A stretch of 64,000 nt of DNA from Bacteroidota bacterium (lineage in GTDB: Bacteria > Bacteroidota > Bacteroidia > Cytophagales > Cyclobacteriaceae): contig JAFDYV010000006.1 in assembly GCA_018267275.1 (NCBI GenBank), positions 1-64,000 of the forward strand. Reading direction: 5' to 3'. Positions 1 through 64,000 of the stretch are shown here, piece after piece. Below the pieces are notes generated by a model. That model made no database searches and was not told the DNA's origin. It saw nothing but the letters and a program-made list of their open reading frames with translations. The position numbers and the translations under genes are program-made. Every line of letters begins with the position of its first letter. The stretch's first letter is position 1.

Positions 1-170
1 GCCGCCACCTTTTCCTTTGTGCTCCGTTCTGCACTTCTACCCAACCTTTTCAAGGAACGTTATGACAGAGCCTAAGCTTCCATCATTAGCCCTCCCTATA
101 TTCCAGGGAGGCTGGCCACCACTAAGCGACCTCGTTTTACTACCTTCTCTATCCCCTTTCATCAAAAGGG
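1..170 (-). ncRNA. Candidate structured RNA, 5' part only (runs off the left edge)
   Basis: A consensus Bacteroidota promoter at 175-205 should start a minus-strand transcript near 170. The transcript begins with a hairpin (170-165 pairs with 159-154, CCCTTT with AAAGGG) and holds a second strong one (plus-strand 88-97 with 105-113, ten against nine bases with one bulge). An ATG at 162-160 opens a frame of only 41 codons that ends at 37, and I see no good ribosome-binding site or continuing frame, so a structural RNA or a long leader is more likely than a protein gene. I do not recognise the family: the landmarks of tmRNA, RNase P RNA and rRNA are not visible in this part. The rest lies outside the window. 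Alternatives are the 5' region of a group II intron or a riboswitch leader. Confidence 0.4.
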
Positions 171-174
171 AGCG

Positions 175-205
175 CAAAGGTAAGGCAACTGGGGTTTTTT
201 CCAAA
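175..205 (-). promoter_or_regulatory. Consensus Bacteroidota promoter for the left-edge transcript
   Basis: On the minus strand TTTG (205-202) is followed after exactly 19 bases by TACCTTTG (182-175), which matches the Bacteroidota -33/-7 consensus fully. The start region reads GCGCTCCCTTTT, the same as at the tRNA-Leu promoter at 5100. Confidence 0.65.
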
Positions 206-310
206 CAAGGGACAAAAAGATTTTTCCAGAATTTGATGGTATTACTGATAATCAGTGTGTTAAAAGCTTAAAAAAATCTCAAAACTTCTTTGATCGTTGG
301 CATCGGCCAG

Positions 311-434
311 GGATTGCAGCGAAAATCCTTTTGCCCGCTACATAGCCAGTTTCAAAGAATAAGGTTTGCTTACACCAACGCAGGATCAATAAAAATACAT
401 GCTGGGCAAAAGATTGTAGCGGAAAGCCCGGTGC
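311..434. repeat. Dispersed intergenic repeat, copy 1
   Basis: Arm 1 (311-338) contains AATCCTTTTGCCC and arm 2 (403-434) contains GGGCAAAAGATT followed by GTAGCGGAAAGCCCG. The arms are nearly inverted complements of one another. A second copy with the same two arms and order is at 8919-8999. Apart from this repeat the stretch 206-596 shows no convincing gene; it separates the purA stop from the left-edge RNA promoter. Confidence 0.5.
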
Positions 435-596
435 GAGCGTTGGTTTCATGCGCTGCACGCAGGCCGCAAAAAAGCTTTTTATTAAAATCAACACTTAGAT
501 TCTAGCAAAAGCACCAAAAAGGAAGCGAAGTTTTTCTGCCTGTGTTCGTCAAAAACCGGCCCGCGACAGGCACAACATTTAAAGCGCAGAAATGGG

Positions 597-1912
<1,316 letters not shown>

Positions 1913-1936
1913 TACCTATTGGCTAAATTCTTGAGC

Positions 1937-2269
1937 TTACTTTTTTGAAACTTCGTCTTCTGACTTGATGATTTGAAAGATGGCGTTGAGTTTGGTGATC
2001 ACCAAAAGCTTTTTCACGCTTTCAGAAGGATTCATCAAGTACACCTCGCCACCTTTGTTTCTGAATTTGGTGAGGATTGTGATCAAAACGCCAATACCAC
2101 TACTGTTGATGTACCTTAATTCGGCAATATCAATGATACAAGTAAGCACTTGATGCCCGATCACATCATTTACAGCCCCGAGCAGCTTTGTGCCGCTATC
2201 TTCACCAATCAAATCGCCCGCAATGCGCAGCGTGAGGGTTTTGTTTCTTATTTCTTGTGCAAATGTCAT
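1937..2269 (-). CDS. STAS-domain protein, anti-sigma factor antagonist type
   Basis: A 110-residue single STAS domain. The segment [18 protein letters not shown] (about residues 46-63) is the SpoIIAA/RsbV signature, where one of the two serines is the usual phosphorylation site. Such proteins bind anti-sigma kinases and so control an alternative sigma factor or another partner-switch output; no partner kinase or phosphatase is encoded nearby. Its start overlaps the stop of the Fur-like gene (ATGA at 2269-2266), so the two are probably translationally coupled. The role here is unknown; the family call is firm. Confidence 0.9.
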
Positions 2270-2730
2270 TTCTTCTTGTTTTCGCAGTTGGGTTTATTAC
2301 AGGCCGCGTACAAAATTAGCGAATGGTGCATCACTTTAAAATGTAAAAGTTCGCCCACCGTATTTTGGATATTTTGAATCCGTGGGTCACAAAACTCAGT
2401 TACCTTGTGACAATCAGTGCAAATGAGGTGATCGTGCTGGCGGTAGCCATATGATTTTTCATATTGTGCCAAATTCTTACCGAACTGGTGCTTGCTTACC
2501 AAGTCACACTCCACCAACAGGTCGAGCGTGTTATACACTGTTGCCCGGCTTACGCGGTAATTCTTGTTTTTCATTTTGATGTAAAGCGACTCAACATCAA
2601 AATGGCCATCGGACGAATAGATTTCTTCAAGTATTGCGTAGCGTTCAGGTGTTTTGCGCAGTTCCTTATTTTCTAGGTAAGCGACAAAAATCTGTTTTAC
2701 TTCTTCGTAAATCTTGGGGTTGAGCGCCAT
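2266..2730 (-). CDS. Fur-family metal-dependent transcriptional regulator
   Basis: A 154-residue winged-helix repressor. The DNA-recognition part reads [14 protein letters not shown], the hallmark of Fur-family proteins. The C-terminal half has [12 protein letters not shown], with one CxxC pair, and a second pair in CNKPNC near the end; together these should hold a structural zinc. I cannot say whether it senses iron, peroxide (PerR) or zinc. The start is set at the ATG at 2730, because a longer frame would begin inside the -7 box at 2740-2747. The gene lies between RelA/SpoT and STAS/PurA; I recall the RelA/SpoT-Fur-PurA order as recurrent in Bacteroidota. Confidence 0.92.
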
Positions 2731-2739
2731 AAGAGTGCG

Positions 2740-2747
2740 CAAATATA
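2740..2747 (-). promoter_or_regulatory. -7 box upstream of the Fur-like gene
   Basis: TATATTTG on the minus strand fits TAnnTTTG and stands nine bases upstream of the chosen ATG, so the transcript would have a very short leader. No clear -33 TTTG stands at the expected distance. Confidence 0.35.
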
Positions 2748-2822
2748 ATGATGTTTTGACGTGCGGTGCGTACGCGTTGAGGCGGAGATGTTTAGGCGCG
2801 TTGAGAGAGGAAATGCCAAATC

Positions 2823-5039
2823 CTAAGCTTTTGAATCGAACCGGCTTACCTTCACCACACCCTCCACTTTCGCTAGCTTCTCAATCAATACTTCTAAGTG
2901 GCGGGTATCATTTACATACAGCATGATCTCTCCGCTAAAAATCCCTTGGTCTGTTTTAAACGAAATAGAGCTCATGTTCACCTTCAGTTCCTCTGAAATT
3001 ACTTTCGACACATCGTTGATCAACCCCACACGGTCGGTACCTACTACCCGCAAGCCGGTGAGGAATGACACTTCGTATTGCGATGTCCATTTTGCTTTGA
3101 TGACCCTGTTACCGTGATTGGCCAGCAGTTCAGTAGCATTGGGGCAATTGGCCCGGTGGATTTTGATTCCCTCATTGACAGTTACAAAGCCAAACACATC
3201 ATCGCCCGGAATGGGTGTGCAACATTTGGCGAGTTTGTACTCCACCACATCCATATCTTCGCCTATCAGCAAAATATCTTCATAACGGCCGGTGGCTTTA
3301 CTGATCTCCTTTTCAATGGTGCGCACATCCATCACATCGGCATGATCTTGATTCTTAAGAGGTGAGGCTGGCTTGTATTCTTTAAAGCGTTTTAAATCAT
3401 TGACGGTGATGGCACCAATGCCCACACGGTAGTTTAAATCCAACTGGCTGCTGACTTTAAAGTAATCGCGCATTTGCTCAAATACGGTTGAGTTGGCATC
3501 AATCTTCAATTGGTTCATCTTACGAAGCAGCACTTCTTTTCCTTCTTCAGCAATTTTGCGCTTGCCTTCCTTCAGCAACTCTTTAATTTTAGATTTTGCC
3601 TTTGGGCTGATCACGAACCGAAGCCAGTCTTCGTTTGGTTTTTGCTTTGCGGACGTGAGTATTTCGATTTGATCTCCGTTTTTTAGCACATGGTTGATGG
3701 GCACCAGCTTTTGGTTCACTTTGGCGCCTATGCATTTTGCACCTATGTCGGTGTGGATGTCAAATGCGAAGTCAAGCGCGGTGGCACCTGTGGGCAGCGT
3801 TTTCAGCTCACCCTTGGGCGTAAACACAAAAACTTCTTCGCTGAATAGGTTTCCGCGGAAGTCATCAACAAACTCGAGCGCTGTAAGATCTTGTTTCTCC
3901 AATGTTTCGCGCACACGCACCAACCACTTTTCCAAGTTGGACTCATATTTGGCTGCATTGTCTTTGTACTTCCAATGGGCGGCATAGCCCTTTTCGGCAA
4001 TTTCGTCCATTCTAGTTGTACGAATTTGCACCTCTACCCACTGGCCGTTTTTGGCCATCACGGTGGTATGGAGCGACTCATAGCCATTGGCTTTGGGAGT
4101 ACTGATCCAATCGCGCAAGCGATCTGGATTGGGTGTGTAGTAGTCCGTTACCACTGAGTATACCTGCCAGCAATAAGATTTTTCATGTTCTACGGCTGTA
4201 TCGATAATGATGCGGATAGCAAACAAATCATACACCTCTTCGAAAGGGATGTTTTGCTTGCGCATCTTATTATAAATAGAGAAAATCGATTTCGGTCGAC
4301 CCTTTATTTCGTAGGTTACATTAAGTTTATCGAGTTCTTCTTTGATGGGCTGCACAAACTGTTTGATGAATTTGTTGCGCGATGCCTTGGTCTCATCGAT
4401 CTTCCCCGCAATTTCATCATAGATCGGCCTGTCGGTAAACCGAAGGTACAAGTCTTCAAGTTCTGTTTTGATGGCATTTAAGCCCAGTCGGTGCGCGAGG
4501 GGCGCATAGAGGTAGATCGTTTCTGAGGCCACGCGCAATTGTTTGTTGCGCGGCATGCTATCTAGCGTACGCATGTTGTGCAACCGATCGGCCAACTTAA
4601 TCAATATCACCCGCACATCTTCTGAGAGCGTGAAGAGCATTTTGCGGAAGTTCTCAGCTTGGGCAGATGTGCCGTACTCAAATACCCCTTTTATTTTGGT
4701 GAGTCCATCAACAATTTTGGCAATCTTCTTTCCAAAAATATTTTGGATGTCGGTAAGTTGTATGTCAGTGTCTTCAACCACATCGTGCAGCAGAGCAGAT
4801 ACGATCGAGGTGGTGCCCAGCCCAATTTCTTCCACGCATATTTCGGCCACGGTGAGCGGGTGAAAAATATACGGCTCGCCAGATTTTCTGCGCATGTTTT
4901 TGTGCGCTTCCATGGCAATGGTAAACGCGCGCTTGATCAACTTGGCATCGCCATCTTTTAAAATGGGCTTTGCCAACCGCAGCAGCCTTCGGTAGCGGGC
5001 AATGATTTCCTTTTTTTCTTCTACTTCGTCAATTACCAT
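2823..5039 (-). CDS. Bifunctional (p)ppGpp synthetase/hydrolase, RelA/SpoT family
   Basis: Makes and degrades the alarmone (p)ppGpp, controlling growth under starvation. In order: HD hydrolase domain (H60, HD at 85-86 in [10 protein letters not shown]), synthetase domain ([13 protein letters not shown] and [11 protein letters not shown]), TGS domain (from [14 protein letters not shown]), helical and zinc-finger-like region ([14 protein letters not shown]), and a C-terminal ACT domain ([13 protein letters not shown]). The 738 residues are full length for a long RSH. An intact HD pair and an intact synthetase motif suggest that both activities are kept. It is the first gene of the minus-strand run leading to purA and faces away from the tRNA-Leu/tig unit. 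Confidence 0.95.
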
Positions 5040-5099
5040 CGGGCAGGCCCAAAAATCAATGAAACTTGATTTTGGACTTTAATAATAATGAATAATCTA

Positions 5100-5107
5100 T
5101 AAATTTG
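5100..5107 (+). promoter_or_regulatory. -7 box of the tRNA-Leu (and perhaps tig) transcript
   Basis: TAAATTTG fits TAnnTTTG. It is followed by GCGCTCCCTTTT, identical to the start region of the left-edge RNA, and then by a CCTTTT/AAAAGG hairpin (5113-5129). The -33 box is weak. A second small stem, GAGCG/CGCTC, lies at 5171-5185 before the tRNA. Confidence 0.45.
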
Positions 5108-5210
5108 CGCTCCCTTTTAGGAAAAAGGTTGTTTTTGAAAGAAAAGGGGCATCTTAGGTGGTTTCGTGACGAGCGATGGCCGCTCAAAGATGAGAACTTG
5201 GTTAAAACTA

Positions 5211-5292
5211 GCGCATGTGGCGTAATTGGTAGCCGTGCCAGACTTAGGATCTGGTGCCGCAAGGCGTGGGGGTTCGAGTCCCTCCATGCGCA
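5211..5292 (+). tRNA. tRNA-Leu (anticodon UAG)
   Basis: The acceptor stem GCGCATG (5211-5217) pairs with CATGCGC (5285-5291), with discriminator A at 5292. The anticodon stem CCAGA/TCTGG (5238-5242, 5250-5254) encloses the loop CTTAGGA with anticodon TAG at 5245-5247. The long variable arm (TGCCGCAAGGCGT region) and the TTCGAGTCC T-arm fit a class II leucine tRNA. CCA is not encoded. The tig gene follows on the same strand. Confidence 0.95.
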
Positions 5293-5300
5293 CTATTTTG

Positions 5301-5370
5301 ATTACAGATTGTTGATTCAAGATTTCAAATTGAACACAATCTGTAATTTTTTATTTGTAATCTGTAATCC
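5301..5370. repeat. AT-rich inverted repeat, ATTACAGATT/AATCTGTAAT family
   Basis: ATTACAGATT at 5301-5310 is mirrored by AATCTGTAAT at 5338-5347, and the word returns in TTTGTAATCTGTAATCC at 5354-5370. A related segment with the same words lies at 55315-55390. It fills the gap between tRNA-Leu and tig. Confidence 0.45.
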
Positions 5371-5384
5371 ATAATTATAATTCC

Positions 5385-6734
5385 GTGAACATCACACTTA
5401 ACAAACAAAGCAACACTGAAGGTATTTTGAACATCAAGCTAACGGAAAACGACTACTTGCCGAAGGTGGATGAAAAAATGAAAGAATACTCCCGCAAAGC
5501 CAGCATCAAAGGCTTTAGGCCGGGCAAGGTGCCCACGGGCGTAATCAAAAAAATGTTTGGAAAATCGATATTGGTGGAAGAGGTGAACCATTTGATTTCG
5601 CATTCAATCTCTGACTACATTAAAGAGAATAAATTGAAAGTGTTGGGTGACCCACTCCCGAACGAAGACAAAGCGCGAACCATTGATTGGGACAACCAAA
5701 AAGACTTTGAGTTTGAATTTCAGCTCGGGATGGTGGAAGATTTTAAGGTTGACTTGTCCTCGAAAGTAAAAGTTACTTCACACCCGATTGAAGTCGATCA
5801 AAAAGTAATTGACGAAACCCTGAACGACATCAAAAGGCGCTATGGAAAAGTAAGCTACCCGGAAGTAAGTGAAGCCGGAGACAACTTGTTTGGCGAAATT
5901 TCGGTGAAAGGAAGCGATGAAAAGAAAGGCTCTTATATAGCTATTGAGAAAGTTGAGAAAAAAGAACAAAAGAAGTTTATAGGGCTAAAGAAAGAAGACA
6001 CGGTAGAGTTTGACGTAGAGAAAACCTTTGCAGATGAAACTGAGCTTGCACGCGCGTTGAATATGACCGAAGAGGAGGCCAAGAACGCAAAAGGCATCTA
6101 TGTTTTTCACGTTACTTCTGTAAGCCGAGTAGAACCAGCCGCCATTAACCAAGAGTTGTTTGATAAAGTCTTTGGAACTGATGTGGTAAAAACCGAAGAA
6201 GAGTTTTTGAGCAAAGTGAAGGAGACCATCACCAGCAACTACCAAAGAGAGACGGAGCACTTGTTGGATCACTACATACAACACTACTTTGTAGACAACA
6301 CTAAAATCACAATGCCCGACAACTTTTTAAAAACCTGGCTGAAGAACACCAGTGGCGGACAGGTGACAGATGAAGTGTTGGAGAAGGAATTCACTCAGTA
6401 CAAAGAATCGTTGAAGTGGGATTTGATCAAGAACCAGATTACAGAAGAAAAGAGCATTACGGTAGAGGGGGATGAGGTGCGCGAACGAGCTAAAAAAATG
6501 ATCATTGATCAGTTTGGTGGCGAAGCCATTGCCGCACAGCTAGGCAGCAAGTTAGATGATATCGCGAACAATTATTTGGCTGGGCAAGACGGCAAAGGCG
6601 AGACGTTTATGAAGATTTATAATCAACTGCGCCACGATAAAATAATGAAGGTGGTGAAAGAAGCCATTACGATCAACGAAAAGAAGGTGAGCTTGGACGA
6701 ATTCAAGAAAATTGCAGCATCGCACCAGCACTAA
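5385..6734 (+). CDS. tig: Trigger factor, ribosome-associated chaperone
   Basis: Binds the ribosome exit tunnel and shields nascent chains. The N-terminal ribosome-binding signature GFRPGKVP is at residues 43-50; the remaining part fits the PPIase-like and C-terminal substrate-cradle domains, though the PPIase region is divergent, as in other Bacteroidota. The length of 449 residues is normal. The start codon is GTG at 5385; no in-frame ATG stands upstream, and the protein begins with the expected MNITLNKQ-like strand. It lies upstream of clpP on the same strand, an arrangement seen in many bacteria (tig-clpP-clpX), and a strong terminator follows. Confidence 0.93.
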   Translation: MNITLNKQSNTEGILNIKLTENDYLPKVDEKMKEYSRKASIKGFRPGKVPTGVIKKMFGKSILVEEVNHLISHSISDYIKENKLKVLGDPLPNEDKARTIDWDNQKDFEFEFQLGMVEDFKVDLSSKVKVTSHPIEVDQKVIDETLNDIKRRYGKVSYPEVSEAGDNLFGEISVKGSDEKKGSYIAIEKVEKKEQKKFIGLKKEDTVEFDVEKTFADETELARALNMTEEEAKNAKGIYVFHVTSVSRVEPAAINQELFDKVFGTDVVKTEEEFLSKVKETITSNYQRETEHLLDHYIQHYFVDNTKITMPDNFLKTWLKNTSGGQVTDEVLEKEFTQYKESLKWDLIKNQITEEKSITVEGDEVRERAKKMIIDQFGGEAIAAQLGSKLDDIANNYLAGQDGKGETFMKIYNQLRHDKIMKVVKEAITINEKKVSLDEFKKIAASHQH

Positions 6735-6770
6735 TCTTGAACCTTTTACCAGCCAAAGGAGTTTTAAAAG

Positions 6771-6800
6771 AAGTCCCTGCCAAAGCGGGGACTTTTTAGT
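6771..6800 (+). terminator. Rho-independent terminator after tig
   Basis: AAGTCCCTGC (6771-6780), loop CAAA, GCGGGGACTT and a T-run. The stem has one mismatch. It separates tig from clpP. Confidence 0.8.
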
Positions 6801-6955
6801 TTTTCAATAATTGGTTAAAATTGGCAGTTGATCAAACTATTTTTCAGGGTAATTCGACTAATTGAGCAATCGATGCAGTAGAATGGATTCCAATGGCGAG
6901 TGGCCAGCGGCCGGCATCGAGCACTCAGTATCTAACTTGTAAAACATTTAACTAT

Positions 6956-7654
6956 ATGACAAACGGAAACGAATTTCGAAAGTATGCAGTGCACCACATG
7001 GGCATGAGTGGCAACGCGCTCGACAGCTACATCAAATTTGTAAACAACCAACATCCCTACACTGTAACGGGCATGACGCCTAACGTTGTGGAAGAGCGCC
7101 AGATGCGTGCCACGGTTATTGACGTATTTTCTCGCCTGATGGCCGACCGCATCATTTTCTTTGGAACTGCTGTAGATGATTATGTGGCAAACGTTATCAC
7201 CGCGCAGTTGCTGTTTTTGGAATCTAGCGACCCTAAAAAGGACATTATTATGTATGTCAACAGCCCGGGAGGCTCGGTGCATGCAGGGTTAGGAATTTAT
7301 GACACGATGCAATATGTGAACCCCGATGTGGCCACTATTTGCACTGGCCTGGCGGCTTCGATGGGTGCGGTATTGTTGGGAGCAGGTTCTGCAAAAAAAC
7401 GCTCTGCATTGCCACATGCCCGCATTATGATTCACCAACCCTCTGCCGGCATGCAGGGTACTTCTTCCGATATGGAGATCTCGATGCGCCAAACATTGGA
7501 GTTAAAGAAAGATTTGTACACCATTCTTTCGAAGCATAGTGGGCAACCCTACGAGCGGATTGAAAAAGACAGCGACCGCGACTTTTGGATGCGCGCTGCT
7601 GAAGCGAAAGAGTATGGATTGATTGATGAGGTGTTGGAGAAAAGGAAGAAATAA
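6956..7654 (+). CDS. clpP: ATP-dependent Clp protease proteolytic subunit
   Basis: Serine peptidase that forms the double seven-membered chamber fed by ClpX. The nucleophile lies in GLAASMGAV (Ser135), the histidine in MIHQPSAG (His160), and the acid in DSDRDFW (about 205-209). The oligomerisation and oxyanion segment VNSPGGSV is at 101-108. With the ATG at 6956 the protein has 232 residues; the longest frame would begin 21 codons earlier with sequence that does not resemble ClpP. An extension of about 30 residues before the core (to QHPYTVTGMTPNVVEE) is longer than in E. coli. clpX lies 1.5 kb downstream, separated by an opposite-strand transferase gene. Confidence 0.96.
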   Translation: MTNGNEFRKYAVHHMGMSGNALDSYIKFVNNQHPYTVTGMTPNVVEERQMRATVIDVFSRLMADRIIFFGTAVDDYVANVITAQLLFLESSDPKKDIIMYVNSPGGSVHAGLGIYDTMQYVNPDVATICTGLAASMGAVLLGAGSAKKRSALPHARIMIHQPSAGMQGTSSDMEISMRQTLELKKDLYTILSKHSGQPYERIEKDSDRDFWMRAAEAKEYGLIDEVLEKRKK

Positions 7655-7674
7655 ATAAAAAATTTTTTGATAAG

Positions 7675-7714
7675 ACAATTAGCCAATGCAGTATTGTTTT
7701 GGCTAATTGTTTTA
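7675..7714 (+). terminator. Rho-independent terminator after clpP
   Basis: A perfect 12-bp stem, ACAATTAGCCAA (7675-7686) with TTGGCTAATTGT (7699-7710), is followed by TTTTAT. Confidence 0.75.
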
Positions 7715-7774
7715 TACGTAAAGTCTGGATTGAAAATTTTCCTTCAAAATCTCAGGTGACTTTAATTTTTTGCC

Positions 7775-8008
7775 ATGAGTGTAGCACATGGGTCAAACGA
7801 TTTTCGAAAACCAAAAAAGGTTTTCGAGAATTCTCGAAGTTGCGCCATCAAAAAAATCGATTTTGGCGAAACAACAGTTCACTCAAGAGGTGCATACAGA
7901 AGAAAATTCTCTGGTAGGGATTCTTGGTTTTGGCGCGTCTTGAAAATTGGATTTGTTGGCTTTTTGATAATTCTGATCGGTTCAATCATTAAAGAACTGT
8001 TTTTTTAA
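7775..8008 (+). CDS. Possible small membrane protein
   Basis: A frame of 77 codons starting with ATG. The N-terminal two thirds are basic and without recognised motif; the C-terminus (about residues 54-77) is one hydrophobic helix, VLKIGFVGFLIILIGSIIKE. The coding style is plausible, but the frame stands alone between the clpP terminator and an opposite-strand gene, and I recognise no family. It may be spurious. The whole gap 7711-8017 contains nothing else I can support. Confidence 0.35.
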   Translation: MSVAHGSNDFRKPKKVFENSRSCAIKKIDFGETTVHSRGAYRRKFSGRDSWFWRVLKIGFVGFLIILIGSIIKELFF

Positions 8009-8017
8009 GTTCGATTT

Positions 8018-8698
8018 TCAACCTAAAGTGATTTTTTCATCAAATTGTTTCCACTTCAAAGACTCTGGATCAAAATACTGGGCACGGGTGGGGCCCAGAA
8101 AAAGTTTGTAGTTCATTTTGGGTACGCCTTGCACCACGTAGCCAGGATAATATAGTTGCAGGTTGTTGTACCTCATGTAACCCAGGGTAGCTAGTATCAT
8201 CCACTTTCCCAAACTATAGCGCGCATAATTGGGGTGAAAGAAATGGAGAATTGAGGCTACGGCAATTTCGCCCACATCAAAGTAGCCGCCTGCGATCAAC
8301 TTGTCGCCATCAAAAACTGAAATGCATTTGGTGTTGAAAATGTTGTGGTGCATTTGTTCATCGCCAAACAAACATTCTTGAATGCTCTCTGCCCCTTCAA
8401 AATCGATAAATGCGCGGTATTGGATATGCAACTCAAAGTGTTCTTTCTGAATTTCTGAAAAATCTTGGATGACTGTGCGGAAGGCTTTGCAACGCCTTTC
8501 GATTTTGCGGTGTGACGTGCGCTGGGTAATACTGTTGATGTGGTAGCGAAGCCAATGAACACGGTGTAATTCTTCTTGCCCAATGTGCGAACAGGTGAAC
8601 ACCGTTTGGTGCATGCGGTACCAACCAAGAGCGAGGAGTTCATCTAACTGATGGCCCGTGAGAAACGCTGGAGCGATGCGGTCGAAGTAGGGGGACAA
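8018..8698 (-). CDS. Arginyl/leucyl-tRNA-protein transferase (ATE/Bpt family)
   Basis: Expected to transfer an amino acid from tRNA to the N-terminus of target proteins and so create an N-degron. The C-terminal half has the ATE family features: AGGYFDVGE, HPNYARYSLGKWMIL, and the YYPGYVVQGVPKMNYK stretch that corresponds to the conserved Y-x-P-G-Y...P-K-M-x-Y-K. The N-terminal GWYRMHQTVFTC resembles the start of Bacteroidota homologues, which supports the TTG start at 8698 rather than an internal ATG. At 226 residues it is a short bacterial form. It sits on the opposite strand between clpP and clpX, so its products may be degraded by ClpXP or ClpAP-like machinery; that link is inference. The amino acid moved (Arg or Leu) cannot be read from the sequence. 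Confidence 0.8.
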   Translation of the reverse strand: MSPYFDRIAPAFLTGHQLDELLALGWYRMHQTVFTCSHIGQEELHRVHWLRYHINSITQRTSHRKIERRCKAFRTVIQDFSEIQKEHFELHIQYRAFIDFEGAESIQECLFGDEQMHHNIFNTKCISVFDGDKLIAGGYFDVGEIAVASILHFFHPNYARYSLGKWMILATLGYMRYNNLQLYYPGYVVQGVPKMNYKLFLGPTRAQYFDPESLKWKQFDEKITLG

Positions 8699-8707
8699 GG
8701 GAAAGAG

Positions 8708-8870
8708 TCAGTCTAGTTCTTTTAATGATAACTTTTCTCGTAGCCAAAGCTCTGTACTTTTGATAGGGCGAATGCTATCAAAGTAGCACCAAATCGTGGG
8801 CATTCCTCCAGTGAAGAGTGCTAATATTCTCGAACCATTTCTTTGCATCAGCAAGTTGCTCTATGTCGAA
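8708..8870 (-). pseudogene. Possible gene remnant upstream of the ATE gene
   Basis: Two overlapping minus-strand frames both look protein-like. One, from 8870 towards 8770, reads like DIEQLADAKKWFENISTLHW before a stop; the other, from an ATG at 8848 to a stop at 8708, ends with DSIRPIKSTELWLREKLSL. Joined by a one-base shift they would give one continuous peptide, so this may be the 3' end of a decayed gene. I recognise no family. The remaining gap up to clpX holds the second copy of the dispersed repeat. Confidence 0.25.
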
Positions 8871-8918
8871 ATATAAAAATTTTTAACACAGTTTTTTATG
8901 CTGTGGTGCTTCGGCAAG

Positions 8919-8999
8919 CGATAGCAACGGAAATCCTTTTGCCCGTTTGGATTGCGAGCGGGAGAGGCAAAAGATTGCAGTGAATAGCCCGACCCGAGC
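8919..8999. repeat. Dispersed intergenic repeat, copy 2
   Basis: Arm 1 (8919-8945) has GGAAATCCTTTTGCCCG and arm 2 (8966-8999) has GGCAAAAGATTGCAG followed by TGAATAGCCCGACCCGAGC. It matches copy 1 at 311-434 in both arms, but the spacer is much shorter (about 20 against 64 bases). Confidence 0.5.
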
Positions 9000-9131
9000 A
9001 CGCGATGCAAGGCGCTGGGGCAAGCGAGGGATGCCGCCAAATGTGCTTGCAAAACATCCATCAATAATTGTTACCTTTGTTACTTGTGCCTATGGCAGGC
9101 ACGCTGGTTTCACCAAATCTTAGTACGAACT

Positions 9132-10367
9132 ATGGCAGACGTTACCTGTTCATTTTGCGGGCGCAGCAAAAAAGATGTTGACTTGATGATTTCGGGCATC
9201 CACGCGCACATTTGCGACAAGTGTGTGACGCAGGCCAACCAGATTTTGTTGGAAGAAAAGAAAAATAAGGTAGAGCCAAGCAACCTGCCAAATTTCAAGC
9301 TCATTAAGCCGCGCGAAATCAAAAAGTTTTTGGATGAATATGTGATTGGGCAAGATGAGGCCAAGCGTGTAATGTCGGTGGCAGTCTACAACCATTACAA
9401 GCGACTGACGCAGCGCAAGCTAGACACTGATGTTACGATTGAAAAATCAAACATCATTATGGTGGGCGAAACGGGTACCGGCAAAACATATTTGGCGCGC
9501 ACGCTGGCAAAAATTTTACAAGTACCTTTTTGCATTGCCGATGCCACCGTGCTGACAGAAGCAGGTTACGTAGGCGAAGATGTGGAGAGTATTCTCACGC
9601 GCTTATTACAAGCAGCAGACTATAACACCGAAGCCGCAGAGCGTGGCATTGTATACATTGACGAGATTGATAAAATTGCGCGCAAATCTGACAACCCCTC
9701 CATTACACGCGATGTGAGTGGCGAAGGTGTGCAGCAAGCGTTGTTGAAGTTATTGGAAGGAACGGCCGTAAACGTGCCGCCACAAGGTGGGCGCAAGCAC
9801 CCCGACCAAAAAATGATAACCGTAAACACTGAAAACATTCTGTTCATTTGCGGTGGAGCCTTTGAAGGCATTTCGAAAATCATTGGCCGCAGGTTGAATA
9901 CCCGGCCATTGGGTTTTGCAGCAACTGTGGATGCGGCCTCGCCTTCTGATTTCGACAAAGACAACATGCTGCAGTTTGTTTCTGCACAAGATTTGAAAAC
10001 ATTTGGCTTGATACCTGAATTAATTGGTCGGCTGCCGGTGGTTTCTTACCTCAATCCGTTGGATGCTACCACCCTGCGCCAAATATTGACAGAACCCAAA
10101 AATGCGTTGGTGAAGCAGTATAGGAAGTTGTTTGAGATGGAGCAGATTGAGTTGGAGATTAAAGACGGTGCGCTTGAGTTTATTGTGGAGAAGGCGGTTG
10201 ATTTTAAGTTGGGAGCTCGCGGCTTGCGTTCGATCTGCGAAGCAATCATCAACGATGCTATGTTTGAATTACCATCTGACAAAACCACCGATCGTCTGGT
10301 AATCAACCGCGCCTATGCGGAAGAGAAGTTTAATAAGTCGCACTACAGTAAGTTGAAGGTAGCTTGA
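9132..10367 (+). CDS. clpX: ATP-dependent Clp protease, ATP-binding subunit ClpX
   Basis: AAA+ unfoldase that delivers substrates to ClpP. The N-terminal zinc domain has C6, C9, C28 and C31 (CSFCGRS...HICDKC). The AAA+ core shows Walker A GETGTGKT near residue 112, Walker [15 protein letters not shown], a pore loop region in GYVGEDVE and the sensor region [17 protein letters not shown] matches the IGF-loop neighbourhood that docks on ClpP. It has 411 residues. The ATG at 9132 was chosen because the zinc domain follows directly; the longer frame adds 16 unrelated residues. A TACCTTTG -7-like box is at 9072-9079. Confidence 0.97.
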
Positions 10368-10452
10368 TCAAAAAAAGGTTGGAGCCATATGCCAGTGGGC
10401 AGTCGAACGCCATTGGAAAGAAAATCCTTCACTCCAAACATTGATTCGAATG

Positions 10453-11568
10453 CTATTTTCCCTCATTCAAAAAGGCTAACATTAGTTTTGCCGTGTTGGC
10501 CGAGGCAGAGCCAGTATCGAGCGTTTGGTAGATGTGTTTGTAGCCTTCAAGCATTTGCTGGCGCTGTTCGGTTTCTTCTGTTATGACAGTCAACTCTTGT
10601 TGTAGCTTGGTAGGATTGGCATCTGCTTGAATTAGTTCTTTTACAACCTCTCGATTGGCGATGAGGTTAACCAACGAAATGAATTGCACCTTTACTACGG
10701 ATTTCGCAATGGAGTATTCCAATCCGCCCGCCTTGTACACTACCACTTGCGGCACATTGAGCAAAGCCGTTTCTAATGTGGCGGTACCGGATGTGACAAT
10801 GGCAGATCGGGCATGTAGCAATAAATCGTAGGTTTGGTTGTAAACAAATTTAACGTTACCCAACTGCTTGAAAGATGCGTACAAATATTCGGGCAGGTTA
10901 TCGACTGCCGCCACTACAAACTGATAGCTTGGGTTTTGCTTTGCTACTTCCGCCATCAACGGCACAATTCGCTCAAGTTCCATTTTGCGACTGCCGGGTA
11001 GCAGCGCAATTATCTTTTTTTCTAATGGAATTTTTTGTTCGCTTTGGAAATTTTGGTTGGGTTGAAATGATTTGATGGCATCTAACACGGGGTTGCCCAC
11101 ATAGTTCACGTCCATGCCATACCGTTTGTAGAATTCTTTTTCGAAGGGGAGAATGACATACAATTGGTCTGCGTTTTCTTTCAAACTCCACGCGCGTGCT
11201 TGTCTCCATGCCCACACTTTAGGTGGTATGTAATAGAGTACTTTGATTTTGTTGCGCTTGCCAAACTTGGCCATCTGCCGATTGAAGCCGCCATAATCGA
11301 TGAGGATAAGCGCATCGGGCTTGTATTGCAGCACATCGTTTTGGCACTGCTTCATGTAAGCCGCAATTTTGAAAAAGTTAATAACGGCCAGAAAGCCCAT
11401 AAAGGCCAGCTGCTCATAATGAAAGAGCAGACTTACGCCATTGCGTTCCATCTCCTCACCTCCCAGGCCACGAAAGGTTGCTGCGCCATCCAGCTTCTTT
11501 AACTCTTTCACCAAATTGCTGCCGTGCAAATCTCCTGAACGTTCGCCTGCTATGATATAGTATTTCAA
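10453..11568 (-). CDS. lpxB: Lipid-A-disaccharide synthase
   Basis: GT19 glycosyltransferase that condenses UDP-2,3-diacylglucosamine with lipid X to form the lipid A disaccharide at the inner membrane. The N-terminus AGERSGDLHGSNLV is the family signature (E. coli: AGEASGDTLG), followed by FRGLGGEEM, LIDYGGFN, YYIPPKVWAW and ALLPGSRKMEL. The length of 371 residues is usual. It shows that the cell builds lipid A. It reads towards clpX, and the QueD-like gene lies 22 bases upstream on the same strand. Confidence 0.95.
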   Translation of the reverse strand: MKYYIIAGERSGDLHGSNLVKELKKLDGAATFRGLGGEEMERNGVSLLFHYEQLAFMGFLAVINFFKIAAYMKQCQNDVLQYKPDALILIDYGGFNRQMAKFGKRNKIKVLYYIPPKVWAWRQARAWSLKENADQLYVILPFEKEFYKRYGMDVNYVGNPVLDAIKSFQPNQNFQSEQKIPLEKKIIALLPGSRKMELERIVPLMAEVAKQNPSYQFVVAAVDNLPEYLYASFKQLGNVKFVYNQTYDLLLHARSAIVTSGTATLETALLNVPQVVVYKAGGLEYSIAKSVVKVQFISLVNLIANREVVKELIQADANPTKLQQELTVITEETEQRQQMLEGYKHIYQTLDTGSASANTAKLMLAFLNEGK

Positions 11569-11590
11569 TTTTGAAGTTAGAGGTTAGATG

Positions 11591-12022
11591 TTAGGGGTTC
11601 GATGCTTCGCCAAAATACTCCACAAAGTTGCGGGGCGTTTCGTACAGTTTTATTGAGTACAATTTTCCAAACTTGCTAATCCTGCTGATTTTTGGCTCAA
11701 GTATTTTCCAGATTTCGATGGCCAAAATTTCTGTGCTGGCCATTTTGTCCTTCATAAAGTCAACGTCTAGGTTCAGGTTCTTGTGGTCGAGTTTATCGAT
11801 AACTTCCGCCCGTATCAAAATGCTTAGTTTTTTTAAGTCGACAACAAACCCGGTGTCTGGGTCGGGCATGCCAGCAACTGTGGTAATCAATTCAAAGTTG
11901 TGGCCATGCCAGTTTTCGTTCGCACATGGCCCGAATACCTCCACATTTTTTTCCTTACTCCATTGTGGGTTATAGAGCTTATGTGCTGCATTAAAATGCT
12001 CTTTGCGGCTAACGTATATCAT
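11591..12022 (-). CDS. 6-pyruvoyl-tetrahydropterin synthase / QueD-like protein
   Basis: A 143-residue T-fold enzyme. The zinc histidines are H14 (HFNAAHKL), H39 and H41 (NWHGHNF), and C33 stands where the catalytic cysteine of QueD and PTPS is found. It should act on dihydroneopterin triphosphate, giving either 6-carboxy-tetrahydropterin (queuosine path) or 6-pyruvoyl-tetrahydropterin; no other queuosine or pterin gene is near to decide. It is divergent from hldD (80 bases) and probably shares a transcript with lpxB. Confidence 0.88.
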   Translation of the reverse strand: MIYVSRKEHFNAAHKLYNPQWSKEKNVEVFGPCANENWHGHNFELITTVAGMPDPDTGFVVDLKKLSILIRAEVIDKLDHKNLNLDVDFMKDKMASTEILAIEIWKILEPKISRISKFGKLYSIKLYETPRNFVEYFGEASNP

Positions 12023-12102
12023 AGAAAACGCAAATATACTGCCTTGTAGTCACACACAATAACTGCTGGTTTTGCACTAACTTGCATGCAAAATATAGAC
12101 AC

Positions 12103-13056
12103 ATGATCATCGTTACAGGTGCCGCTGGCTTCATCGGCAGTTTCCTCATCAAAGCACTGAATGAAGAAAATTTCAATGCCATTATTGCCGTAGACCATTT
12201 CGACAATGTTGAAAAGAACAAAAATCTGGAAGGCCTGAAAATTCAGGAAAGAGTAAACCGCGATTTGTTTTTGCCATGGTTGGACAAAAATTATGAACTC
12301 GTGGAATTCGTCTTCCATATTGGTGCCCGCACCGACACCACTGAGTTTGACACCCAGTTATTGGACCGACTCAATACGCAATACACCAAAGATTTATGGG
12401 TCAAGTGCTGCCAATATCAACTTCCGTTGGTGTATGCATCATCAGCCGCTACGTACGGATTAGGAGAGATGGGTTACGATGATGACGAGTCGAAAATCGA
12501 TCGATTAAAACCCCTAAACCCATACGGGCAATCAAAGCAAGATTTTGATGTATGGGCGTTGAAGCAAAAAGAGAAACCCTTCTTTTGGGCAGGCTTAAAA
12601 TTCTTTAATGTATACGGACCCAACGAATACCACAAAGGCCGCATGGCCTCAGTGATTTGGCACGCGTACAATCAAATTCAGAAAACGGGGAAGATGAAGT
12701 TGTTCCGTTCGCACAACCCTCAGTATAAAGATGGCGAGCAAATGCGCGACTTCGTTTATGTAAAAGATGTGGCCAACGTGTGTCTGTTTTTGATGCATCA
12801 TCGCAAAAATTCCGGAATCTATAATTTGGGTTCTGGCAAGGCGCGCACATTTTTAGATTTGGTGAAAGCCGTGTTTGCTGCTGTGGGCAAGCCACCACAA
12901 ATTGAATTTGTAGATACACCTGCTGACATCCGCGACAAATACCAATACTTTACTGAGGCGAATATGGGCAAGCTCAAGTCGATTGGTTACATCAAAAAAT
13001 TCTATGAGTTGGAGGACGGGGTAAGGGAATATGTGATAAAGTACCTGATGAGTTGA
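12103..13056 (+). CDS. hldD: ADP-L-glycero-D-manno-heptose-6-epimerase
   Basis: Extended short-chain dehydrogenase that inverts C6 of ADP-heptose, the last step in making the heptose precursor of the LPS inner core. The NADP loop is GAAGFIGS (about 6-13), and the active-site pair is in NPYGQSKQDF. FFNVYGPNEYHKGRMAS and LFRSHNPQYKDGEQMRDFVYVKD are typical of HldD rather than of UDP-glucose epimerases. The ATG at 12103 gives 317 residues; the longer frame adds seven unrelated residues. Heptose genes gmhA (29040) and a GT9 heptosyltransferase-like gene (41934) lie elsewhere in the window. Confidence 0.93.
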   Translation: MIIVTGAAGFIGSFLIKALNEENFNAIIAVDHFDNVEKNKNLEGLKIQERVNRDLFLPWLDKNYELVEFVFHIGARTDTTEFDTQLLDRLNTQYTKDLWVKCCQYQLPLVYASSAATYGLGEMGYDDDESKIDRLKPLNPYGQSKQDFDVWALKQKEKPFFWAGLKFFNVYGPNEYHKGRMASVIWHAYNQIQKTGKMKLFRSHNPQYKDGEQMRDFVYVKDVANVCLFLMHHRKNSGIYNLGSGKARTFLDLVKAVFAAVGKPPQIEFVDTPADIRDKYQYFTEANMGKLKSIGYIKKFYELEDGVREYVIKYLMS

Positions 13057-13080
13057 TTGTTTTTCATTATGCAATAAGTA

Positions 13081-13112
13081 AAAAAGGCTGCCGAATGGCA
13101 GCCTTTTTTATT
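13081..13112. terminator. Bidirectional terminator between hldD and the Sus-type operon
   Basis: A perfect stem, AAAAAGGCTGCC (13081-13092), loop GAAT, GGCAGCCTTTTT (13097-13108). An A-run before and a T-run after the stem let it act on both converging transcripts. Confidence 0.9.
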
Positions 13113-13123
13113 TTCAAGTAAAC

Positions 13124-14251
13124 TTAATTCTTCGTTAAAGTTAAACGAACTCTTCTCGTCCAAGTGCAGTATCCGTTTCTTCTACCATACTCGTCAGCAT
13201 CATCATCCAAACCAATAGTCAAGGTTTGACCCGCTACCAAACCAGTCTGCGATGTATTGTAGGCACCTTGATTTGCCGTTACACCTTGTGGAAGGCCAGC
13301 AGGCAAGGCTGGAGGTGGTGCCGCGGTTGATCCAAATGAACCAGCTGTAGGCATTGTCCAAAACAACTGACGGTCGCTTGTGCAATTTACCGTGGAGTTT
13401 TGTAAAGGAATAAAAATCGTTCCACTGGTAGGAGCTGTCGCGGTGGGCGTTGGCTCAAGGTTAAAACGAATCGTCACATTCTGGCCACGATAATTAACGG
13501 TAAACTGACGCTCCGAAGAAAGTCCACCATTTGGCACTGCCAACGTCACTTGTTGATTCGGAAACAACACCTGATTCAGGTATGAAGGAAATTGCGGTGT
13601 TGCATGCAAGGCTGGCGAGTGATTGAGCGACCAAATTGCACTCTGTGTCAAGTTGTAAGTACCTAGCCACGATCCAGCCAGACTTTGCGATCTAACAGTT
13701 AGCGTATAAATGAAAGATGCGCTATAGAATTGACCACCAGTAATGTTGGGTGTGGTATTGGTGTTGGTGAACTCTCGTCCATCCTTCAAAACCATAACAC
13801 CTCTGTAAATCACTTGATCAGCATTTGCTAACGAACCGGGAAAACCTGTGGCTGTAGCCAACGCAGTGACCGTTTCATTTGCAGAAACCCTTATTCTCGC
13901 CCTCTTGTAGAGAGAAATGGTGGGTTCAGCAACATTTACAAAATCTGACGCAGGTATTACCTTTACCGGAACTTCTGACGACAGCGCTGTTCCCCTTCTG
14001 TGTTGCACTAGTATTCTGAACTCTTGCAAGTTATTTCCGTTGCTACCATCTACTGCTTCAAAAATACCGTCTAAGCCACTGTTTGCTAGATCATTGAGAT
14101 CAATGATGTTAGAAGTAAGGGAGTACAACCGCATGTACGCGCCCACTTCGCGATCATCGTAGGGCAAGGGATAGAGATCCTTGTCTCGACATCCCGTTGT
14201 TACTATCACAATTGAGAATGCGATAAGTGTAAGTCGTTTGTAGAATTTCAT
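13124..14251 (-). CDS. Secreted lipoprotein, third gene of the SusC/SusD operon
   Basis: The start MKFYKRLTLIAFSIVIVTTGC is a lipoprotein signal with cysteine near residue 21, so the protein should be anchored in the outer membrane and probably face outwards, as auxiliary lipoproteins of Sus systems do. The rest is rich in Thr, Ser, Gly and beta-strand patterns, with no catalytic motif that I recognise; a Pro/Ala-rich linker lies near residues 310-330. The ATG at 14251 was chosen because it leads straight into the signal; it lies ten bases after the SusD stop. Its likely job is binding or display of the same substrate as the SusC/SusD pair. Substrate unknown. Confidence 0.75.
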   Translation of the reverse strand: MKFYKRLTLIAFSIVIVTTGCRDKDLYPLPYDDREVGAYMRLYSLTSNIIDLNDLANSGLDGIFEAVDGSNGNNLQEFRILVQHRRGTALSSEVPVKVIPASDFVNVAEPTISLYKRARIRVSANETVTALATATGFPGSLANADQVIYRGVMVLKDGREFTNTNTTPNITGGQFYSASFIYTLTVRSQSLAGSWLGTYNLTQSAIWSLNHSPALHATPQFPSYLNQVLFPNQQVTLAVPNGGLSSERQFTVNYRGQNVTIRFNLEPTPTATAPTSGTIFIPLQNSTVNCTSDRQLFWTMPTAGSFGSTAAPPPALPAGLPQGVTANQGAYNTSQTGLVAGQTLTIGLDDDADEYGRRNGYCTWTRRVRLTLTKN

Positions 14252-14261
14252 ATTGTTATTC

Positions 14262-16373
14262 TTAAAAATCAAGATTCGAATTCATAACATCCCAAAAAAC
14301 CTTACCCGTCAAATTAGCCTTTTGCTCAACTTGAGAGTTACGCGCTTCAAATGAATTGGGATACCAAAAAGTGCGTGGGAAAGCTCCAGGAGAGGGGTTT
14401 ACTGTTGGCTGCATACCTGTTGGTAATCCTGTTCTCCGGTAGAGATTGTAAGCTTCTACCCCACTTCCGAACAGAGATATCCAAGATTCTCGAGCAATTA
14501 TGTTCATACGAGCTTGATCGGATCCTTGTGCAGCGTAGGCCGCATTTGCGCGGGCAATATATCTGCTGATTTCATCTGATAGAGGAGAACGCCAATTGAT
14601 AGCTGTTGCGGCAGGTGTGGTTGTATCAACATTTATAGTACCTGTAGTAATTTGTACGAACCTTGCTGTAATGTTGGCCACACCCTCTTGGACAGTAACT
14701 GTCGCACCCAGAAGTTCGGCCTGCGTGTCTGCGTCTGTAGCACGCGTCCAAGTTCCTGAAGATGCCACGTAAATACCATTCTGGCTTGCTGTAGATTGGT
14801 CTTTCAAAAGTACGCGATCGCCATCGGCCAACGTTACGCCATCAATTGTCAAAAGACCGGCTCTGGTTGCCACGTTTGCTGTAGACGCAACTCGCACGGG
14901 AGTTAGTACAGTTCCCACAGTTGGGAAAAAGGCATTGATTGTTGCTGCTTCATTGGGCGATGCCCCGAAAGCATTAGTCCCAAGCGTTCCATTGATGGAC
15001 CAGTCTCGAACATCATTTATCGAGTTGGTGACTCCCAAGTTAAATTGAGTTGCAGCAGGACCCCCAACGCCCAAGAACAAAGCTGCTTCAGCTCGCATAA
15101 AATTCACCGCAGATCTCATCAATATTGGTTGAATACCAGCACCTCGCATGCCAAGAGCTGGGTTGTTAACACCCGCATTTACATTCGCATCAAATCTGCC
15201 ACCAGATGGATAAGGACCCCATGTGGTTCTTGCTAAGTTATCCGGGGGTATTCCTTGTGGGTCAACGTGTTCACGACCCCAATACCCAACTGGAGTGGGG
15301 AAACAAAATGTCCTCGACCACGCAGGACTTCCCGGATTAGTTGAGATACCGGGAGGAATTCTGTTGGGATCATTAGCCACTGGGCCGTATACTATAGCAG
15401 TTCCGGTAGAAAATGGGTAGTGCGGTGGAGCTGGCTGGACAACGCACCGTATTTCATTCGGATCAGAGGAGTTAGCTCCTCTTTGCCGATAAAAATAAAA
15501 GCGCATTCTTGGATCGGTCATTTCATATCCGTAAAACATCTGCCACATCAAGTAGTTTGCCATGTAATCACCGGCACCCGTAATGTAATTGTTAATGAAT
15601 CTAGGATGTCTTACATCTGGATCAGCTGCATTAGTCGCATAACGGAAGACAAAACTATCTGATTGAGCGCTCATCACCCCAGCAGCATCTGCAAGTGTGT
15701 TCGTAATACCAGTGGTAGCCAACGATGGGTTAACATTTCGCAGATTCAAGTATAGTTTCAATTTAATTGAATTTGCAAGTCTTATCCAACGAGTCACAGC
15801 CGTTGTGCCACTGTAATAAAAATCTGTGATTGCCGGAGCCAAAGAATTAGGGGTAGTTCTTAAATCAACAATTGCCCTATCTAGAATGGCTATTATTGCC
15901 GGATACAGCTGGCTCATATCATCGGGAGCAGGATTGAGGTTTTGCTGTCCACCAAATGCTTGAGAAAACGGCACATTTCCAAAATAGTCTACCAAAACAG
16001 AAAGCGTATAGGCTTGCATTACACGCGCCATCCCTGCGTGCACGGTAAATTGATTCGCATCGGCTTGAGCTATCAAGGCATTGCAATCGGTCAAAATTCC
16101 AGCATAACCGGTGGTCCACAGACCATCGAACGATTGGGGATTTGCAAAATTCTCATAAATCGATCCGCCCGAATTTTGCAGACGAGTAACTTGCATACCA
16201 AATGTACTTGCTGCGTTAAAAAATGCAGCTAAATCTGTTTGTATGTTGTTCAACAACAAGCTTGGTCCTGTTGCTGTAAGCTTTACAGCATTTGGGTCAT
16301 CAAGGAGATCCAATTTGCATGAGGATACCAAAATGATAACCACCGCTAAATAGACTGATCTAAATCGTTTCAT
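14262..16373 (-). CDS. SusD/RagB-family outer-membrane lipoprotein with an inserted phage-tail-like module
   Basis: Surface lipoprotein that caps the SusC channel and binds the substrate. The signal ends in VSSC (C19). Residues about 30-480 and 597-703 follow the SusD fold: a TPR-like helical part, ALIAQADANQF-like segments, FMRAEAALFLG (425-434), and the typical end IIARESWISLFGSGVEAYNLYRRTGLP. Between them, at about residues 492-596 (14586-14900), lies a segment reading VRVASTANV, LLTIDGVTLADGDRVLLKDQ, NGIYVASSGTWTRATDADT and ATVTVQEG. This pattern I know from phage tail-fibre and collar proteins, not from SusD proteins. The total of 703 residues is over 100 longer than usual. The frame is open throughout. 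SusC lies 21 bases upstream. Confidence 0.9.
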   Translation of the reverse strand: MKRFRSVYLAVVIILVSSCKLDLLDDPNAVKLTATGPSLLLNNIQTDLAAFFNAASTFGMQVTRLQNSGGSIYENFANPQSFDGLWTTGYAGILTDCNALIAQADANQFTVHAGMARVMQAYTLSVLVDYFGNVPFSQAFGGQQNLNPAPDDMSQLYPAIIAILDRAIVDLRTTPNSLAPAITDFYYSGTTAVTRWIRLANSIKLKLYLNLRNVNPSLATTGITNTLADAAGVMSAQSDSFVFRYATNAADPDVRHPRFINNYITGAGDYMANYLMWQMFYGYEMTDPRMRFYFYRQRGANSSDPNEIRCVVQPAPPHYPFSTGTAIVYGPVANDPNRIPPGISTNPGSPAWSRTFCFPTPVGYWGREHVDPQGIPPDNLARTTWGPYPSGGRFDANVNAGVNNPALGMRGAGIQPILMRSAVNFMRAEAALFLGVGGPAATQFNLGVTNSINDVRDWSINGTLGTNAFGASPNEAATINAFFPTVGTVLTPVRVASTANVATRAGLLTIDGVTLADGDRVLLKDQSTASQNGIYVASSGTWTRATDADTQAELLGATVTVQEGVANITARFVQITTGTINVDTTTPAATAINWRSPLSDEISRYIARANAAYAAQGSDQARMNIIARESWISLFGSGVEAYNLYRRTGLPTGMQPTVNPSPGAFPRTFWYPNSFEARNSQVEQKANLTGKVFWDVMNSNLDF
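14586..14900 (-). other. Inserted phage-tail-fibre-like module within the SusD gene
   Basis: About 105 codons encode a repeat-like beta domain with the sequence order V-R-V-A-(S/T)-T-A-N, T-I-D-G-V-T-L-A-D-G-D-R-V-L, N-G-I-Y and W-T-R-A-T-D-A-D. Tail-fibre proteins of many phages carry nearly the same words. Here the module sits between the last inner helix region and the C-terminal helical end of a SusD homologue, in frame and without stop codons. Confidence 0.7.
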
Positions 16374-16394
16374 AGATATTTTAAATAAAGAAGA

Positions 16395-19300
16395 TTAGAA
16401 TGTTAGCCTAACAACAAATCCATAGCGCCTTGCACTTGGCCCCGTCAAGTAGTCAAATCCAGCTCCATTGCCAACGCCAGTACTCAGTACTTCTGGGTCA
16501 AAATTTACATTTTTGGGAACGTTGATTGCGTTGAACCATAAGTTGTTACCGTTCAATTGAATTGACGCTGTTTTGAAAGGTGTCTTCGCCATTAGAGACT
16601 TTGGGATATCATACGCAAGAGAAATCTCCCTTAACCTTATTGACGTTCCATCGAAAATAGAAGTATCATCTGTACCATTAAATTGGACATTGAATCCATA
16701 GTCAGCGGCTGTAACTTGTAAGTCGTTTTTCCTATACCCTAGCGAACCATCTGGATTCGTGAACTCGATGACACCAGGCAAAATGAATGTTTGGTCATAC
16801 CCATATTGAACATCTGTTGCCACGACACCGCGGCCAATAGTTGCGGAAGGTGTTGAAGCATACATCGCACCACCTTGACGGTAGTCAAATTGCACGTTTA
16901 AAGAGATGCCTTTGAATGTAAACGTGTTAAATAATGAGGCAGTCCAATCTGGATTTGGGTTGCCAATTTCGCGAATGATAGGGTCTACCGCATAAAGGCC
17001 ATCATTTGCTCGAACTATTCTCTGTCCGTCTGGTGATTTTCTGACTGCATTTCCTTTGATGATATTATAAGGGCGCCCGGGAATTGCAAAGTTCCCGCGA
17101 GTAGTAAAACCAGCTATGAGTACTTCAGACAAGCCCCCACCTAAGTCAATAATTTCTGGGCGTACTATGTTGAAATTCAAAGTTGCATCCCAACGGAACG
17201 CGCCAGCGTTCATGACCTTCCCATTGAGACCCAATTCAATACCTTTATTACTCAATTTACCAACGTTTGTCAACGTGCTAGTGTAGCCTGTTGCTGGATC
17301 TAAGGGAGCTTCCGTAATTAGATTGCTTGTACTTCTATCGTAGAAAGTCAAATCAATTCCAATTCGCTCATTCAAAATCCGGGCCTCCATACCAACTTCT
17401 ATTTCTTGCTGCAACTCAGGTTTTAAATTTCGATTACCCAAAAAATTTCCAATTGAGTTTACAGTGGTTGGCGCACCTGTTAAATCAACATAACCTCTAG
17501 TGTTGAGTAACGCAACTGAGCGGGTTCCGTATGGAAATGGAGCGAAACCAGCTGAGGTTCCATACCCAACTCTAAATTTCAAGTAGTTAAGTGTCGAAGA
17601 CTTCAAATTGGCAAACGCATCGGTGGGTATGAACGACACAGATGCACTAGGGTAAAAGATGTTATTATTGCCAGTTTCTAGAGTTGAAGTCCAATCGTTT
17701 CGCCCAGCAAGATTCAAGAATAGGAATTGCTTGAAGTCAAAAGAAAAATCTCCGTAAACACCCATTCGTTGCTCTTCGGTTTCTCTATTCAAGATACGGC
17801 CGTCAAATCCAATACTGCGAGATGAAGCTGTTGAAAAATTGTAATGCTTGAACAAATTGTCGATCGCTTGCCCCTCTGAATACAAACCGTCACGAACAAA
17901 CCTATCATTCCGTGCATTGAATCCTACTCTCGCAGACATGTTAAAATCTTGATTCAACTGCTTGTTGTAACCAAAGATGACATCTTGATTGAATATGGTA
18001 TTTCGAATATTCTGAGTCTGGTAAACACCATTCAAGATATTTGGCCCTTGTACCCCACCTCTATTGAAGCGTCTTTCTTGTGCCTCGGTATAGGTATCAT
18101 ATCCTACACGGTAAGTAAGGCTCAAATGGTCGGTGATGTCGTACGTTAAGGTAGTTGAATTGAAAACGCGGGTTGTATTATTCAACTCTCTGTAGTTCTG
18201 TGCAAGCCATAATGGGTTGGCAATATCATTACCACCCCGGAAATAAATGCTACGGTTATCCGGTGTAGCACTTGGCCAGTCGAAAATATCGAGATTCCTA
18301 GGTGTGTAAAGGAATTGGCCATAAAGAGATGGGACACCATTGAATGTAGCTCCACCGCCAGTTGCACCGTTTAACGGAGGCGTCTCCACACCGGTTACTG
18401 AGAACAAGATGTTATTAACCAAAGTTAATTTTTTAGTTATCGATGCATTGAGACCGAGACTAATGTTCAAACGATTAACATCATTCCCGGGGACAAATCC
18501 TTGCTCTTTGGTATAAGAAGCCGAAGCATTATACCCAACTCTATCAGTGCCGCCCGTAAAATTGACGTAAGTATTCGATGCAACCCCTTTCCTAAAAAAT
18601 TTGTCGATTGTCTGAGCCGGGTCATATTTAATCCTATTGAACAAGTACTGCGGATACGCATCTCGTAGAGACGGAGAGGCTAAGAATTGATACGGATGTC
18701 CAACTGAATCAACTTCCGAAAAGTCTGGACCCCAGTTGCTGAAAAAAGCTCCATAAAGGCCCTGAAAGCCATTTCCCCAACTACTTTGAAATTTAGGCAG
18801 TGAAGCAACCTCCGTGATTGTTGTTGTTTGTTGCACTGTTACTTCTGCGTTCTTCTTTCCTTTACCAGATTTCGTAGTTACGAGTATAACACCATTCCGC
18901 CCTTGATCACCATACAAAACAGTAGCAGCCAAGCCTTTTAGTACGTTGATTGTTTCAATGTTATTTGGGTCCAGATCCAAAAAGCGGCTTGGAGTAACTG
19001 CCGCTCCGCCAGTAGAAAAGCCAGAGCCGTTATTTGTTGACGAGTTAAACGGAACACCGTCAACAACAAACAGAGGTTGCGTGCTTCCACTCAAAGAACT
19101 ATAGCCTCGAATGTTAATGCTTGAGCCTGAGCCAGAGGTACCTCCTGTTGGAGATATATTAACCCCAGGAACTTTTCCTTGAAGTATTCGAGCTACATCT
19201 TGTTGGGGTCTTGCCGCCAACTGATCAGCACCAACCGAGGAAATTGCATAACCAAGCGCCTTCTTCTCTTTTTGGGCTCCTTGTCCCACGACAATTACTT

Positions 19301-19619
19301 CATTCAACTGCTGAACATCCAAACCCAATGAGACGTCAATTGTCGTTTGGCCACCAATCTCCACTTCTTGGGACTTTAACCCAATAAATGAAAACACAAT
19401 GACCCCTCCTGAAGCAGGCACGGACATCGAGTATTTTCCATCTGCATCAGTTACAGTTCCGTTGGTTGTACCTTTGACAACCACGTTCACTCCAGGCAAG
19501 GACGACCCATCGTCAGCTGATGTGACCCTGCCTGTCAGGGTTCTCTCCTGCGCAAACGCCATACTAGACAGGGCGAATGAGCAGATGATGAAAACCCTTT
19601 TTAGTAGATTTTCTTTCAT
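16395..19619 (-). CDS. SusC/RagA-family TonB-dependent outer-membrane transporter
   Basis: Imports a substrate caught by the neighbouring SusD through a TonB-driven 22-strand barrel. In order: signal peptide (1-23, ending AFA before QERTL), carboxypeptidase-regulatory-like domain (TLTGRVTSADDGSSLPGVNVVVKGT), the LNEVIVVGQGAQKEKKALGYA segment before the plug, the plug (PGVNISPTGGTSGSGSSINIRG, LFVVDGVPF, INVLKGLAATVLYGDQGRNGVILVTTK) and the barrel, closing with a C-terminal aromatic F. Its 1074 residues are full length. It heads the operon SusC-SusD-lipoprotein. No glycoside hydrolase or sulfatase is near, so a peptide or another non-glycan substrate is as likely as a polysaccharide. Confidence 0.96.
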   Translation of the reverse strand: MKENLLKRVFIICSFALSSMAFAQERTLTGRVTSADDGSSLPGVNVVVKGTTNGTVTDADGKYSMSVPASGGVIVFSFIGLKSQEVEIGGQTTIDVSLGLDVQQLNEVIVVGQGAQKEKKALGYAISSVGADQLAARPQQDVARILQGKVPGVNISPTGGTSGSGSSINIRGYSSLSGSTQPLFVVDGVPFNSSTNNGSGFSTGGAAVTPSRFLDLDPNNIETINVLKGLAATVLYGDQGRNGVILVTTKSGKGKKNAEVTVQQTTTITEVASLPKFQSSWGNGFQGLYGAFFSNWGPDFSEVDSVGHPYQFLASPSLRDAYPQYLFNRIKYDPAQTIDKFFRKGVASNTYVNFTGGTDRVGYNASASYTKEQGFVPGNDVNRLNISLGLNASITKKLTLVNNILFSVTGVETPPLNGATGGGATFNGVPSLYGQFLYTPRNLDIFDWPSATPDNRSIYFRGGNDIANPLWLAQNYRELNNTTRVFNSTTLTYDITDHLSLTYRVGYDTYTEAQERRFNRGGVQGPNILNGVYQTQNIRNTIFNQDVIFGYNKQLNQDFNMSARVGFNARNDRFVRDGLYSEGQAIDNLFKHYNFSTASSRSIGFDGRILNRETEEQRMGVYGDFSFDFKQFLFLNLAGRNDWTSTLETGNNNIFYPSASVSFIPTDAFANLKSSTLNYLKFRVGYGTSAGFAPFPYGTRSVALLNTRGYVDLTGAPTTVNSIGNFLGNRNLKPELQQEIEVGMEARILNERIGIDLTFYDRSTSNLITEAPLDPATGYTSTLTNVGKLSNKGIELGLNGKVMNAGAFRWDATLNFNIVRPEIIDLGGGLSEVLIAGFTTRGNFAIPGRPYNIIKGNAVRKSPDGQRIVRANDGLYAVDPIIREIGNPNPDWTASLFNTFTFKGISLNVQFDYRQGGAMYASTPSATIGRGVVATDVQYGYDQTFILPGVIEFTNPDGSLGYRKNDLQVTAADYGFNVQFNGTDDTSIFDGTSIRLREISLAYDIPKSLMAKTPFKTASIQLNGNNLWFNAINVPKNVNFDPEVLSTGVGNGAGFDYLTGPSARRYGFVVRLTF

Positions 19620-19652
19620 AGTTTAGTGTTTAAGTTTTTAGAATAGGAGCAT

Positions 19653-19683
19653 CAAACTTAAAAAAAGTAGTATTACTACCAAA
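19653..19683 (-). promoter_or_regulatory. Consensus promoter of the SusC operon with a palindrome in its spacer
   Basis: Minus strand: TTTG (19683-19680), a 19-base spacer and TAAGTTTG (19660-19653), a full consensus match. The spacer contains the perfect inverted repeat GTAGTA-T-TACTAC (19667-19679), which could be an operator. The start codon is 33 bases further. Confidence 0.65.
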
Positions 19684-19796
19684 CAAAATATTAAAATTTC
19701 GTTAAATCGGAATTAAAATAGATTAAACATTATGCCTTTTTGAAATAAAAATTGCCTTTTATGTGTTTAGACACACAATTTTAGAGAATGGAAAAT

Positions 19797-20672
19797 TCAA
19801 AGGCGTGCAAGGCCTGCGAGGAAACTAAATGGTTTGAAACCTAAGTTTTGTTTTGCCTTATTAATTAAGAACCCAGTCTTGGGTGGGCGTTTGGCTGCCT
19901 GCTTAAACTTGCTTGAATCGGTTTGGTTGATCAACGACTTATCAAGCCCAAAAAACTCGGCAGTAGCCATCGCAATATCATACGGAGTCATCATTTCATC
20001 ACCCGATATGTTATAAATGCCAATTGCATTCTTGGTAGCCATCAGGTAGCAACCCGTTGCCAAATCTTCTGCTAACGTGGGGGTGCGCCATTGGTCATTC
20101 ACCACGTTAATGGTCTTTCCTTCTTCCAAACTTTTCTTTACCCACAGCACAATGTTTGAGCGGCTCATGTCCTTGGTTACGCCATACACCAACACGGTGC
20201 GTGCAATGGCCCATTCAAGCCCGCTCTTTTGTACTATTTTTTCTGCCGCCCACTTGCTTTCTCCGTAATAACTTACTGGATTGGGAATCGCTTCTTCATC
20301 TAACGGGCCATAGGTTCCGTCAAAAATAAAATCGGTTGAAAGGTGAATCAATCTACATTTGGCTTTCTGACATGCCTCCACCACATATTCCACTGCAGTT
20401 ACGTTATTCAACCAACACTTTTCTTTTTCTAATTCGCATTGGTCAACGTTTGTCATGGCAGCGGTATTGATCACTACATCCGGCTGGGCTTTTGTAATGA
20501 CGTCTACTACTTGATCTCGGAGGGTAATGTCCATCGGGTGAAATTCGCCTTTTGGCAAAGGCAACACAAGCTTGGATTTTGCTGTGGCGATGAGGTAATC
20601 ATCAGTTGTCAAAATCAGCTCTACCAATTTTTGCCCCAAAAGTCCGTTGGCACCTGTGACTAATATCCTCAT
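19797..20672 (-). CDS. dTDP-4-dehydrorhamnose reductase-like SDR protein (RmlD family)
   Basis: An extended short-chain dehydrogenase of 291 residues. The NAD(P) loop is TGANGLLGQKL (residues 6-16); DVVINTAAMTNVDQCE and the active-site segment VSYYGESKWAAE are typical of RmlD and of the MAT2B-like relatives. It would reduce dTDP-4-keto-rhamnose for envelope sugars, but no rmlABC gene is nearby, so the true substrate is open. Its start overlaps the stop of the cyclophilin gene (ATGA at 20672-20669), so the two are coupled. Confidence 0.8.
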   Translation of the reverse strand: MRILVTGANGLLGQKLVELILTTDDYLIATAKSKLVLPLPKGEFHPMDITLRDQVVDVITKAQPDVVINTAAMTNVDQCELEKEKCWLNNVTAVEYVVEACQKAKCRLIHLSTDFIFDGTYGPLDEEAIPNPVSYYGESKWAAEKIVQKSGLEWAIARTVLVYGVTKDMSRSNIVLWVKKSLEEGKTINVVNDQWRTPTLAEDLATGCYLMATKNAIGIYNISGDEMMTPYDIAMATAEFFGLDKSLINQTDSSKFKQAAKRPPKTGFLINKAKQNLGFKPFSFLAGLARL

Positions 20673-21553
20673 TTCTTAATTTCTACAGGAAAGACGTAAC
20701 CGTACAACTTGGTAATCTTGCTTTTCGACATTTCCTCCACCGTCACAAACATCCTTATGTCATTTGTTGGTCGTTCAGCGGCAGTTGGAGCAGCAGCTAT
20801 TTTGTCGATTACCTCTAAGCCCTTAATTACTTTACCGAAAACGGTATAGTCACCGTCCAAATGAGGTGCCCCTCCTACCGTTGTGTAGGCTTTGATTTTC
20901 TCTGGCGAAACATATTTCGTCACTGTCATTCCGGTTTGTTTTTCAATGCGTGGTACCAGACCGAACAACATTTTCTTATACGCAAGCATATCACCTGCCA
21001 TATAAACTTGATTGAGGGAGTCAATCAATGGCTTGTTGCTGGCATTCATCATCACTTGACGAAAAGCCGTGTTGAATTTCATTTGATCGATTTTCAGGTC
21101 TTCAATGTCTGATTGAGGTACAATGGTTCCTTGAACAATATAAAATTGACTACCGCTTGAGGCTTTGGTGGGATTTTGTTGATCGCCCAACCGTGCGGCA
21201 GACAATGCACCTTTCTCATGGAAATACTTTGGATTGAACTCAGCATCTACGGTATAGCCGGGACCTCCCTGCCCAAGGGGTTGGCCCGGAACTGCCCTCT
21301 TCGAATCAGGGTCTCCACCTTGAATCATAAAACCGGCAATTACCCGATGGAATAGTAAGCTATCAAAATAGTGTTCTTTCGCCAGCTTAATGAAATTTGC
21401 TTTGTGCTTCGGTGTTTCGTCATACAAAATCGCCACCATGTCGCCATACGATGTTTTGATGGTGACCACATAATCGTTTTTGCTTGACTTTTGTGCACAA
21501 CTTGAGACCAAACTGAGACCAATAAGCAATGCCACTGAAAAAGACTTGTTCAT
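20669..21553 (-). CDS. Cyclophilin-type peptidyl-prolyl isomerase, lipoprotein
   Basis: Exported folding catalyst. The signal ends in LVSSC (C19), so it is lipid-anchored. The cyclophilin core shows FHRVIAGFMIQGGDP, SGSQFYIVQG and YTVFGKVIKGLEVIDKI. Between SQFYIVQG and the last part lies an extra helical insertion of some 80 residues (about 140-220), which other Bacteroidota cyclophilins also have as far as I recall. At 294 residues it is much longer than E. coli PpiA. It is coupled with the RmlD-like gene downstream. Confidence 0.92.
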   Translation of the reverse strand: MNKSFSVALLIGLSLVSSCAQKSSKNDYVVTIKTSYGDMVAILYDETPKHKANFIKLAKEHYFDSLLFHRVIAGFMIQGGDPDSKRAVPGQPLGQGGPGYTVDAEFNPKYFHEKGALSAARLGDQQNPTKASSGSQFYIVQGTIVPQSDIEDLKIDQMKFNTAFRQVMMNASNKPLIDSLNQVYMAGDMLAYKKMLFGLVPRIEKQTGMTVTKYVSPEKIKAYTTVGGAPHLDGDYTVFGKVIKGLEVIDKIAAAPTAAERPTNDIRMFVTVEEMSKSKITKLYGYVFPVEIKK

Positions 21554-21602
21554 AAACTATTTAATTAAGCGTGCAAAAATAAAGAAAACTAACACTGCAG
21601 AA

Positions 21603-22727
21603 CTATCCTTTAATAACTTGAGAGAGCTGTAAAGACAAATCTAAAAAAATCATTTTTGCACTTCCGTTACGCTCCAAGTAATAGCCGGCATCGTTCAACA
21701 AGTTGCTGGCTTTGTCCACCTTCTCTACCGACATCACCTTGCCAAAATTTTGTAGAAAGTCTGCCTCTGCTCCTTTGGCTCTGCTGATAGACCTTGCCCC
21801 GACTGCGTACAACAGCGTTTCACGCATCAATCCATTGCTGTACTGAAAGAAATTTCGTTGGCCTAGTTTGTCCATTTCATGAAATTCCTCGGCCATGGAA
21901 ACAAGCGATGCAAAATCTTTCTTGTGGCAACTTCGCATCCAACCCACAAACCTGTCTTGAAAAAGGTCTTCTTCTGTCTCTATCCCCTTCAACGCAAAAT
22001 TCAAATTACCCTCAGACATGCGCACTACTTCAGCTCTTCGGGTGGCATCCCCAAGTTCCTTTTCGGTGAGGTACTTCTCCAGTTCATCATCATCGAGCAT
22101 GGGCACCCGCACCAACTGTGTACGAGAGATGATGGTCGGCAACAGCTTTTCGATGGCATTTGAAACCAGAATAAAAAATGTGTTGGCAGGTGGCTCCTCC
22201 AAGATTTTTAAAATGCCGTTGGCAGCCGAGGGGTGCATTAACTCGGGTTGCCAAATAATCATAATTTTAAACGGGCTCTCAAATGGCTTCAGCGAAAGTG
22301 TTTTGATTATTTCGCGACTCTCTTCTCTCGATATAAGTGCCTGTTTGTCTTCACCACCATAAAATGAAATCCAATCACTGAGGTCGCCAAAAGGTTGTTC
22401 CAGCAAAAAACTCCTCCAACTCTTTAGAATGTCAGCTTTGAAGCGGTCTTCATCTTTGTCATTTTTTACGTTTCCGAGTGGAAAAACAAAACTGGTATCG
22501 GGGTGAATGAATTTCAAACTCTTACTACATGCCGGGCAGGTGCCGCAAGCATCTTCGTTTTGTTTGTTTTGACAATGCAAAAAGGTAGCATACGCCAATG
22601 CCAAAGGCAAGTTCAATGCCCCCGCTTTGCCCGCGAAAAGTTGTGCATGTGCGATGTGGTTAGCCTTCGCTGCGCTGATCAGCGTAGCTTTAATGTCATG
22701 CAAACCGGGGATGGAAGCAAAATTCAT
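21603..22727 (-). CDS. holB: DNA polymerase III subunit delta'
   Basis: Clamp-loader subunit that completes the gamma/tau complex. The loop GKAGALNLPLALA stands where ATP-binding relatives have GxxGxGK and lacks the lysine context, as expected for delta', which does not hydrolyse ATP. A zinc site follows in CQNKQNEDACGTCPACSK, then GILKILEEPPANTFFILVS and SRTQ, where the SRC arginine-finger motif is usual. The ATG at 22727 gives 374 residues beginning with NFASIPG; the longer frame would run 20 codons further and nearly touch the previous gene. It lies 38 bases after the GlmU-like gene. Confidence 0.9.
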   Translation of the reverse strand: MNFASIPGLHDIKATLISAAKANHIAHAQLFAGKAGALNLPLALAYATFLHCQNKQNEDACGTCPACSKSLKFIHPDTSFVFPLGNVKNDKDEDRFKADILKSWRSFLLEQPFGDLSDWISFYGGEDKQALISREESREIIKTLSLKPFESPFKIMIIWQPELMHPSAANGILKILEEPPANTFFILVSNAIEKLLPTIISRTQLVRVPMLDDDELEKYLTEKELGDATRRAEVVRMSEGNLNFALKGIETEEDLFQDRFVGWMRSCHKKDFASLVSMAEEFHEMDKLGQRNFFQYSNGLMRETLLYAVGARSISRAKGAEADFLQNFGKVMSVEKVDKASNLLNDAGYYLERNGSAKMIFLDLSLQLSQVIKG

Positions 22728-22765
22728 AAAACTTCTCTCAACTAAACTATTTCTTTGGGTTGATA

Positions 22766-23959
22766 TCAATTTGATTTTTTCTCCCACACCCGCTCCCCGG
22801 CCGTCATCTCAAATATGTTTCGATAAATTTCTTTATCCACTGCGGTAAGTGGCATGTTTCTTCGTTCCATTGCTTTCATTGCGGTGTGCATTGCCTTTTC
22901 AAACTGGTAGGTGGTAAATCCCGCGGCACCGCCCCAAGCAAATGATGGTATGATGTTGCGAGGGAAGCCATCACCAAAAATATTCGCGCTTACGCCAGTC
23001 ACGGTGCCGGTGTTGAACATGGTGTTGATGCCACACTTACTATGGTCGGCCATCATCAACCCGCAAAACATTAAACCAGTATCGACAAAACCGTTCTTAG
23101 CATAGCTCCATAATTTAACATTCTCATAGTTGTTCTTCAAGTTAGATGTGTTGCTGTCCGCTCCGAAGTTGCACCATTCGCCTATTACCGAACAACCCAA
23201 GAAGCCATCATGTGCTTTGTTGCTATGAGCGAAAAAAACTGAAGCGCTCACTTCGCCACCCACTTTGCACCCCGGGCCGATGGACACATCGCCACGCATT
23301 TTACCGCCCATGTTTACCACTGATCCTTCGCCCAGCGCAAACGGTCCACGTATCATGGCTCCCTCTTGTACTTGCGAATCTTTACCCAAATAGATGGGGC
23401 CGTTTTCGGCATTTAAAATGGCAGACCAAATTTTTACACCCGGTTCAATAAAGATATTTTTTTCGTTGTAGGTGCGTGTGTGAGGGTCGTTAATTCGTTC
23501 AGACTTTCTTACCGCGGTGATCAACTCAAAATCCGCTCGCAACTGCGCCCCGTTGTGCTGAAAGATTTTCCACATTTGATCGATGAGCGTAATGGGTTGT
23601 TCGAATTCTTTCACCTTTCCGGTGATCACTTCAGGTACTTCGTCATCGGGTGTTCGCACCGCTAATATGATGTTGTCCTTACTGATGGCTTCACCCATTT
23701 TAAGATCTGCAATCGCCTTTACTAACTCGGCATCTGGGCAAAGCGCACCGTTGACCCAAAGATTATCGGCCGAGTGGAGCAATGGATACTTCTTTGAAAG
23801 ATATTCTTCGGTGGAGAACGATGCTTTTAAGTTCAAATGTTTTTCCCACTTCTCCGCAATGGTTAAAATGCCGCAGCGAATGGTTGCCACCGGGCGGGTG
23901 AACGTGAAGGGTAACAAATTTTGCCTGATAGTGGGGTGATCGAACAAGATCAAATTCAT
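22766..23959 (-). CDS. GlmU-like sugar nucleotidyltransferase / left-handed beta-helix protein
   Basis: A Bacteroidota-type protein of 397 residues. The N-terminal part (about 1-150; MNLILFDHPTIRQNLLPFTFTRPVATIR) is a reduced nucleotidyltransferase-like domain without the usual GxGTRM loop. The C-terminal half is built from hexapeptide turns (IYLGKDSQVQEGAMIRGPFALGEGS, VGGEV, CSVIGEWCNFGADSNTSNLKNNY) and should form a left-handed beta-helix as in GlmU, with acyl- or nucleotidyltransferase potential for UDP-sugar metabolism. Substrate unproven. It lies between rpmE and holB on the same strand. Confidence 0.8.
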   Translation of the reverse strand: MNLILFDHPTIRQNLLPFTFTRPVATIRCGILTIAEKWEKHLNLKASFSTEEYLSKKYPLLHSADNLWVNGALCPDAELVKAIADLKMGEAISKDNIILAVRTPDDEVPEVITGKVKEFEQPITLIDQMWKIFQHNGAQLRADFELITAVRKSERINDPHTRTYNEKNIFIEPGVKIWSAILNAENGPIYLGKDSQVQEGAMIRGPFALGEGSVVNMGGKMRGDVSIGPGCKVGGEVSASVFFAHSNKAHDGFLGCSVIGEWCNFGADSNTSNLKNNYENVKLWSYAKNGFVDTGLMFCGLMMADHSKCGINTMFNTGTVTGVSANIFGDGFPRNIIPSFAWGGAAGFTTYQFEKAMHTAMKAMERRNMPLTAVDKEIYRNIFEMTAGERVWEKKSN

Positions 23960-24009
23960 GTGGCGAAGGTAATGCTAGATGGCGCTCATCACAATGGCAA
24001 AAAAACAAA

Positions 24010-24033
24010 AAAGCCCCGCAGTGGCAGGGCTTT
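24010..24033 (-). terminator. Rho-independent terminator after rpmE
   Basis: Minus strand: AAAGCCCTGC, loop CACT, GCGGGGCTTT and a long T-run broken by one G. One mismatch in the stem. Confidence 0.8.
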
Positions 24034-24053
24034 CAATAAGACTAAAGTATAAA

Positions 24054-24299
24054 TTACTTCTTTCCGTATTTCTTCTGGAACTTCTCTACGCGGCCGGCAG
24101 TATCCACAAACATTTTCTTACCTGTAAAAAATGGATGAGAAGCAGAACTAACTTCCACTTTTACCACCGGGTACTCCTTGCCGTCTGTCCACTTCATGGT
24201 TTCTTTGGGCACATTGGTAGAGCGAGACAAGAACTTGAAATCGCTGGTAGTATCCCAAAAAATCACTTCTTTATAGTTGGGATGAATCTCTTTTTTCAT
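24054..24299 (-). CDS. rpmE2: Ribosomal protein L31, type B (bL31)
   Basis: An 81-residue ribosomal protein of the large subunit. [30 protein letters not shown] and the end [26 protein letters not shown] are diagnostic. It lacks the CxxC zinc pairs of the A-type, so it is the zinc-free type B form. It has its own promoter (24361-24391) and terminator. The 5' leader contains a GCGG/CCGC hairpin near 24326-24339 that may take part in regulation. Confidence 0.96.
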
Positions 24300-24360
24300 G
24301 GCTTTTACTCGTTTTTATGGTTTTATGCGGATTTTGCCGCACGTTTTCTTTAAAGGACTG

Positions 24361-24391
24361 CAAAAGTAGAAAATTTCAGCTCAAACACAAT
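24361..24391 (-). promoter_or_regulatory. Promoter of rpmE
   Basis: Minus strand: ATTG (24391-24388), 19-base spacer, TACTTTTG (24368-24361), followed by the CAGTCC start region. The leader to the start codon is about 55 bases. Confidence 0.55.
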
Positions 24392-24417
24392 CTTTGATGT
24401 AACCATATTTCTAGAGC

Positions 24418-24452
24418 AACCAAAATGGTTGTATTTTGCAACCAAATTGGTT
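24418..24452 (+). promoter_or_regulatory. Twin palindromic operator of the toxin-antitoxin operon
   Basis: AACCAAAATGGTT (24418-24430) and AACCAAATTGGTT (24440-24452) are two copies of one palindrome, 22 bases apart centre to centre, or about two helical turns. They end just before the antitoxin start at 24456. Ribbon-helix-helix antitoxins usually bind such paired palindromes to repress their own operon. Confidence 0.65.
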
Positions 24453-24455
24453 CTT

Positions 24456-24695
24456 ATGCCATCCATCACCATTAAAAACTTGCCTGAAAGCGAATACAAA
24501 AAATTAAAAATGAGGGCTAAAGCGAACCATCGAAGCATCAATGGCGAGATTTTGCACTTAATAAAAAGCAAGCTCGTTGAAGAACAATTTTCAGTCAAAG
24601 ATTTCCTGGAAAACGCAAAAAGAATACGCGGGCAGATTAACACGGTTTTTTCCGAGGAAGAGATTACAACCATGAAAAAAGAGGGAAGGGAATGA
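24456..24695 (+). CDS. Antitoxin, FitA/VapB-like ribbon-helix-helix protein
   Basis: A 79-residue DNA-binding antitoxin. The start PSITIKNLPESEYKKLKMRA matches FitA-like antitoxins (SITIRNLPEEVHRRLRERA), and NHRSINGEIL continues the ribbon-helix-helix fold. The C-terminal part (FSEEEITTMKKEGRE) would cover the toxin. The ATG at 24456 was taken because the fold begins there and the operator palindromes end four bases before. Its stop overlaps the toxin start (ATGA at 24692-24695). Confidence 0.88.
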   Translation: MPSITIKNLPESEYKKLKMRAKANHRSINGEILHLIKSKLVEEQFSVKDFLENAKRIRGQINTVFSEEEITTMKKEGRE

Positions 24696-25105
24696 TAGTG
24701 GCCGATGTAAACACCCTTGCCTATTTCTGGTTTGAATCACCACAAACAGAAGCGGTGAAGGATTTACTGCTGATCGACCGCGAATGGGCAGCCCCCCTCT
24801 TGTGGCGAAGCGAGTTCCGCAGTGTTCTTGCCGGGCAAATGCGCTTGAAAAATCTGTCGCTAACAGACGCAGAAGAAATTTGGGGCGATGCTGAATCACT
24901 CATTGCACCCTATGAACAAATCGTGCCGTCCACCCAAGTTTTGAGTTTGGTAAGCGAAAGCAACTGCTCGGCCTACGATTGCGAATATGTTGCGTTGGCT
25001 AGTCTGTTGGGTGTAAAATTAGTAACCCACGACAAGTTGGTCTTAAAAGAGTTTCCGCAGTTGGCATGTACTGCCGAACAATATCTAAAGTTGATGAGAA
25101 AATGA
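24692..25105 (+). CDS. PIN-domain toxin, VapC/FitB-like ribonuclease
   Basis: A 137-residue PIN domain. Acidic residues for metal binding can be seen in IVADVNTLAYFW (D5), in LLWRSEFRSVL (E41) and in SAYDCEYVALASLLG (D95), with a further D (THDKLVL). VapC toxins of this type usually cut tRNA or rRNA. Unusually, its own stop codon overlaps the start of the next gene, an outer-membrane barrel (ATGA at 25102-25105), so three genes are chained by overlapping stop/start codons. Confidence 0.9.
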   Translation: MIVADVNTLAYFWFESPQTEAVKDLLLIDREWAAPLLWRSEFRSVLAGQMRLKNLSLTDAEEIWGDAESLIAPYEQIVPSTQVLSLVSESNCSAYDCEYVALASLLGVKLVTHDKLVLKEFPQLACTAEQYLKLMRK

Positions 25106-26784
25106 GATACCTGCTTTTTCCGATAACGTTTTTGTCTCTCGGGAGCGTTTTTTCCCAAAGTACCAACGCACCCCTGAACGAAGATTATTATCATTGGCTA
25201 ACCCGTTACGAAATAAAAGCCGGGAGGCTGGCACCCGAATGGTTTACTAGCGTTCGGCCTATGAAGCGCAATGCCCTTGTCGCGTTTGTAGATTCCCTTC
25301 AAACGAAAGATAATGTATTTACTTCGCGGGCAGACCAATTCAATTACGAGTACTTCCGAAATGACAATTGGGAATGGAGCCGCGCAGAAAGTAGTACGAG
25401 CAAAAAACCTTTTCGCAAACTATACCAAAAGAAATCTGACTTTGCCCATGTCGATCAGCCTGACTTTGATTTGCACGTAAGCCCGGTGCTGTATGTAGGC
25501 ATGGCCAAAGACTCTCGCCTTGCCGATTGGGCAACCATTAACACACGCGGGGTAGAAATCAGAGGCATGATTGACAAGAAAATCGGCTTTTACACTTTCC
25601 TCACCGACAATCAAATGGTGCTGCCGAGCTGGGCGCAAGACCAGATGACTTTGTATCCGGTGGTGCCACACGAAGGCTTCTGGAAAAACTTTAAAAACAA
25701 TGGTGTAGATTTTTTTCAGGCACGTGCACACATCGACTTCAACCTGACCAAACACATTTACATGCAATTGGGGCACGATCGCACTTTTATTGGCAACGGC
25801 TATCGGTCGTTGATTTTTTCCGATTATTCACCACCCAACTTTTTTGTGCGCGCTAATGCCAAAGTTTGGAAATTGAATTACTTGTTTCAGCTTAATCGCC
25901 TCACGGGCAATGAGCGCGGAACAATTGGTGGTGGATCTTCAGCAGGAAGACGTTACCCGGAAAAATACATGGCCTTTCATCATGCGAGTGTGAATATTGG
26001 CAAGAAATTTAATCTGGGTTTTTTTGAGTCGATTGTTTTCTCGCCTTCAGATTCGCTAAGCGGTGGCACTTTTGATATGGGATATCTGAACCCCGTAATT
26101 TTTTATCGGGCCATTGAGCAGCAGTTTGGCAGCTCAGACAATGCTTTGCTAGGGCTCGATTTTAAATGGAACGCAGTAAAGGGAATTCAACTCTACGGAC
26201 AGTTTGTGTTGGATGAATTTGTGGCCCGCGAACTTTTGGGTAAGCGAGGTTGGTGGGGAAACAAATATGCATGGCAACTCGGTGCCAAGTGGATTGATGC
26301 GGCCGGAATATCTAATCTTGACGTACAACTAGAAGCCAACCAAGTGCGGCCCTACACTTATTCGCATGAGACACTGAGTAACTATAGCAATTACAGTCAG
26401 GCGCTGGCACATCCTTTGGGTGCAAATTTTACAGAATGGGTGGGCATATTGCGGTACCAACCTTTGCCGAAGCTCAACCTGACAGCAAAAGCATTTTATG
26501 CGCGTATCGGGCGCGATAGTACCAATCAAAATTTTGGCGCTGATTTGTTAAAGAATTACCGCGTGCGCCAAGCGGATTATGGCAATTACATTGGTCAAGG
26601 CTTCAACAACAATGTGCTGTTTGCCGATTTCACCGCCTCTTACATGTTCAAGCACAACTTGTTTATCGATCTGAAATATGTGATCCGCAACAGCAAGAGC
26701 GATTTAGCATTTTACAATAACAACACTTCGTTTGCGTCAATAGCCTTGCGGTGGAATATTGCGCAGCGGACGTACGAGTTTTAA
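25102..26784 (+). CDS. Wzi-like outer-membrane beta-barrel protein (capsule assembly family)
   Basis: A signal peptide (MRYLLFPITFLSLGSVFSQS) is followed by a protein of about 540 residues with alternating aromatic strands to the end (ALRWNIAQRTYEF), typical of an outer-membrane barrel. FIGNGYRSLIFSDYSPPNFF and VEIRGMIDKKIGFYTFLTDNQ recall Bacteroidota proteins annotated as capsule assembly Wzi family. In Wzi itself the barrel holds capsule polysaccharide on the cell surface; here the partner is unknown. The ATG at 25102 was chosen because the signal begins there. It overlaps the toxin stop and is followed after nine bases by the ABC transporter, so export and assembly may be linked. Confidence 0.75.
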   Translation: MRYLLFPITFLSLGSVFSQSTNAPLNEDYYHWLTRYEIKAGRLAPEWFTSVRPMKRNALVAFVDSLQTKDNVFTSRADQFNYEYFRNDNWEWSRAESSTSKKPFRKLYQKKSDFAHVDQPDFDLHVSPVLYVGMAKDSRLADWATINTRGVEIRGMIDKKIGFYTFLTDNQMVLPSWAQDQMTLYPVVPHEGFWKNFKNNGVDFFQARAHIDFNLTKHIYMQLGHDRTFIGNGYRSLIFSDYSPPNFFVRANAKVWKLNYLFQLNRLTGNERGTIGGGSSAGRRYPEKYMAFHHASVNIGKKFNLGFFESIVFSPSDSLSGGTFDMGYLNPVIFYRAIEQQFGSSDNALLGLDFKWNAVKGIQLYGQFVLDEFVARELLGKRGWWGNKYAWQLGAKWIDAAGISNLDVQLEANQVRPYTYSHETLSNYSNYSQALAHPLGANFTEWVGILRYQPLPKLNLTAKAFYARIGRDSTNQNFGADLLKNYRVRQADYGNYIGQGFNNNVLFADFTASYMFKHNLFIDLKYVIRNSKSDLAFYNNNTSFASIALRWNIAQRTYEF

Positions 26785-26793
26785 TTAAAACGA

Positions 26794-28626
26794 ATGAAGG
26801 TTTTTTTCCGAGTCCTATCATATGCTAATCGCCTGCCTAGAAGGCTAGTTTTTTTCTTTGCATATTCTACTATGGGCGTATTATTTACCGCACTAAACAT
26901 CACGTTGGTGAAGCCCATGTTGGACGTGCTGTTTGATAAGGCGGAGAAAGTAACTGCCGTTGCCAGTAAACCTGATTTTGATATTTCAACAACTTACCTC
27001 ACAGAAACTTTTAAGCATTATTTCACGAAGATTGTGATAGAATATGGCGAGCCTGCATCCCTGTACTTTATCTGTGTCTTGATTGGCCTAACTATCCTAA
27101 TTGGAAACACCTTTCGATATCTAGAGCGTGTCATTGCTACTAAAATTCGAGCCGACATGGTAAAGAATATTCGAATGGATTTTTTTTCGAAGATAACTCA
27201 AATGCACATTGGCTATTTTAATGATTCTCGAAAAGGTGATTTAATCTCTCGATTTACAAATGATATTGCCGAAATTGAAAACGCGGTTATGAACAGCTTG
27301 AAGTCTGTTTTTCGGGAACCCTTAATGATCATCACCTATTTTTTTATTTTGTTCACGATTTCGGCAAAGCTCACTTTTTTCACATTGATTGTTCTTCCTT
27401 TGACTGGTGGAGTACTGGCGGAAATTATCAAACGCCTAAAGAAACAGGCGACAGGCAGTCAAGAGTCATTAGGTCGAATTGTAAACATATTAGATGAGAC
27501 ATTTGGTGGCATGCGGGTAGTTAATGCTTTCAATGCACGGAGTTTCGTTATGTCACGATTAGACAAGGAGAGCGCTTTGTATCGTACGTTATCAAAGTCG
27601 GTTGCTTACAAAAACGAATTGGCCTCGCCTGTCTCGGAAATTCTCGGAACTTTCATCATGGCAGGGATTATTATTATCGGGGGAAATATGGTGCTGGGCA
27701 AAACACCGACCATTGAAGCTTCATCATTTATGTTGTTTTTAGCGGTTTACGCCATGATCATCCAGCCTGCAAAAAATTTCTCGAATGGGATCACCTCCCT
27801 TCAACGGGGCACCGCCTCAGCAAAACGCATATTCGACATCATCGACACCGAACCTTTGATTCGAAATAAGCCCAACGCCAAATCATTGTCGTTCTTCTCG
27901 GATGCCATCGAATTCAAAAATGTTTCTTTTTCATACGGCCCAGATAAAACCGTGTTGAAAAACATTAACCTCACCATTGCCAAGGGCAAAACCATCGCCC
28001 TTGTGGGCCCGTCAGGTGGTGGCAAGTCTACTCTGGCCGATTTAGTGCCTCGCTTCTACGACCCAACCGAAGGAGAGGTCTGCATCGATGGCGTCTCGCT
28101 TACCGATTATGATTTAGAATCTTTGCGCAAACATTTGGGCATTGTAACGCAAGAGTCCATTTTATTTAACGACACCATCTTCAATAACATCGCCTTTGGT
28201 AAACCAAACGTGGGCGAAGCAGAAGTGATTCAAGCTGCCAAAATTGCTAACGCGCATGACTTCATCATGCAAACCGAGCATGGCTATCAAACCAAAATTG
28301 GCGAACGTGGCTCGAAGCTCTCTGGCGGACAGCGACAGCGCTTGAGCATTGCGCGCGCGGTGCTCAAAAATCCCCCTATATTAATTTTAGATGAAGCTAC
28401 TTCTGCGCTCGACTCTGAATCCGAACGTTTGGTGCAAGAGGCGCTCTTCAACCTGATGAAGAACCGGACTTCTATTGTGATCGCCCACCGCCTGAGCACC
28501 ATTCAACATGCAGATGAGATTGTGGTGATTCAAGACGGCATTATTGCAGAACGCGGCAACCACGAAGAGCTACAGCAGCGCAATGGAATCTACAGGAAAC
28601 TCTCAGACATACAGAAGACTGCCTAA
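26794..28626 (+). CDS. ABC transporter, fused membrane and ATPase (MsbA-like lipid flippase)
   Basis: A half-transporter of 610 residues: six membrane helices (about 1-320, with TLNITLVKPMLDVLF, FICVLIGLTILIGNTFRYLE and ILGTFIMAGIIIIGGNMVL), then one ATPase domain with Walker A GPSGGGKS (about 404-411), signature LSGGQRQRLSIAR (about 508-520) and Walker B ILILDEATSALD. It forms homodimers. The order resembles MsbA, which flips lipid A-core, and the nearby barrel and gmhA suit envelope lipid export; a drug exporter is the alternative. Confidence 0.93.
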   Translation: MKVFFRVLSYANRLPRRLVFFFAYSTMGVLFTALNITLVKPMLDVLFDKAEKVTAVASKPDFDISTTYLTETFKHYFTKIVIEYGEPASLYFICVLIGLTILIGNTFRYLERVIATKIRADMVKNIRMDFFSKITQMHIGYFNDSRKGDLISRFTNDIAEIENAVMNSLKSVFREPLMIITYFFILFTISAKLTFFTLIVLPLTGGVLAEIIKRLKKQATGSQESLGRIVNILDETFGGMRVVNAFNARSFVMSRLDKESALYRTLSKSVAYKNELASPVSEILGTFIMAGIIIIGGNMVLGKTPTIEASSFMLFLAVYAMIIQPAKNFSNGITSLQRGTASAKRIFDIIDTEPLIRNKPNAKSLSFFSDAIEFKNVSFSYGPDKTVLKNINLTIAKGKTIALVGPSGGGKSTLADLVPRFYDPTEGEVCIDGVSLTDYDLESLRKHLGIVTQESILFNDTIFNNIAFGKPNVGEAEVIQAAKIANAHDFIMQTEHGYQTKIGERGSKLSGGQRQRLSIARAVLKNPPILILDEATSALDSESERLVQEALFNLMKNRTSIVIAHRLSTIQHADEIVVIQDGIIAERGNHEELQQRNGIYRKLSDIQKTA

Positions 28627-28696
28627 ATGGCTCAGACCAATTACAGTTAAGTAAGTTTTTGACGGTTATTCCACTTTTGTTTGAGTCGGAAAGCCC

Positions 28697-28704
28697 TAGT
28701 TTTG
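28697..28704 (+). promoter_or_regulatory. -7 box before the small membrane protein gene
   Basis: TAGTTTTG fits TAnnTTTG; a TTTG stands 17 bases upstream (28676-28679), slightly closer than usual. The start codon is at 28725. Confidence 0.35.
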
Positions 28705-28724
28705 TAATCTTTAAAACCAAACAC

Positions 28725-29018
28725 ATGAACCAGCGTAGATTGATCTTTTTGTCGGTATTCGGTGCCTACCATTTGCTTTCTCTTATTTTCACGTTGTACA
28801 TTGATGGCGACACCAGCGTGTTGTTCAGTTTGGTGAGTAAGATCTCGTGGTTCAAGTACGGTGCGTTATTTGGCTTGATTCTATTTATCATCGAGGTGAT
28901 TTGGACCTGGCGCGACAATAAAAATTTTGAAAAAGAAAAGGAAGCTTTGCGCCACGAAAACAATGTGTTGAAGGCCAAAGTATATGACCTTACCGATGGC
29001 GGTAAAAAATCTGTTTGA
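28725..29018 (+). CDS. Small two-helix membrane protein with coiled-coil tail
   Basis: 97 residues. Two hydrophobic helices (about 6-24, LIFLSVFGAYHLLSLIFTLY; and 40-61, WFKYGALFGLILFIIEVIWTW) are followed by a charged, heptad-like tail (NFEKEKEALRHENNVLKAKVYDL) that should form a coiled coil in the cytoplasm. The pattern resembles LapA-like proteins of unknown function. The ATG at 28725 is preferred; the longer frame starts inside the promoter region. It lies 21 bases before gmhA. Confidence 0.65.
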   Translation: MNQRRLIFLSVFGAYHLLSLIFTLYIDGDTSVLFSLVSKISWFKYGALFGLILFIIEVIWTWRDNKNFEKEKEALRHENNVLKAKVYDLTDGGKKSV

Positions 29019-29039
29019 TTTCTTTAGCACCCAACACGT

Positions 29040-29618
29040 ATGGATTTTAAGTCAATCATTGAAGCAGAACTCCGGCAAGCTGCTGACGTGCTACATCAGT
29101 TTATTGGCAACCCAACCAACCTGCAGAAAATTGAAGAAGCTGCCAAGTTGATAGCTGAGTCTTTAAAAAACGGAGGTAAAATTATTTCGTGCGGCAATGG
29201 CGGCTCGCATTGCGATGCCATGCATTTTGCCGAAGAGCTAACGGGCAAATACCGCGAGCCGCGAAAAGCAATACCGGCCATTTGCATCTCAGACCCTTCT
29301 CATATCTCTTGTGTGAGCAATGACTATGGCTATGAGTTCGTTTTCTCGCGCTACCTAGAAGCCTTAGGTAACAAAGGTGATGTGTTGCTTGGCATTACGA
29401 CCAGCGGTAACTCGGCCAATATTTTGCGTGCAGCAGAGACTGCAAAAGCAAAGGGTATGAAAGTGATTGCGCTAACAGGAAAAGATGGCGGTAAGTTGGC
29501 ACCCTTGGCTGATATTGAATTGCGCGTGCCCCATTTTGGCTATGCAGATCGCATCCAAGAAGTACACATCAAAATCATTCATATTTTGATGCTGTTGATT
29601 GAGAAGCAGGTAGCTTAG
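29040..29618 (+). CDS. gmhA: D-sedoheptulose 7-phosphate isomerase
   Basis: First enzyme of ADP-heptose synthesis: sedoheptulose 7-phosphate to manno-heptose 7-phosphate. A SIS domain of 192 residues with [22 protein letters not shown] (about 50-71), the exact GmhA signature, [21 protein letters not shown] and the C-terminal [16 protein letters not shown] carrying the catalytic histidine. It fits with hldD and the GT9 gene in this window, so the organism makes a heptose-containing lipooligosaccharide. Confidence 0.94.
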
Positions 29619-29652
29619 CCAGCTGTTTTCAATAAAAGCGTAACTTTGAATA

Positions 29653-29895
29653 ATGAAAACACTTGTATTGAATATTCCATCCAGCATTGACGTTGACGAC
29701 CGTGAAGCGCTGATGGCGATTGCATCGCGGCTTTACGAAAAAGGGAAGCTTTCGCTTGGACAGGCGGCCGAGTTAGCAGGTCTTTCAAAAAGAGCATTTA
29801 TGGAGTTACTGGGTGAGTACGGAGTGTCGATCGTGAATTACCCAATATCTGACTTGGACAGAGATATTGCCAATGCGAAAAGTCATCATAACTGA
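29653..29895 (+). CDS. UPF0175-family antitoxin
   Basis: An 80-residue protein. AIASRLYEKGKLSLGQAAELAGLSKRAFMELLGEYG is the UPF0175 helix-turn-helix pattern, ending in VNYPISDLDRDI. Members stand before DUF3368 PIN-like genes and act as their antitoxins. Here the next gene overlaps its end by 23 bases. A TAACTTTG box at 29641-29648 stands only four bases before the ATG, so the transcript could be leaderless or the box fortuitous. Confidence 0.82.
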   Translation: MKTLVLNIPSSIDVDDREALMAIASRLYEKGKLSLGQAAELAGLSKRAFMELLGEYGVSIVNYPISDLDRDIANAKSHHN

Positions 29896-30331
29896 CACAA
29901 GTTGCATCATTCAGCTTGATCTAATTGGTGAGCTTGAACTTTTGAATAAAATATACGGGGTCGTAACCGTAACGCCCGAAATTGCCAGTGAATACAACAA
30001 ACAGCTTGCTGAGTGGTTCGAAATTTTGGAGCCAAATAATAAAAAGTACCAACAGATTTTAGAAAACTCGCTGGACAAAGGTGAGGCAAGTGCTATTGCA
30101 TTGGCTCTTGAACACATTAATTCCCTGGTTGTATTAGATGAACTAAAGGGGAGAAAAATTGCAGAGAAGTTGGGACTAAAAGTTACTGGTACATTGGGTA
30201 TTTTAATTGAAGCGAAGCAAAGTGGTCACCTTAAATCGGTAAAAGATTGTCTAAATCAATTTAGGCAGACTCGTTTTAGAATTAGCACTGAAGTGGAACG
30301 AATAATTTTACAAAAATCAGGAGAGCTGTAG
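29873..30331 (+). CDS. DUF3368 PIN-like toxin
   Basis: A 152-residue nuclease-like protein. VIITDTSCIIQLDLIGEL holds the first acidic residue (D8), GEASAIALALE the second group, and VVLDELKGRKIAEKLGLKVTGTLGIL the third, as in DUF3368 proteins. It forms a type II module with the UPF0175 gene. The ATG at 29873 starts directly with the first strand; a TTG two codons earlier is possible. It ends two bases before comM. Confidence 0.82.
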   Translation: MRKVIITDTSCIIQLDLIGELELLNKIYGVVTVTPEIASEYNKQLAEWFEILEPNNKKYQQILENSLDKGEASAIALALEHINSLVVLDELKGRKIAEKLGLKVTGTLGILIEAKQSGHLKSVKDCLNQFRQTRFRISTEVERIILQKSGEL

Positions 30332-30333
30332 CA

Positions 30334-31872
30334 ATGGTCTCAAAAACATTTGGCAGTGCGGTTCATGGGGTAGATGCGAAGACCATCACGGTAGAAGTGG
30401 ATGTAACGCAAGGGCAAAAATTTTTTCTTACCGGCCTGCCTGATAATGCCATCAAAGAAAGTCAGCACCGAATAGAATCTGCGATCAAGAGCTTGGGATA
30501 TTTTTTTCCTCGCAACAAAGTAGTCGTCAATCTCGCGCCAGCCGATGTTCGAAAAGAAGGATCCGCCTATGATTTGCCGATTGCACTTTGCATCCTCGCG
30601 GCATCGGGGCAAATCTCAAGTGAGGTATTAGAAAAATACGTGATCATGGGCGAGCTGTCGCTTGATGCAGATCTTCGACCCATCAAAGGCGTATTGCCTA
30701 TCTCCATCCAATCGCGCAAAGAACAATTCAAAGGATTCATACTTCCGAAAAAAAATACACGCGAAGCGGCAATCGTCAATAATTTAGACATTATTGGTGT
30801 AGAAAATTTGCGCGAAGCGATTGACTTTGTTGAGGGCAAATTGCCCATTGAGCCACTGGTGGTAGACACACGCGATGTGTTTCAAAGCAAAGTGAACAGC
30901 TACGAAGCAGATTTTAAAGACGTGCAAGGGCAAGAAAATATTAAGCGTGCGTTAGAGATTGCCGCGGCCGGTGGCCACAACGCTATCATGATCGGGCCGC
31001 CCGGTGCGGGAAAAACCATGTTGGCCAAACGCTTGCCTTCAATTCTTCCTCCGCTTACGTTACACGAGGCACTGGAAACAACCAAGATTCACTCCGTGGC
31101 TGGCAAGGTGGGCGCAGACGGAACACTGTTAACCACGCGGCCATTTCGATCACCCCATCACACCATATCGGATGTTGCCCTTGTAGGGGGAGGTGGAAAT
31201 CCACAACCCGGAGAGATTTCGTTGGCGCACAATGGCGTTTTGTTTTTGGATGAACTGCCAGAATTTAAACGCACGGTTTTGGAAGTAATGCGCCAGCCGA
31301 TGGAAGAAAGGCGTGTGACAATTTCGCGGGCGAAAGTATCGATTGATTACCCCGCCAACTTTATGCTGGTGGCGAGTATGAACCCCTGCCCTTGCGGATA
31401 TTATAACCATCCTGAAAAAGAATGTGTGTGCGCCCCGGGCGTGGTGCAACGCTACCTGAGCAAAATCAGTGGGCCGCTACTCGACCGCATTGACTTACAC
31501 GTAGAGGTGGTGCCGGTAAGTTTTGACCAGATGACCACGCAACGCAAAAACGAAAGCAGCGAAGTGATTCGCGAACGCGTGGTGAAAGCGCGTGAGCTGC
31601 AGAGCGAGCGATTTAAAAACCAAAGCGATGTGTACTGCAATGCCATGATGCCGAGCAACATGGTGAAAGATATTTGCCAGATCAACGAAGCGGGCCGCGC
31701 GCTGCTGAAAACCGCGATGGAGCGATTGGGTTTGTCTGCACGCGCCTACGACCGCATCTTAAAAGTGTCTCGCACCATTGCCGACTTGGCGGGTTCACCC
31801 GAAATAAAGATTGAACATTTGGCCGAGGCCATTCAATACAGAAGTTTGGATAGAGAGGGATGGGCGGGCTAA
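30334..31872 (+). CDS. comM: YifB/ComM family Mg chelatase-like AAA+ ATPase
   Basis: A 512-residue AAA+ motor. ComM drives branch migration during natural transformation in Haemophilus and Vibrio. An N-terminal Lon-like fold (residues 1-165, GLPDNAIKESQHRIESAI) comes before Walker A GPPGAGKT (about 221-228), Walker B NGVLFLDELPEF, a zinc-like cluster NPCPCGYYNHPEKECVC and the C-terminal LSARAYDRILKVSRTIADL. Together with ComEC at 44080 it suggests a capacity for DNA uptake. The gene follows the toxin after two bases. Confidence 0.93.
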   Translation: MVSKTFGSAVHGVDAKTITVEVDVTQGQKFFLTGLPDNAIKESQHRIESAIKSLGYFFPRNKVVVNLAPADVRKEGSAYDLPIALCILAASGQISSEVLEKYVIMGELSLDADLRPIKGVLPISIQSRKEQFKGFILPKKNTREAAIVNNLDIIGVENLREAIDFVEGKLPIEPLVVDTRDVFQSKVNSYEADFKDVQGQENIKRALEIAAAGGHNAIMIGPPGAGKTMLAKRLPSILPPLTLHEALETTKIHSVAGKVGADGTLLTTRPFRSPHHTISDVALVGGGGNPQPGEISLAHNGVLFLDELPEFKRTVLEVMRQPMEERRVTISRAKVSIDYPANFMLVASMNPCPCGYYNHPEKECVCAPGVVQRYLSKISGPLLDRIDLHVEVVPVSFDQMTTQRKNESSEVIRERVVKARELQSERFKNQSDVYCNAMMPSNMVKDICQINEAGRALLKTAMERLGLSARAYDRILKVSRTIADLAGSPEIKIEHLAEAIQYRSLDREGWAG

Positions 31873-31949
31873 CCATTTCTAAGATTCAACACTTAGCAAC
31901 GTGGAGCCAGTAACTTATTAGTTGATACCCACCACTCTCCAAAAAAAAA

Positions 31950-32612
31950 TCACTCAGGCATTTTTAACATCCTCTGAATCTCTGCACTAATCAAACGATA
32001 TGTCACCATCTCATCTGGGAACTGTGCTAATTTAGTGTATAAGATAACCTTAGATACTTTTCCATCTCTCCCAACAGTCAGTGTGACTGGAAATGCGTTG
32101 ATGTTCAGCTCTGAAATGATATTTTCTGAATCTGGAACAACATCATAAAACATTGTTTGAGTCGTCTTTTTTGTTGCCTTCCTTTTTAAGCCATTGTCGA
32201 TGGTCTTTTCAAATGATTCGGTCAATTTGAGTTTTCCATCTTTGCAAAAAGAGATGAACACAAAATCTCCCTTCTTTGAATCTTCATGAATTAAATTCAA
32301 ATCAGGTATTTCCTCATAACAATTTGGGCAGCCTATAAACCAAAAATTTAAAACCATTGGCTTGCCTATCAGGCTTTCCGAATCAAATTTGATTCCTTCC
32401 AGAGAATGAACGCAAAACGAAGGAATCGTTTTGCCAACCAAGTGAGAGAAGTATGGCGGTTCAGGTACGCTTAATATGTTCTGAATTGTAGAATTCAATT
32501 CATCTGCTGGCTTACCAATAGCTACCTGATTTTGATTCAAAGATTGACACGATGAGCAAAAGACGAATGCAAAACAAAGAATAATTTTAGTACCGTTTCT
32601 TTTAACTAGCAT
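31950..32612 (-). CDS. TlpA-like thioredoxin-fold lipoprotein
   Basis: The signal ends in VFCSSC (about residue 22), so it is a lipoprotein. The thioredoxin-like part has VLNFWFIGCPNCYEEIPDL, where CPNC (about 95-98) is the redox pair, and later NAFPVTLTVGRDGKV with the cis-proline. It should reduce or oxidise cysteines in the periplasm, like TlpA/ResA, for cytochrome or other folding. It follows the amidohydrolase gene on the same strand after 28 bases. Confidence 0.82.
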   Translation of the reverse strand: MLVKRNGTKIILCFAFVFCSSCQSLNQNQVAIGKPADELNSTIQNILSVPEPPYFSHLVGKTIPSFCVHSLEGIKFDSESLIGKPMVLNFWFIGCPNCYEEIPDLNLIHEDSKKGDFVFISFCKDGKLKLTESFEKTIDNGLKRKATKKTTQTMFYDVVPDSENIISELNINAFPVTLTVGRDGKVSKVILYTKLAQFPDEMVTYRLISAEIQRMLKMPE

Positions 32613-32640
32613 GAAATGCTACTTTGATTGACATCCTGAT

Positions 32641-34068
32641 TTACTTCCTATAATCCAACGCGGGTTTTCGATCTCCCAACAAAGGCTCATAAACAAATTT
32701 GTCGCCTACGCGCTTCTTAAATTCAGCCCATGCTTCCTCTGTTATTTTTGGATCGGTGAAGGCATCAATCATTGAGCCGGCCATTGTCTTTGCGGCTACC
32801 AACATGCCTTTCGTACCAATGGTCGTTCCGCCCGCGGCCACTGCTTGCCAACTGTGGGCAGCCGTGCCCGGCACCCAAGTGGCAGTAGAGAGGCCTGCTG
32901 TGGGCACCACCCAACTCACATCGCCTACATCGGTGCTGCCACTGGCTTGCTCTTCTTTCGTTCCAAATTTTTCAATCTCGGCCGTAGTGCTCAGTGCCGG
33001 TGGTGAAGAAAACGTTTGTTGTATTTTGGCCGCAAATTCTTTTTCAGCGTCTGTCAACGTGTAGCCACCCACCGATTGTAAATTATTGTTGACCAGTTTT
33101 GCCAATACTTCGTTATACAATAAGTCGTAAGTGCCGCCTGTAATTTCCACTTCGTAGCGCGTGCCTGTGCCAATGGCTGCACCTTGGGCGGCTTGCGTCA
33201 CGCGTTCCCACACTGATTTTACTTGATCGCGATTGGGATGACGTACATAATAATACACTTCTGCAAAAGCAGGCACAACATTGGGCGCCTCGCCACCGCG
33301 GGTAATCACATAATGGATTCTTGTTTTGTCGTTCACATGTTCGCGCAACATGTTTACCATTGCATTCATGGCTTCCACCCCATCCAATGCGGAGCGCCCG
33401 CGCTCGGGTGAACCGGCAGCATGGCTTGCCACGCCATAGAAGCGAAACTTTCCAGATTTATTTGCCAGCGCACCGCTGCCAAACCTGGCAGAGTTTATTG
33501 CCCCCGGGTGCCAATGAAAAACCAAATCCACATTTTTGAAAAATCCATCACGCACCATGTACACTTTTCCCGATCCGCCTTCTTCTGCAGGGCAACCGTA
33601 AAACTTAATGGTGCCCGATTTCTTGTTGGCTACCAACCAATTTTTTACCGCAATGGCCGCTGCCGCAGATGCTGTGCCAAACAAATGATGACCACAGGCA
33701 TGCCCGGCCTTTTGGCCAACAATCGGTTTTAGTTCTGGAACAGCCTCTTGGGAAACTCCCGGCAATGCATCAAACTCTCCCAACACGGCTATCACCGGCT
33801 TGCCAGAACCAGCAGTCGCAATAAATGCAGTAGGTTCACCGGCCACACCTGCTTCAATGGTGAAGCCCGCATCTTTCAATGTTTGCTGCAACAAGGCAGA
33901 ACTTCTCTCTTCCTGATAGCCCACTTCGGCAAAGCCCCAAATCTTTTTGGCTGTAGTAGCATAGAGTTCTTGCTTGTCGTCAATGGATTTAATTGCTGCC
34001 TGCTTGGTTGTTTGGGTATAACCAACATATGCAGTGAAGGTGAACGCAAAAATTAGAATCAGTTTCAT
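32641..34068 (-). CDS. Secreted M20-family amidohydrolase (AbgB-like)
   Basis: A metallo-hydrolase of 475 residues with a signal peptide (MKLILIFAFTFTAYVGYTQT). VLGEFDALPG, KAGHACGHHLFG and YGCPAEEGGSGKVYMV carry the metal-binding Asp, His and Glu residues; the dimerisation lid follows (VASHAAGSPERGRSALDGVEAMN), and the C-terminal catalytic part has GTAAHSWQ. AbgB-type enzymes split p-aminobenzoyl-glutamate and similar N-acyl amino acids. The export signal suggests periplasmic scavenging of acylated amino acids or peptides. Substrate not established. Confidence 0.88.
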   Translation of the reverse strand: MKLILIFAFTFTAYVGYTQTTKQAAIKSIDDKQELYATTAKKIWGFAEVGYQEERSSALLQQTLKDAGFTIEAGVAGEPTAFIATAGSGKPVIAVLGEFDALPGVSQEAVPELKPIVGQKAGHACGHHLFGTASAAAAIAVKNWLVANKKSGTIKFYGCPAEEGGSGKVYMVRDGFFKNVDLVFHWHPGAINSARFGSGALANKSGKFRFYGVASHAAGSPERGRSALDGVEAMNAMVNMLREHVNDKTRIHYVITRGGEAPNVVPAFAEVYYYVRHPNRDQVKSVWERVTQAAQGAAIGTGTRYEVEITGGTYDLLYNEVLAKLVNNNLQSVGGYTLTDAEKEFAAKIQQTFSSPPALSTTAEIEKFGTKEEQASGSTDVGDVSWVVPTAGLSTATWVPGTAAHSWQAVAAGGTTIGTKGMLVAAKTMAGSMIDAFTDPKITEEAWAEFKKRVGDKFVYEPLLGDRKPALDYRK

Positions 34069-34318
34069 GGTAAGTTTTTTATTGATGGTGCTAAGAACAA
34101 TTAGGTTGTCAGTTTGAGTTTGGCGAAAACTGTATTTGTTTTTTTAAATCGGCTTCGTCACGCTCAGCCTGACATTGCTTTGATTTTACGTAACATCAGT
34201 TGTTCAAGTCGCCAAGAAAGTTAATTGATTTCTCGCTGACTTAACTATACCGTTTATAAAATCTTCCAGCCGGCTTATTAGATATTTTGTTAGCTTTATT
34301 TTTACCAAAGCCATTCCT

Positions 34319-35905
34319 ATGAAAAGAGTATTACTACTACTGTCTGCAACAATACTTGCTTTTGCAGTCTATGCCCAACGCGAAATCAAAAAAGCACCAG
34401 AGGTTAAAGAGGGTGACGGACCCTTTACGCAACTTATCATTCGCGGTGTGATGTTGATCGATGGAACAGGTGCTCCACCCGTGGGCCCTGTTGATATTGT
34501 GGTGAAGCAAAACCGTATTGTGAACATTGTGAGTATCGGGCTGCCTACACCGGGCATGGCAAGCGAAGGCAACCGCCCAAAGTTAGAGCCGGGCGGCAAA
34601 GAACTTAACTGCGAGAGCATGTATTTGATGCCTGGCTTTGTAGATATGCATGGGCACATCGGTGGCGGCCAAGCCCCAATTGCCGAATATGTATTTAAGC
34701 TTTGGATGGCACATGGTGTTACCACCATTCGCGACCCCGGCTCTGGCAATGGATTGGAATGGGTGCTCGACCAAAAAAATAAGAGCCAACAAAATCTGAT
34801 TACGGCTCCGCGCATCAAGGCGTACGTCACGTTTGGTTCGGGTGCGAAGGAGCCCATCAGAACGCCAGAAATGGCGCGCGCGTGGGTCAATGAAAATAAA
34901 TTGAAGGGTGCTGATGGCATCAAGTTTTTTGGCGCTGCACCAGACATCATGAATGCTGCTTTGCGCGAAAACAAAAGAATCGGATTGCGCTCTGCGTGCC
35001 ACCATGCACAGTTGGGGGTAGCCCGCTGGAATGTGGTTCAATCGGCAGGAGCCGGCCTTACCACCATGGAACATTGGTACGGATTGCCCGAAGCCATGTT
35101 GCCAAATTCCAGTATTCAAAACTATCCGCTGAGTTACAACTACTCAAATGAGCAACACCGTTTTGAAGAGGCAGGTCGTTTGTGGAAACAAGCTGCCGCA
35201 CCCTACACACCAAAATGGAATGCCGTGATGGACACATTGCTGAAATTAGATTTCACGTTGGATCCTACGTTTGATACCTATGAGGCTGCACGCGATCTGC
35301 ACAAAGCGCGAAGACAAGAGTGGCACGAAACGTATACACTTCCTCAGCTGTGGGCATTTTATCAACCCAGTCGCGTGGCGCATGGTTCGTTTTGGTTTAG
35401 TTGGGGAACAGAACAAGAAGTGGCGTGGCGCGAAAATTTCCGTTTGTGGATGACCTTTGTAAATGAATACAAAAACCGAGGCGGCCGCGTGACCGCGGGA
35501 TCAGACAACGCATTTATCTTTCAGCTCTATGGGTTTGGCTACATCCGCGAGTTGGAGTTGCTTCGCGAAGCAGGGTTTCACCCACTTGAGGTGATTCGGT
35601 CGGCCACGTTGTATGGCGCACAGGCTTTGGGCATGGACAAAGAAATTGGTACGGTTGAAATTGGCAAGCTCGCTGACTTTGCCATCGTTGATCAAAATCC
35701 GCTGGAAAATTTGCAGGTGCTTTATGGCGTGGGCGCCATCAAACTGATGGATGATAATTCGGTGAAGCGTGTGGGCGGTATTAAATACACCATTAAAGAC
35801 GGGATCATTTACGATGCCAAAAAGTTGTTGGCCGATGCTAAGAAAATTGTGGACGAAGAAAAGGCCAAAGCCGGTTTTGTGTTAAAGCAGCCGGGGATAG
35901 ACTAA
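34319..35905 (+). CDS. Secreted amidohydrolase (imidazolonepropionase/prolidase-like)
   Basis: A 528-residue protein with signal peptide (to VYAQ, residue 20). The TIM-barrel metal site shows MPGFVDMHGHIGG (HxH), ADGIKFFGA, SACHHAQLG, TTMEHWYG and RVTAGSDNAF (catalytic Asp), and the flanking beta-sandwich returns at GKLADFAIVDQNPLENL. Enzymes of this group hydrolyse C-N bonds in cyclic amides or dipeptides; the actual substrate is unknown. It is divergent from the M20 enzyme (250 bases apart), which also cuts amide bonds. Confidence 0.87.
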   Translation: MKRVLLLLSATILAFAVYAQREIKKAPEVKEGDGPFTQLIIRGVMLIDGTGAPPVGPVDIVVKQNRIVNIVSIGLPTPGMASEGNRPKLEPGGKELNCESMYLMPGFVDMHGHIGGGQAPIAEYVFKLWMAHGVTTIRDPGSGNGLEWVLDQKNKSQQNLITAPRIKAYVTFGSGAKEPIRTPEMARAWVNENKLKGADGIKFFGAAPDIMNAALRENKRIGLRSACHHAQLGVARWNVVQSAGAGLTTMEHWYGLPEAMLPNSSIQNYPLSYNYSNEQHRFEEAGRLWKQAAAPYTPKWNAVMDTLLKLDFTLDPTFDTYEAARDLHKARRQEWHETYTLPQLWAFYQPSRVAHGSFWFSWGTEQEVAWRENFRLWMTFVNEYKNRGGRVTAGSDNAFIFQLYGFGYIRELELLREAGFHPLEVIRSATLYGAQALGMDKEIGTVEIGKLADFAIVDQNPLENLQVLYGVGAIKLMDDNSVKRVGGIKYTIKDGIIYDAKKLLADAKKIVDEEKAKAGFVLKQPGID

Positions 35906-35957
35906 CGATTGCCATCTCTGGCTTTTTTCATACTTTTGCCGACCTGAATCACGACTT

Positions 35958-36029
35958 GGCCTCGTAGTTCAATGGATAGAATAGAAGTTTCCTAAACTTT
36001 TGATACAGGTTCGATTCCTGTCGGGGCTA
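35958..36029 (+). tRNA. tRNA-Arg (anticodon CCU)
   Basis: Acceptor GGCCTCG (35958-35964) pairs with CGGGGCT (36022-36028) with G-U pairs at positions 1 and 5; discriminator A at 36029. The anticodon stem GAAGT/ACTTT holds the loop TTCCTAA with anticodon CCT at 35991-35993. The T-arm is ACAGG-TTCGATT-CCTGT. The AGG codon it reads is a rare arginine codon in many bacteria. CCA is not encoded. Confidence 0.92.
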
Positions 36030-36045
36030 CAACTTTCATCAATTG

Positions 36046-36836
36046 ATGGCACAAATCCATCGGTGCTCTTTTATCACTTTCTTATTTGCAGTCGCATTGG
36101 CTGGCGTTCACATGGCAGAGGGTAAAGCGACAGAACCGAATCAGGCATTACTTGCCCTTTCATCAACTTTCCTTTCGCAAGTGAAATCAGGCGACTCGCT
36201 CACCGAGACGCTCAATCAATTACGACAGTACTCGACCAACGAATTAATTGCAGGTCTCAACAACGATAACGCTCGAAAACCTTTTGGGTAAACTTGTACA
36301 ATGCTTGGTTCCAAATCTTGGCGCAACGCGGGTTTACCAAGCCAAAAATATTTACGACTAAAGCCATTGAATTTGCCGACCGCACATTTTCACTTGATGA
36401 AATAGAGCACGGCATCCTGCGGAAGTATCGTTGGAAGATGAGCCTCGGTTATTTGCCACAAGTTCGGCCTGGTAAGACAATCAAAAAACTTGCAGTAACA
36501 CAAATCGATTTTCGCATCCACTTCGCGCTCAACTGTGGTGCCAAAAGTTGTCCACCAATCCGTTCGTACGAATATTCTAACATTGATCAACAACTTGAAC
36601 TCGCCACCTCATCATTCTTATCAACTGAAACAGAAATTGATGAAAATCAAAAATCGGTGCGCGTTACAAAATTAATGCAGTGGTTCCGTGCCGACTTTGG
36701 TGGAAAAAGTGGCATCAAGACCATCGTAGGTCGTTACCTTAAAAAGGATATTAATGATTTTACGATACGCTACCAGAAGTACGACTGGAGTGCACGCCTC
36801 GCTTTCTATGCGGACGAAGCAAAAGCGAAAGACTAA
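36046..36836 (+). pseudogene. DUF547-family secreted protein, broken by a frameshift
   Basis: The first frame (36046-36291) encodes a signal peptide (residues 1 to about 25) and the beginning of a DUF547 protein, then stops at TAA 36289-36291. From about 36276 the reading shifted by -1 continues without a break: KTFWVNLYNAWFQ, then RTFSLDEIEHGILR and DFRIHFALNCGAKSCPP, which are the diagnostic DUF547 blocks (FW-x-N-x-YNA...L-x-IEH-x-ILR...HFALNCGA-x-SCP), to the stop at 36836. One base appears lost in the CGAAAACC run. A real mutation and an assembly error are equally possible; the run is not a canonical slippery site. Function of DUF547 is unknown. The end overlaps the pyrB stop region. Confidence 0.85.
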
Positions 36837-37759
36837 TTCGAAGCGCCAGCTAACAAATAAAGTACAGCCATGCGCACGGCCACACCGTTTTCAACCTGGT
36901 CGAGAATGATGGAATGATGAGAATCAGCCGCATCGCTGCTCAATTCCACACCCCGATTGATCGGCCCCGGGTGCATGAGCACAATTTCTTTCTTTAAATC
37001 GTCAAGCATTTTTTTGTTGATACCGTAGTAAAGGCTATACTCACGCAACGAAGGAAAATACTTGATTTGTTGACGCTCCAATTGAATGCGGAGCACGTTC
37101 GCCACATCGCACCACTCCAGCGCTTTTTGTACTTCCAACTCTACTTTTACACCCAAGGAAGAAATATACTTTGGGAGCAGCGTGGGTGGCGCACATACCA
37201 TCACTTCTGCACCCAACTTCTGGAGCGCAAAAATATTTGACAAGGCGACCCGGGAATGTAAAATATCGCCAATGATTGCAATTTTCTTTCCACTGACCGA
37301 ACCCAATTTCTCGCGAATCGAAAATGCATCGAGTAGCGCCTGCGTGGGGTGCTCGTGCGTGCCATCGCCTGCGTTGATGATGTTTGCTTTGATGTGGCGT
37401 GATAAAAAATGCGGTGCGCCCACACTGGCATGGCGCATCACCACCATATCTACCTTCATCGCCAAAATATTGTGAACAGTATCAAGCAACGTTTCGCCTT
37501 TTTTTACAGATGAGTTGGAGGCCGAAAAATTCACCACATCGGCCGACAATCTTTTTTCTGCAAGCTCAAAAGAGAGCCTGGTTCGCGTAGAGTTTTCAAA
37601 AAAAATATTGGCGATAGTTACATCGCGTAATGATGGAACCTTTTTGATGGGGCGGTTGATGACTTGCTTAAAATTATCGGCTGTTTCAAAAATCAATTCA
37701 AGGTCTTCGCGGGTAAGGTTTTTAATTCCCAGTAAGTGGCGTTGACTTAATGTTGACAT
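36833..37759 (-). CDS. pyrB: Aspartate carbamoyltransferase catalytic subunit
   Basis: Second step of pyrimidine synthesis: carbamoyl phosphate and aspartate give carbamoyl aspartate. FFENSTRTRLSFE (53-65) binds carbamoyl phosphate, HPTQALLD (137-144) is the second signature, and HPGPINRGVE lies near the C-terminus. It has 308 residues. It follows pyrR after only four bases and converges with the DUF547 gene, with overlapping ends. No pyrI regulatory gene is seen next to it. Confidence 0.96.
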   Translation of the reverse strand: MSTLSQRHLLGIKNLTREDLELIFETADNFKQVINRPIKKVPSLRDVTIANIFFENSTRTRLSFELAEKRLSADVVNFSASNSSVKKGETLLDTVHNILAMKVDMVVMRHASVGAPHFLSRHIKANIINAGDGTHEHPTQALLDAFSIREKLGSVSGKKIAIIGDILHSRVALSNIFALQKLGAEVMVCAPPTLLPKYISSLGVKVELEVQKALEWCDVANVLRIQLERQQIKYFPSLREYSLYYGINKKMLDDLKKEIVLMHPGPINRGVELSSDAADSHHSIILDQVENGVAVRMAVLYLLAGASN

Positions 37760-37763
37760 GACT

Positions 37764-38306
37764 TCAGTTTGTGTTGACCAACCAGATTTTATTTTGTTTA
37801 TGCCCTTGTGCTTCCAACTCTACCAATACCCGCTGTGTATCCAGTGTATCTACTACTTTGCCCACGTAGTCGGCTGCCACGGGCAGATCGCGCGTAAACT
37901 TTCTATCTACCAACACCAGCAGCTCAACCTTTGACGGACGGCCAAAGGCCATCATCGCATCTAAAGCAGCCCGCACAGTGCGGCCAGTAAAAAGTACATC
38001 GTCAATCAACACTACTTTCTTGTCTTCGATGATGAAATCGACTTTTGTCTCGCTGGCCTTGGCGGGAATTTCCCTTCGCCTAAAATCATCGCGGTGGAAA
38101 GTGGTATCTAAATACCCCAGCGGTATTTGCTTTTTGATGATTTTCTGAAGTTTGGCATGAACCAGTTGCGCCAAGAAAATGCCCCGGGGCTGAAGCCCTA
38201 AAATAACAGTCTCGTCAAAATTGCCGTGATTCTCAATTAATTGATGGCAAAGGCGGTTCAGCGTGATATCTAACAGGTGGGAATCTAGAACCAGCTTTTT
38301 CTTCAT
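37764..38306 (-). CDS. pyrR: PyrR-like uracil phosphoribosyltransferase / regulator
   Basis: A 180-residue type I phosphoribosyltransferase. VVLIDDVLFTGRTVRAAL (98-115) is the PRPP loop of PyrR, and LGLQPRGIFLAQLV and GYLDTTFHRDDFRRR are PyrR-specific. In Bacillus PyrR binds pyr mRNA and prevents antitermination; the pyrR-pyrB pair suggests the same role here. A small stem, CGATA/TATCG (38341-38359), before a T-run on the minus strand just upstream could be a terminator or attenuator, but it is weak. It lies 41 bases after the second secreted paralogue. Confidence 0.92.
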   Translation of the reverse strand: MKKKLVLDSHLLDITLNRLCHQLIENHGNFDETVILGLQPRGIFLAQLVHAKLQKIIKKQIPLGYLDTTFHRDDFRRREIPAKASETKVDFIIEDKKVVLIDDVLFTGRTVRAALDAMMAFGRPSKVELLVLVDRKFTRDLPVAADYVGKVVDTLDTQRVLVELEAQGHKQNKIWLVNTN

Positions 38307-38347
38307 GTGAGATTGCCGAGGCGAATGTAGGGAAAAACCCCGATAGC

Positions 38348-39889
38348 TTACCGATATCGAATCTTATTTATAAAAAAAACCCGTTTCTTAATGTCGGCCA
38401 ACCGGTCGGGCGATACTCGTATATTTTGAAATCCGCTCGCTAACAAATGGTTGCCATACCAATACTGCAACCGATTGGGCTGAACGTCCTTTTTGCTCAC
38501 ATAATCGGTCGGGCTGAGCATTTTTATTTCATCAGCCGTTTTGCCTTCCAACACTTGGCTGCCTTGAATCACTTTGCTGCGGATGAGGTTTTGATAAAAA
38601 TAGATCAAGTCAATGTGGTCATTGGTAGGCGCAATTTTTACAAACTGCTCAAGTTGAAAAGATTTGGCGTCATTTATTTCAAAGCTGTTGTCCCAAATTA
38701 CTTTCCCTTTGCTGTCAAAACCAATCGCGATGGCGTGGGTGTATTGGAAGCCATCAAAAATCTGGTCAGAACGGTATGGTGAATAAAACTGATAACCTCC
38801 CACGCGTTGGTACCCGAAAAATGCCGGGTTAGTATTGCGCGTTTGGTAAACGTAACGGGGATAAAAAGCCTCGCCTAACATTACAAATTGATCGCGGTAA
38901 GGAATCACTTCTTGCACTAAGAATCGGTAATTGAATTTAATGCGTTTACCTTTTATTCGCTTACGCTCAATTCTCTTCTTCACTCGCTTTTCTTGGTTCA
39001 CACGCATAAATCGAAAGAAGTTTTGCAAATCAGCAAAGTTGTAATAGCGGGTTGTATACTCACCATAAGGCGAAATGGTAGAAACAAAAATCCCACGAGA
39101 ATATTCGGTGTTTCTCCCATAAACTCCGGCTACCAGCATATGATTGTCTGTTGTTTTAACACTTCGGCCAAAAAGCAGGCTGCGTTTTTCTTGTGGCTCC
39201 AGCACGGTTGTTTTCAACAAATCACCATCTTGGTTGTAATTGCGGAGCCATAGGCTCTTTCTTTTTTGTTGATTGTTTGCGCTGATAATAATGTCTACCG
39301 AAAAATCATCATTCACTTTTATTTGGTTGATCTCGCCTGGTTCATTGAAAAATCCAGGTAATATTTTCGACTGCTTTTTTGAAAGGGAATAATGCAACAC
39401 CAACGGCCGGTAGTTGTAGTAACCTCCAATCAACAGCGCACCATTGGTTGCTGTAAACTCAGTAGGCTTAAATGGAATGATATTTTTTACTGCGTGGGTC
39501 AAGTACCTGCCATCACGAATATTCAGCTCTACTACCAAGAAGCCAATGACCGGATTGTAGGAATGACTCAGTAACAAGAAAAGTTTTTCCTGGTAAACAT
39601 GTGCAAAGGAGATTGCGAAAAATTTCTGCACGCTGATGTATCCCTTCCAAACCTCTCTCAGGGCGGTATCCATTCGAATCAATTCAATTTGATCAATACC
39701 CTGACCTTGGTTCTTGCTGTAGGCGACCACTCCTAAGCTATCAGCCGGGGCAATCTTGTACACTTCGCCTTCCTGGTTCACGGGCATTTCCCATCTTGCT
39801 GTCTGCTCTACCTGTGCATGCAAGCAAAATGCATTGAGCCAGATTCCCAGCAGGCTACTCCACCGAAATTTTGTTGATAAAGAAAACAT
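38348..39889 (-). CDS. Uncharacterised secreted protein, tandem paralogue B
   Basis: I recognise no domain. With the ATG at 39889 the protein has 513 residues and an N-terminal export signal (FRWSSLLGIWLNAFCLHAQ). It begins with VEQTARWEMPVNQEG and ends with KKRVFFINKIRYR; the upstream neighbour begins with VSQTGRWERELKN and ends with RDVFFINKISVE, and many blocks between agree (IPFKPTEF..., LLIGGYYNYRPLVLHYS against AILAGYISSEPAILLFD; LPGFF; YYNFADLQNFFRFM against YYDFAQLNNFLAYL). The two are therefore tandem duplicates. A basic stretch, EKRVKKRIERKRIKGKRIKF, stands at about 305-325. Beta-propeller-like spacing is possible. The start overlaps the previous gene by 35 bases. Confidence 0.7.
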   Translation of the reverse strand: MFSLSTKFRWSSLLGIWLNAFCLHAQVEQTARWEMPVNQEGEVYKIAPADSLGVVAYSKNQGQGIDQIELIRMDTALREVWKGYISVQKFFAISFAHVYQEKLFLLLSHSYNPVIGFLVVELNIRDGRYLTHAVKNIIPFKPTEFTATNGALLIGGYYNYRPLVLHYSLSKKQSKILPGFFNEPGEINQIKVNDDFSVDIIISANNQQKRKSLWLRNYNQDGDLLKTTVLEPQEKRSLLFGRSVKTTDNHMLVAGVYGRNTEYSRGIFVSTISPYGEYTTRYYNFADLQNFFRFMRVNQEKRVKKRIERKRIKGKRIKFNYRFLVQEVIPYRDQFVMLGEAFYPRYVYQTRNTNPAFFGYQRVGGYQFYSPYRSDQIFDGFQYTHAIAIGFDSKGKVIWDNSFEINDAKSFQLEQFVKIAPTNDHIDLIYFYQNLIRSKVIQGSQVLEGKTADEIKMLSPTDYVSKKDVQPNRLQYWYGNHLLASGFQNIRVSPDRLADIKKRVFFINKIRYR

Positions 39890-41417
39890 CCCTGTTGCCT
39901 TTTTCCGGGTTTTTGATTGTTTGATAACCGTAGACAATCATTTGTGAACCAAACCAATGGCGCACAGTGGCGGCATCATCGTCCGATCGAATACTTTCAG
40001 TAGGTGATTGTAGTTCGATGGTCTTCTTTTCGTTGATGAGGGCAACTCCATCGTTTTGGCTGATTTGCCATGTCAGCTCTTTTTCTTTGCTTGATACAAT
40101 TGCCACTTTATTTTTTGCGAAAACAAAATCCGAAACTTGATCTGTGGAAACTGTTTTTATTTCATCCAATTTGCATCCATGATCAGCTTGCAGCATGCCT
40201 TTAGCGTCTAGCGCAATAACGCTTGCCTGCAACATTTTTATTTCCACAGTGCCGGAATTATAGAATCCCGGATTGTAAAAATATGGCGCATTGTAGAGCC
40301 GATAAGGGTAGCCAACGCCAGGATAAAGTCCGTAGGGGTAAGGCATGCCACTATATGGATAGCCATTGTAACGATTGTAATTGTTCAACTGGGTTGAGGA
40401 CGAGTGGGCTTCCAGAAAAAACAAAAAACCTTCTTTGGTTTCTTCTATCCGCACCGGGCTGGCTGCCACCCGAAAGTCGGGTAGCTTGCCTGCGGCACGC
40501 CTGCTATCTGCCTTTGCTTTTGTTTTGGCCTGCCGCTTGGGCGATAGGTATGCCAAAAAGTTATTGAGCTGTGCAAAATCATAATAATTGATTTTTTGCT
40601 CGTTGTACGGATCAACCGCCACCGAAAAAAAACCTGCAGCCAGCTGATTGACTCCTTCCGTCCAAGTGCCAGCAATCAGCAACTCATCGCGCAACAGCGT
40701 ACTGGTAACTGCCGACAATATTGTTTTATTGCTTTCCACCTCAATGGCGTCATCCAATAACAGCGTGCCGGTGTGATCAAATGTTTTGATCACCAACTTC
40801 TTTTTCACTTTGCTGGGACTCTCTGACAACACGATATTAAATGTATTGTTGGTGTTCACCCGCACATCAAGCAGTTGGGTGTTTTTTACAAAAAGGCCCG
40901 GCACAATCTTGCCTTGGTCGCTATCAATGTCAAAAAGTAAAATTGCAGGCTCTGAAGAAATGTAGCCAGCCAGGATTGCCTTGTTTTCTATTATGTTAAA
41001 GTGACTTAGCCGGATGGCCAACTGTGGGTCGTAGGCGTGTACCTCAACGCCCTCGTTACCATCGCCCATTTTTAAAACCTTTAAGTCACCAGAGTCTGTT
41101 TCGCCATAGCGAAAGAGAAAATAAACAAACCCATCGCGAAAATCGTGGCCAATAAAATTGTAACGGTTGTCAACTGAAATTTCTCGGGTCCACTTTTCTT
41201 TTAGCAACGTATCAAGAGCGATAATCTCCCAAAAGCGTTTCCCTGCCTCGTATTTCTGTTTATCGTGCACCAAAGCTAGCCCTTGTGCACCCATCGAGAT
41301 AACAGTGTAGTTGTGCGAACTGTTTTTGAGTTCGCGCTCCCAACGGCCCGTTTGGCTTACTTGGGCATAGGTACACCAAGTGAAAAACAAAACACCAATC
41401 AGCAGTAACCCCTTCAT
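39855..41417 (-). CDS. Uncharacterised secreted protein, tandem paralogue A
   Basis: 520 residues with signal peptide (MKGLLLIGVLFFTWCTYAQ). No known domain seen. The body looks like repeated short beta strands with D/N turns, which would suit a propeller, and it is a full-length paralogue of the next gene. A low-complexity insert rich in Tyr, Gly, Pro and Asn (about 345-392: NNYNRYNGYPYSGMPYP and so on) is present here but shorter in paralogue B. The start overlaps the stop of the EVE gene by one base (TAATG at 41419-41415), so the run EVE-A-B-pyrR-pyrB may be one transcript. Role unknown. Confidence 0.7.
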   Translation of the reverse strand: MKGLLLIGVLFFTWCTYAQVSQTGRWERELKNSSHNYTVISMGAQGLALVHDKQKYEAGKRFWEIIALDTLLKEKWTREISVDNRYNFIGHDFRDGFVYFLFRYGETDSGDLKVLKMGDGNEGVEVHAYDPQLAIRLSHFNIIENKAILAGYISSEPAILLFDIDSDQGKIVPGLFVKNTQLLDVRVNTNNTFNIVLSESPSKVKKKLVIKTFDHTGTLLLDDAIEVESNKTILSAVTSTLLRDELLIAGTWTEGVNQLAAGFFSVAVDPYNEQKINYYDFAQLNNFLAYLSPKRQAKTKAKADSRRAAGKLPDFRVAASPVRIEETKEGFLFFLEAHSSSTQLNNYNRYNGYPYSGMPYPYGLYPGVGYPYRLYNAPYFYNPGFYNSGTVEIKMLQASVIALDAKGMLQADHGCKLDEIKTVSTDQVSDFVFAKNKVAIVSSKEKELTWQISQNDGVALINEKKTIELQSPTESIRSDDDAATVRHWFGSQMIVYGYQTIKNPEKGNRDVFFINKISVE

Positions 41418-41818
41418 TATTTTTCAGAAAGCAATAAAATCCAATCAAACTCTTCGGCCTTTACGGGTTGTACCGAAAGCCGCGAATTGTTCACCAACAC
41501 CATGTTCGCAAGCCTTTTGTCTGCTTTAATGGTAGCCAAATCAACCGGGTTCTTCAATTTTCGTTTTGGCTTCAATTTCACAGCCACCCAATTGTTGTCT
41601 TTGGGATCGGGGAATGCTTCTTTACTTACTTCGGCAATGGCCACAATAGCTTTGCCCTCGTTGCTATAGTAAAAGAATGCCAGATCACCTTTCTTCATGG
41701 CCTTCAAATTGTTGCGCGCCTGAAAATTGCGCACGCCATCCCAAGTCGTTTTTTTGTCCTTCACCAAGTCATCCCAACTGTACACATCAGGTTCGCTTTT
41801 CACCAGCCAGTAATTCAT
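41417..41818 (-). CDS. EVE-domain protein (PUA-like fold)
   Basis: A 133-residue single EVE domain: MNYWLVKSEPDVYSWDDLV, TTWDGVRNFQARNNLKAMKKGD, FFYYSNEGKAIVAIAEV and LSVQPVKAEEFDWIL. EVE domains bind modified bases in DNA or RNA, and stand-alone proteins of this type are common and uncharacterised. The ATG at 41818 starts with the conserved first strand; the longer frame would add 56 residues that overlap the divergent GT9 promoter region. It is coupled with the secreted paralogue A. Confidence 0.92.
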   Translation of the reverse strand: MNYWLVKSEPDVYSWDDLVKDKKTTWDGVRNFQARNNLKAMKKGDLAFFYYSNEGKAIVAIAEVSKEAFPDPKDNNWVAVKLKPKRKLKNPVDLATIKADKRLANMVLVNNSRLSVQPVKAEEFDWILLLSEK

Positions 41819-41896
41819 AAAAATTTTTCTCACTAATGTAGGAAAAATAGTTTGTTGAAGATATGATGAAAAACCAAATAAGATTCCATAAAAACG

Positions 41897-41916
41897 TTGC
41901 GACTTTGCGACTTTGC
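41897..41916. repeat. GCGACTTT tandem words before the GT9 gene
   Basis: The segment reads TTGCGACTTTGCGACTTTGC, an 8-bp word repeated in tandem. A related word in opposite orientation occurs at 61806-61821 (GCGAAGTCGCAAAG). Confidence 0.4.
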
Positions 41917-41933
41917 TTGCAACTTGCTGTAAG

Positions 41934-42941
41934 ATGAAAATTCTAATCCTTCGCTTTTCTTCGATTGGCGACATTGTCCTTACCACGCCTGTGCCACGGG
42001 TGTTGAAAACCCAACTGGAGGGCGCAGAAATTCACTACGCAATCAAAAAACAGTATGCTGACATTGTGCGAAACAATCCGTATGTAGATAAAGTGCACGA
42101 ACTTGAAAAAGAGTTGAGCCCGTTGATTGCCGCCTTGAAACGTGAAAAGTTTGATTGCCTAATCGATCTACACAACAACTTACGCACGCGCATCATTAAA
42201 TGGAGGCTGGGGGTGCGCTCGTACAGTTTCCAAAAGTTGAATATTGAAAAGTGGTTGCTGGTGAATTTAAAAATCAACAAACTACCCAACCTACATATTG
42301 TAGACCGATACCTGGCCGCAGCCCAGCCACTTGGCGTAAAAAATGATGCCTTGGGTTTGGACTATTTCATTCCCGAGAAAGACGAGGTGCCGCTAGAGTG
42401 GTTGCCCGAAACCCACCGCAAAGGCTACGTTGCTTACGCGATTGGCGCACAACACGAAACAAAAAAATTGCCACTGAAACGCATGATTGAGTTGTGTGAC
42501 AAAATCAACAAACCGATTGTGTTGCTGGGCGGTAAAGAGGACCGCGACAATGGTGAAAAGATCCAAGCTTTTTTTGAAAAGCACGAAGGCTCGCACGCTT
42601 ATGAACAAGGATTGCAGGAGCTGGGCAAGAAAACAATCATTTACAACGCCTGTGGATTATACAACCTGAATCAATCTGCCAGCCTGGTCAAGCAAGCTCG
42701 GTATGTTTTTGCGCACGACACTGGGCTGATGCACATTGCGGCCGCACTTAAGAAAGAGGTTTTCAGTATTTGGGGCAGTACGATACCTTCCTTTGGCATG
42801 TATCCCTATCGCACCAAGTTCACCGTGTTAGAAAATACAAAACTCGATTGCCGCCCGTGCTCAAAAATTGGGTTTGACAAATGCCCCAAGGGTCACTTCA
42901 AGTGCATGAACGAGATGGTTTTTGATTTTTATTTGCCGTAA
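41934..42941 (+). CDS. Glycosyltransferase family 9 protein (heptosyltransferase-like)
   Basis: A 335-residue GT-B enzyme. MKILILRFSSIGDIVLTTPV is the usual start of ADP-heptose:LPS heptosyltransferases, and AHDTGLMHIAAALKKEVFSIWGST is the C-terminal donor-binding block (xDTGxxHxAxA). YRTKFTVLENTKLDCRPCSK carries a cysteine pair seen in many relatives. It should add a heptose to the inner core, matching gmhA and hldD in this window. The ATG at 41934 was taken because it begins the first strand. Confidence 0.88.
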   Translation: MKILILRFSSIGDIVLTTPVPRVLKTQLEGAEIHYAIKKQYADIVRNNPYVDKVHELEKELSPLIAALKREKFDCLIDLHNNLRTRIIKWRLGVRSYSFQKLNIEKWLLVNLKINKLPNLHIVDRYLAAAQPLGVKNDALGLDYFIPEKDEVPLEWLPETHRKGYVAYAIGAQHETKKLPLKRMIELCDKINKPIVLLGGKEDRDNGEKIQAFFEKHEGSHAYEQGLQELGKKTIIYNACGLYNLNQSASLVKQARYVFAHDTGLMHIAAALKKEVFSIWGSTIPSFGMYPYRTKFTVLENTKLDCRPCSKIGFDKCPKGHFKCMNEMVFDFYLP

Positions 42942-42949
42942 AAGCCCAA

Positions 42950-44011
42950 TTATTTTTTGCAATTTTCAAGAAAGAGTTTCTCAACCTTTGAATTGGAGCG
43001 ACTTATTTTTCCAAGCAAAACACAAGCTTGGGTTTTGTCGCCATTGCTTATTAGCAATTCACTCATGTGCAGCAACGCCTCATCGTAAGCGTCTAAAGCC
43101 ACAATATCGAAACTCTTCTTACTATAGATCATCGACTGCTGAATGAATTCATAAAGGCACAATACATCTCGGTATCGCTCATTCGCTTCATCAAGTTTTC
43201 TTGCTCTATACAATTGTTCAGCTTGGTTGTTTGCCTCAACAATTAATCGATTGACTTTGGAGTAATCAAAATTGGGAAGGGTTTTTCTTGATTTAATAAG
43301 AAGCTGTAATCGGATAGAAAAATCAACTCTTTTTGAGCCTCGGTGCCCAGGCACCCATTTTTTTTTCAAATGAGCCACCATGGTTTTTAAACTATCTACT
43401 TTTGTTGCCGAAATGATTTTTGTGCTTATATTAATATCCGTCACCTCACCCGAACCCTTCAGTCGAAAGGTAATAGGAAGCAGTCCTGTTGTATCCGCAT
43501 TCAAGAATCCGAATTGATCGCTAAGAACTCGGCAGATATCACCATTAAATCTTGGGGTAATCAAGGGTTTCTTAAACAGTGTTAAAGTGTCATTTCGCAG
43601 GAAAACCAATGTCGTGTCTTCTAAGTGTTTTTGCCTGAGAATCCTCTCGAAATGAAAAAATGCGTTATCCCGCTCTAGAATCATCTCATTGAAATCAATA
43701 AAATGAATGGCATAGTTGGGATCTAAATTCGTGCGCGTACGAACTAAAAACAATTGGCGGTTTTCAACATAATAATCAAAAGACTCCGTTGGGAAGAGTT
43801 CTGAATTCTGAAGTTGGTTAACAACAGTCCCGCCTCTTCGTGAAAATGTGATATCTCTAAAAAAAATGAATTGATTGGTTATTTGACCATTCCGGTTTGT
43901 TACTTTTTTGAAAAACCAATCCCCCAATACTAATTCCTTTTCTTGAGCAAGAGCAAACTGAAAAAAAACTGACAAGAATACGGCCCAAAAAGATGTTGTA
44001 AGTTTTTTCAT
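42950..44011 (-). CDS. Secreted protein with a TonB C-terminal-like segment
   Basis: 353 residues with an N-terminal signal (MKKLTTSFWAVFLSVFFQFALAQ). About residues 178-240 read LPITFRLKGSGEVTDINIS, LKKKWVPGHRGSKRVDFSI; the spacing (input strand, G-x-V-T-D-I, helix, W-x-P-G, K-x-V) is that of TonB C-terminal domains, though without the N-terminal membrane anchor and proline arm of a true TonB. A helical, TPR-like tail follows (AEQLYRARKLDEANERYRDVL). It may act as an orphan TonB-C-like binding domain in the periplasm. The ATG at 44011 was chosen for the signal. It is divergent from comEC. Confidence 0.6.
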   Translation of the reverse strand: MKKLTTSFWAVFLSVFFQFALAQEKELVLGDWFFKKVTNRNGQITNQFIFFRDITFSRRGGTVVNQLQNSELFPTESFDYYVENRQLFLVRTRTNLDPNYAIHFIDFNEMILERDNAFFHFERILRQKHLEDTTLVFLRNDTLTLFKKPLITPRFNGDICRVLSDQFGFLNADTTGLLPITFRLKGSGEVTDINISTKIISATKVDSLKTMVAHLKKKWVPGHRGSKRVDFSIRLQLLIKSRKTLPNFDYSKVNRLIVEANNQAEQLYRARKLDEANERYRDVLCLYEFIQQSMIYSKKSFDIVALDAYDEALLHMSELLISNGDKTQACVLLGKISRSNSKVEKLFLENCKK

Positions 44012-44079
44012 ATCTTCAATCGTAAATCTATGTTTAATAAATTTTATTTGTAAAGCCTTCACAAAAGTTTCTAGCTGAA

Positions 44080-46119
44080 ATGTTCCACTGGACGCCTTTT
44101 GCTTTAGTTCGTATTGCCCTGTTCTTCATTGCAGGCATTTTATTGGGCGTCTATCAATCTCAACTTTTTATGCAGTGGCACAGTGTTATGGTGGCCATAA
44201 CATTCACCATTTTCTATTTCGGGGGATATTTCTTTTGGCGAGGTCGCGCATTATCAACAACAAGTGGTGTGTTGGGTTTGGCAGCTGTTTTCTTTTTCGG
44301 GTATGCGCACATTTTACTTCAAACCGATCGATTACAGGCTGACACATTTGTCAACAATACTCAACCGGTAAAATCATATACGGTAAAGGTGCGCAGCGTT
44401 CCGGAAGAGAAGGCCAATTCTTGGAAGATAGAAGCCCAAATTACATCTTATCAATCTGAAGCGTGGATGCCCACCCGCGGCAAAGTATTGCTCTACATAA
44501 GCAAAGAAATGGGAGAGCCCACTTGGAACTACGGTGATGAAATTTTGATTAAAGGTTCACCACAGTTACTTCAACCTCCCGCCAACCCGGGCGAGTTCGA
44601 CTTCAAACGCTTTTTGAGTTTTAAGAATATTTATCATCAACAGTTTGTGAGAAAAAATGAAGTTGCATTTGTATCGCCAACGCGACAAAAAGGGTTCATT
44701 TACTATTCACACCAGGCGCGCAAGTGGGCAGCCGAAAAAATCAATCAGTTTATTGCAGGTAAACAAGAGCAAGCCATTGCAGCGGCCTTGATTTTAGGCG
44801 TTACCGATGGCATCGATAACGAATTGCAAAACGCCTACGCGGCCAGTGGCGCCATGCACGTGCTGGCAGTTTCGGGCTTGCATGTGGGCATCATCTATGC
44901 AATGTTGCTATTTCTGTTGAAGCCTCTGCAAAAACGCAGTTGGGGCAGGTGGTGGATTGCCGGAATCAGTTTGTTTTGCTTGTGGTGCTTTGCATTTGTC
45001 ACCGGACTGTCGCCATCGGTGTTGCGTGCCGTGGCTATGTTCTCTTTTGTGGCGGTAGGTCGCCCTTTTGGCGCACGCACAAATATTTACAACACCCTAG
45101 CCGCCTCTGCCTTTGTGCTGCTTATCTATAACCCTTACCTCATCATGTCGGTGGGCTTTCAACTTTCTTACCTGGCAGTATTGGGTATTGTTTACCTGCA
45201 GCGTCCACTTTACCGATTGTGGGAAACCGAAAGCAAGTTGCTGGATTGGGTTTGGCAGATTACTTGCGTTTCGATTGCCGCACAACTCACCACATTTTCG
45301 CTCGGTTTACTTTACTTCCACCAATTTCCAGTATACTTTTTGATTTCTAACCTTTTTGTGATTCCGCTTTCTACTTTGATTTTGGTTTTGGGCATTGGGC
45401 TGTTGGCCATCAGTCCATTTACTTGGTTGGTAACTTGGTTGGGCAAACTGGTAGCAGGATTGATTTGGCTTTTAAACGAAGTGGTTTTTATAACTGAACG
45501 CTTGCCATTGAGCATTATCAACAACATCCACATCACCACATTTCAATGTTGGTTGCTAATGGCCATGCTGGCTTCACTGTTTTTCCTTTTTCAATTTAGA
45601 AAAATTGAGTGGCTGTACGTTAGCGCCCTTTCATGCTGTGTTTTTGCCGCGTTGCAATGGAAGCACTTTTTTGATTTTGTCAACCAGCACACCTTTACCG
45701 TGTACCAAATCAACAACCGTGTGGCCTTTGAGTGGATGGATGCCGGCCAATCTTATTTCTATTGCGATTCGGTTTTAGCAAACGATGAGGAGAGAATACG
45801 GTTTCACATTCGTCCGAACAGGCTTTTGCATCAAGTAAGCCAGGTGCACACGAAGATACCCTTTCAACGGACCCTTGCGGGCGGTGAAATCTATTGTTGG
45901 CGGGGCAAAGTTTTTGTGCACTGGACCAACCAGGATAACCCCACGCCATTGGCTGCCGATTTTCAAATCATCAGCCACAACGCGCGCGCAAAGCCCCAAG
46001 CCGGTAAAACTATTTTAGATGGAAGCAATTCGACCTATCTTTCCAAAAAAATTGCTGCTGCTCATTCTTCATCATTTTTTTCTACGGCCCAAACGGGAGC
46101 CTTCACCATAAAAAACTGA
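44080..46119 (+). CDS. comEC: ComEC/Rec2 family DNA-uptake channel
   Basis: A 679-residue membrane protein. A DUF4131/OB-like part (about 30-200) is followed by the competence domain with AYAASGAMHVLAVSGLHVG (the HxLAxSGxH signature), FVTGLSPSVLRAVAMFS and many helices. The C-terminal 150 residues (VYQINNRVAFEWMDAGQSYFY) do not contain the HxHxDH motif of the metallo-beta-lactamase domain that ends ComEC in Bacillus, so the nuclease-like part seems absent or strongly changed, as in other Bacteroidota. ComEC carries single-stranded DNA across the inner membrane. The enoyl-CoA hydratase gene starts one base after its stop. Confidence 0.9.
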   Translation: MFHWTPFALVRIALFFIAGILLGVYQSQLFMQWHSVMVAITFTIFYFGGYFFWRGRALSTTSGVLGLAAVFFFGYAHILLQTDRLQADTFVNNTQPVKSYTVKVRSVPEEKANSWKIEAQITSYQSEAWMPTRGKVLLYISKEMGEPTWNYGDEILIKGSPQLLQPPANPGEFDFKRFLSFKNIYHQQFVRKNEVAFVSPTRQKGFIYYSHQARKWAAEKINQFIAGKQEQAIAAALILGVTDGIDNELQNAYAASGAMHVLAVSGLHVGIIYAMLLFLLKPLQKRSWGRWWIAGISLFCLWCFAFVTGLSPSVLRAVAMFSFVAVGRPFGARTNIYNTLAASAFVLLIYNPYLIMSVGFQLSYLAVLGIVYLQRPLYRLWETESKLLDWVWQITCVSIAAQLTTFSLGLLYFHQFPVYFLISNLFVIPLSTLILVLGIGLLAISPFTWLVTWLGKLVAGLIWLLNEVVFITERLPLSIINNIHITTFQCWLLMAMLASLFFLFQFRKIEWLYVSALSCCVFAALQWKHFFDFVNQHTFTVYQINNRVAFEWMDAGQSYFYCDSVLANDEERIRFHIRPNRLLHQVSQVHTKIPFQRTLAGGEIYCWRGKVFVHWTNQDNPTPLAADFQIISHNARAKPQAGKTILDGSNSTYLSKKIAAAHSSSFFSTAQTGAFTIKN

Positions 46120-46120
46120 T

Positions 46121-46894
46121 ATGAACTTTGTTACCTACCATACCGAAAATCGCATCGGGTACATCACCCTCAACCGACCAGAAAAGCGAAATGCGCTGAG
46201 CCATGAACTGGTGATTGAATTGAAAGCTTGTTTTGCCAAAGCCGAGCAAGACGAACATGCGAAGATAATCGTGTTAAAAGCCAATGGCGAAGCCTTCTGT
46301 GCGGGGGCCGATTTAGGGTATCTACAAAAACTGCAGTCATTTTCATTTGAAGAAAACGTGGCAGACTCAAACCACTTGAAAGAACTACTGTTGCAAATCT
46401 ACTTGCTCAAAAAAGTCGTAATTGCCCAAGTGCAGGGGCATGCCCTTGCAGGCGGCTGCGGTTTGGCAACGATTTGCGATTTTGTTTTTGCTGTACCCGA
46501 GGCGAAGTTCGGCTACACCGAAGTGAAAATCGGCTTCATACCTGCATTGGTGTCGGTATTTCTGATTAAAAAAATAGGCGAGCAAAAAGCAAAGCACTTA
46601 TTACTCAGCGGTGAATTGGTGCAAGCACAATCTGCCGTAGAAATGGGTCTGGTTAGCTTTCTGGTTTCAAAAAACGAACTGGAAAAATCAGTGGAGGCCT
46701 TCGCACTAAAAATGATCCACAACAACTCCGGCCAATCTATGGAATTGACTAAACGGTTGATTGCCGATGTGCAATCGATGAAATTAGAAGCCGCTTTGGA
46801 TCATGCCGCTCACCAAAACGCCAAAGCCCGCGCCACCGAAGACTGCAAGAAAGGAATTGCAGCATTTTTGAACAAGCAAGAACTGCGTTGGTAG
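46121..46894 (+). CDS. Enoyl-CoA hydratase/isomerase family protein
   Basis: A 257-residue crotonase. NRPEKRNALS, AFCAGADLGYLQKL (oxyanion hole, about 60-73) and VQGHALAGGCGLATICDFVFA (about 105-125) are present; the acid in FGYTEVKIGFIPA corresponds to the second catalytic Glu of hydratases, while the first position lies at the GCGLA loop and is not an obvious Glu. Methylglutaconyl-CoA hydratase (leucine breakdown) has this pattern, but beta-oxidation is equally possible. It directly follows comEC. Confidence 0.87.
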   Translation: MNFVTYHTENRIGYITLNRPEKRNALSHELVIELKACFAKAEQDEHAKIIVLKANGEAFCAGADLGYLQKLQSFSFEENVADSNHLKELLLQIYLLKKVVIAQVQGHALAGGCGLATICDFVFAVPEAKFGYTEVKIGFIPALVSVFLIKKIGEQKAKHLLLSGELVQAQSAVEMGLVSFLVSKNELEKSVEAFALKMIHNNSGQSMELTKRLIADVQSMKLEAALDHAAHQNAKARATEDCKKGIAAFLNKQELRW

Positions 46895-47007
46895 CAGTTC
46901 TCTCTCGCCACCAGCCGAAAAACAACTATTGTGACCTCAATACTACCTCGATATTACCTTCAACAAAAAAATTGAAATTCAATCCGCTACATTAGTAGAA
47001 AAAAGAT

Positions 47008-47859
47008 ATGAAATACGCGGTGGTGCTTTTCAGTTGGTTGTTGGCTATATCTGTTTCTGGTCAGAATTATTCGGGCGATACCTGGGCGCAGGTCAAATCA
47101 AAAGGCGAAGGCAGCATATCGGTTGCCTATGTTGAAACCTTTGGTTTCGTGTATAAAGACGGCAATCAGCTAACAGGCGTCTGCGTAGACATCATGGACG
47201 ATTTCGTGAAATTTGTAAACGACAAAAAGGGTGTGAAACTTTCTTCCCAATTTGTTGGAGATGGCTCTTCGTTCAAGGGCATGTATGACAAAGTAAAGTC
47301 ATCAGCAGGTGGTGTGTTCGGCCTCGGTAACATTACCATTACCGAAGAACGCAAAAAAGAAGTAAAATTCAGTCCTGCTTTTATCACTAATCTCACCTTC
47401 TTAATTACGCAAAATAGCGTGGCCACCCTGGGCAAGATGGAAGACATGCCCAAAACTTTTGGAAAGCTAACGGCTTATGTAGCCAAGGGCACTGTCAATG
47501 AAAAGCGGATGCAAACACTTAAGCAAAAATATTTTCCAAATCTGAACATCGTACTTACCGCCAATAGTCAGGAGACGTATGAAAAAGTAACTACTGACAC
47601 CAATGCCTTTGCCTATTTGGATTTGGCTTTTTACTTGGAGTCAGTGCAAAACCGGAAGCCGTTGAAGCGCCACCCCGTGGGCGACATCGCTGCCGATCAG
47701 TTTGGATTTGCCATGCCCTTGAACAGCGATTGGTACCCGTTGCTTGACGAGTTTTTCAAGGCCGATGGTGGATATACAAACTCCGCCCGTTACAAAGGCA
47801 TCTTAAAAAAGCATTTGGGCGAAATTGGCGTGAAGTTGCTGCAATCGGCAGGCAAATGA
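47008..47859 (+). CDS. Periplasmic solute-binding protein, family 3 type
   Basis: 283 residues with signal peptide (to VSGQ, about residue 19). The fold follows amino-acid-binding proteins: FGFVYKDGNQLTGVCVDIMDDFVKFV, the ITITEERKKEVKFSPAFITNLTFLI block and FAYLDLAFYLES, with an ending like ARYKGILKKHL. It probably binds an amino acid or small ligand. No permease or ATPase is encoded next to it, so it may work with a distant transporter or as a sensor. It lies before recQ. Confidence 0.8.
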   Translation: MKYAVVLFSWLLAISVSGQNYSGDTWAQVKSKGEGSISVAYVETFGFVYKDGNQLTGVCVDIMDDFVKFVNDKKGVKLSSQFVGDGSSFKGMYDKVKSSAGGVFGLGNITITEERKKEVKFSPAFITNLTFLITQNSVATLGKMEDMPKTFGKLTAYVAKGTVNEKRMQTLKQKYFPNLNIVLTANSQETYEKVTTDTNAFAYLDLAFYLESVQNRKPLKRHPVGDIAADQFGFAMPLNSDWYPLLDEFFKADGGYTNSARYKGILKKHLGEIGVKLLQSAGK

Positions 47860-47893
47860 CAAGACTGTCGCAATTCATCGCTATTTTTGAATT

Positions 47894-49798
47894 GTGACAC
47901 CCGAACAAGTTTTACAACAATACTGGGGTTATTCGTCCTTTCGCACGCCACAGCGCGAAATCATTGAATCGATTCTGCAAAACCAAGATACGGTAGGCGT
48001 TCTACCAACTGGGGCTGGCAAGTCGGTGTGCTTTCAAGTGCCTACGCTGATGCGTGATGGAATTTGCGTGGTAGTCACTCCGCTCATTGCTTTGATGCAA
48101 GACCAAGTTGCGCAACTGAAACAAAAAGGCATCGCGGCCATCGCCATCCACTCTGGCCTTGGCCATCGTCAAATTGATATTCTGCTAGACAACTGCGTGC
48201 ATGGACAGCAAAAATTTTTGTACGTATCGCCCGAGCGTTTGCAAACCGAACTGTTTCAACAGCGATTTGCCCGCATGAATGTTAATTTGATTGCCATTGA
48301 CGAAGCACATTGCATCTCACAATGGGGCTATGACTTTCGGCCTCCATATTTGCAGATTGCGTCCCTTCGAGAAATCAAAGCCAATGTGCCCATCATCGCA
48401 CTAACAGCATCGGCCACCAAACTGGTAAAAGCCGACATTATTGAAAAGCTGAAACTCAAAAGCCCGGCTGTCTATCAAATCAGTTTCGCACGCACCAATC
48501 TTTCACTGGTGGTGCGCAAAACTGAAACCAAAGAAAAAAAACTGCTTGATATCTTAAGGAAAGTTCCTGGCGCCAGCATTGTGTACGTGCGTTCGCGCAA
48601 AGCAACGATTACGCTCGATAAGTGGTTGAAGCGAAATAACATTTCATCTACACACTACCACGCTGGCCTCACCCATGCGCAGCGCGAGGAACACCGACGT
48701 GAGTGGTTAGAAAACCGCTGTCGCGTGATGGTGGCCACCAATGCGTTTGGTATGGGCATCAATAAACCTGACGTGCGCACGGTAATTCATATGGATTTGC
48801 CTGAAAGTCTGGAATCGTATTACCAAGAAGCAGGCCGAGCAGGGCGGGATGGCAAAAGATCTTACGCCACCATTGTCTTTCATGAAGTGGATGCGCAAGC
48901 GCTACAACACAAAACAGAGCAATCGCAACCACGGCTGGAGTATCTACAAAAAATATATCAGGGGTTAGCTAATTTTTTCCAGTTGGCAGTGGGCAGCAGC
49001 CAAGGTGAGAGTTTTGATTTTGATTTGGATGTATTTTGTGACAAGTTCTCATTCAAGAGCGCATCGGTATACCCCGCACTGAAAAAGTTGGAAGAAGTGG
49101 GATTGATACAGTTCAACGAAAGTTTCTTTCGACCTTCGCAAGTGCACCTATCCATCGACAAAAAGAAGGTTTATGAATTTCAGGTTGCAAACGAGCGTTT
49201 TGATGCCTTGATTAAAATGTTACTGCGCCTGTATGGTGGTGAACTGTACAGCGACTTTGCGACTATTTCCGAAAGCCAACTTGCACATGCAGTGAAGCAG
49301 TCGCTGGGCGAAGTAGAATTGCAGCTTCAGCAATTACATAATCTGCAGGTGCTGGTATATCAACCCGTTAAAGATAAACCTCAAATCACGTTTGTACTTC
49401 CGCGGCAAGATGCCGAACGCTTGCCGATAGACGTGCACTTGCTGGAAAGCCGTAGGCAACTGCACTTGAAAAAAATGCAAGCGATGATTGACTATGCCGA
49501 GCAATCGCACCGCTGCCGCATGCAAACCATTCAAGAGTATTTTGATGAAGTTACCTACAGCAATTGTGGCGTGTGTGATGTTTGCATTCGCAAAAAAAAG
49601 CGCGAGACATCGGCATTGCATGAAGATTATCGAGGGCAAATTCAATACCTGTTAAAACCCGGGCCAGTGTTGATTGACGACCTAGAAACCCAAGTGGCAC
49701 CAGTAGACAAGGAGATTTTTGGTGAGGTGATACAAGAAATGTTAGAGAATGGCGAAGTTCGTTATGACGAGCATTGGCTATTGCACCTGGTAATCTAA
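47894..49798 (+). CDS. recQ: ATP-dependent DNA helicase RecQ
   Basis: A 634-residue 3'-5' helicase. Walker A PTGAGKS (38-44), DEAH box (136-139) in IDEAHCISQWGYDFRPPY, the RAGRDG motif VI, a winged-helix region and a zinc site (SHRCRMQTIQEYFDE, then CGVCDVC). The HRDC end is missing or very divergent; the C-terminus is a helical stretch ending VRYDEHWLLHLVI. The start is GTG at 47894, with the first strand TPEQVLQQYWGYSSFR right after. Bacteroidota genomes often carry two RecQ types; this one resembles the short type. Confidence 0.94.
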   Translation: MTPEQVLQQYWGYSSFRTPQREIIESILQNQDTVGVLPTGAGKSVCFQVPTLMRDGICVVVTPLIALMQDQVAQLKQKGIAAIAIHSGLGHRQIDILLDNCVHGQQKFLYVSPERLQTELFQQRFARMNVNLIAIDEAHCISQWGYDFRPPYLQIASLREIKANVPIIALTASATKLVKADIIEKLKLKSPAVYQISFARTNLSLVVRKTETKEKKLLDILRKVPGASIVYVRSRKATITLDKWLKRNNISSTHYHAGLTHAQREEHRREWLENRCRVMVATNAFGMGINKPDVRTVIHMDLPESLESYYQEAGRAGRDGKRSYATIVFHEVDAQALQHKTEQSQPRLEYLQKIYQGLANFFQLAVGSSQGESFDFDLDVFCDKFSFKSASVYPALKKLEEVGLIQFNESFFRPSQVHLSIDKKKVYEFQVANERFDALIKMLLRLYGGELYSDFATISESQLAHAVKQSLGEVELQLQQLHNLQVLVYQPVKDKPQITFVLPRQDAERLPIDVHLLESRRQLHLKKMQAMIDYAEQSHRCRMQTIQEYFDEVTYSNCGVCDVCIRKKKRETSALHEDYRGQIQYLLKPGPVLIDDLETQVAPVDKEIFGEVIQEMLENGEVRYDEHWLLHLVI

Positions 49799-49847
49799 CA
49801 CACATTGTTTTTTTTAGCCCTGTGATGTTTCTATTTTGCAAGCGAAA

Positions 49848-50819
49848 ATGGCTCACCCAAAATACAGCATTGTTGTTCCAGTTTATAATCGCCCGGAAGA
49901 ATTGCGGGAACTGTTGCAGAGTTTGGCTGCTCAATCATACCAAAACTTTGAGGTGGTGGTGGTGGAAGACGGCTCCACGCTCACGAGCGATTCGGTGGTG
50001 AGTGAATTTTCACAATTGTCAATACGTTATTTTATTAAACCCAACACGGGCCCCGGCCCCAGCCGCAATTTTGGTTTCGAAAAAGCAATTGGCGACTACT
50101 TTGTCATTTTCGACAGCGATTGTATTCTGCCACCTACCTATTTTGAAGTAGTTGAAAAATTTCTGAAAGAACAGCCGCTCGATGCCTGGGGTGGCCCCGA
50201 TCGTGGCCATGAAAAATTTACAACCCTGCAGCAAGCCATGGCGTACACGATGTCCTCTGTTTTCACCACGGGCGGCATCCGCGGAAGCAAAAAGGGCATC
50301 GGCAACTTTCAGCCGCGCAGTTTCAACATGGGCCTATCACGGCAAGCATATGAAAAGACAAACGGCTTTCAGTTTGATCGATTTGCAGAGGACATTGAAC
50401 TGAGCATCCGCATGAAAAAACTCGGGTTGCTGGTGGGCTTAATACCTGAAGCCTTTGTGTACCACAAACGCAGGTCTACCCTCGCCCAGTTTTTCAAACA
50501 GGTTTTCAATTTCGGGCGAGGCCGTGTGTTGGTGGGCAATCAACACCCGGGAGAAGTAAAATGGGTGCACTGGTTTCCGTTGGCCTACACCTTTGGGCTA
50601 ATGGCAATGCCGATTTACTATTTTATCAATTACATTTTATTTGCTTTTGCCCTGAGTTGCTATTTGATTTACAGTCTGCTGATCTTTGCCGATGGTTTAA
50701 GCACTACCAGATCTTTGGTCGTGGCTTTACTCACAATCCCATCTTCGATCGTGCAACTTACAGGCTACGGCCTTGGTTTTCTGACACAACAAGTAAAATT
50801 ATTACAGGCTAAAAAGTAG
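49848..50819 (+). CDS. Glycosyltransferase family 2 protein
   Basis: A 323-residue GT-A enzyme. YSIVVPVYNRPEELRELLQSL, VVVEDGSTLTSD and FVIFDSDCILPPTYF (DxD) form the donor site; RFAEDIELSIRMKKLG is the acceptor ED motif. The C-terminal third has several hydrophobic helices (about 240-315), so it is membrane-bound like many polysaccharide or lipid glycosyltransferases. The substrate is unknown. The ATG at 49848 is preferred; a TTG four codons earlier is possible. Confidence 0.9.
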   Translation: MAHPKYSIVVPVYNRPEELRELLQSLAAQSYQNFEVVVVEDGSTLTSDSVVSEFSQLSIRYFIKPNTGPGPSRNFGFEKAIGDYFVIFDSDCILPPTYFEVVEKFLKEQPLDAWGGPDRGHEKFTTLQQAMAYTMSSVFTTGGIRGSKKGIGNFQPRSFNMGLSRQAYEKTNGFQFDRFAEDIELSIRMKKLGLLVGLIPEAFVYHKRRSTLAQFFKQVFNFGRGRVLVGNQHPGEVKWVHWFPLAYTFGLMAMPIYYFINYILFAFALSCYLIYSLLIFADGLSTTRSLVVALLTIPSSIVQLTGYGLGFLTQQVKLLQAKK

Positions 50820-50849
50820 ACCTGACGCACCATTTTCATTCATTAAGGC

Positions 50850-50879
50850 TTGAATAAGCTTATTATTTTGATAATATTG
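50850..50879 (+). promoter_or_regulatory. Candidate promoter of the SPOR-OmpA gene
   Basis: TTG (50850-50852), a 19-base spacer and TAATATTG (50872-50879, one mismatch to TAnnTTTG). The spacer starts with the 12-bp palindrome AATAAGCTTATT (50853-50864). Confidence 0.4.
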
Positions 50880-50902
50880 CACTAACCAAACCAAAACCTT
50901 AC

Positions 50903-52165
50903 ATGGCGAAAATGTGTACCAAGGCGCTCTGTGCGCTTTGTTTATCCACCACGTTGACGGTGGCACAGGCTGGCGCTGCCTTGCAAAAAGGCTATTACAT
51001 TGTAGTAGCGGCTTACCGTGCCAACCAAGAAACTTTTGCAGAAAAGTACGCAGCCGAGTTGAACCAAGCCGGTCATCATTCACGGACTGGGTTTGATGCC
51101 AGCCGCAATTTTCATTATGTGTATCTTGACTATTTCACCGACTTTGATGCCTCGATCGACAAAATGTTGGAAGTGCGTAAGCAGGCCGGCTTTGCCGAAG
51201 CGTGGGTGCGTGTGATCAAAGAGGGAACGGAACCCGTAGCAGCGCAACAACCACCCACACGCGAAACGCCTCCACCACCTGCAAAAGAAACGCCAGCGGC
51301 AATAGAAAGAAAACCTGAACCCGTTCAGCCTGCGGCAACAACAGAGCAGCCCAAGCCCGAACCAATACAACAGCCTGCCCTCACGGTGCCGGCCACTGAG
51401 GTAGTGCCTAACCCAAAGGCTGATCCGGTGTATGTACCTCAAACTTTAAAAAATACGCAAGCATTCTTGAGTCTTTACAACGCCACCAACAATGAGTTGA
51501 TTGATGGAGAAGTAGAAGTGATTGATGCGGAGCGCAGTCGATTGATTTTAAAAGCCAAGGGCAACGAATACTTGATTTTGCCGGATCCAAAAAGTAAATC
51601 AGGAAAGCTGCTATTGATTGGCAATGCTTTCGGGTATCGTAAAATTCAACACGAGATGAATTACTACGATACCGAAAAAGATACGCTGCAGCCAGACATT
51701 AGTTTGGTGGGCAACTACTACATGGTGCGATTTGAAATGGCCCGACTCCACAAAGGAGATATTGCCGTGCTATACAATGTTTACTTCTATAACGATGCCG
51801 CCATCATGCTGCCCGAGTCAAAGTACGAGTTGAATAAACTGTTGACCATGATGCAAGAAAACCCTCGCTACAAAATCACTTTACATGGCCACACTAACGG
51901 CAACGGCCGCGGCAAAATTATCCGCGTGGGTCCAAGTCAAGATTTCTTTAACCTGCGTGCTGATGATGTTGTAAGTGACAACGTTTCCGCAAAAGAATTG
52001 TCAGGCGCACGTGCGCAGGTAATCAAAGACTGGCTGGTTTCGCAGGGGCTTGCTGCCGACCGGATTGACGTGAAAGCGTGGGGCGGAACCCGCATGCTAC
52101 ACGACAAAAACAGCCAGCATGCACGTAGAAACGTGCGAGTAGAGGTGGAAGTGGTGGAAGAATAG
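50903..52165 (+). CDS. SPOR-like and OmpA-domain envelope protein
   Basis: 420 residues. After the signal peptide (about 1-25) a SPOR-like module (GYYIVVAAYRANQETFAEKY, VYLDYFTDFDASIDKMLEVR, EAWVRVIKEG) comes first, then a linker rich in Pro, Thr and Glu (about 113-175), then a strand-rich middle part, and finally an OmpA/MotB domain (about 295-420; YFYNDAAIMLPESKYELNKLLTMM, ITLHGHTNGNGRGK, SGARAQVIKDWLVSQGLAADRIDVKAWGG) that binds peptidoglycan. SPOR modules bind denuded glycan strands at septa, so the protein may link envelope layers at division sites. It ends with its own terminator. Confidence 0.87.
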   Translation: MAKMCTKALCALCLSTTLTVAQAGAALQKGYYIVVAAYRANQETFAEKYAAELNQAGHHSRTGFDASRNFHYVYLDYFTDFDASIDKMLEVRKQAGFAEAWVRVIKEGTEPVAAQQPPTRETPPPPAKETPAAIERKPEPVQPAATTEQPKPEPIQQPALTVPATEVVPNPKADPVYVPQTLKNTQAFLSLYNATNNELIDGEVEVIDAERSRLILKAKGNEYLILPDPKSKSGKLLLIGNAFGYRKIQHEMNYYDTEKDTLQPDISLVGNYYMVRFEMARLHKGDIAVLYNVYFYNDAAIMLPESKYELNKLLTMMQENPRYKITLHGHTNGNGRGKIIRVGPSQDFFNLRADDVVSDNVSAKELSGARAQVIKDWLVSQGLAADRIDVKAWGGTRMLHDKNSQHARRNVRVEVEVVEE

Positions 52166-52189
52166 CCATCCCCATTTTTGTTTCTCATG

Positions 52190-52219
52190 AAGACCCGGCT
52201 TGTAGGGTCTTTTTTTTTG
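52190..52219 (+). terminator. Rho-independent terminator after the SPOR-OmpA gene
   Basis: AAGACCC (52190-52196), loop, GGGTCTT (52205-52211) and a run of nine T. Confidence 0.9.
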
Positions 52220-52310
52220 TTACCACCATTTTTTTTGTTAACATTAACTTAACATTTGGTTCGACCTCACACCCTATCAATCTCATGACGTCAATCAAAA
52301 TTTCTAAACG

Positions 52311-53087
52311 ATGAAAAAGATTTTCAAAAGCTTTTCGCTCATCATCAACTACAAGACCTTTATCATTACCGCGCTGGCGGTATTATCAAGTTACTTGTGC
52401 TTTCACCTCAACCTTACGGCCAAGTTCCCGGATATGCTGGTAGGTGTAGCCATTGTTTTCCCCGTGGTGTTCTCGATTGGGTCGGCATATTCACGCAGGG
52501 AAACTGCGCTGCAGCGCTACTCCGATTTTAAGGGGCATGCCGTTGCCATTTATTTTGCTGCGCGCGATTGGTCGGGCAAGCAGGATGCCGACACGAGCAC
52601 CAAGGCCATGGACAAGATTCATCAAATGCTACGACAAGTAAAGCACATGGTAAAACTGAAAGACGGTGCCGCCTGGACACTCGAGGAAAAAAATATGTAT
52701 GCCATGTTTTCCAGGCTGTCTCAATTGACCATGGAATTTCGCGGCCACGGGGTACAAAGTGGTGAAGTCTCGCGCGTGAGCCAGTACGTAAGCAAAATGA
52801 TTATCGCCTTTGACAATATTAAGATCATACACGCCTACCGAACACCGGTAACGTTGCGCACCTACAGCAAGGTGTTCATTTACATCTTCCCAATTATCTA
52901 TGGACCCTACTTCGCCAGCACCTTCCACGATTACTCGGCACACCTGGAGTACGTGATGCCCGTGCTTTACAGTTTTATTTTAGTGAGTCTGGATAATATT
53001 CAAGACCACTTAGAAAACCCATTTGACGAAGTGGGCGAAGACGATGTGGTGATTGATGCAGACGAAACACTGGATCTGCTCAAATAA
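52311..53087 (+). CDS. Bestrophin-like membrane channel protein
   Basis: 258 residues with four probable helices (about 15-35, 42-58, 190-205 and 215-230). The segment LVSLDNIQDHLENPFDEVGEDDVVIDADE is the bestrophin signature (helix, E-N-P-F-D, then acidic loop), and YSKVFIYIFPIIYGPYFAS matches the preceding region. Bestrophins form pentameric anion channels; bacterial members such as KpBest conduct cations. The N-terminal part is shorter than in classic members. The ion is unknown. Confidence 0.75.
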   Translation: MKKIFKSFSLIINYKTFIITALAVLSSYLCFHLNLTAKFPDMLVGVAIVFPVVFSIGSAYSRRETALQRYSDFKGHAVAIYFAARDWSGKQDADTSTKAMDKIHQMLRQVKHMVKLKDGAAWTLEEKNMYAMFSRLSQLTMEFRGHGVQSGEVSRVSQYVSKMIIAFDNIKIIHAYRTPVTLRTYSKVFIYIFPIIYGPYFASTFHDYSAHLEYVMPVLYSFILVSLDNIQDHLENPFDEVGEDDVVIDADETLDLLK

Positions 53088-53111
53088 GAAAGCCACCCGG
53101 AGGTGGCTTTC
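53088..53111. terminator. Hairpin between the channel and superoxide dismutase genes
   Basis: A perfect 10-bp stem, GAAAGCCACC (53088-53097), loop CGGA, GGTGGCTTTC (53102-53111). No long T-run follows on either strand, so it may be a weak bidirectional terminator or only a protective hairpin for the converging transcripts. Confidence 0.55.
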
Positions 53112-53155
53112 AAAAAAAAACTAGTAACAATTCTGAAGGAGCAGCGACTGGAGGC

Positions 53156-53755
53156 CTAAGCAAATCGCTTTGCTACCTCATTCCAGTTTACCACATTCCA
53201 AAAAGCAGCGCAATAATCAGGCCTGCGATTTTGGTAGTTCAAATAATACGCATGCTCCCATACATCTAAACCGAGAATGGGAGTGCCTTTTACTTCGGCT
53301 ACGTCCATCAACGGGTTATCTTGGTTGGGTGTAGAGGTGATGGCCAGTTTACCATCGGCACCTTTTATCAACCATGCCCAGCCAGAACCGAACCGACCCA
53401 CAGCAGCAGCATTAAACTTAGTTTTGAACTCTTCAAAATTTCCGAATGCTGCATTGATCGCGTCTGCCAACGCACCCGTAGGTGCACCACCGGCATTGGG
53501 GGCCATAATGGTCCAGAACAAGCTGTGGTTGTAGTGGCCGCCACCGTTGTTGCGAACAGGTGCAGCGTATTTTGAAATGTTTTTGCAAATTTCTTCAATG
53601 CTCAAATTTTCTTCCGGCTTGCCGGCAACAGCATTGTTCAAATTGGTAACGTAAGCATTGTGGTGCTTGCCGTGGTGGATTTCCATGGTGCGTGCATCAA
53701 TGTGTGGCTCCAGTGCATTGAATGCATAAGGGAGCGCAGGTAGTGTAAAGGCCAT
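53156..53755 (-). CDS. sodA: Superoxide dismutase, Mn/Fe family (Mn-type residues)
   Basis: Converts superoxide to hydrogen peroxide and oxygen in the cytoplasm. The metal ligands are H27 (EIHHGKHH), H77 (NHSLFW), D164 and H168 (DVWEHAYY). The glycines in GGGHYNH and the glutamine in NQDNPLM are those of Mn-using enzymes, since Fe forms usually place the Gln earlier; a cambialistic enzyme is possible. It has 199 residues. A promoter with TATATTTG lies upstream. Confidence 0.95.
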
Positions 53756-53815
53756 AATTATTTAATATTTACGATTTTAGATTTATCCTAACGACACCGT
53801 CAGGGTTTGCGAAGT

Positions 53816-53844
53816 CAAATATACCAACAAAATTCTTCAGCAAA
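53816..53844 (-). promoter_or_regulatory. Promoter of the superoxide dismutase gene
   Basis: Minus strand: TTTG (53844-53841), 17-base spacer, TATATTTG (53823-53816). The -7 box is exact, the spacer two bases short. The leader is about 55 bases. Confidence 0.45.
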
Positions 53845-53867
53845 AGTTTCGGCTTTTGTAAGAACGC

Positions 53868-55304
53868 TTACCTCCCCATCAACTCCCCCAATATCTTCAA
53901 ACCATTCTCTACTTTGTTGTTCCAGGGCGTGCCATAACTGAGGCGGAAGTAATTTGAGAATTGGCTGCCTTGCACGGAGAAAATCTGCCCGGGGGCGATG
54001 CCAATGTTGTGCTTTAGTGCACGCTTGTGCAGTTTGAAGCCATCTGTCTTTTTATTCATCTCTACCCACAGCACAAAGCCGCCTTGCGGCCGCGTTACTT
54101 TTGTTTCTTCGGGGAAGTACTCAGTGATGGCCTGCTGGTATTGTAAACACTGGGTATGCAATGCCTTGCGCAGGTGGCGCAAGTGCAACTCGTAGCGACC
54201 GTTCTGTAAAAAATGTGCAATCGAAACTTGCGCCAATGTGTTAGTAGAAATGTTGTTCATCCGCTTCAGGCTAATCACTTTGTCTTTGAAGCGACCGGGT
54301 ACTACCCACCCTACTCGGTAGCCGGGTGCCAATGATTTGGAGAATGATCCGCAGTGTAGCACCAACCCCTTCCTGTCAAACGACTTGCATGTGCGTGGAC
54401 GTGTTTTGCCAAAATACATTTCACCATAAATGTCGTCTTCAATCAACGGTATTTCTTTTTTTGCCAACATGGCCACCAATTGCTTTTTCTTTTCATCGGG
54501 CAAACAACTGCCCACAGGATTGTTGAAGTTGGGCACAAACAAACAAGCTTTGATCCTGAATTTTGGTATCGCTCTCTCCAAATAATCAATGTCGATGCCC
54601 GTTGCAGGGTTGGTAGGAATTTCAATCACATTCAAACCCAAGCTTTCCATCACCCGAAAAATGCCGTAGTAGGTGGGACTTTCCGTGGCCACTGTATCGC
54701 CAGGTTTGGTTACCGCCTTTAGCGATAGTGCCAAAGCCTCCATGCACCCTGCTGTCACCACTACATCTTGCTCGCCCAGTACACCGCCCCAGTTAAAACC
54801 AAGCCGTGCAATTTGCTTACGCAACGTTTCGTTCCCCTGTACGTGTTCGTAACCCAAACAATGGTCGGCCTCGTGGTTCAACGAATACATCACCGACTTT
54901 TTCAATTTTGCAATGGGCAGCAAACTGTGGTCGGGTGCACTTACAGAGAACGATGTTATTTTGGTGGAACGTAAATCGTTATACACGCTGGTGATCATGT
55001 CATCGAGCGTTACGGGCAATATCTCGTTTGCCGGCTCACAACAGGTGGGTAAATCAAACGTGTGCCGTGGCGAAAACTTTACATAATAGCCCGATTGCGG
55101 CCGCGCTTCAATCAATCCTTTGCTCTCTAAGTGATAGTAAGCTTGAAAAGCCGTGCTCAAGCTGATGCCTTGTTCTTTGCTCAACGCCCGCACCGATAAA
55201 AGTTTGTCGCCCACCTTCAGCGTTTGTTTTTCAATCAGCGATTCAATGCGGTCGGCCACCTCATGGTAGAGGTGATCTGGGACAATATCGAGTTCGGTTT
55301 CCAT
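53868..55304 (-). CDS. MocR-type regulator: GntR winged helix fused to aminotransferase fold
   Basis: 478 residues. The N-terminal winged helix (about 10-75) has LLSVRALSKEQGISLSTAFQAYYHLESKGLI, the GntR pattern. The rest is a type I aminotransferase fold with TAGCMEALALSLKAV, ESPTYYGIF, FVPNFNNPVG and the PLP lysine in HCGSFSKSLAPGYRVGW. MocR proteins use PLP or an amino compound as effector and often control the neighbouring divergent gene. Here the divergent gene is an outer-membrane protein at 55536, and repeat pairs at 55396 and 56287 may be its sites. Catalysis is unlikely; regulation is inferred from the family. Confidence 0.93.
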   Translation of the reverse strand: METELDIVPDHLYHEVADRIESLIEKQTLKVGDKLLSVRALSKEQGISLSTAFQAYYHLESKGLIEARPQSGYYVKFSPRHTFDLPTCCEPANEILPVTLDDMITSVYNDLRSTKITSFSVSAPDHSLLPIAKLKKSVMYSLNHEADHCLGYEHVQGNETLRKQIARLGFNWGGVLGEQDVVVTAGCMEALALSLKAVTKPGDTVATESPTYYGIFRVMESLGLNVIEIPTNPATGIDIDYLERAIPKFRIKACLFVPNFNNPVGSCLPDEKKKQLVAMLAKKEIPLIEDDIYGEMYFGKTRPRTCKSFDRKGLVLHCGSFSKSLAPGYRVGWVVPGRFKDKVISLKRMNNISTNTLAQVSIAHFLQNGRYELHLRHLRKALHTQCLQYQQAITEYFPEETKVTRPQGGFVLWVEMNKKTDGFKLHKRALKHNIGIAPGQIFSVQGSQFSNYFRLSYGTPWNNKVENGLKILGELMGR

Positions 55305-55314
55305 GATGATTGTG

Positions 55315-55390
55315 AATTACAGATTTCAGATTCAAGACCTCAAATTCAAGACTACCCAATCTGAAATCTGAAATTTGTAATCTTGAATCA
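55315..55390. repeat. AT-rich inverted repeat related to that at 5301
   Basis: AATTACAGATTTCAGATTC (from 55315) is mirrored by AATCTGAAATCTG and TTTGTAATCTTGAATC (to 55390). It shares the ATTACAGATT/AATCTG words with the copy at 5301-5370 and lies just upstream of the mocR-type gene, where it could also hold the promoter. Confidence 0.45.
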
Positions 55391-55395
55391 AAAGT

Positions 55396-55438
55396 GATAT
55401 GGTCAAAAGTAATAAAACTGAAACTGTTATTCAAACGT
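55396..55438 (+). repeat. 43-bp direct repeat A (possible regulator site)
   Basis: This segment and 56287-56329 have the same length and agree at 35 of 43 positions without gaps. The identical core TAAAACTGAAACTGTTAT (55413-55430) contains the word AAACTG twice, six bases apart. It stands in the gap between the mocR-type gene and the outer-membrane protein gene. Confidence 0.6.
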
Positions 55439-55535
55439 ATTTAACCACAGTTTTGTTGGTGAAATCAAATTGAGCAACAACTGGGTTGAGCCACGAGCTA
55501 TGAAAGTTTTACTTCGTCTTCAATTCAAAACCATT

Positions 55536-56282
55536 ATGAAAATAGGCGCAATCGTTGTCGGTTTATATGTGATCGCTAGTGTGCAAGCATTTGCCTCGCA
55601 CGATTCCACAGAAGTGAAAAAACAAACGCCCGGTGCCCATTGGCGACTGACAGGCAGATTGCACAGCCAAGGCATCTTTACCTATGGAGGAAGGATGGGT
55701 AGCGATAACCCCACCTTTGACGTGAACTTTATATATGAACGAAAAAACTGGGGACTGTTTGTCTTCAAGGGTTTAGATATGGTTGATCACTACACCTTCT
55801 ATAACTTTTCGTTGATTTCCATTTTCAAAAATTTCAGAGTTTCTAAACGAATAACGATTACTCCGTATGTCGGTTCATTTTTGGAGCAGGCCAATGACTT
55901 TGCTGACAGGGGCTCTGACGCGGTGTGCATCGTGATCACCTCGGTGCGCATCAACCAAAAACTAACGGCAGAACACATGGCACTTTTCGGCAATTTGATT
56001 TTAGAACCCGAAATGCGCGATTGGGTGAATCGTTTTCGGCTGACTTACAACCATAAGCATTGGGACGTTATCACCAGCTTTTGGCACAACAACCAGTTGC
56101 TTGATCAATCGAGCTACGCCACAACAGGTTTGAATATAGCATACAGTAGAATGAAGGTGGGCGAACGCGTGTTTTTGAGTGCAGGGATTACGGGCTTGGT
56201 CACGCTTCAAACATCAGACGAACAACTGAACCCTGCCCGTGATGCATTGATGATAACGCTGGGCGCCTCGTGGATACACTAA
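55536..56282 (+). CDS. Probable outer-membrane protein, uncharacterised
   Basis: 248 residues with a signal peptide (MKIGAIVVGLYVIASVQAFAS). The body shows alternating hydrophobic strands with Tyr, Trp and Phe (WRLTGRLHSQGIFTYGG, ITPYVGSFLEQAN, DVITSFWHNNQL, ALMITLGASWIH) and would suit a small beta-barrel of 8-12 strands. I recognise no family. The ATG at 55536 was chosen because the signal starts there; an ATG twelve codons earlier (55500) would also give a possible but longer leader. It is divergent from the mocR-type gene and flanked by repeats A and B, so it may be its target. Confidence 0.7.
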   Translation: MKIGAIVVGLYVIASVQAFASHDSTEVKKQTPGAHWRLTGRLHSQGIFTYGGRMGSDNPTFDVNFIYERKNWGLFVFKGLDMVDHYTFYNFSLISIFKNFRVSKRITITPYVGSFLEQANDFADRGSDAVCIVITSVRINQKLTAEHMALFGNLILEPEMRDWVNRFRLTYNHKHWDVITSFWHNNQLLDQSSYATTGLNIAYSRMKVGERVFLSAGITGLVTLQTSDEQLNPARDALMITLGASWIH

Positions 56283-56286
56283 AACT

Positions 56287-56329
56287 GATATGGCTAAAAT
56301 AGCTAAAACTGAAACTGTTATAAAAACGT
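56287..56329 (+). repeat. 43-bp direct repeat B (possible regulator site)
   Basis: Partner of repeat A, with the same core TAAAACTGAAACTGTTAT at 56304-56321. It begins five bases after the stop of the outer-membrane protein gene and lies upstream of a 25-codon frame and the EamA exporter gene. Confidence 0.6.
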
Positions 56330-56354
56330 TGAAACTAGCAACTTTGAACCTTCA

Positions 56355-56432
56355 ATGCGCACGCGTAGAAAGATTTTCTTGATCGTTGGATTAATCGTAG
56401 CGATATTGGTTTGGGTGATGGAATGGTATTGA
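56355..56432 (+). CDS. Possible 25-residue single-helix membrane peptide
   Basis: ATG at 56355, stop TGA at 56430-56432. The product begins MRTRRKIF and continues as one hydrophobic helix (LIVGLIVAILVWVMEW), with three basic residues before it as the positive-inside rule would want. It lies 25 bases after repeat B. Too short for a statistical case. From here to the EamA gene (56433-56667) I see no other feature; a 63-codon frame at 56452 has no protein-like character. Confidence 0.35.
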   Translation: MRTRRKIFLIVGLIVAILVWVMEWY

Positions 56433-56667
56433 ATCAAAAACAATCATCAGCATGACAACTCATTTATTGCTCCGCTCTCCCCTGCACGTTGTTACACAGG
56501 GTATCCATCTTTTCAACCTCGCATTTCACGATTGGAGTCAATCGCACGTGCAGCGGATGGGATGTGTAAAACCTTTGCCAAAAACAAAGCTTATCAAAGC
56601 GCAGCATTCGATTAACTTAGATAAAAATCCCTGGAGGTTCTAGTTTCCATCTTTTCTTACTATTGAC

Positions 56668-57585
56668 ATGAAGAACGAAAAAAACGTGTTGGCTTACTTG
56701 GCACTGGCAGCGGTATGCATCATTTGGGGAACCACCTATTTGGGTTTACGCATTGGTGTAACGCAGTTTCCACCTTTTCTTTTTTCTATTATCCGATTTT
56801 TAACAGCCGGCCCTATTTTAATTCTGTTGGTCCTGTTAAGCGGTCGCGCACAGTGGCCTGATAAAAAAGTACTGTTCAACCAGGCCGTGAGCGGGTTGTT
56901 TATGGTAACGCTTGGCATCAGCGTTGTAGGCTGGGCCGAAATGTATATCTCCAGCGGTGTGGCTGCAATTATCTGCTCAATGATGCCAATTTGGACAGTA
57001 CTCATCAACGTTTTTGTTACCAAAGACGAACAGCCCAACTGGTTGATTATTCTAGGATTGGTCACGGGCCTCACAGGCATCGTTTTGATTTTTGGCGAAC
57101 ACCTGTCTGAGTTTTCAAACTCAAATTACACCGCAGGCATTGTGCTTACCTTTATTGCCAACCTATCGTGGGCTATTGGCTCCATCTGGATAAAAAAGAA
57201 AAACACCAACAGCAATCCGTTTTTAAACGCTGGGTTGCAAATGCTCTTTGGCGGGATTTTCTTGATACCGTTCACGCTTTTGCTAGACGACTATAGCCGC
57301 ATCAACTGGAACTCTTCAGTGGTTTACTCGCTGGCCTATATGTCGCTGGTGGGTTCGGTGGCTGCGTATGCTTGCTACTCTTATGCAATTAAAAAATTGC
57401 CGATGACGCTCGTATCGTTGTACGCTTACATCAACCCCATCGTGGCCGTGCTGCTGGGTTGGTTAGTGCTTGATGAGAAGCTAAATGGTCGCATTGCTTT
57501 GGCGATTTTAGTAACGATAGCGGGTATCTATATTGTGAACAAAGGTTACCAAATGAAAACAGCCAAGAAATTACAAACCGCATAA
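56668..57585 (+). CDS. EamA/RhaT-family exporter (drug/metabolite transporter)
   Basis: 305 residues with ten membrane helices in two EamA halves (about 8-140 and 155-295). IIWGTTYLGLRIGV and the second-half ending VAVLLGWLVLDEKLNGRIALAILVTIAGIYIV are typical. The family exports amino acids, nucleobases or other small metabolites; the substrate cannot be read. MocR-like regulators often control such exporters, and one lies 1.4 kb upstream with repeat B between. It starts the plus-strand run to the right edge. Confidence 0.9.
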   Translation: MKNEKNVLAYLALAAVCIIWGTTYLGLRIGVTQFPPFLFSIIRFLTAGPILILLVLLSGRAQWPDKKVLFNQAVSGLFMVTLGISVVGWAEMYISSGVAAIICSMMPIWTVLINVFVTKDEQPNWLIILGLVTGLTGIVLIFGEHLSEFSNSNYTAGIVLTFIANLSWAIGSIWIKKKNTNSNPFLNAGLQMLFGGIFLIPFTLLLDDYSRINWNSSVVYSLAYMSLVGSVAAYACYSYAIKKLPMTLVSLYAYINPIVAVLLGWLVLDEKLNGRIALAILVTIAGIYIVNKGYQMKTAKKLQTA

Positions 57586-57596
57586 TTGCCAGTAAG

Positions 57597-58136
57597 ATGA
57601 AGCAACCGTTGTGGTTCGATAGAAAATTTGATTTCAGTTTTACCCAGAATATTTTTCCGGTAATCATCGAACGGCTAAGCGGAACCCCTGCGCGGTTAGA
57701 AGATAAAGTAACGGGGCTTTCCGAATCGTTGCTGATTCAAAAACCAGAAAATGCCTGGTCAATAAAAGAAAACATCGGCCATTTGCATGACTTAGAACCA
57801 TTGTGGACGGGCAGATTGCAGGACATACTTGCGAAAGAAACTTACCTGCGCCCCACCGACCTCACAAACACGAAAACAACGGAAGCTAATCACAATACAA
57901 AATCAGTTCATAATTTACTGAGTCAATTTAGGCTCTCGCGGATGGAAACCATTCAACAGCTTGAAGCACTCACGGAAGAAGAAATTTATTTAACTGCTCT
58001 TCACCCCAGATTGAAAACACCCATGCGAACGATGGATTTATTTTTATTTGTCGCTGAGCATGACGATCACCACCTTTTGAAAATAAGCCAAATTATCAAA
58101 CAGTCGTCAGACAGCTCTAAGCGGTCAGACAGCTAA
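57597..58136 (+). CDS. DinB-superfamily protein
   Basis: A 179-residue four-helix bundle. SIKENIGHLHDLEPLW and AEHDDHHLLKISQI provide the histidines of the DinB metal triad (about H62, H150 and H154). DinB proteins include thiol S-transferases (bacillithiol or mycothiol dependent) and many uncharacterised members. It starts eleven bases after the exporter and is followed by another DinB-like gene. Confidence 0.85.
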   Translation: MKQPLWFDRKFDFSFTQNIFPVIIERLSGTPARLEDKVTGLSESLLIQKPENAWSIKENIGHLHDLEPLWTGRLQDILAKETYLRPTDLTNTKTTEANHNTKSVHNLLSQFRLSRMETIQQLEALTEEEIYLTALHPRLKTPMRTMDLFLFVAEHDDHHLLKISQIIKQSSDSSKRSDS

Positions 58137-58150
58137 AACCCAGACAAAAT

Positions 58151-58606
58151 ATGCTTATACCAGAAATACAAAAAGTCTTTGCAAAAGACCTCCAAAAACT
58201 AAAAGAAGAAATTTCGCTTTACAAAAATGAAGCAACGATTTGGCAAGTGGAAAAAGGCATTGCCAACTCTGCAGGCAATTTGTGTTTACATCTGGTGGGT
58301 AACCTCAATCACTTCATTGGTGCCACGCTGGGCAATACGGGTTACGTTCGCAACCGCGATGCAGAGTTTGCATCAAAAAATATTCCGCAACATGAATTAA
58401 TCAAAATGGTGGAAGACACCATATCTATGATTGAAACGGTATTGCCGTCTATCAAAGAAGAGCAACTGGCCGGTGAATACCCACTTATTGTTTTTAAAGA
58501 CAAGATGCGCACGGGTTATTTCCTGGTTCACCTGGTCGGGCATTTGGGTTATCACTTAGGGCAAATCAACTATCACAGACGATTATTGGAAAACAATTTC
58601 AACTAG
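58151..58606 (+). CDS. DinB-like protein, DUF1572 type
   Basis: A 151-residue helical bundle; NLCLHLVGNLNHFIGATLGNTGY and LVHLVGHLGYHLGQINYHRRL place the His residues of the DinB/DUF1572 family. The order of helices agrees with the preceding gene, but the sequences differ strongly, so they are distant relatives rather than recent duplicates. Function unknown; a metal-dependent thiol transferase is possible. Confidence 0.85.
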   Translation: MLIPEIQKVFAKDLQKLKEEISLYKNEATIWQVEKGIANSAGNLCLHLVGNLNHFIGATLGNTGYVRNRDAEFASKNIPQHELIKMVEDTISMIETVLPSIKEEQLAGEYPLIVFKDKMRTGYFLVHLVGHLGYHLGQINYHRRLLENNFN

Positions 58607-58607
58607 C

Positions 58608-59075
58608 ATGGAAAAAAATCATCGCTACTTCACCCAAATGGAGTGGAAAGGAAACTTGGGAACTGGAACTTCGGAGTACAAAGCGTACTCGAGAAATTTT
58701 GAAATTTGTGCCGACCAAAAGCCAGTATTGTTGGGCTCTTCTGACCCTGCCTTTCGCGGAGACGCCAGCCGGTACAACCCGGAAGAAATGTTAGTGGGCG
58801 CAGTATCTTCGTGCCACATGCTTTGGTATTTGCATTTATGTGCAGTCAACCATGTTGTGGTGCTGGAATATCTTGACAACGCTGCAGGTACCATGACTGA
58901 AAATGCTGGGGGAAGTGGCGAGTTCACCGAAGTCACCTTGAAACCCTCCATCCGGGTGCGCGAATCATCGATGAGAGAAAAAGCTCTTCAATTGCACGAA
59001 GAAGCGCACAAGATGTGCTTCATCGCCCGCTCCATAAACTTCCCTGTCCATATTCAACCAACAATCACATCTTAA
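58608..59075 (+). CDS. OsmC-family protein
   Basis: 155 residues. The OsmC peroxidase pattern appears: NPEEMLVGAVSSCHMLWYLHLCAVN holds the first cysteine (C69), and HEEAHKMCFIARSI the second (C137). OsmC/Ohr proteins reduce organic hydroperoxides through this cysteine pair. SSDPAFRGDASRYNPEE is usual for the group. The gene starts two bases after the DUF1572 gene and its stop overlaps the next start (TAATG). Confidence 0.92.
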   Translation: MEKNHRYFTQMEWKGNLGTGTSEYKAYSRNFEICADQKPVLLGSSDPAFRGDASRYNPEEMLVGAVSSCHMLWYLHLCAVNHVVVLEYLDNAAGTMTENAGGSGEFTEVTLKPSIRVRESSMREKALQLHEEAHKMCFIARSINFPVHIQPTITS

Positions 59076-59860
59076 TGACTCCCATCAAACGCTACCAAGT
59101 TGACGCTTTTGCAGACAAACTTTTCACGGGCAACCCCGCAGTAGTTTGCCCATTAGAGCATTGGCTGCCCGATGCCGTGATGCAAAACATCGCAATGGAA
59201 AATAACTTGTCAGAAACTGCCTTTTTTGTAAACGAAAAAGATGGCTGGCGTATTCGGTGGTTTACACCAACGGTAGAAGTCGATTTGTGCGGCCATGCCA
59301 CGTTAGCCACCGCATTTGTGATGTTTGAGCACGAGCGTGTTTTGGGCAATTCTATTTCATTTCAATCGCGAAGTGGTGTGTTGGTGGTGACAAAAGAAGA
59401 AGACAAACTTACTTTGGATTTTCCGGTAGATACAATCAGAAAGATAGATGTCACGCCCGCTTTGCAATGCTTTGATGAACCAGTCGTAGAAATCTATCAA
59501 GGCAAAACGGATTATCTCTTTGTTTTCGAAAGCGAAGAACAAGTAAAAAATTGTCGGCCTGATTTTGAGCGCATCGCAAAAATAGGGGGCCGTGGCGCCA
59601 TCATCACCGCCAAAGGCAACGAAGTAGATTTTGTGTCGCGGTTTTTCGGTCCACAAGCGGGGGTAGATGAAGACCCGGTGACTGGCTCGGCACATACAAC
59701 CCTCACCCCATATTGGGCATCACAGCTTCACAAAACCGAATTTCGTGCAGCCCAACTCTCCAAACGAGGCGGAAAATTATTTTGCAAACTCGAAGGAAAT
59801 CGTGTAAAAATAAGCGGTACGGCCAGGTTGTTTTCCACCGGAACGATACACCTCGACTAA
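59075..59860 (+). CDS. PhzF-family isomerase
   Basis: 261 residues. YQVDAFADKLFTGNPAVVC (7-25), the catalytic Glu in MENNLSETAFF (E47), RWFTPTVEVDLCGHATLA and the second-half EDPVTGSAHTTLTPYW are the PhzF signature. PhzF isomerises DHHA in phenazine synthesis, but the many relatives in genomes without phenazine genes act on unknown substrates; no other phz gene is here. The ATG at 59075 overlaps the OsmC stop by one base. Confidence 0.93.
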   Translation: MTPIKRYQVDAFADKLFTGNPAVVCPLEHWLPDAVMQNIAMENNLSETAFFVNEKDGWRIRWFTPTVEVDLCGHATLATAFVMFEHERVLGNSISFQSRSGVLVVTKEEDKLTLDFPVDTIRKIDVTPALQCFDEPVVEIYQGKTDYLFVFESEEQVKNCRPDFERIAKIGGRGAIITAKGNEVDFVSRFFGPQAGVDEDPVTGSAHTTLTPYWASQLHKTEFRAAQLSKRGGKLFCKLEGNRVKISGTARLFSTGTIHLD

Positions 59861-59861
59861 T

Positions 59862-60305
59862 ATGGAAGTAAGACGAGCCACACTTACCGATATTGATTCG
59901 TTAGCCGGATTATTTGACCAATATCGTGTGTTTTATAAAAAATCTTCCGACCTCGCAGCCGCGAAGAAATTTCTCCACGACCGACTTTCAGCAAATGAAT
60001 CAGTGGTGTTTGTGGCAACGGATGGAAACGTGATGACGGGTTTCACCCAACTTTATCCATTGTTCTCCTCTACGCGCATGAAGCGCCTTTGGTTACTAAA
60101 TGATTTATTTGTCGATAGTCGCTTTCGCGGGAAAGGAATTTCATTTTTGTTGATTGAAAGAGCGAAACAGCATTGTCGAGAGACGGGTGCCTGTGCCTTA
60201 ACGCTGGAAACTGCAAAGAGCAATTTGATTGGCAATAGTTTGTATCCGCGCACCGATTTTGTTTTGGATGAGGAGCATAATTATTACAGTTGGAGCGTGA
60301 GTTGA
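59862..60305 (+). CDS. GNAT-family N-acetyltransferase
   Basis: 147 residues. MEVRRATLTDIDSLAGLFDQYR is the usual first strand-helix; LLNDLFVDSRFRGKGISFLLIERAKQ holds the acetyl-CoA loop (R-x-x-G-x-G/S), and ALTLETAKSN the following strand. The target may be a small amine or protein. It starts one base after the PhzF stop, so the two are likely coupled. Confidence 0.88.
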   Translation: MEVRRATLTDIDSLAGLFDQYRVFYKKSSDLAAAKKFLHDRLSANESVVFVATDGNVMTGFTQLYPLFSSTRMKRLWLLNDLFVDSRFRGKGISFLLIERAKQHCRETGACALTLETAKSNLIGNSLYPRTDFVLDEEHNYYSWSVS

Positions 60306-60317
60306 TGTACAAATGTG

Positions 60318-60340
60318 TTGATTCGATAATTCGGTGATGA
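60318..60340. repeat. AATTCG-rich intergenic word (TTGATTCG... type)
   Basis: The segment TTGATTCGATAATTCGGTGA and its continuation share the AATTCGGTGAT word with 62480-62507 and the AATTCGT word with 1893-1912. Confidence 0.35.
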
Positions 60341-60388
60341 GATGATAGCAGTCTCGTTAGTTTTCAATAGGCTATAAAAAATTGATTA

Positions 60389-61783
60389 ATGCACAGCACA
60401 CTTAAAAATGATTTAGAAATTCTGCCCTCGTTGTTGGAAACCGCGAAGCAACAAGGGTTGAACTATCTAAATGAAATAGATACACGCGCTACTTCGGTAA
60501 AACATTCCTTTCAAGCAAAATCAAAACTCGATGAAACCGGAACGGGTACGCTTGGTGCGTTGAATGAATTCAATCAAAGATTAGAGCCGCTGATGGTGGC
60601 TTCCTCGGGGTCACGTTATTGGGGATTTGTCACGGGAGGCACAACACCTGCAGCAATGGTGGGCGATTGGCTTACGAGTGTCTATGACCAAAACGCGCAG
60701 AAGGTTAAAGGTGATGGCGACATCTCAGCTAACATTGAAATTGAAACGATTGGTTTGTTGTTAGATTTGTTTGGGCTTCCAAACGATTTCTTCGGTGGAT
60801 TTGTAACGGGTGCCACCATGTCGAACTTCACGTGTTTGGGTGTGGGCCGCCAGTGGGCTGGCAAACAACAAGGTCGCGATGTGGCAAAAGACGGTGTAAC
60901 AATACCCATTAAAGTACTCACCGCAACTCCGCACTCCTCTGCCATCAAATCACTTGCGATGTTGGGCATGGACAGCAACAACATCACAAAAGTAAAAGTA
61001 TTGGAAGGCAACCGAGAAGCAATGGATGTTGTCGATTTGGAAAACCACTTGAAAGCACTGGCTGGCGCACCAGCCATTGTGATTGCAAGCGGTGGCACTG
61101 TCAATACTGTTGACTTTGATGATTTTGTTGCGCTAAGAGAATTGAAATCGAAGTACAATTTTTGGTTGCACATCGATGCCGCCTTTGGCGGCTTTGCTGC
61201 TTGCTCGCGCGCGCACCAACACTTACTTCAAGGCTGGGGCAATGCTGATAGCATTACCATCGACTGCCACAAGTGGCTGAATGTACCTTACGAAAGCGCG
61301 TTGTTTTTTATCAAACAAAAACACAATCTTTTACAGGTAGAAACCTTTCAAAACTCCAACGCACCCTATCTGGGGAATCCGATGGAGAATTTTGATTACC
61401 TCAACTTTTTGCCTGAAAACTCCAGAAGGCTGAAAGCACTGCCCGCTTGGTTCACACTGATTGCTTACGGCAAGAAAGGCATCAGCGACATAGTCGATAA
61501 TAATATCCAATTGGCGAAACTATTCGGAAATTACATTGAACAACACCCCGCATTTGAATTACTTGCACCGGTTCGACTGAACACCGTGTGCTTTACATTG
61601 CGTGGGGAAAAGAATCCTGAAAGGGTGCAGGAATTTCTTTTCAAGCTCAACGCCACCGGAAAGGTTTTCATGACACCCACAGTTTACAACGGTAGGAAAG
61701 GAATTCGCGCAGCCTTGGTAAATTGGAGAACAACAAAAACGGATGTCGAAATGGCGGTCGAATTAATGAATAAATTTATTTGA
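60389..61783 (+). CDS. PLP-dependent group II decarboxylase family protein
   Basis: 464 residues. The PLP lysine lies in SITIDCHKWLNVPYESA (about 302), with HIDAAFGGFAACS before it; VTGATMSNFTCLGVGRQW and the TGGTTPAAMVGDWLTSVYDQN segment fit the aromatic-amino-acid or glutamate decarboxylase group. Such enzymes give amines from amino acids, so the EamA exporter and PaiB in the same run would suit a path for amine handling; this is inference. The amino acid used cannot be read. Confidence 0.88.
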   Translation: MHSTLKNDLEILPSLLETAKQQGLNYLNEIDTRATSVKHSFQAKSKLDETGTGTLGALNEFNQRLEPLMVASSGSRYWGFVTGGTTPAAMVGDWLTSVYDQNAQKVKGDGDISANIEIETIGLLLDLFGLPNDFFGGFVTGATMSNFTCLGVGRQWAGKQQGRDVAKDGVTIPIKVLTATPHSSAIKSLAMLGMDSNNITKVKVLEGNREAMDVVDLENHLKALAGAPAIVIASGGTVNTVDFDDFVALRELKSKYNFWLHIDAAFGGFAACSRAHQHLLQGWGNADSITIDCHKWLNVPYESALFFIKQKHNLLQVETFQNSNAPYLGNPMENFDYLNFLPENSRRLKALPAWFTLIAYGKKGISDIVDNNIQLAKLFGNYIEQHPAFELLAPVRLNTVCFTLRGEKNPERVQEFLFKLNATGKVFMTPTVYNGRKGIRAALVNWRTTKTDVEMAVELMNKFI

Positions 61784-61805
61784 AAATCATTGTTCCACGC
61801 AAACG

Positions 61806-61853
61806 CGCGAAGTCGCAAAGGAAAGTCAATTGAGCTCTGTCTTGGCGACTTTT
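61806..61853. repeat. GCGAAGTCGCAAAG ... GGCGACTTTT inverted word pair
   Basis: GCGAAGTCGCAAAG (61806-61819) is partly mirrored by GGCGACTTTT (61844-61853). Related to the tandem GCGACTTT words at 41897-41916. Confidence 0.35.
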
Positions 61854-61872
61854 CTTGAAAAAATAAAATCGT

Positions 61873-62481
61873 ATGTATATCGCAAAAGCAAATCGAAACG
61901 AAAACCAAGCAGAACTACAAGAGTTCATCCGCAACAATGGGTTTGGGATTTTGGTAAGCCAAGTTGAAGGCAAACCTTGGGCAACGCACATCCCCATGTA
62001 TTTGTCAGACGATGGCAAAACACTCACCAGCCACATGTCTCGCGGCAACGCTCAATGGAAAAGCCTAGCGAATCAAAATGAAGTGTTGGCAATTTTTCAA
62101 GGGCCCCATGCGTATATTTCTTCCTCGTGGTACGACCATGAGAATGTACCTACATGGAACTACATTGCCGTACACGTGTATGGCACGGTCCGGTTGATAG
62201 AAGGAGAAGAATTGATTGATTCGCTCAAGAAGCTGGTAAACAAGTATGAAAAGCACTCGAACCAACCTGTGACTGTGGAAGGCATGTCCGAAACATTTTT
62301 ACAACATGAAATACGAGGCATTGTGGCGTTCGAATTGAATATCAAACGAATGGAAGCTGCTTACAAACTATCGCAAAACCGCGATGGAAAAAATCACTCA
62401 GAAATCATCCGTCAACTTGAAAAAAGGGGCGATAATGATTCAATAAAAATGGCAGAGGAGATGAGAAAAAGAAAAGCTTAA
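61873..62481 (+). CDS. PaiB-family FMN-binding protein
   Basis: 202 residues. NGFGILVSQVEGKPWATHIPMYLSDDGKTLTSHMSRGNAQWKSL, GPHAYISSSWY and VPTWNYIAVHVYGTVRLI are PaiB landmarks. In Bacillus the paiAB genes take part in polyamine and sporulation control: PaiA is a GNAT acetyltransferase, and here a GNAT gene stands 1.6 kb upstream in the same run. PaiB is described as a transcriptional repressor, but its fold is a split-barrel FMN-binding one. Confidence 0.92.
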   Translation: MYIAKANRNENQAELQEFIRNNGFGILVSQVEGKPWATHIPMYLSDDGKTLTSHMSRGNAQWKSLANQNEVLAIFQGPHAYISSSWYDHENVPTWNYIAVHVYGTVRLIEGEELIDSLKKLVNKYEKHSNQPVTVEGMSETFLQHEIRGIVAFELNIKRMEAAYKLSQNRDGKNHSEIIRQLEKRGDNDSIKMAEEMRKRKA

Positions 62482-62507
62482 TTCGGTGATTCGTTAATTC
62501 GTTGATT
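62480..62507. repeat. AATTCG-rich intergenic word (TTCGGTGATTCGTTAATTCG type)
   Basis: A segment rich in AATTCG and GTTGATT words between PaiB and the aminotransferase; see 60318-60340. Confidence 0.35.
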
Positions 62508-62539
62508 TGAAAATTAAACTCTCCTAAATTCGGAAAAAC

Positions 62540-63649
62540 ATGACGCTCACGGACTTTAAGTTAGAACGCTACTTTGCGAAATACGAATTTACGACCAAGC
62601 ATTTGTTGTCGAGTTCAGATTGCGATGGTTATCCTTTGCAATATATTCTCGATTGCGCGACAGCCGCTGAGCGAAAGCTGTATGATGAAATAAAATTAGG
62701 TTACACCGATTCGCCCGGCAGTTTGTTTTTGCGAGAAGCCATTGCACGCCAATACAAAACCATCACGCCTGATAAAGTGGTGGTGACATCTCCTGGTGAG
62801 GCGAACTTTGCGTTGATGAATGTGTTGCTCAAACCGGGCGACCATGTCATTTGCATGAGCCCTGCATATCAGTCGCTGTATCAAATTGCCGAAGACTTGG
62901 GCGCATCCGTCAGCTATTGGAAACCCGCCACAGAAAACTGGCACTTTCGACCCGCTGACTTGGCAGCGTTGGTAACGCCCTCCACGAAACTCATTATTGT
63001 TAACTTTCCTCATAACCCCACCGGCTTTTTGCCGAATGCGGCAGAACAGAAACAAATTGTGGACATCGCGCGCCAGCACAACACGGTACTTTTTGCTGAC
63101 GAAATGTACCACCAATTGGTGCACGAAGATAAAGACCAAATACCCGCCTTTTGCGACTTGTATGAAAATGCAGTAAGCCTTTGGGGAATGGCTAAGTCAT
63201 TTGGACTTGCCGGCTTGCGCATGGGCTGGTTGGCCTCGCACAATCAAAAAATACTAGACCAAGTTTTAGCATTCAAAGACTACCTCACGATTTGCAACAA
63301 CCCCATCAGCGAGGTGTTAACCACGATTGCCTTGAACCATAAAGAAAAATTCATCACGCCCAACGTAGCAAAAATCAAACAAAACATTTCACTGTTTGAA
63401 AAATTTGCGTCTGAGCACGCCAATACGTTTTTATTGAATAGACCCACTGCCGGTTCAACGGCATTTGTGAAACTGGTAAATGGTGAAACCGCGATGAACT
63501 TCAGCGACCGTGCAGTAAGGGAAGCTGGAATAATGTTGTTGCCTTCTGAAATGTTCGATTATGGTACGCAACACCTGCGCATTGGTTTCGGCCGCGCCAG
63601 CATGCCACAGTCGCTAGATGCATTTAAAAAATATTTATTTGAAAAATAA
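62540..63649 (+). CDS. Class I/II aminotransferase
   Basis: 369 residues. SPGEANFALMNVLLKPGDHVI, NFPHNPTGFLPN, LFADEMYHQLV and the PLP lysine in WGMAKSFGLAGLRMGW (about 223-238) define the fold. The sequence agrees with aminotransferases of unknown specificity, some related to capreomycidine or 1-aminocyclopropane-carboxylate synthases; I cannot name the substrate. It lies in the same run as the PLP decarboxylase and before the ilvE start. Confidence 0.9.
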   Translation: MTLTDFKLERYFAKYEFTTKHLLSSSDCDGYPLQYILDCATAAERKLYDEIKLGYTDSPGSLFLREAIARQYKTITPDKVVVTSPGEANFALMNVLLKPGDHVICMSPAYQSLYQIAEDLGASVSYWKPATENWHFRPADLAALVTPSTKLIIVNFPHNPTGFLPNAAEQKQIVDIARQHNTVLFADEMYHQLVHEDKDQIPAFCDLYENAVSLWGMAKSFGLAGLRMGWLASHNQKILDQVLAFKDYLTICNNPISEVLTTIALNHKEKFITPNVAKIKQNISLFEKFASEHANTFLLNRPTAGSTAFVKLVNGETAMNFSDRAVREAGIMLLPSEMFDYGTQHLRIGFGRASMPQSLDAFKKYLFEK

Positions 63650-63761
63650 ACCATTTGCCCTACTAAACTCTGTTTTGAGCCGAATTGCTTAAAAAGTGTT
63701 TTGACGTTGCAACATTTTACATTTGAAATCAAAACTGATCGCCCATTCATAAAAAATTGAA

Positions 63762-63791
63762 TTTGCTACCCATCAAAATCAACTATCTTTA
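63762..63791 (+). promoter_or_regulatory. Candidate promoter of ilvE
   Basis: TTTG (63762-63765), 18-base spacer, TATCTTTA (63784-63791, last base off consensus). The start codon follows at 63812. Confidence 0.45.
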
Positions 63792-63811
63792 CCATCAAAT
63801 AAAACAACGCC

Positions 63812-64000
63812 ATGACGCTTACTGAATCCATCGCCATTGAACGTGTCAAGCAATCGCGCTTGCCGCAGATTGATTTTAATAATTTGGGATTTGGCGCCCA
63901 TATCAGCGACCATATGTTGGTGGCAGATTACAAAGACGGCCGTTGGCATGAACCTAAAATAATGCCCTACGCCAACATGATGATGTCTCCGGCAATGCTG
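63812..64000 (+). CDS. ilvE: Branched-chain amino acid aminotransferase, N-terminal part (cut by the right edge)
   Basis: 63 codons are visible. LPQIDFNNLGFGAHISDHMLVADYKDGRWH and EPKIMPYANMMMSPAML match the start of the long IlvE type common in Bacteroidota (FGxxFSDHMFVADYKDGxW). The PLP lysine lies outside the window. The enzyme moves amino groups between glutamate and leucine, isoleucine or valine. Confidence 0.88.
   Translation, partial: MTLTESIAIERVKQSRLPQIDFNNLGFGAHISDHMLVADYKDGRWHEPKIMPYANMMMSPAML

Follow-up and report, generated by a model that had tools for sequence, protein, structure and literature searches.

Introduction

SusD proteins are established as the lids of TonB-driven importers. 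They are exposed proteins of the Bacteroidota and help to decide what the importer takes up. The closest described relatives of the protein treated here, P0001, are the SusD/RagB lids of the SusD-like_2 family (PF12771), which it resembles over its entire body, in its lipobox and in the order of SusC and SusD genes; solved relatives of the body include 4puc, 8j0p and 5fq6. A stretch inside P0001 has its likeness elsewhere, in a module of phage tail-fibre and head-decoration proteins (phrog_11518, phrog_2647, phrog_24595; PDB 9nx3), and here the similarity is in sequence across the whole module and in the fold modelled for viral proteins. We know of no ligand for this virion module. The SusD copy differs from the PHROG module in its setting, since it sits in a host SusD of a SusCD operon and not in a virion protein. 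Another parallel is a GH5 endoglucanase with an inserted CBM (PMC9063844), likewise a module within a glycan-handling protein, but there both the inserted domain and the protein that holds it are different, and binding by the SusD module is putative. A literature search of open-licence papers returned no report of a SusD with a phage domain.

Here we describe such a protein in a window of 64,000 nucleotides, by which we mean the whole stretch of DNA that was analysed, and compare it with its orthologues. The carrier host is an uncultured bacterium related to the Cytophagales, and we know of no phages of these hosts.

The susD gene and its operon

The features discussed below are as follows.

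16395..19619, minus strand: susC-like TonB-dependent transporter, upstream in the susD operon (Plug PF07715, E 1.3e-19; CarbopepD_reg_2, E 1.3e-17)
14262..16373, minus strand: susD-like lipoprotein gene (P0001), 703 aa in a single open frame (PF12771 SusD-like_2, E 2.8e-42)
14919..16373, minus strand: SusD N-terminal and central part, residues 1-485, to which orthologues align without the module
14904..14918, minus strand: linker residues 486-490, within the stretch VGTVLTPV, of the VG..xTPV type common to the SusD carriers
14586..14903, minus strand: phage-type virion module, residues 491-596, from a profile match; loop between two SusD helices
14262..14585, minus strand: SusD C-terminal part and stop, residues 597-703, with the conserved region ARE.WI.LFG.GVEAYNLYRRTG
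13124..14251, minus strand: third operon gene, probable surface lipoprotein (VTTGC, seen by eye)

P0001 also matches a second Pfam SusD profile (PF12741, E 1.5e-32), and a lipobox VSSC with Cys19 can be seen by eye, the signal sequence being MKRFRSVYLAVVIILVSSC. Its pairing with the SusC at 16395-19619 is conserved in four relatives. The third operon gene matches no Pfam or NCBIfam family in the window and no Pfam family in the related genome G036, and it is kept beside susD in G036, G076, G009 and G008 whether the module is present or absent.

The genes further upstream, outside the operon, are of a housekeeping kind (RmlD-like, cyclophilin-type PPIase, DNA polymerase III delta subunit family, sugar nucleotidyltransferase), and an ORF of 572 aa at 25066-26784 on the plus strand has no Pfam match at E<=0.01. 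In G009 and G008 a second SusC-SusD pair follows the first one (L331, L334), and in G036 and G076 a further SusC-like gene also comes after the operon.

A phage-type module within SusD

When the whole of P0001 was searched against the PHROG families all ten matches fell on residues 488-624 only, with E values of 2.8e-8 to 2.3e-23, and the families matched are annotated as virion structural, head decoration and tail fibre or are unnamed. The segment alone gave E values of 1e-20 to 1e-24 (phrog_24595, E 1.7e-24). In tblastn the segment matches 92 phage records, and it also matches 18 plasmid records, in which most of the features listed are tail proteins. More than 590 stretches in IMG/VR encode a relative of the module, and a solved capsid decoration protein, PDB 9nx3, matches the segment by sequence (E 8.7e-7). 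Searches of Pfam and NCBIfam gave no family over the module residues. Twenty positions are conserved in at least 85% of the viral modules, and 17 of these are identical in all five complete SusD modules. At the level of sequence comparison, chance is excluded as the source of the match between module and phage proteins. We put the probability that P0001 is a host SusD holding a phage-type virion module at about 97%.

The predicted structure points the same way. An AlphaFold model of the module alone, from an alignment that held 23 viral sequences, has a pLDDT of 86.5 and a pTM of 0.78, and a Foldseek search of this model against predicted viral structures (BFVD) gave 90 matches at E<=1e-3. The best of these predicted structures, D6PHP7, matches with E 1.8e-12, TMq 0.84, an rmsd of 1.4 A and 45% identity, and the named viral matches include tail fibre and capsid decoration proteins. 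The module is therefore predicted to take a fold found in virion proteins. A fold search of the PDB with the same model found no match at E<=0.001, so the likeness to 9nx3 is one of sequence. A full-length model of P0001, built with two SusD rows, has a mean pLDDT of 50.7 and is good over the module and some helices only.

The place of the module on SusD was mapped by alignment to solved SusD homologues and from the description of BT_3984 (PMC2954216). Residues 1-485 probably make up the TPR superhelix through the fourth TPR, and the insertion site would then lie between the fourth TPR and the conserved helices of the C-terminal part. Where phage tail fibres have the upstream linker ATKAYVD...GLDVK, the SusD copy lacks it and has a linker of the SusD type in its place.

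Much of what the first-pass annotation had read from the letters holds. The three sequence words that it quoted are all present in the translation, its span of 14586-14900 is within one codon of the profile match at 14586-14903 (106 aa), and the module lies in frame in an intact gene with normal SusD sequence on both sides. Its view of the segment as phage-type is borne out by matches to PHROG families, phage records and IMG/VR that fall on the module only; the comparison with phage proteins that it proposed yielded the 92 phage records as well as the PHROG matches, and the confident model (pLDDT 86.5) agrees with a domain of its own. The origin it named, tail-fibre and collar proteins, stands in part, for the kinship with tail fibres is clear but extends also to capsid decoration proteins (phrog_2647, phrog_24595, PDB 9nx3). 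The roles it suggested, in binding a ligand, blocking phage adsorption or mimicking a receptor, stay putative, as does a place for the module away from SusC.

Distribution among genomes

A scan of the genus (63 genomes) gave five module matches at E<=0.001, all in the orthologous SusD. We refer to the copies in the window, G036 and G076 as group A and to those in G009 and G072 as group B. A sixth carrier is the locus L010 from G014, where the contig (G014:C16) ends inside the module. Six congeneric species carry the module, one copy being cut by the contig end, and it occupies the same SusD site in every case. L010 keeps about 30 residues of the module before its SusD ORF reaches the edge of the contig, and its linker, FYSLNY-LGG, resembles that of group B.

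Wider scans gave matches in five genomes of the order besides the genus carriers (390 genomes scanned) and in four other genomes of the phylum (395 genomes). Seven of these loci (L044, L045, L047, L049, L050, L131 and L135) look like tail-fibre genes, judged by repeats or by an ATKxYVD...GL..K type of linker, and two more that were read (L046, L048) do not look like SusD. None of these nine loci is a SusD, and most of them appear to be tail-fibre-like. Three further loci from other Bacteroidota, L132, L133 and L134, have stretches resembling the module within open frames of 648, 428 and 402 aa, the matches of L133 and L134 being weak (E about 1e-8). A further contig scan with the module gave three loci, namely the SusD of G036, a tail-fibre-like ORF (L041) and L042, whose translation looked like a different protein.

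To compare SusD proteins with and without the module we used 30 proteins, 23 of which form the ingroup. P0001 differs from the SusD-like_2 lids in having a foreign 106-residue domain that the compared family orthologues are without; in 17 of the 23 ingroup orthologues the module is absent and the flanks are joined, mostly as FYPA(A/T)(T/N)Y..DV. The closest pair that differs in the module is G009, which has it, and G008, which does not; their SusD bodies are 82% identical and their gene order is alike (SusC-SusD-LP3-SusC-SusD). The insertion that the first-pass annotation described in this SusD is no one-off, as six species of the genus carry it. Most close homologues lack the segment, and the case that the annotation had set against itself, a segment common to close homologues and matching no phage protein, is contradicted on both counts.

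The loop around the site varies in length and sequence among relatives (for example G934, G906 and G032), and in sliding identity along SusD the sequence next to the module ranks with the least conserved parts of the gene in several pairs, whether or not they are carriers. We considered reading recombination tracts from these sliding identities and rejected this, as the flanks vary in control pairs too.

Origin and maintenance of the module

In a tree of the SusD body, with the module columns left out, the presence of the module needs three changes. These are forced by well-supported branches, and bootstrap trees with one change amount to 0%. Counted on the same tree, a single gain followed by pure descent needs about nine losses. 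The three changes make a poor fit with one simple gain and vertical descent.

Module trees group the copies of A and B at 99/83 with 134 other rows, almost all of them viral, and at 92/88 and 93/90 with fewer rows. The SusD copies have the linker [VL]G[TG]..TPV, which occurs in none of 268 viral and prophage-like modules, while 193 of the 268 have the tail-fibre linker GLxxK. The residues R81, Q84 and T87 are common to the SusD copies and each is rare in viral modules (4-8%). Identity between A and B is much the same over the module (55%) as over the body (54%), and between the groups the module is no closer than it is to the best viral modules (about 60%). The trees rest on 97 columns, however, and a placement of the A or B modules among viral rows is not rejected in AU tests (p 0.10-0.33); with the 30-residue fragment of G014 added there is no firm grouping (AU p 0.234).

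As regards maintenance, the group A module has a pN of 0.11-0.13, equal to or below that of the body, with pS saturated at 0.76-0.81, and the group B module has a dN/dS of 0.083. The GC content of the module is near that of the body and is uninformative. The substitution values point to strong purifying selection and, taken with the preserved core residues, show that the domain is maintained. The selection and the open frame also uphold the earlier suggestion of retention rather than decay.

Discussion

As six related species carry the module and most of their close kin are without it, a piece of a virus would seem to have been taken up and retained at the cell surface. It would have passed once from a phage-type gene into an ancestral susD, and in a SusCD outer-membrane importer the SusD lid would thereby have gained a virion domain, placed between two C-terminal helices in a loop that varies and tolerates indels. 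Loss of the module, or its exchange between susD alleles by recombination, would have followed. We consider this sequence of events, one capture and then loss or exchange, the reasonably probable one, and prefer it because the linker, the rare residues and the grouping in module trees are common to A and B.

It is unlikely, though it keeps some weight given the few columns and the AU values, that phage modules entered the same SusD loop independently two or three times. The three changes forced on well-supported branches, with 0% of bootstrap trees showing one, speak for such repeated entry, as do AU tests that allow A or B among viral modules and a truncated G014 copy whose grouping is not firm. 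It would have to explain why the copies share a linker absent from all 268 viral modules as well as rare residues, why the linker found in 193 of those modules was left behind, and why A and B fall together in three trees. Less probable still is a phage-derived surface cassette that passes from one susD allele to another, whether by repeated gain at a single fixed site or by recombination, and that has an effect on phage adsorption or on binding at the surface. An assembly chimera or a misread frame has almost no probability; several genomes of the genus are drafts in many contigs, but an identical junction recurs in three genomes at 76-79% identity and a second form in two more, with all frames open. 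This repeated junction refutes a chimera for the main carriers, and only the G014 copy meets a contig edge.

The module would form an additional beta domain, exposed at the surface of the lid and outside the SusD core fold. The simplest role, because an intact beta domain sits in an indel-tolerant loop, would be an added contact surface for the importer, for binding a glycan, a particle or a protein, and to such a surface on the SusCD lid we give about even odds. The same loop might instead be a tolerated spacer that accepts many inserts, the module being kept as its loss is slow and misfolding costly. The differing loop lengths and sequences among relatives such as G934, G906 and G032, and the low conservation of the flanking stretch in several pairs, are in keeping with this, but the preserved core of the domain and a group A module pN no higher than that of the body are not, and its precise absence from many relatives suggests that a loop without the module is readily attained or retained. 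We regard a mere spacer as rather improbable.

Of similarly low probability is a shield or decoy, in which the module covers or alters the face of SusCD that phages use, or imitates some part of the virion; its patchy gain and loss would then, at equally long odds, track phage pressure. The phage origin of the module and its scattered occurrence, for which the SusD tree forces three changes, accord with such a role, and so does the phase variation of TonB-dependent transporter and RagB/SusD-like loci reported for a Bacteroides strain studied with the crAss-like phage crAss001 (PMC8375218). TonB-dependent receptors have also been implicated in the switching of phage susceptibility, in work which that paper cites (PMC8375218). 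This phase variation gives the shield reading enough to merit a test and no more. The module is common to species that have diverged to about 54% SusD identity and is under purifying rather than diversifying selection, unlike a fast-changing shield.

What the locus offers is a virion domain in a SusD lid, long kept and yet present or absent among close species. This is a clean natural experiment, because G009, with the module, and G008, without it, match in operon order and share 82% SusD identity. It makes the reuse of phage structural domains by their hosts, as binding or shielding parts of the cell surface, a testable idea.
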